IMG/VR virus record: IMGVR_UViG_3300009529_000028
Coordinates: 1 to 31,345 of that record
Strand: one strand, 5' to 3'
DNA length: 31,345 nucleotides
Source: a virus
Part shown: positions 1 to 31,345 of the stretch, piece by piece
How positions within the stretch are numbered: position 1 is the first letter of the stretch
How the letters are laid out: every line of letters begins with the position of its first letter
Position numbers and translations under genes: made by a program
Notes under the pieces: generated by a model
Seen by the model: the letters and a program-made list of their open reading frames with translations, nothing else
Database searches by the model: none
Told to the model about the DNA's origin: nothing

Positions 1-6
1 AAAACT

Positions 7-279
7 ATGGCACATTCTAAAGGCAACTTTTCTCCAGAAGTAAAACAGGCGATTATGCAAGCGCAGCACAATTACTGCCGAGTATTAAATTGTTGCGAAC
101 CAATCCATAGCATTCATCATAAACTCCGAAATACTGCGGTCAATAGAAAACTATATCCTAAATTCATTCAGAGCGTTTTTAATGCAGTAGGTTTATGCTT
201 TTCCTGCCATACGAACAATACACATTTATTTAATATTACTGACGGGGAAGCAAAAATCTATGAAAATTATTTACATTAA
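7..279 (+). CDS. Small HNH-type nuclease-like protein
   Basis: A 90-aa protein with an HNH/zinc-binding layout: C24, C29/C30, H34, a His-His pair at 37-38, N46, N59, then C64-x2-C67-H68. The Asn-rich middle followed by GLC-x2-CH resembles short phage HNH proteins that cut or nick DNA, either as free-standing homing enzymes or as packaging partners. It lies far from the terminase genes, so a homing or accessory role is more likely. The start codon is only six bases into the window, so a longer upstream form cannot be excluded. The family call is by motif only. Confidence 0.6.
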   Translation: MAHSKGNFSPEVKQAIMQAQHNYCRVLNCCEPIHSIHHKLRNTAVNRKLYPKFIQSVFNAVGLCFSCHTNNTHLFNITDGEAKIYENYLH

Positions 280-299
280 CCGCCAATCCCCGGGCTTTC

Positions 300-333
300 T
301 ATCCCCCTTTCTTGGCTCGGGGAGCGGGGGATA
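300..333 (+). other. GC-rich hairpin upstream of the next gene
   Basis: An 8-bp perfect inverted repeat, TATCCCCC (300-307) with GGGGGATA (326-333), encloses an 18-nt loop. It stands out in AT-rich surroundings and ends just before the AAAGG Shine-Dalgarno region of the gene at 347. No T-run follows on the + strand, so it is not a classical terminator in that direction. It may stabilise a 3' end or affect initiation of the next gene. Confidence 0.45.
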
Positions 334-346
334 AAGGAAACTCACT

Positions 347-646
347 ATGGTTGACCTCTTTATAAAGCCTATATCAATGCGTCAGAGAGTAATAGATTAC
401 TGCAAAGTTAAAATCTATGTTTCAAGTATAGATATAGAGAACCTTAAAGACCATATTCGTAGGACAGAAGGTAATGTAAAGGGTTTATTAAGAATACACC
501 GAGAATGGCGGGCATTGGCAAGGACAGAGGAGAACCCCAAAGGCGTTATGCGCAGATTAGATAGGCGAGAGAAGATATTCCGAGGTTTTAAGAACCCTGA
601 TTTAGCAATATACGAATTTATTGGAGAACCAACCCCACAAGAATAA
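347..646 (+). CDS. Hypothetical protein, 99 aa
   Basis: Not recognised. A soluble, highly charged protein rich in Arg, with a helical middle (MRRLDRREKIFRGF) and no Cys cluster or membrane segment. The ATG is preceded by AAAGGAAAC about 8-10 nt upstream, a reasonable ribosome site. It sits in a run of small, closely spaced + strand genes typical of the accessory/early part of a phage genome. Base composition is like its neighbours. Confidence 0.6.
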   Translation: MVDLFIKPISMRQRVIDYCKVKIYVSSIDIENLKDHIRRTEGNVKGLLRIHREWRALARTEENPKGVMRRLDRREKIFRGFKNPDLAIYEFIGEPTPQE

Positions 647-655
647 GATAGGAGA

Positions 656-844
656 ATGGAGATGGAAGAAGTAAGATTTAATATACCTAATTTATCCGAA
701 CTTGAATATAAGTTAGTAATAAATGCATTAAAAGTTTGGCGAGGCGATTTTGGAAATGGTATAAGCACACAAATATGGACGAAGGAATTAGACGCCTTGT
801 TGACCAAATTAGGTTTTGCTGAAAAGGGATGGATAAAAGATTAG
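656..844 (+). CDS. Hypothetical protein, 62 aa
   Basis: Not recognised. A small, mixed-charge protein that begins MEMEEVRF and contains the amphipathic segment LSELEYKLVINALKVW. GATAGGAG lies just upstream of the ATG. The gene starts 9 nt after the previous stop and is followed almost at once by a mini-ORF, so it probably belongs to the same transcript. Confidence 0.55.
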   Translation: MEMEEVRFNIPNLSELEYKLVINALKVWRGDFGNGISTQIWTKELDALLTKLGFAEKGWIKD

Positions 845-845
845 A

Positions 846-932
846 ATGACCACCACCATCCCAACCCAAGACCTAATGAATAAGCGTATTTTGATGGCAT
901 TGGCTTGTTTGATGATGGAGAGGGTGAATTGA
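846..932 (+). CDS. Mini-ORF, 28 aa
   Basis: An ATG-started frame of 28 codons begins right after the previous stop and ends in TGA one base before the next ATG (934). The product starts MTTTIPTQ and ends in a Met/Leu/Ala-rich stretch. The segment GTGAATTGAGATG at its end recurs almost unchanged at 1266-1277 before the next gene, so it may act mainly as a translation-coupling leader. Whether it makes a functional peptide is unknown. Confidence 0.3.
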   Translation: MTTTIPTQDLMNKRILMALACLMMERVN

Positions 933-933
933 G

Positions 934-1218
934 ATGGGAGTTTCAATTATACTTGGCAAAAAAAATATAACTCCAGGCTGGCGGTCTATGATGTATAGAC
1001 TTATGACAGACAATTTTGGTTGTATTCATACGCAATATGGAACAGAATTTATCTTTATGGATTATGATATTCCTACCTTAATGCGTATAGCAAAGAGGCA
1101 ATATAAAGGTCAAAAAGAAAAGCCTTTTGATTATGCGGAAGATATTGAACAATCTTTTAATGAGATAATAAAGACTATTCAAAAAAAAGGTGAAGCCAGA
1201 GTTTCTTGTGGGTTTTAA
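934..1218 (+). CDS. Hypothetical protein, 94 aa
   Basis: Not recognised. A 94-aa soluble protein with aromatic-rich strands (IHTQYGTEFIFMDYDIPTL) and a helical C-terminal half (AEDIEQSFNEIIKTIQKK). There is no strong Shine-Dalgarno; the ATG follows the stop of a 28-codon mini-ORF by one base, suggesting translational coupling. It belongs to the cluster of small accessory genes at the left end of the window. Confidence 0.6.
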   Translation: MGVSIILGKKNITPGWRSMMYRLMTDNFGCIHTQYGTEFIFMDYDIPTLMRIAKRQYKGQKEKPFDYAEDIEQSFNEIIKTIQKKGEARVSCGF

Positions 1219-1274
1219 ATAACTTAAACAACCCGTAGAAGGAAAACAATTGATGGCAGATGGGATGAATTGAG

Positions 1275-1514
1275 ATGTCCATTAAAGACAAACTTCTAAA
1301 ACTCCTCATTGACGAACTAATCCTCACCCCTACCGAGGCCAAGAACCTGAAGGACACGACTACTTTTGAGGAATTGGCGGTTGACGACTTGATGTTTATG
1401 GATTTGATAGGGGCGATAATGGATGAATTTGACATTTCCCTGCCGGATGTAGAGGGGATTAAGACGGTTGGGGAGTTGATTAAGGTGGTTGAGGGTAAGG
1501 TAAAGAATGGATAA
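1275..1514 (+). CDS. Acyl-carrier-protein-like protein without the prosthetic-group serine
   Basis: A 79-aa acidic helical protein that lines up with bacterial AcpP over its whole length: helix I (KDKLLKLLIDEL), the loop before helix II (FEELAVDDLMFMDLIGAI), then MDEFDISLPD and the C-terminal helix (TVGELIKVVEG). In AcpP the DSL motif carries the serine that receives phosphopantetheine; here it is Asp37-Asp38-Leu39, so the usual attachment residue is replaced by Asp (codon 1386-1388). The fold looks kept while carrier chemistry is probably lost. It could mimic an ACP to bind a host partner, or be a structural adaptor. It overlaps the next gene by 8 nt. The match was made by eye; a coincidental helical protein is possible but the colinearity is good. 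Confidence 0.6.
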   Translation: MSIKDKLLKLLIDELILTPTEAKNLKDTTTFEELAVDDLMFMDLIGAIMDEFDISLPDVEGIKTVGELIKVVEGKVKNG

Positions 1515-1698
1515 ACGGGAAATCGACCGCCGGTATTATCAGCGTAATCGCCAAAAGGTTTTAGCCAGAGTGAAAGATTATTATGAACGCAATAAAGACT
1601 CCATTTCGGAATACAAAAAGGATTGGTGGAAAAACAAGCAAACAAGGCTTGATTTGATTAAAAAAAGACATAGGCAATTAATAAAAGAAAAGGCTTGA
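1507..1698 (+). CDS. Small basic protein, 63 aa
   Basis: A very basic, Tyr- and Arg-rich helical protein with YYQRNRQKVLARVKDYYERNKD-like alternation, similar to the basic helices that often accompany phage endonuclease VII/HNH proteins. No catalytic motif is visible, so only nucleic-acid binding can be suggested. The start overlaps the end of the ACP-like gene by 8 nt, with GAGGGTAAGG as Shine-Dalgarno. Its stop codon TGA is embedded in the TTGACA -35 box of the promoter at 1695. Confidence 0.5.
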   Translation: MDKREIDRRYYQRNRQKVLARVKDYYERNKDSISEYKKDWWKNKQTRLDLIKKRHRQLIKEKA

Positions 1699-1723
1699 CA
1701 GACAGACCAAAGGGGTGTAGAAT
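1695..1723 (+). promoter_or_regulatory. Sigma70-type promoter, first cassette
   Basis: TTGACA (1695-1700), a 17-nt spacer, and TAGAAT (1718-1723): a perfect -35 and a five-of-six -10 at ideal spacing. Transcription is expected to begin near 1730, which is the first base of stem A of the structured leader. The -35 overlaps the stop codon of the preceding gene, as in the sister promoter at 2589. Confidence 0.8.
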
Positions 1724-1729
1724 ATAAGG

Positions 1730-1839
1730 GACTAACGGGAGGCGGGTTTTTTTATGTCAAAACAATGGGTAGTTGGATGGCTTGAAGTATTTAACCGTGC
1801 TTCTGTTAGTCGCCTGAAGGCTACCCTCTTTTATTGGAG
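1730..1839 (+). promoter_or_regulatory. Structured 5' leader with crossed stems (pseudoknot-like), copy 1
   Basis: Two long-range pairings interleave. Stem A pairs 1730-1741 (GACTAACGGGAG) with 1800-1811, 12 consecutive pairs including two G-U. Stem B pairs 1767-1774 (GGGTAGTT) with 1819-1826 (GGCTACCC). The order A-B-A'-B' is a pseudoknot or a pair of mutually exclusive states. Stem A contains GGGAG, the Shine-Dalgarno of a 30-codon leader ORF. After B' come TCTTTTATT and the TTGGAG Shine-Dalgarno of the replication gene. A second leader at 2626 has different stem sequences but the same topology, which is strong evidence that the structure matters. This is inferred from hand folding. Confidence 0.6.
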
Positions 1840-1846
1840 TAGATAA
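1754..1846 (+). CDS. Leader ORF, 30 aa, coupled to the replication gene
   Basis: An ATG at 1754, preceded by GGGAGGCGG and a run of seven T, opens a 30-codon frame that ends in TAA at 1844-1846, sharing its last base with the ATG of the next gene (TAATG). Translating it would move ribosomes through stems B, A' and B' of the leader and couple initiation of the downstream gene. The peptide is Trp- and aromatic-rich (MSKQWVVGWLEVF...). The sister leader has only a 7-codon ORF at the equivalent ATG (2648-2671), so ribosome passage rather than the peptide may be what counts. Confidence 0.4.
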   Translation: MSKQWVVGWLEVFNRASVSRLKATLFYWSR

Positions 1847-2592
1847 TGGATTATTTGCATATAAAAAATCTTGAAAAGTATCATCCGACATACAAAGACC
1901 GTAATCTTATCTGGTGTAAAACATATTTTAGTATGATAAATGCAGACCCTGAATTTGAAATGCTTGAAGAAATAGACAAATGGCGATTTATGGCCTTTAT
2001 AATGTTAGAGATACAAAGTAAGAAACCAATACCTTTAGATGAAAGATATTTAACAAGAAAAGGATTTAACTTTAAAAAGCGTGCTATCTCTCTAACTTTA
2101 AAGATGTTACACAACTTTATAATGTTGTATACAGAAGATGAAAAAGTGCGTGGCGTAGATATAGATAAAGAAGTAGAAGAAGAAATAGAAAAAAGAAAGA
2201 AGTTCGTTACAGAAACTTTTGATTATTTTCTCTTAAAGACCAAACAGAAACTTCAATTAACATCTGAACGCAAGGCTATTATTGAAAAGCGATATAAGAA
2301 TGGCAAAACAATAGAGGAATTAAAAAAAGCAATAGATAATTTCATTCAAGATGATTGGGAAGACCGTTCAAAGTTTATGGATTTGATTTATTGTTTGGGT
2401 GTTAGAAATAAGATAGATAACTTTGAGAAATGGTTAAATATGCTTGAAAAGAAACCTAAAGCAATGCACTGGGGGAGGGCAGAAGATTTTATACAGAAAC
2501 AAGCAAAAACTAAAGAACAAATTGAGAAAGAGGGGCTAATTCCCAAAGAGAAATTGCAAAATCTTATAAAGAAAATAGGAAAAAAGTCTTGA
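1846..2592 (+). CDS. Phage replication initiation/replisome organiser-like protein (DnaD-type)
   Basis: A 248-aa protein. Residues 1-95 look like the winged-helix N-terminal domain of phage replisome organisers (a WxxxFxxI...DPEF segment, a K-W-R-x2-A-x-ImLeI helix, then a basic helix). Residues about 120-210 fit the C-terminal domain common in such proteins: [15 protein letters not shown], then [32 protein letters not shown] and FEKWLNML. The last 40 residues are basic. Such proteins bind the phage origin and load the host helicase. TTGGAG lies 6 nt before the ATG, and the start also couples to the leader ORF. Expression probably comes from the promoter at 1695 and is gated by the structured leader. 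The family call is good; the exact role is inferred. Confidence 0.65.
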
Positions 2593-2617
2593 CAAACTCC
2601 AATAAATTTGATATAGT
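2589..2617 (+). promoter_or_regulatory. Sigma70-type promoter, second cassette
   Basis: TTGACA (2589-2594), a 17-nt spacer and TATAGT (2612-2617). The -35 overlaps the TGA stop of the replication gene, exactly as the promoter at 1695 overlaps the stop of its upstream gene. The start site should fall near 2624, two bases before stem A of the second leader. Confidence 0.8.
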
Positions 2618-2625
2618 ATTAGGTA

Positions 2626-2733
2626 GTGATAGGGGAGTGGATTTTTTATGCCTAAAGAACAGGGCGCATAGTAGGTTACGGAGAATAAACCATTTTCCTA
2701 TCACGAACCGAATTGCGCCTCTTTTTTTGGAGG
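2626..2733 (+). promoter_or_regulatory. Structured 5' leader with crossed stems (pseudoknot-like), copy 2
   Basis: Stem A pairs 2626-2640 (GTGATAGGGGAGTGG) with 2690-2704 (CCATTTTCCTATCAC): 15 consecutive pairs, three of them G-U. Stem B pairs 2662-2668 (GGGCGCA) with 2714-2720 (TGCGCCT), and is followed by CTTTTTTT and the TTGGAGG Shine-Dalgarno of the HNH gene. Topology, loop sizes and landmarks (GGAG inside stem A, TTTTTTATG after it, AACC before A', a T-run after B') match the leader at 1730, while the paired bases differ. A 7-codon ORF (2648-2671) ends inside the leader and covers stem B. If only B-B' forms, the T-run makes an intrinsic-terminator-like end. Confidence 0.6.
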
Positions 2734-2738
2734 ATAGA

Positions 2739-3239
2739 ATGCGAGGTTTTAGAAATGAAGATGGCTCTAAACTTGGTTTTCAAAAAGGCCATAAAATCAA
2801 TATAAAAAGGAAGTTTTCTTTAAAGCATAAAAAAAGATTAGGTAGAGCAATTAAAAAGGCACATAGGATTAAGACATTTGGTTATCAAAAAGGAAATAAA
2901 TCTATATACGGATTTAAAAAAGGTCAAATCGCTTGGAATAAAGGAGTCTTTGGAGAAAAAAATAATAATTGGAAAGGTGGAAGATTTAAAACTGACCAAG
3001 GTTATATTCGTATTCTTAAACGTGAACATCCTTTTTGTAATAGTGTGGGATATATAACAGAACACAGATTGATTATGGAAAAAATACTTGGTCGTTATCT
3101 TAAGCCATTTGAAAAAGTCCATCATAAAAATGGTATAAGGGATGACAACCGCCCTGAAAATCTTAAACTTTTTGTTGAAGGCAAAAATTGGCATCCTTGG
3201 TTATGCCCTAAATGCGGATTTGAATTTTTGATTAGATAA
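2739..3239 (+). CDS. HNH homing endonuclease
   Basis: A 166-aa basic protein. Residues 10-80 hold Gly/Lys repeats of the NUMOD DNA-binding kind (GFQKGHK, GYQKGNK, GFKKGQ, NWKGG). The HNH core follows: EHR 108-110, LGR 118-120, VHH 127-129, NG 131-132, N137 and N141 in the RPENL motif. A CPKC knuckle lies at 156-159. The frame is open 50 codons further upstream, but 2739 is chosen as start because TTGGAGG lies 5 nt before it and the expected transcript begins near 2624, downstream of the upstream in-frame starts. It is free-standing, with its own promoter and a leader related to that of the replication gene, which suggests it arrived with, or captured, a copy of that control region. Confidence 0.8.
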
Positions 3240-3301
3240 ATTGATACACCGATTTTTACTCCAGACGGAAGAAAAATTTAACCCCTAACCTTGCGAAGAA
3301 A

Positions 3302-3379
3302 ATGATTATCCTACTCTGGCCATTAGCGATATTTCTGATTGTTTATTCTTACCATATGAGATGGTGGGGAGTAAAATGA
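3302..3379 (+). CDS. Tiny membrane peptide, 25 aa
   Basis: A 25-codon frame encodes one hydrophobic segment (MIILLWPLAIFLIVYSY) and a short basic-aromatic tail. Its TGA overlaps the ATG of the next gene (ATGA at 3376-3379), the coupling used throughout this genome. A role in membrane targeting, such as lysis regulation or exclusion, is only a guess. Confidence 0.4.
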   Translation: MIILLWPLAIFLIVYSYHMRWWGVK

Positions 3380-3543
3380 AAGTTTGTTATAAATGTAAGC
3401 AAGAAAAGCTATTGACAGAATTTAGGCGATACAAAAGCGGAGTGAATAAAGGATATTATCATTCCTATTGTAAAGTTTGTGTAGTGCAAGATAAAAAAAC
3501 CCAGAAAAGTAAAGAAGCAAAAAATAAATATATGCAAGAATAA
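3376..3543 (+). CDS. Small zinc-ribbon protein, 55 aa
   Basis: Two CxxC knuckles (C4/C7 and C32/C35) separated by a KLLTEFRRYKSG-like spacer, then a Lys-rich tail. This is the layout of the short zinc modules at the start of phage endonuclease VII/HNH proteins, but no nuclease core follows, so it may be a solitary nucleic-acid-binding finger or a truncated relic. ATG 3376 is chosen over an upstream ATG at 3361 because it overlaps the preceding stop and has GGGGAG 5-6 nt upstream. Confidence 0.55.
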   Translation: MKVCYKCKQEKLLTEFRRYKSGVNKGYYHSYCKVCVVQDKKTQKSKEAKNKYMQE

Positions 3544-3576
3544 TGAGGAATAAAAATTAAGAAAGGAGAAACTAGG

Positions 3577-4182
3577 ATGAAGAAAATAAATAATTGGGAT
3601 GAATTTAAAAATCTTTCTATTAAAATAAGACAAGTAGAATATAAGAAGATAATTTATACCAGACACAAAAATCCAGATGGCAGTATTGGTGGCTTTGTAG
3701 CAAAAACTGCAAGGGTAGAAGTTACTGCTCGGGTTTCTGGGAACGCCCAGGTTTCTGGGAACGCTCGGGTTTGTGGGGACGCTCGGGTTTCTGGGAACGC
3801 CCAGGTTTCTGGGAACGCCCAGGTTTCTGGGAACGCTCGGGTTTGTGGGGACGCTTGGGTTTCTGGGGACGCTCGGGTTTGTGGGGACGCTCGGGTTTCT
3901 GGGAACGCCCAGGTTTCTGGGAACGCCCAGGTTTCTGGGAACGCTCGGGTTTCTGGGGACGCTTGGGTTTCTGGGGACAAAATTATTACCATTTTAAAAA
4001 CAATTCAAGTTTTCCAATATTGTATTTCCATAACTCCGAATTATATCTTTTGCGGTTGTGAAAAATGGCAACATAAAGAAATCAAAACTTTGCAATATGA
4101 AAAATGTTCAGCAAAAACCCAGATGACTAAAGAGCAATTTACTATTTTAAAGAAAATGGTTTTGTTGGCAATTCAGTATTAA
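3577..4182 (+). CDS. Hexapeptide-repeat (beta-helix-like) phage protein, 201 aa
   Basis: Residues 1-44 form a short N-terminal domain. Residues 45-134 are fifteen six-residue units, fourteen of them of the form A[R/Q/W]V[S/C]G[N/D] after a first divergent unit, the periodicity of a left-handed beta-helix (three six-residue rungs per turn). The last 65 residues resemble the tail domain of a common phage family (ISITPNYIFCGCEKWQHKE). Proteins of this type occur in many phages with unknown roles; a surface- or ligand-binding scaffold is plausible. AAGGAG lies about 10 nt before the ATG. The repeats are nearly identical in DNA, so unit number may vary between relatives. No acyltransferase active site is evident. 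Confidence 0.65.
   Translation: MKKINNWDEFKNLSIKIRQVEYKKIIYTRHKNPDGSIGGFVAKTARVEVTARVSGNAQVSGNARVCGDARVSGNAQVSGNAQVSGNARVCGDAWVSGDARVCGDARVSGNAQVSGNAQVSGNARVSGDAWVSGDKIITILKTIQVFQYCISITPNYIFCGCEKWQHKEIKTLQYEKCSAKTQMTKEQFTILKKMVLLAIQY
3727..3978 (+). repeat. Tandem 18-bp repeats, 14 units, coding
   Basis: Fourteen direct 18-bp units, each close to GCTCGGGTTTCTGGGAAC, encode the hexapeptide rungs. There is also a longer period: units 4-8 and units 10-14 have nearly the same order (RS, QS, QS, R-x, WS), an apparent 90-bp duplication. All units stay in frame. The GC content is above that of the surrounding genes. Other reading frames through the array also stay open, which is a by-product of the 18-bp period. 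Confidence 0.9.
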
Positions 4183-4209
4183 AGTTTGGAGGGTGAGAGG
4201 ACAAAATTG

Positions 4210-4365
4210 ATGTTTACTTTCCTCGTAAAAAAATCTTGGGCCAACTGTCCGGAAAATATGCTACAAACAATTAACTACGCTAATTTACATAAAGTAATAT
4301 TTTATCTAATATGTATTTCAGTTTTAATCGGAGTGGCTGTTTGGTCGAATGGGAGGATAAGATGA
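4210..4365 (+). CDS. Small membrane protein, 51 aa
   Basis: An ATG-started frame with a polar N-terminal half and one clear membrane segment near residues 28-45 (KVIFYLICISVLIGVAVW), ending in a short basic tail. Its TGA overlaps the next ATG (ATGA at 4362-4365). GGAGGGTGAGAGG lies about 13-20 nt upstream. It could be a holin-like or exclusion protein, but one helix and no family match leave this open. It fills most of an otherwise gene-poor stretch between 4183 and 4511. Confidence 0.45.
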   Translation: MFTFLVKKSWANCPENMLQTINYANLHKVIFYLICISVLIGVAVWSNGRIR

Positions 4366-4466
4366 ATAGAGATGAGAAACAAATAAAAAGATTGGAAATG
4401 CGAAAAATAAGTAATACTATGAAAGAGAGGGGGATATGTCCACCAATAGCAAGGTTAGGGAAGTAG
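4362..4466 (+). CDS. Hypothetical basic peptide, 34 aa
   Basis: A 34-codon frame overlaps the previous stop by ATGA and has GGGAGGA 5 nt before its ATG, so translation is likely. The product is strongly basic and helical at first (MNRDEKQIKRLEMRKI), then CPPIARLGK. No family recognised. Confidence 0.4.
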   Translation: MNRDEKQIKRLEMRKISNTMKERGICPPIARLGK

Positions 4467-4476
4467 TTCAAGCAAT

Positions 4477-4490
4477 TCGTTCACGAACGA
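4477..4490. other. Short perfect palindrome
   Basis: TCGTTC-AC-GAACGA is a 6-bp perfect inverted repeat with a 2-nt centre, 22 nt upstream of the ATG at 4512. It could be an operator for a dimeric regulator. With a 2-nt centre it would make a poor RNA hairpin. No promoter boxes are obvious around it. Confidence 0.35.
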
Positions 4491-4511
4491 TATGAAGGGA
4501 GGAAGAGGATA

Positions 4512-4724
4512 ATGGATACATTAAGAGAAGGTTTACAAGAAGAAATAGGCGATTTAAATAGTTGTTTACCAAAATCAGATTCAAAAGATTTAAGAGATGT
4601 TGCAAAAATATGGTCTTGTTATGTTCTACAAGCAAATATAGGTAAAGTACTTGAATATGGACTTGAGATTTCGAAAGCGATAACTAACTACTTAAATGAA
4701 TTGGACAATCACCCCAACCAATAA
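4512..4724 (+). CDS. Hypothetical protein, 70 aa
   Basis: Not recognised. An acidic helical protein with the segments LREGLQEEIGDLNSCL and VAKIWSCYVLQANIGKVLEYGLEI. No membrane segment or metal motif; two Cys. GGGAGGAAGAGG precedes the ATG with good spacing. It lies between tiny membrane-protein genes and the lytic transglycosylase, but this does not define a role. Confidence 0.55.
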   Translation: MDTLREGLQEEIGDLNSCLPKSDSKDLRDVAKIWSCYVLQANIGKVLEYGLEISKAITNYLNELDNHPNQ

Positions 4725-4769
4725 AACCAATGACAGATAACCCATTTAAAAAGCAAAAGAGTAGATAAG

Positions 4770-5414
4770 ATGAACCCCTACAAATTTGCCTTACTTTTAT
4801 ACTTAGTCATCGGCCTAATCCTGTGCGCCACAGTATGGGTTCAGAAGGTTTGGCCTGAACAGATGTATCTTGACCCTGAATGTAAATTTCCTTTTAGTAA
4901 TGAACCCATAAATCCAGTTTTGATTTTATATAGAAAATCACAAATAGAAGAAATACGCTGGGATGATTTAGTTGCTACTGTAATACAGATAGAAAGTTCG
5001 GGCAATCCCCAAGCAGTATCTAAAGCAGGCTGCATCGGACTTATGCAGATAAATCCTAAAGGAGCATTGGCGGAATGGAATAATGCAATGGATAAGAGAT
5101 ATAAAATGTTAGAAAAGGGACATCCGTTTCCGATTGATTATGATTGGATAAAAAGCAAATGTTCCTTTCATACTTTAGGAGATTTATATAACCCAAATAT
5201 CAATATCAAAATCGGCACTTGGTATCTTAAACGGCTTAAAGACCATTATCTAAAAAACAATTTTACTATTGAACGGATGTTGGCGGCTTATAATGGTGGC
5301 CCAACAAGAATGAGGCGTTTATTAAGACAAGGCAAAGATTGGCAGGATATGCCCCGTGAGAGCGTCAATTATGTTCGTAAGGTATTGAAACTTTATCGCA
5401 GACCTGCAAAATGA
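4770..5414 (+). CDS. Membrane-anchored lytic transglycosylase (SLT/GH23-like)
   Basis: A 214-aa protein with an N-terminal signal anchor at residues 7-25 and an SLT catalytic domain from about 63. Hallmarks: catalytic Glu75 in QIESSGNP, GLMQINP at 90-96, the segment NINIKIGTWYLKRL at 143-156, AAYNGGP at 172-178, and SVNYVRKV at 198-205. Such enzymes cleave the MurNAc-GlcNAc bond of peptidoglycan to 1,6-anhydroMurNAc. With an uncleaved anchor it would act on the wall from the inner membrane's periplasmic side, a signal-anchor-release type of endolysin. A wall-penetrating virion enzyme is less likely, as it lies outside the structural block among small membrane-protein genes. The family call is strong; the lysis role is inferred. 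Confidence 0.88.
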   Translation: MNPYKFALLLYLVIGLILCATVWVQKVWPEQMYLDPECKFPFSNEPINPVLILYRKSQIEEIRWDDLVATVIQIESSGNPQAVSKAGCIGLMQINPKGALAEWNNAMDKRYKMLEKGHPFPIDYDWIKSKCSFHTLGDLYNPNINIKIGTWYLKRLKDHYLKNNFTIERMLAAYNGGPTRMRRLLRQGKDWQDMPRESVNYVRKVLKLYRRPAK

Positions 5415-5440
5415 CTCTGTGATATATTTAGAGAATTAAA

Positions 5441-5529
5441 TCTGACAGGGGTTTTAAGGCACGATTTACCACGAACGGCAGATAAGCCAGTAAGAATGCC
5501 CTAAAAACCGAAAATCGCAAATACCTGCC
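5441..5529 (+). ncRNA. Candidate structured RNA between genes
   Basis: The 132-nt gap between the transglycosylase gene and 5547 has no useful ORF but folds well by hand. Stem 1 pairs 5450-5461 (GGTTTTAAGGCA) with 5497-5509, with one mismatch and one bulge. Inside it TTAC (5466-5469) pairs with GTAA (5490-5493), and GGC (5477-5479) with GCC (5486-5488). Two further perfect pairings cross these: CGATTT (5462-5467) with AAATCG (5512-5517), and GGCAG (5477-5481) with CTGCC (5525-5529). It could be a leader of the 5547 gene, whose Shine-Dalgarno follows at once, or an independent RNA. Confidence 0.35.
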
Positions 5530-5546
5530 AAAAATGAGGAGGAGGG

Positions 5547-5762
5547 ATGAGTAAGAAATCTGACAAGAGAATGGTGGAGGGGATAGTGCTTAAAGATATT
5601 TGCATAAATAAAGTTACTCAATTAGCAGTGAATGAACTTATCTCTTTTGAGCAAATTGAACCGTTTAAAAGATTAGCAAGATTATTAGATGACGAAATCC
5701 AGAAGAAACTTGCCCAAGCAATAGCCTCTTATATACAGAGCAAGAAGCCGTTAGGAGATTAA
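5547..5762 (+). CDS. Hypothetical protein, 71 aa
   Basis: Not recognised. A soluble helical protein (VTQLAVNELISFEQIEPFKRLARLLDDEI) with basic ends. GAGGAGGAGGG directly precedes the ATG, the strongest Shine-Dalgarno in this part of the window. Its stop abuts the next ATG (TAAATG), so it is co-transcribed with the cysteine-protease-fold gene. Confidence 0.6.
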   Translation: MSKKSDKRMVEGIVLKDICINKVTQLAVNELISFEQIEPFKRLARLLDDEIQKKLAQAIASYIQSKKPLGD

Positions 5763-6182
5763 ATGAAAAAAGTTTATCAGACAAAATTTGGCAAGGAAGG
5801 TAATTGTTTTTCTGCTTGTCTTGCTTCTATATTAGAAATTGATATTGAGAAAGCGCCGACTTTTCGAGGGCCAAAAGGAGAATGGTATATAAAATATAAG
5901 CGATGGTTAAATCAATTTGGATTAGATTTGGTAGCCATCTCTAATTGGGATGATTTTCCAGAAGGCAGACCAAAAGTTTATGCAATGGTAGGTGGAACAA
6001 GTCCTCGTGGATTAAAACATTCAGTAATTTATTTTGACGGCGATATGGTTCACGACCCTCATCCTGAAGGTGGTGGAGTCAAAGATATTACTGATTGGAT
6101 TTATCTTGTTCCCAAATTTCCTAATATACAGAGCAAAACTATTGAGGATGTCGTGATGGATGAGGGGAAGCTATTAAAATGA
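5763..6182 (+). CDS. Papain-like/C39-like cysteine protease-fold protein
   Basis: A 139-aa protein with a GNCFSACLASILE helix start, placing a candidate nucleophile at Cys15, then His86 in RGLKHSVIYFDG and an HDPHP motif at 97-101 that could supply the third catalytic residue. The Cys-helix, then beta-strand His, then HDPHP arrangement is seen in a widespread uncharacterised phage family related to peptidase C39-like folds. The substrate is unknown; host protein or peptide cleavage, or a non-catalytic role, are open. It starts one base after the preceding stop and overlaps the next gene by ATGA, within an operon running to about 7478. Confidence 0.6.
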   Translation: MKKVYQTKFGKEGNCFSACLASILEIDIEKAPTFRGPKGEWYIKYKRWLNQFGLDLVAISNWDDFPEGRPKVYAMVGGTSPRGLKHSVIYFDGDMVHDPHPEGGGVKDITDWIYLVPKFPNIQSKTIEDVVMDEGKLLK

Positions 6183-6421
6183 AGACGAAACCGGAAACAC
6201 AGCTATCAGTGAGGAAGAAGAAAATGGAAGACACAAGAATAGCAGGCGCATTATTCGACTTTTGCGGATATTTAACAACTTTAAAAAAAGAAATCACGGT
6301 GGGTAGTAAAAATTTTGCTTCCCCCATAATAGACCACTTACAAAAATGGGCAAGAGAAAGAGGACTTAACTTAGAAGATGCTGATGTAAAAAATTGGGAT
6401 AAGCGAGAGCATAAGTTATGA
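6179..6421 (+). CDS. Hypothetical phage protein, 80 aa
   Basis: An 80-aa protein of a type often seen in phages: LFDFCGYLTTLKKEITVGS, then IIDHLQKWARERGL and a C-terminal DVKNWDKR. The function of the family is unknown to me. The start overlaps the upstream stop by ATGA. A second ATG at codon 16, with GAGGAAGAAG before it, could be an alternative start giving a 65-aa form that begins at the conserved part. Confidence 0.6.
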   Translation: MKTKPETQLSVRKKKMEDTRIAGALFDFCGYLTTLKKEITVGSKNFASPIIDHLQKWARERGLNLEDADVKNWDKREHKL

Positions 6422-6570
6422 ATTATTACGATAGCCTTGCTAATACCGGCCAAGGCTTCAGCGCAATAGATAACTGGTGGGACGCAATGCCCCTTGACTG
6501 CAAAGTGGCCTGGGGTATTGTGATATTGATAGTTTTATGGATAATGTTTACCGAGAGGAGGCCAAGATGA
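6418..6570 (+). CDS. Small membrane protein, 50 aa
   Basis: A 50-codon frame overlaps the previous stop (ATGA, 6418-6421) and the next start (ATGA, 6567-6570). Residues 1-28 are polar and aromatic (IDNWWDAMP), residues 29-44 form one hydrophobic segment (KVAWGIVILIVLWIMF), and the end is basic (TERRPR), suggesting an N-out single-pass protein. Its place in a chain of tiny membrane proteins downstream of a transglycosylase fits a lysis cassette, but no holin family is recognised. Confidence 0.55.
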   Translation: MNYYDSLANTGQGFSAIDNWWDAMPLDCKVAWGIVILIVLWIMFTERRPR

Positions 6571-6791
6571 AAAAAGTAGAGAGCCTAACTATATCTCTTA
6601 CCAAACGACAGATTTATCAAATCAGGGAATATGTAACTAAGAACGGTTATGAGGAAAATTGCGGTAAAGAATTCTGGCTTATTATGCAGCCAGTGGTGCG
6701 GGAGTTTAGAGAACGGTTGGAGGTTCTTTTACTTACCAAAACTCAAGGCCGGAAATTAGAAAAGGTATTTAAGCAGATAAGGAGGCAATAA
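6567..6791 (+). CDS. Hypothetical protein, 74 aa
   Basis: A basic helical protein starting MKKVESLTISLTKRQIYQI, with no metal or membrane motif. An in-frame ATG exists ten codons upstream (6537), but 6567 is preferred because it overlaps the previous stop and has GAGAGGAGG 8 nt upstream. The early strand-helix pattern is vaguely like small DNA-binding proteins, without a firm match. Its TAA shares its last A with the next ATG. Confidence 0.55.
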   Translation: MKKVESLTISLTKRQIYQIREYVTKNGYEENCGKEFWLIMQPVVREFRERLEVLLLTKTQGRKLEKVFKQIRRQ

Positions 6792-7096
6792 TGGATAAGA
6801 AATGGACAATCGAGCAGTGGTTAGGGATTATGCTTATTGTTTTTATATTTGTCCTGGGGCTTGGCACTGGATTTGGTTTAGGCCGGGTAGGCAGAGAGGT
6901 TAAAATACAGATTGAGGAAAAGGAGAAGATAGTCAAACGGCCTTATCTTGATTTAACATTGCCGAAAGAGAAACAACTGCAAAGGCTTAACGCTTATGCG
7001 AATACTTTGGATTTAGAGGTATTGGAAAGAGGAACGGAACACAAGATTTGGCAATCGGGGTATAAAGAAGGATACAAAAGTGGCAGAGCAAGATAA
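6791..7096 (+). CDS. Single-pass membrane protein, 101 aa (possible spanin-like)
   Basis: One strong membrane segment near residues 11-31 (LGIMLIVFIFVLGLGTGFGL) is followed by a charged helical region (VGREVKIQIEEKEKIVKR) and an 80-101 tail with YKEGYKSGRAR. N-in orientation with a periplasmic coiled or charged domain is the layout of an inner-membrane spanin, but no outer-membrane lipoprotein partner is found here. It overlaps the previous gene by TAATG and the next by 17 nt. The lysis role is an inference from context and topology. Confidence 0.5.
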   Translation: MDKKWTIEQWLGIMLIVFIFVLGLGTGFGLGRVGREVKIQIEEKEKIVKRPYLDLTLPKEKQLQRLNAYANTLDLEVLERGTEHKIWQSGYKEGYKSGRAR

Positions 7097-7256
7097 AAAG
7101 ATAGCTCCATATCAACAATCCTCAGAACGAATGTCCGTTGCGGCAATATTTGTAATTACCACAAGCCTCCTAATCATCACCTTGATAGATGTATTTGATA
7201 AGGCGCCTTGGACAATATGGAGATGGGTAGATAGAAAAATAACAAAAGAGAGATAA
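7080..7256 (+). CDS. Small membrane protein, 58 aa, GTG start
   Basis: A GTG-started frame (7080) overlaps the previous gene by 17 nt, with GAAGGA upstream. The product has a polar first 17 residues, one membrane segment (SVAAIFVITTSLLIITLIDVF), then a Trp-rich amphipathic stretch (APWTIWRWVDR) and a basic end. It is another candidate holin- or antiholin-size protein in the same operon. An internal ATG (codon 18) would begin directly at the membrane segment. Confidence 0.5.
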   Translation: MAEQDKKIAPYQQSSERMSVAAIFVITTSLLIITLIDVFDKAPWTIWRWVDRKITKER

Positions 7257-7478
7257 TTGAAGAAACAGTTTAAAGAACCAATACTTTTACCGTTAAAAAA
7301 GATAATAATATATGTAGCTCGCAAATACATATTGAGGCGTTTATATAGTACAAAACCGCTTACTCCGAAAGAGATACGAAAATTGGGTAACATTTTAAAG
7401 CATATTGAGAAAGTAATTAACTATCTCCGCCATTTCCAATCTCTCGTCGAGAAAGTCCTCCGCAAGACATATTCCTAA
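7257..7478 (+). CDS. Hypothetical basic protein, 73 aa, TTG start
   Basis: The frame opens at TTG 7257, immediately after the previous TAA, with AAAGAGAG 4-8 nt upstream. The product is very basic (KKQFKEPILLPLKKIIIYVARKY start, many Lys/Arg/His) with amphipathic helices, so it may bind membranes or nucleic acid. It ends 11 nt before the promoter at 7490, closing the operon. Not recognised. The non-ATG start makes the exact N-terminus uncertain. Confidence 0.45.
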   Translation: MKKQFKEPILLPLKKIIIYVARKYILRRLYSTKPLTPKEIRKLGNILKHIEKVINYLRHFQSLVEKVLRKTYS

Positions 7479-7489
7479 AAATAATCCAT

Positions 7490-7518
7490 TTGACAGAAAT
7501 ATAATTATATGGTATATT
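7490..7518 (+). promoter_or_regulatory. Sigma70-type promoter before the packaging genes
   Basis: TTGACA (7490-7495), a 17-nt spacer and TATATT (7513-7518). Transcription should begin near 7525, about 50 nt before the ATG at 7576. It would drive the coiled-coil gene and TerS, and possibly TerL by read-through of the terminator-like hairpin at 8899. Confidence 0.8.
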
Positions 7519-7548
7519 TAGTGCATAGACTTTCAAGTATTATATTTA

Positions 7549-7572
7549 AAATAAATAAAAATATATTTATTT
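7549..7572 (+). promoter_or_regulatory. AT-only inverted repeat in the leader
   Basis: A 9-bp A/T-only inverted repeat, AAATAAATA (7549-7557) with TATTTATTT (7564-7572), and a 6-nt loop, lies between the start site expected from the 7490 promoter and the ATG at 7576. There is no Shine-Dalgarno before that ATG. The weak hairpin could be an operator or keep the start region open. Confidence 0.35.
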
Positions 7573-7575
7573 ATT

Positions 7576-7854
7576 ATGCTTAAACTCCCCAATGTATTAA
7601 CCGCAGAAGAACTGCGAAGCCTTGATGTGGCAGGCCTGATAGAGCAGTTAGCCCTGGCCCAGAAAGCCATTGAAATCCTCCAGGACAAAAGGCAGGATAA
7701 ATACACTTCTTTAATCACAGCCCAGAATACCCTATTGGAAGCCCAGAAAGAAACCCACCGGATAAAGGTCAATTTAAAGGATTTAGCCAATAATAGTAAT
7801 AAGTTCTTAGAACGGCTCAAAGTCATTAAAATGCTGATTAAGGCAGAGAAGTAA
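7576..7854 (+). CDS. Coiled-coil protein, 92 aa
   Basis: A helical, probably coiled-coil protein: a short N-terminal LPNVLTAEELRSLDVAGLIEQL, then continuous heptad-like helix (ALAQKAIEILQDKRQDKYTSLI and on). It lies directly upstream of TerS and downstream of a strong promoter. It may be a terminase accessory or DNA-packaging helper, but no family is recognised. It lacks a Shine-Dalgarno; its leader is a run of A and T. Confidence 0.55.
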   Translation: MLKLPNVLTAEELRSLDVAGLIEQLALAQKAIEILQDKRQDKYTSLITAQNTLLEAQKETHRIKVNLKDLANNSNKFLERLKVIKMLIKAEK

Positions 7855-7913
7855 TGAAGAAATGTATAATGTATAGAATCTCTCCAAAGACAATTAGCCC
7901 TTAAAAACCCAAA

Positions 7914-8333
7914 ATGGCAAGAAAACTTAATAAAAGACAATTAGCATATTGCTATTATAGAGCAAGGAATTATACAATAGAAGAAAGTATGAAGAAAGCA
8001 GGTTATAAAGGTATAGGTGAAGTAGCAAGAGCAGTAGGGTCAAGATTGGAGACAAATGATAACATCAAAATACAGATAGAAACAGAAAGGGCTAACGTCT
8101 TTGATAAGAGTAAGATAACAGATGAATATATATTAGAAGGATTGAATAAAATTGCAAAAGAAGGAAAGCAAGAAGCAAACAAAGTGAGAGCTTGGGAACT
8201 ATTAGGCAAATACCTTGCGATGTTTACTGACAAGACGGAACACTCCGGCACAATTGAGCATACCCAAGCGGAAAAAGAAGAGTACAACCGACTTCGGAAT
8301 AGGATAAATGACACAATTCCTTTACTCAGTTGA
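7914..8333 (+). CDS. terS: Terminase small subunit
   Basis: A 139-aa protein. Residues 1-60 form the DNA-recognition region of Terminase_2-type small subunits: LNKRQLAYCYYRARNYTIEES, KAGYKG, then VGSRLETNDNIKIQI. The middle holds ITDEYILEGLNKIAKEG, followed by the characteristic KVRAWELLGKYLAMF. TerS recognises the packaging site and feeds DNA to the large subunit. There is no convincing Shine-Dalgarno (the sequence before ATG is TTAAAAACCCAAA). A similar string, GCCCTAAAAACCGAAAATCGCAA, occurs at 5499-5520, with unknown meaning. TerL follows 620 bp downstream after three small ORFs. Confidence 0.8.
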   Translation: MARKLNKRQLAYCYYRARNYTIEESMKKAGYKGIGEVARAVGSRLETNDNIKIQIETERANVFDKSKITDEYILEGLNKIAKEGKQEANKVRAWELLGKYLAMFTDKTEHSGTIEHTQAEKEEYNRLRNRINDTIPLLS

Positions 8334-8389
8334 AGTTATGTAAATCAGCGAAGTTAACATAAGTTTTATTATACCACCAAGTGTCAGAT

Positions 8390-8530
8390 ATGGAATTCTC
8401 CAAATACTTTAAAGAGATACGAAGAGTATTAAGGCTTCTTGAACAAGACAGGGATAAACGGGAGCGCAAACGATGTTATAAGGAGGCCGGGCCGGGGGGG
8501 GGCACCAACCCATCCCCACCCCCACGATAA
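8390..8530 (+). CDS. Small ORF, 46 aa, with G9 tract
   Basis: An ATG frame of 46 codons encodes a basic helix (MEFSKYFKEIRRVLRLLEQD then RDKRERKR) and a Gly/Pro tail translated from a G9 run and a C-rich run. The helical half looks like real coding sequence, while the tail depends on the exact G count; one base more or less would change the frame. No Shine-Dalgarno. It may be a genuine short gene or a broken one. Confidence 0.35.
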   Translation: MEFSKYFKEIRRVLRLLEQDRDKRERKRCYKEAGPGGGTNPSPPPR

Positions 8531-8578
8531 TTATTAACCCGACCCTCTAAATTTCTGGGAAAATTTTAGAAAAATTTT

Positions 8579-8689
8579 ATGAGCCTGCTCTACTACTTCA
8601 TCATCCGTGAAATTGGAATATTCAGCCTTGGCAGATTTGTTGATTTATTACAGAGAGATTTAATTAAGGTGGTGGAGGGTAAGGGATAG
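8579..8689 (+). CDS. Small ORF, 36 aa, with an ACP-like tail
   Basis: A 36-codon frame begins MSLLYYFIIREIGIF and ends LIKVVEGKG. The last 25 nt before the end (8660-8684) match 23 of 25 bases at 1476-1500 in the tail of the ACP-like gene (LIKVVEGK). It may be the relic of a second copy of that gene or a chance fusion of its 3' end to new sequence. There is no Shine-Dalgarno. The stop abuts the next GTG. Confidence 0.3.
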   Translation: MSLLYYFIIREIGIFSLGRFVDLLQRDLIKVVEGKG

Positions 8690-8860
8690 GTGAAATGGCA
8701 ACAGCATTTCGAGCGTCTCGGCAAGGAAATCGTCAGAAACGGACTTGGAAAGTTAACCCTAAATGTTGGCCCGATAGGAAAAGACCAGACAAGTGTGTTT
8801 ATAGAGTGCGGGAAGGATAGCAGGAGATTTATAATAGCGAGAGATGATGAAGAAGATTAA
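8690..8860 (+). CDS. Hypothetical protein, 56 aa, GTG start
   Basis: A GTG-started frame directly after the previous TAG, with GAGGGTAAGGG 5-7 nt upstream. The product has a helix (WQQHFERLGKEIVRNGL) followed by alternating beta-like segments (KLTLNVGPI, TSVFIECG, RRFIIARDDEED). The balanced composition and good ribosome site support a real gene. Not recognised. Confidence 0.5.
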   Translation: MKWQQHFERLGKEIVRNGLGKLTLNVGPIGKDQTSVFIECGKDSRRFIIARDDEED

Positions 8861-8898
8861 AGCAAGAGACGGTTCATAATAACGCCCCAAATTTAACT

Positions 8899-8950
8899 AA
8901 AGGGCAATTCCGTCATAGTTTCATTACCTATGGTGTAGTTGCCCTTTTTT
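8899..8950 (+). terminator. Intrinsic terminator-like hairpin immediately before terL
   Basis: AAAGGGCAATT (8899-8909) pairs with AGTTGCCCTTT (8937-8947), 11 pairs with one G-U, and is followed by a T6 run ending at 8950. Within the loop CATAG (8914-8918) pairs with CTATG (8928-8932). The T-run ends four bases before the terL ATG, so the hairpin both separates the TerS transcript from terL and occupies the place of a Shine-Dalgarno. Regulated read-through (antitermination) would be needed for late expression from upstream. Confidence 0.65.
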
Positions 8951-8953
8951 ATT

Positions 8954-10630
8954 ATGATAAAACTAAGAGAAGCAATAGACAGGAAAGTCCAACTCTGGGA
9001 TAACGCTATCAGGCAGGCCTCTAACGAAAATGTAGGTATCCGGCTTCTAAGGGACAAGAAAAGGTGGCTCTGCCGGAATGACCTCTACTTCCTTGCCCAG
9101 TTTACAGGACATGATAAGTTAATTGAACATTTCCATAAACCCTTCTGCGACCACGTTTCTTTGATGAACTGGAGAGTAGTTAACTTAGGGATGATGCCCC
9201 CTTCTGAGGGGATGCTTAGGGTTGATGAAGTTGATGAACTTGGAAAATACCAGAGACTTTTTCTTTACTTTCGTTCCGCCTTTAAGACCACTATTGACAT
9301 TACCTTGCATACCATTCAGCTTCTCCTGAACTTCCCCGAAATCCACATCGCCCTCTCACACAACACCCAAGTCAATGCTTCTGACATTTTGGAGGGAATT
9401 AAAAACCTTTTTTTAACTACTGAATTGGCAAGGATTTTTCCCGAATACATCCCTAATTCAAAGGAATGGGGGAACAAAACCGGCTTTTCCGTAGCCTGTC
9501 GCAGGGACTTCGTGATGAAAGGGGATAATCTTGAGGCAATAGGGATAGGAACAGAGGTTACTGGTCGCAAGTATCACATCTTCAAGAACGATGATATTGT
9601 TACGGAAAAGTCCGTTACCAATGAGGAGCAATTAAAGCAGTCCCGTGATTATCTTGAACTCCATAAATCCCTGTTCGTCAATCCGAGTGTTCGGGTGGAG
9701 GATTACTGTGGAACGAAGTATCACTTTGCCGATGCTTATTCTGCTCTGGAAGAAAACTCGGAAGTAGAAACTCTTAAAGTGCCTTTATTGAAAAACGGAA
9801 AATGTGTTTTGCCTGAGATGTTCAGTGAGGAAGGGATAAAGGGATTAAAAGAAGACGCCTATATTTTTAACTGTCAATATCAGTTAAATCCGGAAGACCC
9901 CAAGAAAGTCAAATTTACCAAAGGAATGATACAGACATATACCTCTATCCCGCAGGGCCTGAATTACTACCTTTTAGTCGACCCCGCCGACAGCGAGGAG
10001 AAGCGGGCCTGCTATACGGCAATGAAGGTTATAGGGATAGATAACGAGGAAAACTGGTATTGGACAGACGGCCTTTTTGACAAGATAGATGACCGGGAAA
10101 GAATAGATGAAGCGATAAGGCTTGCCCTTAAATGGAACGCATTTGAGGTCTTGTGGGAGAGTATTTCATTCGGCAGGACAGATGCCCGCAACTTCGAGCG
10201 ACGCAGGCGTGAAGTGTCAGGCTTGAAGCATTGCCAAGTCAGGGAAATCAAGGCCTCAAGAACGAGTAAGGATGACAGAATTTTGGGACTTAACGACAGG
10301 TATTCACGGCACAAGATATTCTGGCCGCCGAAGATGCTCTACTACTCACGCTTTGAGGGAAAAACTATTGATATTGTCAAGGCGCAGGAGTATGAGTTCT
10401 TGGGATTTCCTCTTGTGTCGCACAAGGATTTGCTGGATGCGGAAAGTTTTATGCTTCAGATAGACCTGATTAAGGGCGACAAAATAGCCAAACCCGAAGT
10501 CTCAAAATTCGCCCACATCAAAGACCCTGTCCAGAGGGGCAATACCGAGGTGTTTTGGCACGGCTGGGATAAGTGGAAAGAGAATGGTTTTAGGGCACCA
10601 GAGGAAATGCAAATGGTGGATAACTTATGA
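8954..10630 (+). CDS. terL: Terminase large subunit
   Basis: A 558-aa packaging motor. A Walker A-like FRSAFKTT (106-113) follows the strand LFLY; IHIALSHN and the helix DILEGIKNLF come next; a Walker B-like YHIFKNDD lies at 207-214; and the RNase H-like nuclease domain starts with LLVDPAD at 340-346, with WYWTDGLFDK downstream. TerL translocates DNA into the capsid by ATP hydrolysis and cuts it. The frame is closed by a stop at 8936-8938; possible starts are TTG 8939 (inside the terminator hairpin) and ATG 8954, which is preferred. Neither has a Shine-Dalgarno, unusual for such a gene. Its stop overlaps the next ATG. The identity is firm, the subfamily is not. Confidence 0.85.
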   Translation: MIKLREAIDRKVQLWDNAIRQASNENVGIRLLRDKKRWLCRNDLYFLAQFTGHDKLIEHFHKPFCDHVSLMNWRVVNLGMMPPSEGMLRVDEVDELGKYQRLFLYFRSAFKTTIDITLHTIQLLLNFPEIHIALSHNTQVNASDILEGIKNLFLTTELARIFPEYIPNSKEWGNKTGFSVACRRDFVMKGDNLEAIGIGTEVTGRKYHIFKNDDIVTEKSVTNEEQLKQSRDYLELHKSLFVNPSVRVEDYCGTKYHFADAYSALEENSEVETLKVPLLKNGKCVLPEMFSEEGIKGLKEDAYIFNCQYQLNPEDPKKVKFTKGMIQTYTSIPQGLNYYLLVDPADSEEKRACYTAMKVIGIDNEENWYWTDGLFDKIDDRERIDEAIRLALKWNAFEVLWESISFGRTDARNFERRRREVSGLKHCQVREIKASRTSKDDRILGLNDRYSRHKIFWPPKMLYYSRFEGKTIDIVKAQEYEFLGFPLVSHKDLLDAESFMLQIDLIKGDKIAKPEVSKFAHIKDPVQRGNTEVFWHGWDKWKENGFRAPEEMQMVDNL

Positions 10631-10797
10631 ATAAGGTCTTTCTTTTTAGTAATGGTGGAACCGATGTTTATATGGATGCGAATAAGTATAAATGGAGAAA
10701 TCAAAAAGTAACATATAGAGAAGCACAACTTATAGGGATGTTATTTAGGCAGTTTCAAGAAATAAACAAGTTAAAAGATGATACCCGACAGAACTGA
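10627..10797 (+). CDS. Hypothetical protein, 56 aa
   Basis: A 56-codon frame starts in the ATGA overlap with terL and ends after the start of the next gene (10778). The product has beta-like MNKVFLFSNGGTDVYM and then a helix (REAQLIGMLFRQFQEINKLK). Not recognised. The chain of overlapping starts down to 11148 supports translation. Confidence 0.5.
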   Translation: MNKVFLFSNGGTDVYMDANKYKWRNQKVTYREAQLIGMLFRQFQEINKLKDDTRQN

Positions 10798-10954
10798 AAT
10801 ATCAAAATTCTTAAAGAAACAAAAAGACAATTCCAAAGAAGAAGTCTTGGCCAATTTTGCCTCTTGGGTTATAACTCAAGGTGTCCCTGTTGACAAAGTA
10901 GGAAAACTTATTATGGACATCAGAAGTTATCCCGAATGGAAGTGGGGCGAATGA
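10778..10954 (+). CDS. Hypothetical protein, 58 aa
   Basis: A 58-codon frame (MIPDRTEISKFLKKQ... ending YPEWKWGE) overlaps the previous gene by 20 nt in another frame and the next by ATGA. A basic N-terminal helix is followed by NFASWVITQGVPVDKVGKLI. Not recognised. It lies in the small-gene run between terL and portal, where phages often keep head-assembly accessory genes. Confidence 0.45.
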   Translation: MIPDRTEISKFLKKQKDNSKEEVLANFASWVITQGVPVDKVGKLIMDIRSYPEWKWGE

Positions 10955-11148
10955 ACAGACTATATCACATCGCAAAATACATTAAAGACAGATGTCTTTA
11001 TGACGCCACAGGCAATCAGGCAATCAGCGTGGAGAAGGTTATTAAATTATTCTTACAGTATCTTGACGAAAATAATATCGTCTATGGCGAGGGGGAATTC
11101 CATTCGCTTGCCAAAGACGGTAAAGCAGTGGTAGATGAGCCGGTATAA
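10951..11148 (+). CDS. Hypothetical protein, 65 aa
   Basis: A 65-aa protein starting MNRLYHIAKYIKDRCLYD, with a helix VEKVIKLFLQYLDEN and an acidic tail. An in-frame ATG lies five codons upstream (10936), but 10951 is preferred because it overlaps the previous stop. The TAA shares its A with the next ATG. Not recognised. Confidence 0.5.
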   Translation: MNRLYHIAKYIKDRCLYDATGNQAISVEKVIKLFLQYLDENNIVYGEGEFHSLAKDGKAVVDEPV

Positions 11149-11393
11149 TGTCAAGCCATTGGATAAGGTGTCCGAGTTGTAATTCAATTTTAGCAAGAGA
11201 GGAAGGTGATAGGTTAATCCTAAGAACAGGATTTGGTAAGAGAAGGGTATTCCACGCATTCAATAAAAAAGACGGGACATTGACTTGCTGGTTTTGCAAG
11301 GAAATAAAAAACTTGGAGGGAAAAAGCAATGGGAAATTTCAAAGAATTGTTAGAAAAAGCAAACTTACTCAGTCAGAACCCCTCACTAAATAG
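11148..11393 (+). CDS. Com-like zinc-ribbon protein, 81 aa
   Basis: Two zinc knuckles, C8-x2-C11 (IRCPSC) and C47-x2-C50 (CWFCKE), with basic RKRRVFHAF-type residues between, resemble the small Mu Com family and other phage zinc ribbons. Com activates translation of a downstream gene by remodelling mRNA. The C-terminal part after residue 60 is basic and is encoded over the start of the next gene, which overlaps by 65 nt in another frame. An RNA-binding regulator of its own operon is possible, but the match is limited to the zinc pattern. Confidence 0.5.
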   Translation: MSSHWIRCPSCNSILAREEGDRLILRTGFGKRRVFHAFNKKDGTLTCWFCKEIKNLEGKSNGKFQRIVRKSKLTQSEPLTK

Positions 11394-11550
11394 CACTAAC
11401 GGTTTGCTTGTAAAACTCTGCCGAGAATTGAATGAAAGATTTCCTGCCAAAAAAATAGTAACTACGAATATAGCGCCGATTGAAGAGAATACCCTTGTTG
11501 TTGAAAAACCTGTAAAGAAGGAAACAGGACGGAAAAAGAAAAATGTTTAG
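11329..11550 (+). CDS. Hypothetical protein, 73 aa
   Basis: The ATG has TTGGAGGG 9-10 nt upstream and lies inside the zinc-ribbon gene. The product starts MGNFKELLEKANLLSQN, has a helical first half and a basic tail (ETGRKKKN). The 65-nt out-of-frame overlap with the previous gene is long for this genome, so one of the two may end or start elsewhere. Not recognised. Confidence 0.5.
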   Translation: MGNFKELLEKANLLSQNPSLNSTNGLLVKLCRELNERFPAKKIVTTNIAPIEENTLVVEKPVKKETGRKKKNV

Positions 11551-11830
11551 ATGCAAGTCGTGCAGAGAAAAAGATAAAATAATTTCTTTCCTAAAGGAAC
11601 AAAATAAAGACCTCTACGACCGCCTAATGGCCTTTAATAAAGATGCCTTTGTCCATTATAAGGCGGAAACCAAAACAGGTAAACCTTTATATCCTATTGG
11701 ACTGGATAAAGACGGAAAGCAAATCAATTATGGCGATACTGACCCAGTAGTGGCAAGGGATGAGATTTTCAGGGCAATGGGAGAAGAACCAATAACAGTG
11801 GAAGAACCGGAAGAGGTTATTAAAACATAA
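11543..11830 (+). CDS. Hypothetical protein upstream of portal, 95 aa
   Basis: Begins with a CxxC (C4/C7) followed by a coiled helix (EKDKIISFLKEQNKDLYDRLMAF), then a beta-rich middle (GKPLYPIGLDKDGKQINYG) and an acidic tail (EEPITVEEPEEV). Overlaps the preceding gene by 8 nt and the portal gene by TAATG. A small partner of the portal is plausible from position only. Confidence 0.55.
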   Translation: MFRCKSCREKDKIISFLKEQNKDLYDRLMAFNKDAFVHYKAETKTGKPLYPIGLDKDGKQINYGDTDPVVARDEIFRAMGEEPITVEEPEEVIKT

Positions 11831-14082
11831 TGCCATTTGAAGAGTTGGACTTAACTGATGTAGAAAAAGGCGATTTAGATGCTCTTGCCTCCAAAATAGA
11901 AACCTACTACAAACAGGATATGTCAGATAAACTCTTGCGTGCGTATTCCTGGGATGAGGCAATTCGTTTCTATGACGGCGATCAACACATTGAGTATAAC
12001 ATTTCTACAAACAGGTTCCAACAAGTTACAGTAACTCGCAATAACGACTTTATCCCCCGACCTATCACTAACTACATTTTAAACAATGTAGAGACTATTG
12101 TCTCGCTTCTTACCAAACAGAAACCTCAACCAAAGGTTAGGGCGAACTCCCAGAGTCCCAAAGATATAGCAGGGGGAAAAGTGGGAGATTTAGTCTTGGA
12201 TGTCAAACACGAGGAATTGCGAGAGGACGAAAAGACACAGGAGAAGGCGTATTGGGGAGTGATTTGCGGAACAGTATTCAAAAAAATCTTCTGGAACGAA
12301 ACTACCACTAAAGTCATCCGCTTGCCCAGAATGGAGATGGCCGAGGAAAATATTCTGGATGAGCAAGGTCAACCTACTCCTGTTCTTGATGAGTTGGGTC
12401 AACCTTCAATGGATGAATTAACAGGACTCCCCAGATACCAAACTCAAGAGATAGAACGCCAAGCCCAAGATGAGAACGGCGAAGATGCCTTTGATGAGTT
12501 TGATGTAGGGGATGTGGATACCGCAATCATCCCGCCTTTCAATATTGCCCTGCCTCTGCAAGCCAGAAGTCCATTAGAGATTGACTGGATTATGGAGTAT
12601 TCCGTCCAGAAAATTGACTGGATTAAAGAGCAATACGGAAAAACAGGAAATGGATATACCGGTCAAGCCAAAGATGTTACAGAGGAAAAAGAACTTTCAG
12701 CCGTTATGCAACTTGAATATCGTCTTAGAACCCTTACAGGCAGGCGTTCCGGTGGAGGATATTCTACCGGTGCAGCAGGATTTATTGACCTCAAGAACTC
12801 CGCTATCCTGAAAGAATACTATGCCAAGCCGGATAAAAAATATCCCAAAGGCAGAATGGTTGTTGTGGCCAATGGAAAGACACTTTTTATGGGAGACAGT
12901 CCATATTACGAGGAAGGATTTGAGGACAGTTGGAACCCTTATGTTGAATGGCGAGCAAAGATAGTTCCCGGAAGATGTTGGGGGAAAGGTCTTGTTGAGG
13001 AGCAAATTCCTTTAAACAGAAGGATAAATGCTATAGATAGTCTTATTATATTGAACCGCAAAACTATAGCAATAGGACAGTGGCTTCTTCCTGAAGGTTG
13101 TGGTGTGCCTAATGGATATATCAATGGCAGGCCAGGTCTTAACATTCCCTATCGTCCTGTAGGTGCAGCCGGGGCCAAACCGGAAAAAGTCCCTGGAACC
13201 CCACTTCCACAGCAGGTTTATCAGGAACGGGAACAAGCGGTTGAGGATATTAAACGGGTAGGAATGACCAGAGATGTTTTAGAGGGGACAAATCCTCAAG
13301 GCGTTAAGACTGCCTATCAGTTAGAACAATTATTGGAAAATGCCCTTGCTTCTTTAGGCGCAACATTCCAGAGGTGGGAAAAATCCATTGAACGGGAGGA
13401 AACCAAAAAACTCCTCTTAATTGCCAAAAAATACAAGGAACCAAGACCTGGGTTTGGAAAGAAACTCCAAGCAATAAACAAGGATATTACCGACATAGAA
13501 CTTGAGATGTTTATGGGGGAAGATTTAAGAGACAATGTGAATGTCAGGGTCGAGATGGGTTCGTCTATTCCCCGCTCTAAGGCAGGAGAAAATGCTGTCC
13601 TGCGAGAAATGGTTCAGAATAATATTTTAGATGTAGTGCAGAACTCTGTAAATAAAAGAGAATTCTTAGATAAAATGGGTATTAAAGGATTTGACTATCA
13701 GTCCTCTCCTGATGTTAAGCGTGCGCAATGGGAAAACTCCATTATTGAAAATGGTGATATGCAGAACTTGGTTGTAAAAGAGGCTTCACAACAGCCAGAC
13801 CCGACGACAGGTGAAATGGTAGATGTTCCTGCCTCAACAGTTCTGGAACTTGACGACCACGAAACACACATTGTTATTCACTCAGCCCGTATGAAAGACC
13901 CTAATGTAATCCCAGAAACAAGACAAAAATATCTTATGCACATTGAGGAGCATTTGGAATTCTTAAGGTCAGCAATGGAAGCCCAACAGCAGGCACCAGT
14001 AGCAGAATCACCAGCAGAGCAAAAAACAAGGGCAGTTAGCGGAGAACAGGCACAAGAGGCAGTAACGCCGGAAGGAGTGTAA
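11830..14082 (+). CDS. Portal protein (large, P22-type)
   Basis: A 750-aa protein with the outline of large podovirus portals: a helical N-terminus with YSWDEAIRFYDGDQ near 38-51, the hallmark RPITNYILNNVETIVSLL near 77-94, KPQPKV just after, an acidic Gln/Pro-rich insertion around 180-220, a wing/stem region (YVEWRAKIVPGRCWGKGLVE), and a long helical C-terminus ending in Gln/Ala-rich low complexity. The portal ring is the single DNA gateway of the capsid and the docking site of the terminase and tail. The length is similar to the P22 family (about 725) and much longer than lambda- or HK97-type portals. The call rests on order and motifs. Confidence 0.8.
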   Translation: MPFEELDLTDVEKGDLDALASKIETYYKQDMSDKLLRAYSWDEAIRFYDGDQHIEYNISTNRFQQVTVTRNNDFIPRPITNYILNNVETIVSLLTKQKPQPKVRANSQSPKDIAGGKVGDLVLDVKHEELREDEKTQEKAYWGVICGTVFKKIFWNETTTKVIRLPRMEMAEENILDEQGQPTPVLDELGQPSMDELTGLPRYQTQEIERQAQDENGEDAFDEFDVGDVDTAIIPPFNIALPLQARSPLEIDWIMEYSVQKIDWIKEQYGKTGNGYTGQAKDVTEEKELSAVMQLEYRLRTLTGRRSGGGYSTGAAGFIDLKNSAILKEYYAKPDKKYPKGRMVVVANGKTLFMGDSPYYEEGFEDSWNPYVEWRAKIVPGRCWGKGLVEEQIPLNRRINAIDSLIILNRKTIAIGQWLLPEGCGVPNGYINGRPGLNIPYRPVGAAGAKPEKVPGTPLPQQVYQEREQAVEDIKRVGMTRDVLEGTNPQGVKTAYQLEQLLENALASLGATFQRWEKSIEREETKKLLLIAKKYKEPRPGFGKKLQAINKDITDIELEMFMGEDLRDNVNVRVEMGSSIPRSKAGENAVLREMVQNNILDVVQNSVNKREFLDKMGIKGFDYQSSPDVKRAQWENSIIENGDMQNLVVKEASQQPDPTTGEMVDVPASTVLELDDHETHIVIHSARMKDPNVIPETRQKYLMHIEEHLEFLRSAMEAQQQAPVAESPAEQKTRAVSGEQAQEAVTPEGV

Positions 14083-14083
14083 A

Positions 14084-14272
14084 ATGCCACCACCAAAATC
14101 ACGTGCCCAAGCCAAATTATTTGGATACATAGCAGGAGGAGGAGACCACAGGTTTGAAAAGTTCCCAGCCTCGGAAGCAAGAGAACGTTTAAGGGGCGTT
14201 AAATATAAAGGTTTGCCAGAAAAAAAGGGAACATTGTCAAATGCACTTAGAAAAAGAAGAGGAAGGAGGTAA
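14084..14272 (+). CDS. Small basic phage protein, 62 aa
   Basis: Begins MPPPKSRAQAKLFGYIAGGG and continues ASEARERLRGVKYKGLPEK, the pattern of a widespread small phage protein family of unknown function whose members start with a PAKSKAQ-like motif. It is strongly basic with an RKRRGRR end, so nucleic-acid binding is likely. It starts one base after the portal stop. Confidence 0.6.
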   Translation: MPPPKSRAQAKLFGYIAGGGDHRFEKFPASEARERLRGVKYKGLPEKKGTLSNALRKRRGRR

Positions 14273-14274
14273 AA

Positions 14275-14424
14275 ATGCCTAAAGGAAAAGGTAAAGGTGG
14301 TTTAGTGGAAAAGGGCCCGGGAGATGTAAAAGAAAAACCTCAAGTCCCTGCTTTCAGAGGAGACAGCGGAGATTCATCCGCCAAAGGGTCGGATGAAACC
14401 AAGAGCGTTCACTACGAAAGGTAA
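14275..14424 (+). CDS. Small Gly/Lys-rich protein, 49 aa
   Basis: A 49-codon frame with GGAAGGAGG directly upstream. The product begins MPKGKGKGGLVEKGPGD and is low in hydrophobic residues, probably disordered. It sits between two other tiny basic proteins in the portal-scaffold interval, which often encode minor head proteins. Not recognised. Confidence 0.5.
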   Translation: MPKGKGKGGLVEKGPGDVKEKPQVPAFRGDSGDSSAKGSDETKSVHYER

Positions 14425-14428
14425 AAAA

Positions 14429-14650
14429 ATGGTAATGGATTCTAATAAACCAAAATTGAATTATCCTTCAGGTAAAGCCAAAGTAATGAAGAAAGACGCT
14501 GCGGGTAATCCATTTCCCTATGAGATGGAACACGCCGCCGACGGTGGAGTATCTGATGGTGAAGTGGCTGAGAAGGGATTAGGAGCTGCAAAATATACTC
14601 CTAAAGCCCAGACCAATGTTGGAGAGGACGGTTTGGGAGGCCACCAATAA
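14429..14650 (+). CDS. Small hypothetical head-region protein, 73 aa
   Basis: Starts MVMDSNKPKLNYPSGKAKV, followed by DAAGNPFPYEMEHAADGGVSD and a Gly/Lys tail; likely mostly unstructured. The frame is open 12 codons further upstream, but those overlap the previous gene, and ATG 14429 follows GAAAGG. Its TAA overlaps the next ATG. Not recognised. Confidence 0.5.
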   Translation: MVMDSNKPKLNYPSGKAKVMKKDAAGNPFPYEMEHAADGGVSDGEVAEKGLGAAKYTPKAQTNVGEDGLGGHQ

Positions 14651-14802
14651 TGTCAAATTTTTCTGAAGCTTTATTAAGAAGAAGGCTTGGCAAACAGAGA
14701 AGATTTGGCAAACCTCGCACAGACACCGAAAGACGCAAAAGACATCAAAAACTTTACGGAACGAGCAGATTGCCTTCCAGAGGTTCCGGTTTGTTCCGTT
14801 AA
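14650..14802 (+). CDS. Small Arg-rich protein, 50 aa
   Basis: A 50-codon frame coupled by TAATG to the preceding gene. The product is extremely Arg-rich (LLRRRLGKQRRFGKPR, ERRKRHQKLYG) and ends LPSRGSGLFR, like tiny phage proteins with an LPxRGxGL terminus found near terminase and head genes. Probably binds nucleic acid. After it, CGTCT (14804-14808) pairs with AGACG (14822-14826) in a short hairpin without a T-run. Confidence 0.5.
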   Translation: MSNFSEALLRRRLGKQRRFGKPRTDTERRKRHQKLYGTSRLPSRGSGLFR

Positions 14803-14844
14803 ACGTCTCGTCTGCGAAACAAGACGATAAAAAAGGAGAAAAAG

Positions 14845-15687
14845 ATGTTTGATGAATTAGATACCGAGAAATTGGTAGAGGAAGCCGCTAAAATTACGGG
14901 TGAGGAAGAAACCACTCAGGAAACGGCAACTGAGGAAACTTCCACAGAGGAGAAAACTGAAGAAACTCAGTCTCGAGAGGAAACCTCCGAGGACACAACC
15001 TCGATAAAAAGTGAAGAGGAAACCCAAGAGACGGAAAAAGAAACCGAAGAAGATACCCGATTTGATAAACATCCACGATGGATAAAGCTCAGGGAACGAG
15101 CCGAGACAGCCGAAGAACGAGCAAAAGTAGCCAATGCCTTAGAGGAAAAGTTAGGCGACTTACCTATTGAGGAACTGACAAGGCTAAGGAACGCAGGAAG
15201 TCTATTACGCAAATATCCGGAACTCGCTACCAAAGTCCAGAAGGTCATTGATGAGCATACCTATGTCAATGAGGAGACTAAAGGTGAGATAGATGCCATA
15301 AGGCAGGAAACAGCGGACTTGCGTTATGATTTGGCTTTGGACAAATACGATAAGGTAGTAGATAAATTGATTTCCGAAAACAAGGTTGATAAGGACATAG
15401 AGCCTTTGGTTAAGGAAGTGCTTGAAAACAGGGTAATAAATCAAAAACTTGACGCTAAAGACATCCCCCAGGCATTTGAGAAGGCTTTAAAAGATGTCAA
15501 CCTCGCTTATCGTAAGAAGCTGGCTTCTCATATTGAGACTAAAAAGTCAGAGACTAAAGTCCCTGCTTCGCCTGCTCAAAAAGGTAAAGTCATCGTTACA
15601 AAGTCAGAGGCTACTGATGTTGGTTCTGTAGTTAATGAACTTGCTGAAGGTCTTAAAGCCCATCGTGGAGAACCTATAAAGGAGTAA
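14845..15687 (+). CDS. Putative scaffolding protein
   Basis: A 280-aa protein placed directly before the major capsid gene. Residues 1-70 are extremely Glu/Thr-rich (EETTQETATEETSTEEKTEE pattern), 70-215 form charged helices (RFDKHPRWIKLRERAETAEERA and on), and the C-terminus is basic with Lys/Pro. An acidic N-terminus, long helices and a basic C-terminal end that could touch the coat are typical of phage scaffolds, which guide capsid assembly and then leave. GGAG lies 7-8 nt before the ATG. The call is by composition and position. Confidence 0.7.
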   Translation: MFDELDTEKLVEEAAKITGEEETTQETATEETSTEEKTEETQSREETSEDTTSIKSEEETQETEKETEEDTRFDKHPRWIKLRERAETAEERAKVANALEEKLGDLPIEELTRLRNAGSLLRKYPELATKVQKVIDEHTYVNEETKGEIDAIRQETADLRYDLALDKYDKVVDKLISENKVDKDIEPLVKEVLENRVINQKLDAKDIPQAFEKALKDVNLAYRKKLASHIETKKSETKVPASPAQKGKVIVTKSEATDVGSVVNELAEGLKAHRGEPIKE

Positions 15688-15691
15688 ACAG

Positions 15692-16655
15692 ATGGGAGTT
15701 ACTACTACGACTTTAGGTGGACTCCTCAAGCGTATTTACGGAAAAAGGCTGGTTCAAATGCAAAATAAAGCAGCCTTTCTCTATAAAATGCTTCCGAAGT
15801 CTATCGAAAAACCAAAAGGCACTGGTTTCTATCCTGCTGTTTCAGTTGCGGGCAATCAGCAAGGCGGCGGGGCAATAAATGAGTCCGAAGCCCTGAAGAC
15901 TGCCGGGAATGAAACCGTTGTGCAGTTTACAATTATACCCAAGATTAACACTTGGACAATCCAGATTAGTGGCCTTGCCCGTGCAGTATCAGAGGGGGAT
16001 GAGGCATCATTCGCTACAGGTTTAGTCAGGCAGTTAGACGAAGCCTTAGAGAATATGCTTAAAGACCTCAACCGCCAATGTTATAGCGATGGCAGCGGTA
16101 AACTTGCTACTGTTAATGGCACACAGACAGCAGCGACCATAACTTGCGATGATGTCATCAATGTAAAGCCTGGTATGCACTTGGATAGCTTTTCATCGGC
16201 AGGAGTGCAGGACGAAGACGACATAACCGTTTCTTCTGTTGATAGGGCTAACAACCAGATAACCTTTTCTGCTGCTGTTAGCGTAACTGATGATGATTAT
16301 TTCACAAGAGCAGGCGTAAGAGATAGTGTTCCTACTGGTGGCAAGGAATTGGCAGGGACAACTTTTATTATTGACGATGGAACTGTTGCTACAACATTCC
16401 AGGGCCAGTCAAGGACAACCTATCCAATTTTGAGGGGAAATATCATCGCTGCTGGCAGCGTAAACTTGACCAATGACCTGCTTCAGAGGTCGGCGGATGA
16501 GGTTTCGATTGTCGGTGATGGCAAGATAGATTTTCTCATCTCAAGGCACGGCCAGCGCAGAAAATATCTTGACCTTGTTACACCGGACAAACGCTTCCTC
16601 GATGACAAACTGGACAGGGGCTATCAGTATATCTTTTGGAATGGGATGAAGTGGT
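15692..16655 (+). CDS. Major capsid protein, exon 1
   Basis: Codes for residues 1-321 of an HK97-fold coat protein, with the first base of codon 322. Visible features: N-terminal LGGLLKRIYGKRLVQMQNKAAF, the long-helix region LVRQLDEALENMLKDLNRQCY, an inserted beta-rich segment with NVKPGMHLDS and ITVSSVDRANNQITFSAAV, and DFLISRHGQRRKYLDLV. Without splicing the frame runs to a TAG at 16685-16687 (331 aa) and lacks the C-terminal P-domain strands. The exon ends at ...AAG TGG T (16655) by P1 pairing of GTGGT with GCCAC (16674-16678), putting the conserved U-G pair at the splice site. It starts four bases after the scaffold stop, with AAAGGAG upstream. Confidence 0.8.
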
Positions 16656-17309
16656 CAAATAAACCATCAATAGGCCACCTTAACTAGTAATGGTTATGAA
16701 AAATACTCTCAAATTCGGAGAACACCTCAAAATGACAGAAAGAAAAATTGGTTGGTTAGCAGGTATTGTGGATGGTGAAGGATATATCGCTATCCACAAA
16801 CTTTGGGCTAATGATAGAAACAATTACCGTTTTCAAGTTAGATTAGTTGTTTCTAATACCAATTTTGATATTTGTCAGCGATGTAAAGATTTATGCGGTT
16901 GTGGTAAAGTTTATACCAAAAAACAAGTTAAAGGACAGAAAGTTGTTTATCAATGGGTTCTTTACGGTGTAGATAAAATTGTAAGTATTTTGGAGATGAT
17001 TAAGGATGATTTAATTCAAAAAAAAGAAGTAGCCGAGATTGTGATTAGATACAAAAAATTTTACCAATCAAAAGGTGGCTACGCAAAAAGAATATCTCCA
17101 GAAACTTTGCAATCTCAATATCTATTATACCACGCTGCATTAGAACTAAATCGCAGAGGCAATTCCGAGCCAAGCCCAAATAGGGAAGGTGTAGAGACTA
17201 GATGGGAGTCCCCTGAAAAGGGTGAAGGTATAGTCCGAGCTACACGGAGACGTGTAGAGTCTGGTAGAAATATCCAGACCGTTCTGGAAACAGAATAGTA
17301 ACAATCCTG
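16656..17309 (+). mobile_element. Group I intron in the major capsid gene
   Basis: A 654-nt self-splicing intron. Core landmarks: AATTCCGAGCCAAGCCC (17161-17177, P4-P6 region), GACTA (17196-17200) pairing with TAGTC (17231-17235) for P7, CCCT-GAAA-AGGG (17211-17222) for P8, and AAGGTATAGTCC (17225-17236). The guide sequence GCCAC (16674-16678) pairs exon 1 GTGGT with a U-G at the junction. Just upstream of it CATCAATA (16665-16672) is perfectly complementary to TATTGATG (17311-17318), forming P10 with exon 2. The intron ends in G (17309). Removing it joins T|AT into a Tyr codon, restoring the frame (K-W-Y-I-D-V-D-C-P). A LAGLIDADG gene is carried inside and runs into the core. Confidence 0.85.
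16732..17298 (+). CDS. Intron-encoded LAGLIDADG homing endonuclease
   Basis: A 188-aa protein with a single LAGLIDADG motif near its start (IGWLAGIVDGEGYIA; first acid Asp14, catalytic acid Glu16), followed by the usual alternating strand pattern (YRFQVRLVVSNT, VVYQWVLYG). Single-motif enzymes act as homodimers and cut intronless copies of the exon junction, spreading the intron. The frame is open from ATG 16690, but 16732 is preferred because it has GGAG upstream and starts just before the motif. The last 45 residues are translated from the P4-P9 ribozyme core, which constrains both; this tail may be dispensable. It reads TAG 11 nt before the intron end. Confidence 0.8.
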   Translation: MTERKIGWLAGIVDGEGYIAIHKLWANDRNNYRFQVRLVVSNTNFDICQRCKDLCGCGKVYTKKQVKGQKVVYQWVLYGVDKIVSILEMIKDDLIQKKEVAEIVIRYKKFYQSKGGYAKRISPETLQSQYLLYHAALELNRRGNSEPSPNREGVETRWESPEKGEGIVRATRRRVESGRNIQTVLETE

Positions 17310-17542
17310 ATATTGATGTCGACTGTCCTAAAGCAGAAATTATCGGTATCACCCCAAAATACCTTGAGAGGTTTGAAGTCCGTGGTATCCATTTGGCGGA
17401 TGATGACAACTCAATCCTCAAATGGAACGGGACTGCTGATATATTCTTGGCATATTACAGGTTATATGCCAACTTGGGAAGCCTGAAACCAAATGCACAT
17501 TTCAGGTTAACCGAACTTAACGAACCCACGGGGTCTAACTAA
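17310..17542 (+). CDS. Major capsid protein, exon 2
   Basis: Codes for the last 77 residues of the 398-aa spliced coat protein, starting with two bases that complete a Tyr codon and continuing IDVDCPKAEIIGITPKYL. DVDCP, the following hydrophobic strand and the C-terminal FLAYYRLYANLGSLKPNAHF are typical of the end of HK97-fold capsid proteins, where a small aromatic-rich helix and an NLGxxxPNA motif finish the P-domain. There is no start codon or Shine-Dalgarno of its own, which supports expression only through splicing. Confidence 0.75.
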
Positions 17543-17559
17543 GAGAGGAGGATAAAGCT

Positions 17560-18153
17560 ATGAAGAAACTTTTACTTGCTTGCCTCTTTCTCTTAATTTG
17601 CACTCCTGCATTTGGGTTGATAGTTACGGATAATGTAGACAGGGATAACTTTGGCTATGAAGTTGCCTTTAGTTATGCAACAGATAATATATCGGCAAAC
17701 ACAATAGCGTGGGAAATTCCTGTAGAATCAACTTTGGATGATAATTTCTACTATGTTGTTCCAAGAGACGGCAGAGTAGTAGGGATGTCTGTTGCTGGAA
17801 GTGCAGCCTGCACAGCAGGAGCAGCTACATTTGATATAACTATCAATGGTGCAGTTACAGGAATTCAAACTGTAATTGAACCGACAGCAACTACAGCACG
17901 TTCAGCAGTAGGTATAAACGGTGCAGCAGACCCTCAATATGCCTATATCAGGCAGGATAGGGCAGATAGTGTGGTCGCAAGGGGATTTAGGGTATCTTTG
18001 GATAGAGTTGGTTATCACGATGCCGAACATCCTTTTGGTAAGGCTACTGCTTTGACTGCTGGCAACAGAATAGGAGTAACCATTAACACAACTACAGGCT
18101 TTACACCAACTGCTACTACTGATTATCTAGTAGTAATCTATGTGCTTGAATAA
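17560..18153 (+). CDS. Predicted exported beta-rich protein after the capsid gene
   Basis: A 197-aa protein with a clear Sec signal peptide: MKKLLLACLFLLICTPAFG, with likely cleavage after residue 19. The mature part is rich in beta strands and in Gly, Ala, Thr and Val (GRVVGMSVAGSAACTAGAATFDI) with no enzyme motif, like head decoration or fibre-type structural proteins. In most phages this position holds a decoration or head-tail gene made in the cytoplasm, so a signal peptide is unexpected. GAGAGGAGG lies about 9 nt upstream. It could be secreted or surface-located in the infected cell, or assemble with virions after lysis. Confidence 0.6.
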   Translation: MKKLLLACLFLLICTPAFGLIVTDNVDRDNFGYEVAFSYATDNISANTIAWEIPVESTLDDNFYYVVPRDGRVVGMSVAGSAACTAGAATFDITINGAVTGIQTVIEPTATTARSAVGINGAADPQYAYIRQDRADSVVARGFRVSLDRVGYHDAEHPFGKATALTAGNRIGVTINTTTGFTPTATTDYLVVIYVLE

Positions 18154-19360
18154 AGCCAAGAAAACAGGGAAATGGGAAACAGCCTTAATTTGGCTGTTTC
18201 CCGCTTTCCTTGAAAAATGTTTCCTGTATCTTCTTATATTTGCCGTTCCACTTTTGTATTATCCCCTGAAAGTGGATGGAGGGATTATTGATTTACGCAA
18301 GATACGAGAAATAGGTTTTTATTCTTTTGCGATAATTATTTGCTCTTTCTTGCAAAGGAGCCGGTGGTTAAGATATTTTGTAATTTGGTGTGTGATAAAC
18401 TGGTGGGTTAATTTCTTCCTGCCAAGAGAAAGTTATATCGGATTAACTAATGTCTTTTCCGCTTTAGTTCTTTATATCGGCCTGAAGTTCTTGCTTGAAA
18501 AAGGTTTTTTGAAGGTTGATGTAATTCTCCGCATTGTCTGTGTAGCAGTATTGTTTCAATTTGGCTGGCTGATAACACAGATGTTTAATTACGACCCTTT
18601 GGAGTGGTGGAAATGGGGCCCGGGATTTTATGCCATAACTGCTTCAGGCCAGCCGTTGGGGACTAAAGTTCCTTTAGTAAGTTGGAGCGGAAACCCTTGT
18701 GTTTTGGGAATATTTTTTGCAAGCACTTCATTTTTGCTATTGCATTATTTTAAGATTAGAAAACTACCAATTCTGTTCTTTGTTATTTTAAGTTCTGCGT
18801 TTATTATCAAGAACGCCACTACTGCGATATGTTTTGCTTCCGGAGGATTATTTTATTTGCTGAACAGATACCGTTTTAAAATGAAATATATCCTTGTTTG
18901 CCTGTTGGTTGTTGTGATGCTCGGCACATTTTTCGTATATATTAAGGCGCCGAATTTTGACAGATTTCCTATTTGGCAAAAGTTACTTCAGGATGGTATA
19001 AAGGTAAAACCATTTACGGGAAAAGGAATTAACTTCTTTGCCCATTTATTTATTATTGATAAAACTGGAACACCGTGGAAAGAAGCACATAATGATTATT
19101 TGCAGATGATTTTAGAACTTGGAATAATCGGATTTGTTTTATTCTCCGGCTGGATTGTTTCAAGATTTGTGGTGTTCTTTAGACAAGCAAAAAATAATAA
19201 ACAAATATGTATAGCGACGTGTCTGGTAGCATTTTTGATAGCGGGAGTATCTATGTTTCCGATGCACTTGGCTCAAATATCTTTTTATGCCGTTTTACTT
19301 TTAGCAGTTTTGGAGAGCATTTATGTCAATTCCAAAAGTTTTAGCCCCCACAATATCTAA
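18140..19360 (+). CDS. O-antigen ligase/polymerase-like membrane protein (Wzy_C/WaaL type)
   Basis: A 406-aa polytopic inner-membrane protein with about ten hydrophobic segments. A large loop at about 271-322 carries family hallmarks: FDRFPIWQKLL (273-283), PFTGKGINFF (291-300) and WKEAHNDYLQMILELGIIG (313-331), with His317 as the likely key residue. In WaaL-type ligases this periplasmic loop transfers lipid-linked polysaccharide to lipid A-core; Wzy proteins join O-units. Inside a phage structural block it probably alters host surface glycans, for example to block receptors against superinfection. It overlaps the previous gene by 14 nt and the next by 38 nt, so it is embedded in the late transcript rather than separately inserted. 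Ligase versus polymerase cannot be decided. Confidence 0.7.
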   Translation: MCLNKAKKTGKWETALIWLFPAFLEKCFLYLLIFAVPLLYYPLKVDGGIIDLRKIREIGFYSFAIIICSFLQRSRWLRYFVIWCVINWWVNFFLPRESYIGLTNVFSALVLYIGLKFLLEKGFLKVDVILRIVCVAVLFQFGWLITQMFNYDPLEWWKWGPGFYAITASGQPLGTKVPLVSWSGNPCVLGIFFASTSFLLLHYFKIRKLPILFFVILSSAFIIKNATTAICFASGGLFYLLNRYRFKMKYILVCLLVVVMLGTFFVYIKAPNFDRFPIWQKLLQDGIKVKPFTGKGINFFAHLFIIDKTGTPWKEAHNDYLQMILELGIIGFVLFSGWIVSRFVVFFRQAKNNKQICIATCLVAFLIAGVSMFPMHLAQISFYAVLLLAVLESIYVNSKSFSPHNI

Positions 19361-19769
19361 AGAGTTTCAGAACAGATTGCGCAATTTCGACCCTAAATTG
19401 CAAGCAGTGTTTAATTGTCAGACAGAGAGGTTCGAAATATATCGCCATTCAAAAGGCAGATGCCATTGGATACTTGAGGTGAGTAATGAAGATGAAAGCT
19501 ACCGTTCATTAGATAACAGAGTAATAAAAAAATTATGGAGGATGGATATTATCGCAAGATATGGTTCAGTTGCCAATTACGAGAAACATCTTGATGAAAA
19601 ACAAAAACTATGGCGAGAGAAACAGGACAAAAAAATGAACCACGAATTGCGTTACGATATAAAGGACAATAAGCGTCTCTGGCAGAGGGCGGCGGAGAAC
19701 TTAAGGTCAGGAATAATCAATGACCCGCCCGAAGAAAAAGAGAGGAAGATAATTTCCTGCTCTAAATAA
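19323..19769 (+). CDS. Hypothetical structural-region protein, 148 aa
   Basis: Begins MSIPKVLAPTISKEFQNRL and contains LDPKLQ-type and FEIYRHSKGRCHWILEV segments, then LDNRVIKKLWRMDIIARYG; related small proteins occur between capsid and connector genes in many phages. The C-terminal half is charged and helical. The start lies in the last 38 nt of the O-antigen-ligase-like gene, with GGAG 4-8 nt before the ATG. Its role is unknown; position suggests a head-completion or tail-attachment accessory. Confidence 0.55.
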   Translation: MSIPKVLAPTISKEFQNRLRNFDPKLQAVFNCQTERFEIYRHSKGRCHWILEVSNEDESYRSLDNRVIKKLWRMDIIARYGSVANYEKHLDEKQKLWREKQDKKMNHELRYDIKDNKRLWQRAAENLRSGIINDPPEEKERKIISCSK

Positions 19770-19779
19770 GGAGGGAACG

Positions 19780-20310
19780 ATGCGGTTATGGAATGTTGGC
19801 GACAACGAAATAAAGCAAAGGTATAACAGCCAAGCAGTTATTATCAAGGCTAACTCAATAGAGGTGCTTCCCGATGATACTGCGGTATTCCTTTTAAGCA
19901 AAAGAGAAATAAGAGGCAAGGGATTAGTTCAGATAAAAGACGGCGATAATAAAGAAGAGCATTATGCTGAAGGCCGTTTAAATATCTACAACTGGAATAT
20001 GCAAATATACGGCGATTACGAGAAGCATTGTGAAGAAAGAGAGGCACAGAGACTTCAGGCACTAAAGCCGCACGAGGCAGTGGTTGAGGCAAAGAGAATT
20101 ATTGATGAATACGAAAAATGGATAGAGGACGGAAAACCTGTCAAAGACGAAATAAAGGAAACAATCGGTGAGAAGAAAACCGTTTATGCCTGCCCTTACT
20201 GTAATAAGGAATTTGATGTAAAAGTGGCATACTTCGGGCATCTGCGTTCTCACCAAAAGGAGCAAAATGACACTAGCGCAGGCAGTAACAAAAGTGAGGG
20301 AGAAGGTTGA
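19780..20310 (+). CDS. Structural-region protein with a C-terminal C2H2 zinc finger
   Basis: A 176-aa protein. Residues 1-75 are beta-rich (RLWNVGDNEIKQRYNS, VLPDDTAVFLL), 80-130 helical. At 138-158 there is a classical C2H2 finger: C138-x2-C141, F145, H154-x3-H158 with 12 residues between the Cys and His pairs. Such fingers are common in eukaryotes but occur in some phage connector-region proteins, where they probably stabilise a tail domain or contact DNA. AAGGAGG precedes the ATG. The last 44 nt overlap the next gene in another frame. Confidence 0.6.
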   Translation: MRLWNVGDNEIKQRYNSQAVIIKANSIEVLPDDTAVFLLSKREIRGKGLVQIKDGDNKEEHYAEGRLNIYNWNMQIYGDYEKHCEEREAQRLQALKPHEAVVEAKRIIDEYEKWIEDGKPVKDEIKETIGEKKTVYACPYCNKEFDVKVAYFGHLRSHQKEQNDTSAGSNKSEGEG

Positions 20311-20935
20311 TGAAGCTACGGCAGCCTTTTGGACTCAAACCGTAGTAAATAGTCAACTCAATGAGGCATATCGTTATTATTGGGCGTTCATTATTAAACT
20401 CCACGAAGGCTACTTTACAAAAACAGATAATATAGATTTTGACGCAAATGCGGCAGGTGTGTATAATTTGCCTGCTGATTTTTTCAAGGCACGCCTCGTA
20501 TCCCGCCTCCTATCAAACGAGAAGGTTCCCCTAAAATACCACGAAAGGTATGATTATCCTATTGCCAAGACGATAGGGAACGCTACCTATAATCTTCCTA
20601 CTTACAGATTTAGAGGAGCGCAAATACTCTTTGAACCTGCACCTGATTTTACGGAAGTTAACGCTGTGGAAGTGGAATATGTGCGAACTCTTGCTGTCCT
20701 TACTGCTGCTGTTGATGTAGACAGCGAATATCCGTCTTTGGCCGAAGACTGCGTAGTTTTGAGAGCAACTATCAAATGTAAGGAAATAGAGGAAATGGTG
20801 GCCGGTGGCGGGGCAGATACTACTCCGTTTATCAGGGATTTATTGACAACCGAGCAAATGCTTAAAGAGGCGATAGAGCAAAGAACAGTTACCAGACAGT
20901 ATGTAGAACAATTCGGGCCGGATGACAATGTATAA
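20267..20935 (+). CDS. Head-tail connector/adaptor-like protein
   Basis: A 222-aa protein beginning MTLAQAVTKVREKVDEATAA, with WTQTVVNSQLNEAYRYYW, then YNLPADFFKARLV, the YRFRG-x3-LFEPAPDF strand, and a helical C-terminus with YPSLAEDCVVLRATIKCKEIE. Short N-terminal helix bundle, strand region, and P-x-L-AED helix are typical of phage adaptor proteins that sit under the portal. AAAAGGAG lies 4-5 nt before the ATG. Its position after capsid and before the hub protein agrees. Confidence 0.65.
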   Translation: MTLAQAVTKVREKVDEATAAFWTQTVVNSQLNEAYRYYWAFIIKLHEGYFTKTDNIDFDANAAGVYNLPADFFKARLVSRLLSNEKVPLKYHERYDYPIAKTIGNATYNLPTYRFRGAQILFEPAPDFTEVNAVEVEYVRTLAVLTAAVDVDSEYPSLAEDCVVLRATIKCKEIEEMVAGGGADTTPFIRDLLTTEQMLKEAIEQRTVTRQYVEQFGPDDNV

Positions 20936-20954
20936 TAACTTAAGGAGGGAGAGG

Positions 20955-21425
20955 ATGAAAAAGTTTTTGATGTTGTTTGTATTGAGTTTTTTTATTGCTC
21001 AAGTGGCGGAAGCAGGGCAGATTATAGAAAGGCATAATTTCTATAACAGGTATGACCCGACCTCGGGGAGTTTTGTTTATAATGATGATGGTGCATCTTC
21101 TACAGGAGACCAAGTAGCAGTAAATACTTATAAACAAAAATCTATCCAGATTACAGGCCTTACAGTAGGAGAAGATATAAGAATAAGCATAGAAGGCCGT
21201 TCCAAGGACCAAACAAATCTACGTTCTAATCTACAAAGCGGAGTGGCTAACTGGGCTATTTTAGATACCGTAGATTTCGGTTCTGCTTCTGCTGATAGTG
21301 CTATAAATAAAATAGTGGATGTTACCGAATATGTGGACTTCTTAAGAATAGGAATAAAAACTCACGGGGCAACTGGAACATCCCACATTGACATAGAAGG
21401 TATATTTACTAACCTTGAAAGGTAA
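20955..21425 (+). CDS. Predicted exported beta-rich structural-region protein, 156 aa
   Basis: Start 20955 is chosen over an in-frame ATG at 20922 because AAGGAGGGAGAGG ends just before it and the product then begins with a clean signal peptide, MKKFLMLFVLSFFIAQVAEA, with cleavage before Gly21. The mature part is beta-rich and resembles the 17560 product in style (FVYNDDGASSTGDQVAV, IRISIEGRS, VDFLRIGIKTHGATG). It lacks a lipobox. It is probably exported, which is odd for a protein encoded between connector and hub genes. Confidence 0.6.
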   Translation: MKKFLMLFVLSFFIAQVAEAGQIIERHNFYNRYDPTSGSFVYNDDGASSTGDQVAVNTYKQKSIQITGLTVGEDIRISIEGRSKDQTNLRSNLQSGVANWAILDTVDFGSASADSAINKIVDVTEYVDFLRIGIKTHGATGTSHIDIEGIFTNLER

Positions 21426-21436
21426 AGGAGAGAACT

Positions 21437-21874
21437 ATGGATGCTAATGACATTGCCAAAGCTATTGAATTAGGTAAGTCTCTTGATGATTTAAAGAAAC
21501 TTAAAAGTGATATTCAAGAGGCAAAACTTGAGAAAGCAAAACTTGAGAAGAATATCGTTATTCTAAAAAAGGCAAATGCCGAAGAACAACAGGAATACGA
21601 ACAGGATAAAAAAGAACGGGATGAGCAAATACGACAACTTGAAAGCAATATAAAATTGTTAGAGGCAAAACGCTCTAATCTGGCTACTTCGGCTGTTCCT
21701 GAAGTGAAAAGGCTGGAAGGGCTTAAAGCTGAATTGGCTAAGACAAACGCAGGCTTGGAAAAAAAACAAAGTGAGCTTGATACGAAATACGAAGTATTAA
21801 GCAAAAGAGAAGGCAAGATAGAGGGCAAAAAAGAGGTTTTAGCCCAAATTGTTAAATTGACCCAAAAACTATGA
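21437..21874 (+). CDS. Coiled-coil protein, 145 aa
   Basis: Nearly all of the protein is heptad-rich helix, with Lys, Glu and Leu dominant (KLEKAKLEKNIVILKKANAEE, then IRQLESNIKLLEAKRSN), and one short break near residues 85-92 (TSAVPEV). GGAGAG precedes the ATG. A long coiled coil in this block could be a tail spacer, a chaperone or a small tape-measure analogue, but it is too short for the usual tape-measure role. Not recognised. Confidence 0.6.
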   Translation: MDANDIAKAIELGKSLDDLKKLKSDIQEAKLEKAKLEKNIVILKKANAEEQQEYEQDKKERDEQIRQLESNIKLLEAKRSNLATSAVPEVKRLEGLKAELAKTNAGLEKKQSELDTKYEVLSKREGKIEGKKEVLAQIVKLTQKL

Positions 21875-21884
21875 TTTTTTATAA

Positions 21885-22214
21885 ATGGCTAAAACAAAAC
21901 CAAAGCCCGCAGGTAATAGAAAAGAGTTAGCAAAGGCATTAACAACAAAGCCATTAGAAGGGCAATTTACTAAAGAACAAACTCTTAAATATGTAGACAA
22001 AGCAGCAAAACATTTTAAAACTAAACCTGGTGTTATCCTTAGTGAAGCAATAAGACGACGGGGGTTATGGCGTGGAAAAAATCTTAAAAATCTTTATTTT
22101 GACTTAAAGGAACGCTGGGGAACTTCTAAGGAATGGGAAAAAGATAAACAGAGAATTTTTAAAAAGTATGAAAAAAAATGGAAAAAAGGAAAGTTAAAAT
22201 TGTTGAATATGTAG
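21885..22214 (+). CDS. Hypothetical basic protein, 109 aa
   Basis: A strongly basic protein starting MAKTKPKPAGNRKELAKAL, with FKTKPGVILSEAIRRRGLW and a Lys-rich C-terminal helix. It may bind DNA. No clear Shine-Dalgarno. Its 3' end overlaps by 21 nt a convergent minus-strand gene, one of two places in the window with this arrangement. Confidence 0.55.
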   Translation: MAKTKPKPAGNRKELAKALTTKPLEGQFTKEQTLKYVDKAAKHFKTKPGVILSEAIRRRGLWRGKNLKNLYFDLKERWGTSKEWEKDKQRIFKKYEKKWKKGKLKLLNM

Positions 22215-22421
22215 AATGTCCGAAGGTATTTTTGGATTTTCTGGAAATTTGTTCCAATAATCTCTGGAAGGTAAAACATAATTTTCAGCTTTATAAAATA
22301 ACCATAAATCTTCTGGCTTAATGTATTCTAAAGTGCTTGTGTTTGGTAATGGAGTTTCATCAGCAAAACTAAAATTTCCACAAACAGACAAAATTAGTAT
22401 TAACCAAAGTAATTTTTTCAT
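22194..22421 (-). CDS. Minus-strand small exported protein, 75 aa (moron-like)
   Basis: The only minus-strand gene in its neighbourhood. It starts at ATG 22421 with a textbook signal peptide (MKKLLWLILILSVCGNFSFA, cleavage before DE) and a 55-residue mature part rich in Tyr, Trp and Pro (EYIKPEDLWLFYKAENYVL). A sigma70 promoter ends only 7 nt before the ATG, so the transcript would be leaderless or nearly so. Its stop lies inside the 3' end of the upstream + strand gene. A separately promoted, opposite-strand gene between late genes is typical of morons expressed from a prophage, where exported proteins often alter host surface or block superinfection. No family recognised. Confidence 0.65.
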   Translation of the reverse strand: MKKLLWLILILSVCGNFSFADETPLPNTSTLEYIKPEDLWLFYKAENYVLPSRDYWNKFPENPKIPSDILHIQQF

Positions 22422-22428
22422 CAATATA

Positions 22429-22457
22429 AGTATAGCATATAATTGATTAGAAGTCAA
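22429..22457 (-). promoter_or_regulatory. Minus-strand sigma70 promoter (near-leaderless)
   Basis: Read on the minus strand: TTGACT (22457-22452), a 17-nt spacer, TATACT (22434-22429), then 7 nt to the ATG at 22421. The start site should coincide with or touch the start codon. The -35 complements AGTCAA on the + strand, next to and overlapping the AAGGAG Shine-Dalgarno of the hub gene at 22468. Confidence 0.7.
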
Positions 22458-22467
22458 GGAGACAGTT

Positions 22468-24003
22468 TTGATACCGTTTCAGACCAAACGCTATTATTTT
22501 TCTGCCAAAGGCCTTCAGGAGAAAACTTCACCTCTTGTTATTGATACCTCCGAACTCCAGATAGCCCGTAATGTCCATTATTTTGAAAGCGGGTCTCTGA
22601 CTAAAAGGGCTGGTTATATAAAAAGATTTACAAATGCCCTGACTGGAACTCCTATACTCACCGGATTATACGAATTGGTAAAAAGAGACGGAACAAAAAG
22701 GTTCATTGCTGCAAGCGATAAAATTTACTATAGTGTTCAGGGGGCTACTTCAGCTACAGAAATACCCGGAGGCCTGACTTTTACTCCCGGAATTACCGGT
22801 GAGAACTTTATGTCATTTATTACCTTTAATAACAAAGCAATAGGAACTAATGGTATAGAGGTAGTATGGAGTTGGGATATAGACAACAATGCGGCTATTC
22901 TGGGAGGTTCACCGCCCATAGCGGAAATTATCGCAACCTTTCAGAACTTTGTCTTTTTGGCCGGTAATGACACTTATCCCTACCGACTTTACTTCTCAAA
23001 CGACGGTGATGAAACTACTTGGTCGGGAACAGATTATATTGATATAGGGGATTTAACTAATCCTATTACGGGACTTGCGGTATTATTCGGAAAACTTTAT
23101 ATCTTTACCCGTAGGGCGATTTATGAATTAAGGGGATATGATAGAGATACTTTTGCGGTAGACGAGGTAAGCCTTTCGGTAGGTTGTGTGGCTTATAAGT
23201 CAATAGTGCGAGTAGATAATAATTTAATATTTTTATCGGACAGGGGTATTTATTCTTATGATGGAATAAATGTCCATTACCTTTCCCAGAAAATTGAATC
23301 TACTATTGCCGGTCTTAATTATGCCAGGATAGCACAAGTCGTAGCGGAACTTTACAAAGCAAAAAACCAGATATGGTTTGCAGTATCTACTGGTTCAAGC
23401 GGTAATAACAACGAGGTTATTTGTATAACTTATGAACCGACTGCCTCCGAAGGAGCAGGAATAAGAACGAATAATGTTTCCTTTGCTAACTATACCGGTA
23501 TGGCCTTTAATGCTTTTGGCCTTGAAACATCCGATACGGAAATTGACAGATTATATGCCGGAGATTACGGCGGACTTGTCTACCAACAAGACTCTGGAAC
23601 TAACGACAACGGTAGCGGGATAGATTTTGTAGTTAAATTGCCGCCTATTGATATGGACGCCCCTGAAACATTTAAAAGGTTTCGTTTTCTATGGTTATTT
23701 ATAAAACAAATCGGGGCATTTGACCTTAATATTTCTTATAAAACGGATTTTGCTCCCGGAGATACTACGACTACTGTTAGTATGCGACAAACAACAGATG
23801 CTTCTCTGTGGGGAAGTATGATTTGGGGAGTTTCAACGTGGGGCGGTTCAAGCGTTATTAAATCACGCATAGGACTGAAAGCACAAGGACAACATTTGGA
23901 ACTACTTTTTTCAAATGACAATGCTGATGAAAATGTAGTTATTCACGGGTTTTCATTACTTGCCCAACTTAAAGGTGCGGGCAGAAGTGTCGTCTATAGG
24001 TAA
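22468..24003 (+). CDS. Tail hub/stabilisation-like protein, 511 aa (TTG start)
   Basis: A large beta-rich protein. The N-terminus (FSAKGLQEKTSPLVIDTSEL, then ARNVHYFESGSLTKRAGY) matches the start of many podovirus-type virion proteins that read GLNxxxSPLxLxxGExxxAxNVxFxxxGxLxxRxGY. The middle has repeated blade-like strands (VWSWDIDNN, LYFSNDGDETTW, KLYIFTRRAIYELRG, LIFLSDRGIYSYDGI), suggesting a beta-propeller as in P22-type stabilisation/hub proteins below the portal. The start is TTG at 22468, with AAGGAG 7 nt upstream; no nearby ATG fits. Residue patterns give the class, not an exact homologue. Confidence 0.65.
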   Translation: MIPFQTKRYYFSAKGLQEKTSPLVIDTSELQIARNVHYFESGSLTKRAGYIKRFTNALTGTPILTGLYELVKRDGTKRFIAASDKIYYSVQGATSATEIPGGLTFTPGITGENFMSFITFNNKAIGTNGIEVVWSWDIDNNAAILGGSPPIAEIIATFQNFVFLAGNDTYPYRLYFSNDGDETTWSGTDYIDIGDLTNPITGLAVLFGKLYIFTRRAIYELRGYDRDTFAVDEVSLSVGCVAYKSIVRVDNNLIFLSDRGIYSYDGINVHYLSQKIESTIAGLNYARIAQVVAELYKAKNQIWFAVSTGSSGNNNEVICITYEPTASEGAGIRTNNVSFANYTGMAFNAFGLETSDTEIDRLYAGDYGGLVYQQDSGTNDNGSGIDFVVKLPPIDMDAPETFKRFRFLWLFIKQIGAFDLNISYKTDFAPGDTTTTVSMRQTTDASLWGSMIWGVSTWGGSSVIKSRIGLKAQGQHLELLFSNDNADENVVIHGFSLLAQLKGAGRSVVYR

Positions 24004-24005
24004 AA

Positions 24006-24248
24006 ATGGCAAAACCACAGAAAGCGTTTACATATATTGAGAATAGGGAAATAGATAGGGATGTTAAAACTCTTTTTGATTATGTTTCAAGATTGGAATA
24101 TACAGAAACAAATCCCGACGGTTCAAGAGTTGGCAGATATACAGGAGAAGCAGTCTTATTGAAAAGCGGAGGAAATTATTATGTTGAAATATGTGTTGGT
24201 GCTGGCACTACTGTCTGGCGTGGCTTTTTGCTCTCCGATACACCTTGA
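24006..24248 (+). CDS. Hypothetical tail-region protein, 80 aa
   Basis: Begins MAKPQKAFTYIENREIDRDV, two bases after the hub stop, and ends in a beta-rich segment (GEAVLLKSGGNYYVEICVG, WRGFLLS) often seen in small proteins beside tail fibres. The last 68 nt are overlapped in another frame by the next gene's signal peptide. Not recognised. Confidence 0.5.
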   Translation: MAKPQKAFTYIENREIDRDVKTLFDYVSRLEYTETNPDGSRVGRYTGEAVLLKSGGNYYVEICVGAGTTVWRGFLLSDTP

Positions 24249-24543
24249 GGCAGGTAATTATATTCCTGGAAAATGTCCGATAACCAATAAACGAATAATC
24301 AGCCGAAGCAGAAAAATTTTACCTAATTACAGAATTATCTGGTTTGAATTATCTAACAATTCTCATATGCCTTTAGCGGTAGATAAAAGTGCAATCGTAA
24401 CCGAGGCTGACTTTGAGAAAATTATGGAACACGTCCGAGCAGGCTGGGAATGGGAATTATCAAAGAAAAAGATTAAGCCGAAAGATGTAAAAAACTATAA
24501 AGATGAGTTCTTTAATTTAACTATTGAACGGATTATTGAATGA
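24181..24543 (+). CDS. Predicted exported protein, 120 aa
   Basis: Starts MLKYVLVLALLSGVAFCSP, a signal-peptide-like segment with a Cys near the end but not a canonical lipobox, then a charged mature part (CPITNKRIISRSRKILPNY, VTEADFEKIMEHVRAGWEWEL). AGCGGAGGAAATT gives a good Shine-Dalgarno for ATG 24181. The signal peptide is encoded entirely over the 3' end of the preceding gene in another frame. It overlaps the tail-fibre gene by ATGA. Not recognised. Confidence 0.5.
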   Translation: MLKYVLVLALLSGVAFCSPIHLEAGNYIPGKCPITNKRIISRSRKILPNYRIIWFELSNNSHMPLAVDKSAIVTEADFEKIMEHVRAGWEWELSKKKIKPKDVKNYKDEFFNLTIERIIE

Positions 24544-25628
24544 AAAAAATACTTTTTCTGACTATTGGATTATTGTTTTTATGTCAAAACATTTATGCTG
24601 CTGTTCCTGTTACTTTTACTACAGGAACAGTTGCCTCTGCCATAGAGGTAAACACTAATTTTTCCTATTTCGAGACCAAATTTTCTACTATTGGCGGCCA
24701 CGACCACGACGGAAGCAATAGCAAATACATTAGTCAAACACAAGACTTGGACATATCCGGCGATCTTACTATTACAGATGATGTTGCTATTTCAGGGGAT
24801 TTAACTGTAGCAGGAGCAGCGGAATTTTCGTCCGATTTGACCTCTGTTGGCATAGTTTATCTTAACGGCACAATTAAAATAAACAATACAAACTTAACTT
24901 CTTCTGCTGCTGAATTGAATATATTGGACGGAGTAACGGGAGTTACTTATGATGAGATAGACCGTCTTGATGGGGTAACAGGAACCATTATGGCACAAGG
25001 CGATGCAGCAGGCGGCGACCTAACAGGGACACATCCTAATCCGACTTTAGATGCTGATGCTCACGGTTCTCTTACATCTGCTATTCCCAAGAATATCCAA
25101 GTATTTACATCATCTGGCACTTGGACAAAACCTGCTAATGTTTCTATTGCTTATGTTAAAGTCTGGGGCGGTGGCGGGGCTGGAAGTGCAAGCTCTACTG
25201 CGGCAAGTGGCGCAGGCGGTGGTGGCGGTGGTTATTCTGAAGGTCTGGTTGCCGTATCAGGAAATGTTACAGTTACGGTTGGTGGTGCTACCGGAACAAG
25301 TAGTTTTGCTGGCGATACTACTCCACAAGCAACAGGCGGCGGTAATGCCTCTGGAATTATTGGTGGAGCAGGTGGTGTTGGTTCAGCAGGAACTGTAAAC
25401 TTGACTGGAGCCCAAGGGCAAGGCGGCGGTGGCGATACAGGCGGAAGTATTGGGGGGAACGGAGGAGGGAGCCCTTGTGGCGGTCCTGGCGGTGGCGGCG
25501 GTGGATTCGAGGGAAATGGTAATAGTGGGCAAGTATCCGGTGGTGGCGGTGGCGGCGGTGGAGAAAAAAGTGCAGGGGCTTCGACAGGCGGTTCAGGTGC
25601 TGCTGGATTAGTAATCGTTTATTATTAG
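24540..25628 (+). CDS. Tail fibre/receptor-binding protein, Gly-rich, with signal peptide
   Basis: A 362-aa protein. Residues 1-20 are a signal peptide (MKKILFLTIGLLFLCQNIYA, cleavage before AVP). Then repeated fibre strands (LDISGDLTITDDVAISGDL, SSAAELNILDGVTG, TYDEIDRLDGVTG), a PNPTLDADAHGS linker, and from about 185 a FTSSGTWTKPANVSIAYVKV motif leading into a long Gly-rich domain ending in GAAGLVIVYY. This C-terminal type is common in phage tip adhesins, where polyglycine helices display variable loops to the receptor. The signal peptide is very unusual for a tail fibre. Gly codons form GGCGGTGGC runs that are slippage-prone. Confidence 0.7.
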   Translation: MKKILFLTIGLLFLCQNIYAAVPVTFTTGTVASAIEVNTNFSYFETKFSTIGGHDHDGSNSKYISQTQDLDISGDLTITDDVAISGDLTVAGAAEFSSDLTSVGIVYLNGTIKINNTNLTSSAAELNILDGVTGVTYDEIDRLDGVTGTIMAQGDAAGGDLTGTHPNPTLDADAHGSLTSAIPKNIQVFTSSGTWTKPANVSIAYVKVWGGGGAGSASSTAASGAGGGGGGYSEGLVAVSGNVTVTVGGATGTSSFAGDTTPQATGGGNASGIIGGAGGVGSAGTVNLTGAQGQGGGGDTGGSIGGNGGGSPCGGPGGGGGGFEGNGNSGQVSGGGGGGGGEKSAGASTGGSGAAGLVIVYY

Positions 25629-25638
25629 GAGGCTTAAG

Positions 25639-25890
25639 ATGAAATTATTATTTATAGCAATCTTATTATTTCCATATATCGCATTTGCCGATAGTTACGC
25701 AGTTTACAATAAAGATACTGGAGAAATTATAAATGTAATAGTCTATGACGGAGTAGCCGAATATGACGAAACCGTATTTCACGGTGTTAAAGCTAAAAAA
25801 GAAGAACTTAAACAAGAAGATAAAGATAAAGGTATTACCATAGGCGACGAATACAAAGACGGGAAGTTTGAGAAAAAATGCCAACTATAG
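25639..25890 (+). CDS. Small predicted exported protein, 83 aa
   Basis: A clear signal peptide (MKLLFIAILLFPYIAFA, cleavage before DSYAV), followed by YAVYNKDTGEIINVIVYDG and a Lys/Glu-rich tail. The YxVxNxxTGxI...VxxDG segment resembles small phage proteins found after tail fibres that may be fibre-assembly or tip proteins. GGAGG lies 8-9 nt upstream of the ATG. It overlaps the next gene by 13 nt. Confidence 0.55.
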   Translation: MKLLFIAILLFPYIAFADSYAVYNKDTGEIINVIVYDGVAEYDETVFHGVKAKKEELKQEDKDKGITIGDEYKDGKFEKKCQL

Positions 25891-26288
25891 TTGAGGATTT
25901 AATCACCGTATCCAATAGCAAGTTTAAATATAAAGACCCAGAGGAATTAAGAACTTATTACGAAAAGGCAGTAGAGGAAGGCAGATTACTTTACCTACGC
26001 AATAACGGCGATGTAGTTGGCTACCTTATTTATTTTATCTTTAATAAAGAAGGACTTGAAAGGTATCTAAAGGACAATATCCCCGAACATAAACCTGATG
26101 GCAAGTATCTTTATATTGATGAAAATGTAGTCTTTACGGGAAAGAAGGCGAACTACTTGCCTTTAAGGAAACAATTCAGGCAGATGTATCCGCAACTCAA
26201 AGCTGTTTATTGGGATAACATTGTTACAAAGGGTGGACGCAGGGAAAAACGACTCTTTAAATATACGGAGGAGAAAGTTAGTGCCTAA
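25878..26288 (+). CDS. GNAT-fold-like phage protein, 136 aa (tentative)
   Basis: Alternating helices and strands: LRTYYEKAVEEGRLLYLRNN, DVVGYLIYFIF, GKYLYIDENVVF, then NYLPLRKQFRQMYPQLKAVYWDN and KRLFKY. This pattern (basic helix after a central strand, then a YPxxxxVxW strand) occurs in virion-block proteins with an acetyltransferase-like fold but without a clear acetyl-CoA loop. A virion accessory role is likely; enzymatic activity is not supported. The start lies inside the preceding gene. Confidence 0.45.
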   Translation: MPTIVEDLITVSNSKFKYKDPEELRTYYEKAVEEGRLLYLRNNGDVVGYLIYFIFNKEGLERYLKDNIPEHKPDGKYLYIDENVVFTGKKANYLPLRKQFRQMYPQLKAVYWDNIVTKGGRREKRLFKYTEEKVSA

Positions 26289-27069
26289 AGGTGTTTATGT
26301 AAGAACACAATATTATAAAGATTTATTAAGACAACGTCAAGGGACTAAAGAATATAAAATAAAACATAGCCAAGATTGCAAAGGTAAATGTGGAGTTTAT
26401 AAAAGAACCGAAGAGCAAAAAATGATATTGCGTGAAAATGGCAAAAAATACGGATTTAAAAAAGAAAATAAAATTGGTCATAGATTTAAAAAAGGATATA
26501 AATGGACAAAAAAACACCGGGAAAATCACAAAAAATACAAAATGACCGAACATCATAAAAGTTTATGCGGGCAATATAAAAGGACTGAAAACCATCTTAA
26601 TTTATTGAGAGAATTGAATAGTGGCGAAAAAAATCACGGTTGGAAAGGTGGGATTTCTTTAGATAAAAAGAAATACAACCAGAAATACCAACAGAATATA
26701 CCAAAAGAGGAAAGAAATGTTTACAGAAGGGAATATAATCATAGGTTAGGTATAAGTAAAAAATATAGTTATAAATACGGAGGTTTAAAACCTTTAACTA
26801 AAAGAGAACATAGATTGCTTCGTAAATATAACGAGAAAGAAGCAGGAGAGTTAACAATTGAAACCATTCAAAAAGTATATGAAGACAATATAAAAGAGTT
26901 TCAAACTCTTACTTGCTATCTTTGTTTAGAACCAATTATTTTTGGGAAAGATACACTTGACCATATAATTCCTCTCTCAAGAGGAGGAACAAACAAATAT
27001 GAAAATTTAGCTATTGCTTGTAGAATTTGCAATAGTGTTAAACACAATAAGCTAATAGAGGAGCTCTGA
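26281..27069 (+). CDS. Free-standing HNH homing endonuclease with NUMOD3-like repeats
   Basis: A 262-aa basic protein. Residues about 30-125 contain repeated Gly/Lys/Arg DNA-binding motifs (GVYKRTEEQ, YGFKKENKIGHRFKKG, GQYKRTENH, HGWKGG). The C-terminal nuclease is a C4-type HNH: CYLC 212-215, Asp227-His228 in LDHIIPLSRGG, Asn in YENLAIAC, CRIC 247-250. It probably makes site-specific cuts in related phages to spread itself. GTG 26281 is preferred as start: GGAGGAGAAAG lies upstream and an alternative in-frame start at 26221 lies within the preceding gene. It is slotted between tail and ejection genes, a usual place for such elements. Confidence 0.8.
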   Translation: MPKGVYVRTQYYKDLLRQRQGTKEYKIKHSQDCKGKCGVYKRTEEQKMILRENGKKYGFKKENKIGHRFKKGYKWTKKHRENHKKYKMTEHHKSLCGQYKRTENHLNLLRELNSGEKNHGWKGGISLDKKKYNQKYQQNIPKEERNVYRREYNHRLGISKKYSYKYGGLKPLTKREHRLLRKYNEKEAGELTIETIQKVYEDNIKEFQTLTCYLCLEPIIFGKDTLDHIIPLSRGGTNKYENLAIACRICNSVKHNKLIEEL

Positions 27070-27075
27070 AAAACT

Positions 27076-27936
27076 ATGTCTAAGAGCCGCGAAACTAAAG
27101 AAGCAGAGGCCAGAGGACTACAGGCACGAGAACAACGGGCAGCGGGAGAAAGAGAACGGGCTACTGCACGGGAAGCAGAGAGAAGAATAATTGAGGTTGG
27201 CAAGCCTACTGCCGAAGAAACAGCCAGACTTGGCCGGTATAGGGAAAAAGCTGTAACGCCCGGGGAAACTCTAATGACACAGGCCGGGCCGATTTCTCAG
27301 GCAGTAGCAAGGAGAGTGCAAGAGAGAGTAGAAACCCCTGGACTTGAGTTTCAGAGAGACTTACCCGCTTATGAAGCCGGAGTTACTGAACCCTTATGGC
27401 GAGCCTTAAAAGCAAGGGGCATTGCTCCACCCCCTGGAGTTGAAGGCGGAGGTTTGGGTACACAACAATATATGAAAGGTGCTGAACCTGCTTTGGCAGG
27501 TTTAAGGTCAGAGGCTGTATCCAGAGACATAGAAAGAGGTTTGGCATACGGAACAGAGGCAAGAGCATTGCCTATGCGCTATGAAGATTTAGAAAATATT
27601 CTATCCGAAGCATTAAGAAGCCGTCAGGTTGCCGGTGTTACTGGTGGTGTTCCTTATGGAGTAGCAGGGGAAGAGGCCTATGGTAGAGGTAGAGTAGGTG
27701 CTGCTACTACAGAGGCTGAATATGCTGCACAACGAGCAGAAGCACAGAGACAAAAGCGTGCAGAAGAAGGTGAATTGGTCAGGATGTTAGCAGAATTGGG
27801 AATAACTTTAGCAACTGGTGGGGCTGCAGCTCCTGCTGTTGCAGCAGGTAGAATGGTTAAACCTGGCACAACTTTTCAACAACAAACGCCATACTCAAGG
27901 GCTTTGGCCGCCAGAGCAGCAGGAAGGAGATATTGA
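27076..27936 (+). CDS. Putative internal virion/ejection protein, 286 aa
   Basis: An Ala/Arg/Glu-rich helical protein: residues 1-60 are continuous charged helix (AREQRAAGERERATAREAER), the middle has GLEFQRDLPAYEAGV and Gly/Pro loops, and the end holds a hydrophobic Ala/Gly segment (GITLATGGAAAPAVAAG). Helical, amphipathic, Ala-rich proteins in this position, before a very large helical protein, fit podovirus ejection proteins that leave the capsid with the DNA and form a channel. No direct homologue is recognised. Confidence 0.5.
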   Translation: MSKSRETKEAEARGLQAREQRAAGERERATAREAERRIIEVGKPTAEETARLGRYREKAVTPGETLMTQAGPISQAVARRVQERVETPGLEFQRDLPAYEAGVTEPLWRALKARGIAPPPGVEGGGLGTQQYMKGAEPALAGLRSEAVSRDIERGLAYGTEARALPMRYEDLENILSEALRSRQVAGVTGGVPYGVAGEEAYGRGRVGAATTEAEYAAQRAEAQRQKRAEEGELVRMLAELGITLATGGAAAPAVAAGRMVKPGTTFQQQTPYSRALAARAAGRRY

Positions 27937-27938
27937 CG

Positions 27939-28667
27939 ATGGCCTATGAAATTTTAAGAGGGATATTAGGAGGTATCAAAGGTGCTCGGGAAAGGCGGCG
28001 ATTAGAAGAAGAACCAGTCAGAGAAGAAGAAAGATTAAGAGCAAGAGAAATCCTCAAGGCTGTTATGGAGGGCACAATTGAGAGAGCACCTACCAGTGAA
28101 GGCACAATCTTCGCCCCCCCAGAAAGAGTAGCACCTCAAGGAATTGGCCAGAAAATAATGGAGGGTTTTGGCATAAGACAACCGCAGTATGAAAGAGGAC
28201 AGGGATATAGGAGAACCCCTGGTAAATATCAACCTACAACTCGTGAAGAAGCGTTGGAATTTGAAAGGGCAAAAACTGGTTTAAAACCTTGGAAACCCCA
28301 AACACGAGAAGAACAGTTAAAATTTGAAAGAGCTAAAATAGGAATTAAAGGTGAAGTTGAAAAAAAACCTACAAAATTTCAACTTCAAAAGGAGGCTTTT
28401 GATGAAGCATTTAGGCGTTTAGGTGGCTCCTATATGGTAGGTCTTGATGAAGAAAGTAAAATAGAATATGAGAATTTAGGAAACCAGATTTATCAAGAGT
28501 ATTTAGGCCAATATGGATATACTGGAAAACCAGAAGCAAGACCAGCAATGCCCAGAGTAAGAGAAACAGGCAGGGTAACTGTTATATCTCCTCAAGGAGA
28601 ACGAGGCAATATACCGGCAAATCAATTACAAGAAGCATTAAGAGCTGGTTATAGACAGGTAAGATGA
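27939..28667 (+). CDS. Putative internal virion protein, 242 aa
   Basis: Starts MAYEILRGILGGIKGARERR. ATG 27939 is chosen, with AAGGAGA 9 nt upstream; an in-frame TTG lies at 27933. The first 45 residues are charged helix; 90-130 hold two similar motifs (TREEALEFERAKTGLKPWKP and TREEQLKFERAKIGIKG), an internal duplication of about 20 residues; and the C-terminal part has VTVISPQGERGNIPANQLQEAL, a short module seen at the ends of phage internal proteins. Ejection-protein role inferred from position between two similar genes. Confidence 0.5.
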   Translation: MAYEILRGILGGIKGARERRRLEEEPVREEERLRAREILKAVMEGTIERAPTSEGTIFAPPERVAPQGIGQKIMEGFGIRQPQYERGQGYRRTPGKYQPTTREEALEFERAKTGLKPWKPQTREEQLKFERAKIGIKGEVEKKPTKFQLQKEAFDEAFRRLGGSYMVGLDEESKIEYENLGNQIYQEYLGQYGYTGKPEARPAMPRVRETGRVTVISPQGERGNIPANQLQEALRAGYRQVR

Positions 28668-28668
28668 T

Positions 28669-31137
28669 ATGGCGATTGATTTCAGACCAGAAAAAACTAC
28701 AACAATTGATTTCCAGCCGGAGAAACCTGCCATTGATTTTCAACCAATAAAGCCTGCTATTGACTTTCAGCCAGAAAGAAGATATGGTGGTGCAGGCGGT
28801 GAATGGCGTCCTGAAACAAAAGTAGAAAAGGCCCTCCGAATTGCCCAACCTTATATGCCTACTCCTTCTCGTATTTTGGGACTTGAAGAAAAAGGTGTTA
28901 AGGCACTCCAAAGATTTATAGAACCTAAAGAACGAGAAGTAGCATTTGAGGTTCCTGGATTAAGAGGTAAAAGATTTCCTGTCTATAAAGAGTTTCCTCG
29001 TTATTTAGCCTCCGAACTTATATCTATGTATAGACCTTCTCGGCTTGTAGCAGCTGGGGCTATTGGTAAAGGATTAGGTTTAGCAGCAAAAGATGTTGCT
29101 CGTATAACTCCTATGCCTATTAAAAGAATATTAGGCAAGGCTTTTAAGTATAGGTATGAACAGCCTCCAACTTACGCAAGGGCAGCAGAAAAAGCAACAT
29201 TAAAGAGAGTTTTAGGTGGAGAGGAAGCAACTAAAGTGGCGAAAGTGCTTTCTACCACAAGAGCAGGTAAAACATTAAGCCCTTCACAACAAAAATATGT
29301 AGGAAGATTATTTAGAGGTGAAGTAGCAGTAACTCCAAAGTTATTAGCCAAACCTCAATTTAGGGAATATCAGGCTGTTGCCAAAGAGGGTAGAGCAATA
29401 ATGGATAGATGGTCTCAAGAATTAGTCAAGTCTGGTATACCTTCTAAGCAGGCCACAAAAGTTATTGAAGAAAATATAGGTCGTTATATGCCTCGAATGT
29501 TTGCCCCTCGATTATTGGAACGGGGAGTAGGATTTCCAAGAAAACCCTTAAGATTAAGGCTTGCTGGACTTAAGCATCGCAAAAATTTAAGCGAAAGTGT
29601 GTTAAAGAAATTAGAAGTAATTAAGGAACCAGCCTTGCCTACCGCAATAAGAGTTAGGGAACTCGCCACGACTTCCGCTAATGCGGAATTATTTAATACA
29701 GTAGCCAGAAATCCCAACTGGGCGGCAAATACAAACATTACAGGCCGTATGGTTCAAATGCCTAATACTGTTTCTATGGGAGCTTTAAAAGGAAAATGGG
29801 TAATTCCCGAAATAGGAAACGATATAAATGGGCTTGTAGTGGCCAGAAGTCAGGCATTAAAAATATATGATAAGGCTCTATCGGCGTGGAAATTCGGCAA
29901 GGTTGTATTAAATCCTGCTACCCACGCAAGGAACATAATGTCCAATACAATGTTATTAGATATGAGTGGAGTAAACCATTTAAGGCAGGCGCAACTTTTA
30001 CCCCGTGTAATCAGAGACTATACCAGTAAAGGCAAATTTTACCAAGAAGCAAAAGCACAGGGATTATTAGGGACAGAATTTTATAGAGTAGAAGCAAGCC
30101 AATTTTTAAATAGTTACAATTTAACTCCGGCGGATACTCATTTGTCCAGAATAATGAATGTATTAAAAGTGCCTTTCAGAAAAGCAGGAGAAACTTATCA
30201 GTTTGAAGAACAACTTGCCAAGATGATAAAATTTACTGATATGAGGCTTAAAGGTGCTGGGGCTACATTAGCAGCTAAAGAAGGCGAAAAATGGCTTTTC
30301 AATTATCAGAAAATACCTAAGTTTATTGAATGGGGTAGGCGGTTCGGCTCTCCTTTTGTAACATTTTCTTACAAAGCAATTCCCCGGGTTGCTGAAACTG
30401 CCGTTAATAATCCTCTAAAATTATACAAATACTATGCCTTTGCCAATGCTTTCAATAATGCCTCTGCTAAACAGATAGGTTTAACTGAAGAAGAAATGGA
30501 ACGGGAAAGAAGGTATATGCCTGAATGGATGAAGACAAAAATCCCCGGTATGCCTACACAACTCCTTATGCCTGCCAAAGACGAATATGGAAGGACACAA
30601 TATCTTAACCTTGAATACATTCTGCCAGTTGGTATGGCTCCTGAAATAGCCGAAAGAGGAATTATGAGAGGGTTAATTACCAATCCCGCCCTTACGGCTT
30701 TTACGGAGATAAAAAGCAATAGAGATTTTAGAGGTAAAGAAATTTATTCGGAAACAGATACCGCCAAAGAAAGAAACTTCAAAATAGCAGAATATCTTTA
30801 TAGACAGGCAATGCCTTCATTTGCTCCCGGACTTCCAAGAATTAAAGGTGGTTATTCTTGGGAAAAATTAAAGGCTTCATTAGAAAAAAGAGGGGACTAT
30901 TTAGGGAGAGTTAGAAGCCCCGAGCAGGTAATGTTAGATATATTTGCTGGATTAAAAATTCAACCTGTAAGTGTTAGAGAGGGAGTTAGATTTGAAAGTT
31001 ATAAAAAACAATCTGACATTCAGGAAGCATTGCGAAAAATGAGAAGGACTTACCGGCATAAGGGAATTAGCAGAGAAGAAAAGGAAAGAGTTAAAAGAGA
31101 AACTTTAGAAAAGATTAGGAGAATACGAAAGCGATAA
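28669..31137 (+). CDS. Large putative ejection/internal virion protein, 822 aa
   Basis: Begins with four short repeats (IDFRPEKT, IDFQPEKP, IDFQPIKP, IDFQPERR), then a mostly helical, basic protein. Landmarks: PYMPTPSRILGLEEKG, the conserved-looking segment KVVLNPATHARNIMSNTMLLD near residue 415, then KFIEWGRRFGSPFVTF and PAKDEYGRTQYLNLEYILP, and a Lys/Arg-rich end. NPATHxRNxxSN segments occur in very large phage polyproteins and ejection proteins. It has no lysozyme or other obvious enzyme. Together with the two preceding genes it forms a three-gene set like the ejection proteins of short-tailed phages. Its 3' end is overlapped by 23 nt by a minus-strand gene. Confidence 0.6.
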   Translation: MAIDFRPEKTTTIDFQPEKPAIDFQPIKPAIDFQPERRYGGAGGEWRPETKVEKALRIAQPYMPTPSRILGLEEKGVKALQRFIEPKEREVAFEVPGLRGKRFPVYKEFPRYLASELISMYRPSRLVAAGAIGKGLGLAAKDVARITPMPIKRILGKAFKYRYEQPPTYARAAEKATLKRVLGGEEATKVAKVLSTTRAGKTLSPSQQKYVGRLFRGEVAVTPKLLAKPQFREYQAVAKEGRAIMDRWSQELVKSGIPSKQATKVIEENIGRYMPRMFAPRLLERGVGFPRKPLRLRLAGLKHRKNLSESVLKKLEVIKEPALPTAIRVRELATTSANAELFNTVARNPNWAANTNITGRMVQMPNTVSMGALKGKWVIPEIGNDINGLVVARSQALKIYDKALSAWKFGKVVLNPATHARNIMSNTMLLDMSGVNHLRQAQLLPRVIRDYTSKGKFYQEAKAQGLLGTEFYRVEASQFLNSYNLTPADTHLSRIMNVLKVPFRKAGETYQFEEQLAKMIKFTDMRLKGAGATLAAKEGEKWLFNYQKIPKFIEWGRRFGSPFVTFSYKAIPRVAETAVNNPLKLYKYYAFANAFNNASAKQIGLTEEEMERERRYMPEWMKTKIPGMPTQLLMPAKDEYGRTQYLNLEYILPVGMAPEIAERGIMRGLITNPALTAFTEIKSNRDFRGKEIYSETDTAKERNFKIAEYLYRQAMPSFAPGLPRIKGGYSWEKLKASLEKRGDYLGRVRSPEQVMLDIFAGLKIQPVSVREGVRFESYKKQSDIQEALRKMRRTYRHKGISREEKERVKRETLEKIRRIRKR

Positions 31138-31249
31138 CAGCAACAAGGGTAAAAAAGGCTGATATTGCTAAAAAATATCTTATATGTAGAAGAACGAAAA
31201 AGGAAATGATGACACCGAAAAACCATTTAGCGATTAACAGAATTATCAT
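31115..31249 (-). CDS. Minus-strand tiny membrane protein, 44 aa (moron-like)
   Basis: A 44-codon minus-strand frame starts at ATG 31249 and codes for an almost wholly hydrophobic protein with two likely membrane segments (ILLIAKWFFGVIISFFVLL and YFLAISAFFTLVAVIAFVF). It has its own promoter 6 nt upstream, and its stop lies 23 nt inside the 3' end of the ejection-protein gene. The geometry matches the exported-protein gene at 22194-22421. Two-helix proteins of this size include holins and superinfection-exclusion proteins; the separate promoter favours prophage-stage expression. Confidence 0.55.
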   Translation of the reverse strand: MIILLIAKWFFGVIISFFVLLHIRYFLAISAFFTLVAVIAFVFS

Positions 31250-31255
31250 ATCTAA

Positions 31256-31283
31256 AGCATACCACATAATTTCTAAAAGTCAA
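31256..31283 (-). promoter_or_regulatory. Minus-strand sigma70 promoter (near-leaderless), second copy
   Basis: Minus strand: TTGACT (31283-31278), a 16-nt spacer, TATGCT (31261-31256), then 6 nt to the ATG at 31249. The -35 overlaps the AAGGAG of the gene at 31295. The + strand 12-mer AAGTCAAGGAGA (31277-31288) is identical to 22451-22462 at the other minus-strand promoter. Confidence 0.6.
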
Positions 31284-31294
31284 GGAGAAAATAA

Positions 31295-31345
31295 ATGTTA
31301 GGAAATCCTACCGACCAGACCCCTATAGATGTAAACAATGTTGCT
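31295..31345 (+). CDS. Start of a gene that leaves the window
   Basis: ATG 31295 has AAGGAG 7 nt upstream and opens a frame (MLGNPTDQTPIDVNNVA...) that continues past the window end. Only 17 codons are visible. Asp, Pro and Asn content is compatible with a structural protein, but nothing can be assigned. Confidence 0.6.
   Translation, partial: MLGNPTDQTPIDVNNVA

Follow-up and report, generated by a model that had tools for sequence, protein, structure and literature searches.

Two promoter-leader cassettes and their genes

The window, meaning the whole stretch of 31,345 nucleotides that was analysed (positions 1 to 31,345 of IMG/VR virus record IMGVR_UViG_3300009529_000028), carries two cassettes, here called c1 and c2, each with a promoter and a leader ahead of a gene (Table 1). 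A sequence-only reading had described both as TTGACA-17-TANNNT promoters, each followed by a long A-A' stem beginning near the transcription start and by a B-B' stem that crosses it, and all of this proved real. The 17-nt promoter spacing is found in both. In c1, stem A has 12 contiguous pairs, or 16 if a bulge is allowed, and stem B has eight, two of them G-U; in c2 the two stems have 15 and seven pairs. Both cassettes also have a T-run, a leader ATG and, ahead of the SD, a stretch rich in U. The GGGAG that had been pointed out in stem A is indeed paired there, but it varies in relatives. The 248-aa protein encoded behind c1 matches phrog_28809 (1e-36; unknown function) and phrog_16167 (1.2e-4; replication initiation protein), with no Pfam family at E 0.01; c2 precedes an HNH endonuclease gene.

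Table 1. Positions of the cassette features within the window
Feature	Position	Strand	Remarks
c1 promoter	1695..1723	+	-35 TTGACA 1695-1700, -10 TAGAAT 1718-1723
c1 stem A, 5' strand	1730..1745	+	from about +1
c1 loop L1	1746..1766	+	T-run, leader ATG (1754-1756)
c1 stem B, 5' strand	1767..1774	+	GGGTAGTT
c1 internal loop GGAU	1775..1778	+	AGUA there in 17/30 members
c1 helix C, 5' strand GGC	1779..1781	+	weak; register by inspection; 3/4 pairs in fixed register
c1 helix D, 5' strand GAAGTAT	1784..1790	+	alternative A' partner; 7/7 pairs
c1 stem A, 3' strand	1795..1811	+	1797-1803 doubles as D 3' strand
c1 helix C, 3' strand GCC	1812..1814	+	register by inspection
c1 stem B, 3' strand	1819..1826	+	GGCTACCC
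c1 U-rich tract and SD	1827..1839	+	U-rich 1827-1835, SD GGAG 1836-1839
248-aa gene behind c1	1846..2592	+	weakly replication-initiation-like
c2 promoter	2589..2617	+	-35 2589-2594, -10 TATAGT 2612-2617
c2 stem A, 5' strand	2626..2640	+	
c2 loop L1	2641..2661	+	T-run, leader ATG (2648-2650), 10 protein letters not shown
c2 stem B, 5' strand	2662..2668	+	GGGCGCA
c2 internal loop, 5' side UAGUA	2669..2673	+	loop-E-like with GAAU 2710-2713
c2 helix C, 5' strand GGTT	2674..2677	+	
c2 helix D, 5' strand CGGAGAA	2679..2685	+	5/7 pairs in fixed register
c2 stem A, 3' strand	2690..2704	+	2692-2698 doubles as D 3' strand
c2 helix C, 3' strand and loop	2706..2713	+	AACC 2706-2709, GAAU 2710-2713
c2 stem B, 3' strand	2714..2720	+	TGCGCCT
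c2 U tract and SD	2721..2733	+	U tract 2721-2728, SD GGAGG 2729-2733
HNH_3 endonuclease gene behind c2	2739..3239	+	PF13392 1.6e-8; phrog_20891 2.3e-26

A leader family with crossing helices

Judged from sequence, c1 and c2 are copies of an undescribed family of RNA that is predicted to fold, has its own promoter and occurs in several phages. The sequence-only reading had suggested a covariance model search, and R1, a model built from six other leaders with c1, c2, L129 and L133 left out, matches c2 (55.5 bits, E=1.1e-10) and c1 (43.4 bits, E=9.7e-8). Because this independent model matches both, and its best match over 1.57 Mb of other contigs reaches 25.5 bits, the likeness of the two leaders is greater than chance; accepted members score at least 43 bits. 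In all, 33 family sites were collected from 20 viral records plus a single bacterial genome, 32 of them distinct (L389 has the same sequence as L387 and was dropped from distinct counts). The 20 records are not all independent, since G052 and G058 have an identical leader and identical compared flanks and G001 and G018 have an upstream flank in common. Among 19 records looked at, the window's terminase recurs (weakly) in one and its portal-like protein in none.

The first four relatives (L064, L095, L129 and L133) came from DNA patterns that fix TTGACA, GGAG, the T-run and ATG, so these elements are biased in them. The HNH-protein search and the whole-record R1 searches are free of this bias, though part of the latter set comes from records picked by a pattern that fixes the T-run, ATG, CTAA, GTA and GAA. 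Three weak R1 matches (G016, G028 and one in G001 at E 0.0475) and reverse-strand echoes of stem A were dropped. L095 resembles the family in promoter, order of A and B, and U tract; R1 has no match in its locus or its record, and it is excluded from all family counts.

The class was unrecognised by the sequence-only reading, and Rfam agrees: Rfam 15 gives no match in the window at the gathering cut-off and none up to E=10 over window positions 1600-2800. In 16 loci, the sole Rfam match above cut-off is a tRNA outside the leader; one miRNA model has a match that overlaps the L397 leader, below threshold (25.7 bits against a cut-off of 72). HEARO (IscB omega RNA) has no match in any of these scans. 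BLASTN of two leaders against 50,697 phage records yields short pieces alone (best E 0.2). A scan of genome contigs gave at least 119 loci; a structure filter showed no member among its best 40 of 150 candidates, nor did R1 in 100 of the 119 loci. R1 was positive in 1 of 326 in a sample of the phylum of a Desulfobacteraceae MAG and in 0 of 379 and 0 of 198 in samples of two other phyla, an absence that is weak because strict filters score few candidates per genome; in the order of the positive bacterial genome, one of two genomes was positive. No comparable leader was found in the open-licence PMC text available to us, which includes parts of PMC2988022 and PMC2864571.

The crossing helices A, B and C are kept through compensation in the family of c1 and c2. 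In 30 sequences stem A has 97.3% standard pairs, 14 of its 16 pairs change on both sides, and 137 double-change cells are counted, with none of 500 shuffles reaching the observed pairing in an alignment that was itself fitted to A. Stem B is paired in 180 of 180 cases against a maximum of 132 in 2000 shuffles, in a register chosen among nine offsets for best pairing before shuffling, which favours B. None of the 30 distinct leaders loses A or B uncompensated, which bears out the earlier claim of a selected RNA structure; two bacterial hold-outs keep both helices by eye. Stem A contains 70 G-U among 526 pairs, 55 with the G on the 5' side, and a DNA cruciform or antisense role was rejected because those pairs form in the sense RNA alone.

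Exact TTGACA stands at 21 of 31 family sites, with spacers of 16-18 and 5-7 nt from the -10 to the first model position. The module from -35 to start codon recombines separately from its flanks, with boundaries at these two elements, and similar modules stand before unrelated genes. The upstream stop noticed within the -35 is present in both cassettes (TGA, of the 63-aa and 248-aa ORFs) but is not a family rule, since just 8 of 31 sites have it, counting upstream ORFs of 40 codons or more. A coding frame through the -35 TTG was rejected, being open in c2, L133 and L095 but stopped in L064.

Of the downstream proteins scanned, 28 of 31 are HNH nucleases (HNH-type and NUMOD3 profiles), and two look like replication initiators, one of them behind c1. 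Most HNH relatives stand without a leader: R1 finds one in 9 of 41 HNH loci, three of the nine holding the query genes themselves. Leader and protein identity are weakly correlated (rho 0.195 over 358 non-independent pairs). Autoregulation by the HNH protein itself was rejected, as L316 and L317 have 97% identity in the leader and 45% in the protein, and c1 and L335 stand before unrelated genes.

Alternative pairing and the U tract

Two further helices, C and D, join A and B. Helix C lies inside B, separated from it by an internal loop that resembles loop E, and forms 115 of 120 pairs against a shuffle maximum of 96, in a fixed register whose GAA/GUA anchors were first picked partly by B/C pairing; c1-like members have a weaker helix C, with 3 of 4 pairs. 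The internal loop reads AGUA in 17 of 30 leaders, CGUA in eight, GGAU in three, and UGUA and AUUA in one each. GAA is found opposite in all 30 by construction, because the anchor required C/U-GAA; the hold-out L397 has CAA in its place. At most 1 nt separates the end of A' from C3' in 29 of 30 leaders, as would suit stacking between A and C if the two coexist.

Helix D is a hairpin that uses bases of the upper half of A'. In its fixed register, with an anchor expression that restricts the loop and with the misanchored L329 retained in the count, 189 of 210 pairs can form, against a mean of 146.5 and a maximum of 162 in 5000 shuffles and 92-112 in slid registers. In 174 of 210 cases, one and the same 3' base is paired in A and has a possible partner in D. 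Because the upper part of A and D are mutually exclusive and both conserved, the leader RNA looks bistable. Folding energies, computed with pseudoknots ignored, give c1 and L335 a weak B/C/D arm (-5.3 and -4.2 kcal/mol). The energies of the A state and the BCD state are uncorrelated (r=-0.09), so nothing points to a tuned balance between them.

A terminator-like U tract lies directly 3' of B. Positions -21 to -12 have T at 0.63 and A at 0.16, against 0.28 and 0.41 at 155 further gene starts predicted on these contigs, and 25 of 30 leaders reach a terminator-tail score of at least 2.9 (five score lower) against 6 of 152 background starts, which are predicted ORFs with an SD-like word. A gene starts closely 3' of the U tract at 30 of 31 sites, the exception being the decayed HNH gene of L385; 24 of 30 downstream starts have an SD 4-mer, 29 by a looser list, and L388 has none. 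The start codon lies 15-22 nt, mostly 19, beyond the 7-nt B3' window, at about the edge of a ribosome footprint. Sequestration of the SD was rejected, as the SD lies in the tail outside A-D in the model and no leader segment was found whose pairing with this tail covaries.

Possible roles and known systems

What might such a leader do? The reading we put first, at a little under an even chance, is a portable promoter with a cis-acting attenuator. The comparisons support its parts: the module, helices A-D, the mutual exclusion, the U tract and the association with HNH genes. A consensus sigma70-type promoter would produce a leader RNA of about 115 nt, whose fold, a pseudoknot in which A crosses both B and C, would begin at or near nucleotide 1. 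Two partners, A5' and the local hairpin D, would compete for the upper half of A', each excluding the other, and B/C, lengthened by D when that hairpin forms, would run straight into the U tract, like an intrinsic terminator. The choice between upper A and D, one of them presumably the ON state, would set the level of transcriptional read-through into the gene behind the leader. In most cases that gene encodes a mobile HNH nuclease, which would be strongly promoted yet kept low or timed. A ligand, a protein, an sRNA or a ribosome on A5'/L1 are candidate signals. Of the switches that the sequence-only reading had considered, attenuation gains an attenuator-like layout, with a stem running directly into a U tract and a conserved competing helix (upper A against D). 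Against an attenuator, A shares no bases with B or C, so its formation need not abolish the B/C stem; the link from the A/D exchange to termination is unexplained; and the loop that B/C closes is unusually long for a terminator. The five lower tail scores, the weak arms of c1 and L335, the uncorrelated state energies and the many HNH relatives without a leader weigh against it as well. More tentatively, these leaders may be a new class of bistable pseudoknotted regulatory RNA with a loop-E core, like a riboswitch or an attenuator and borne on a promoter-leader module that moves among different phages. Attached mainly to mobile HNH genes and sometimes to replication initiators, it would read an infection-state signal and decide production of the selfish nuclease.

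The same helices could instead serve translation or mRNA stability, the 5' stem and pseudoknot protecting the mRNA just 5' of an open U-rich RBS with no termination, and the A/D exchange altering access of ribosomes or proteins to A5'/L1 or the SD. The short distance from the -10, by which the 5' end is probably paired, and the spacing of B3' from the start codon near the footprint edge are consistent with this, as is the control by RBS structure described for T4-like homing nucleases (PMC2988022). We nevertheless consider it rather unlikely, since the U-rich, A-poor tail is unlike other gene starts of the same contigs and no leader segment covaries with it. Ligand binding, with loop E, the UUAACC-like loop and L1 as an aptamer for a small molecule that changes during infection, would suit the two exclusive states and the conservation of unpaired stretches beyond pairing (NGUA in 26 of 30, UUAACC or a near variant, a UUUUUAUGUCUAA-like L1), a likeness partly fixed by the search pattern and anchors; but the gene context suggests no ligand, no Rfam riboswitch matched, and such a riboswitch seems improbable.

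More improbable still is a functional small RNA: transcripts from the strong promoter would terminate at about 100 nt and would themselves be the active product, the HNH gene being carried along. The promoter, the paired 5' end, the U-tract 3' end and the similar modules before unrelated genes would fit, but the close gene starts with SD argue for a role in cis. Lowest of all we place a switch in which ribosomes that initiate at the leader's ATG would open both A and B and thereby govern the gene. The leader start codon is ATG in 26 of 32 and TTG in four, many leader ORFs end at the internal-loop UAR or near the downstream start, and D would free the leader SD region. Yet the start is lost in two of 32, an SD 4-mer precedes 13 of the 30 leader ORFs that have a start, against the 24 of 30 real genes, and frame-0 stops number 65/826 against 42/813 and 101/804 in the other frames. 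With the ORF not generally kept and its stops undepleted, the ribosome sensing proposed by the sequence-only reading fails as a general rule, and a conserved leader peptide was rejected on the same stop counts.

To our knowledge, T4-like hairpins supply most of what is known about tolerable expression of free-standing homing nucleases newly arrived in a genome. The family would be a shared, mobile solution to tolerable expression of these nucleases, one RNA switch serving several HNH types across phage records. Because its helices are clear and mutually exclusive, the proposed switch is testable by single and compensatory mutations, and a search for a binding partner, ligand or protein, could follow.

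Terminator/antiterminator attenuators and pseudoknotted riboswitches have mutually exclusive helices that share one strand and a U tract after the last stem. The leaders have exclusive helices with a common strand and a U tract as well; here, however, helix A would cross the terminator-like arm and not overlap its closing stem, and there is no Rfam match. Loop E (bulged-G, sarcin-ricin) occurs in T-box stem I and in the lysine and glutamine riboswitches. The likeness is AGUA facing GAA between two helices, but the submotif alone is shared, with AGUA in 17 of the 30 leaders. In seg43 of Aeromonas phage 25, a stable hairpin lies directly 5' of the RBS without covering it (PMC2988022), and the leaders similarly adjoin a homing nuclease RBS without covering it; in the available text of that source the seg43 structure is described as a hairpin, with no mention of a family or switch. 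I-TevI, SegB and Aeh1 mobE have RNA structure before the homing nuclease gene that is thought to limit or time expression; T4-like hairpins hide the RBS, and I-TevI avoids its hairpin via a late promoter (PMC2988022). RNA structure precedes a phage homing nuclease gene in our case too, but as a predicted 5'-terminal pseudoknot with two exclusive states and the SD outside the pairing, in a module that recurs before different genes in different phages.

Leader family in phages

Both cassettes, c1 ahead of a weakly replication-initiation-like gene and c2 ahead of an HNH_3 gene, carry the promoters described in the sequence-only reading. The long stem A (starting at the seventh base past the -10 in c1 and the ninth in c2) and the stem B that crosses it, with its 5' strand within the A loop and its 3' strand after A', are likewise present in both. 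Rfam searches gave no match in the full 31,345-base window, which is a virus record from IMG/VR, and none up to E = 10 in the c1/c2 region.

Features of the window and of one outlying locus
Feature	Coordinates	Observation
c1 promoter	1695	TTGACA-17-TAGAAT
c2 promoter	2589	TTGACA-17-TATAGT
Acyl-carrier-like protein	1275-1514	PP-binding, 1.5e-7
63-aa ORF directly ahead of c1	1507-1698	Resembles part of HNH family (phrog_7091, 2.7e-5); no recognised nuclease domain
Repeat protein	3577-4182	Rich in nearly identical VSGNA/VCGDA repeats; within 1-6000, BLASTN against the phage collection matches this DNA alone
Homing-nuclease-like ORF	16690-17298	Right behind a 331-aa ORF, a putative coat protein; PHROGs label HNH (phrog_5046, 2e-18), taken by eye to be LAGLIDADG-like
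O-antigen-ligase-like protein	18140-19360	Wzy_C, 1.6e-6, under its cut-off
Second HNH gene	26221-27069	PF01844, 1.3e-11; no leader
L095 leader	1410-1570 of L095, minus strand	GC-rich; promoter, crossing A and B, U tract

How widespread is this leader? IMG/VR scans for a promoter-GGAG-T-run-ATG pattern yielded four loci (L064, L129, L133 and L095), all repeating the A-B-A'-B' order. To avoid pattern bias, the products of the HNH genes that follow c2, L064 and L133 were used as queries. Of the 41 loci retrieved, nine have the leader by descriptor scan and the covariance model R1, three of these being the queries' own loci; most HNH relatives therefore lack it. The six new leaders include ones without the leader ATG or GGGAG. 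R1, which models stem A only, was trained on six leaders (two in L276, one each in L278, L291, L284 and L064) and recovers the held-out c2 (E = 1.1e-10), c1 (E = 9.7e-8), L129, L133, L294, L299, L283 and a third L276 site. Its top match on other contigs (859,660 and 710,001 bases) reached only 25.5 bits, and at E = 0.1 it returns c1 and c2 alone in the window's record. When whole records were searched, leaders were accepted in 10 of 30 (12 had matches at E = 0.1, two of them too weak to keep) and, in a second round, in 10 of 38. The viral total is 31 sites in 20 records, with at most four per record. Among 326 sampled genomes from the phylum of a Desulfobacteraceae MAG, one was positive, with two sites on one contig, bringing the collection to 33 sites, 32 of them distinct. 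IMGVR 3300024433_000013 contains both window cassettes unchanged and was left out of the counts.

Helices and proposed output

Across 30 distinct leaders, 97.3% of stem A cells are paired, with both-sided changes at 14 of 16 pairs and 137 double-change cells, somewhat favourable counts given that the alignment was fitted to A. In a separate check, each leader's own A' strand was the best or tied best partner for its A5' among all 30. Stem B is pairable at 180/180 positions (shuffle maximum 132), and a third helix, C, nested within B, at 115/120 (shuffle 96). The internal loop between B and C reads AGUA in 17 of 30 leaders, CGUA in 8, GGAU in 3 (c1 among them), and UGUA and AUUA in one each; the AGUA type facing GAA is what we take to be a loop-E motif. 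The GAA was demanded by anchoring, and hold-out L397 has CAA in its place. The gap between A' and C3' is 0 or 1 nt in 29/30 leaders, which fits, and does not prove, stacking of A and C in a true pseudoknot. Both bacterial hold-outs, excluded from the pairing statistics, keep A, B, C and the hairpin D described below, as judged by inspection.

In the L095 leader a helix resembling C can be made out by eye; the loop-E motif is absent, R1 gives no match, and the phage gene that follows is non-HNH (phrog_1273). This leader is either a remote relative or an independent invention.

The strand past C5' can also pair with the upper half of A', giving hairpin D; 15/30 leaders have UUAACC as the loop of D and most of the rest a close variant. 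D is pairable at 189/210 positions (5000 shuffles: mean 146.5, maximum 162; slid registers: 92-112). Its 3' bases pair in A at 193/210 and in A and D alike at 174/210. In a segment-by-segment scan, pairing rises clearly above between-record cross-pairing for A5-A3, B5-B3, the C segments and L2-A3 (D), and no segment does so with the SD tail. Without pseudoknots, mean energies are -29.5 kcal/mol for the A state and -24.1 for the B/C/D state, and the minimum-energy fold is mainly A in 24/30 leaders and mainly B/C/D in six.

At positions -21 to -12, T makes up 63% and A 16% in the leaders, versus 28% T and 41% A at 155 other predicted gene starts on the same contigs. Terminator-tail scores are 2.9 or more in 25/30 leaders versus 6/152 background starts. 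The U-rich tail and these scores therefore point to attenuation. That exchange between A and D would control termination is an inference, since B and C fit either state. Ribosome sensing through the leader ORF, also proposed from the sequence, does not hold as a family feature: its start is ATG at 26 of 32 sites, TTG at four and lost at two; an SD 4-mer precedes 13 of the 30 ATG or TTG starts; and stops number 65/826 codons in frame 0 and 42/813 and 101/804 in the others. Such sensing may act in some members.

Downstream genes, mobility and precedents

Proteins follow 32 sites, of which 31 were scanned (duplicate L389 omitted). HNH profiles match 28: phrog_20891 in 24, and others in L320, L330, L388 and L335. 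The exceptions are the c1 product (replication-initiation-like, a weak match), a DnaD-like helicase loader at L396 (phrog_186, 3.8e-8) and a 66-aa protein truncated by the contig end at L390. An SD 4-mer precedes 24/30 downstream genes, or 29/30 when more SD variants are allowed; the one without any is L388. At L385 the leader is intact and the sequence after it looks like the leftover C-terminal part of an HNH gene, so that the leader has apparently outlasted its gene. The 63-aa ORF before c1 is possibly an HNH-gene remnant as well.

The leader module seems to travel among different phages, as judged from flanks, strand and terminase/portal comparisons. L316 and L317 have 97% identical leaders, a common promoter and a common upstream flank with small indels; identity ends at the start codon, and the HNH genes behind differ. 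The c1 and L335 leaders are 86% identical between flanks at chance level (24/60 before the -35, 28/80 past the start codon). On contig C29 of the bacterial genome G146, two leader-HNH cassettes (L397 and L398) lie about 1 kb apart, and both run against the direction of the neighbouring ORFs. Of four such neighbours, two have hits to phage tail or virion profiles. The window terminase (phrog_38, 1.7e-52) has one match among 19 other leader-bearing records, covering a segment at 26% identity; the window's portal-like protein has none, many of these records being fragments.

Literature searches, including excerpts of PMC2864571, turned up no leader of the c1/c2 type. The nearest precedent found, in excerpts of PMC2988022, lies in T4-like homing nucleases, which have structures that hide the ribosome-binding site and, in seg43, a hairpin upstream.
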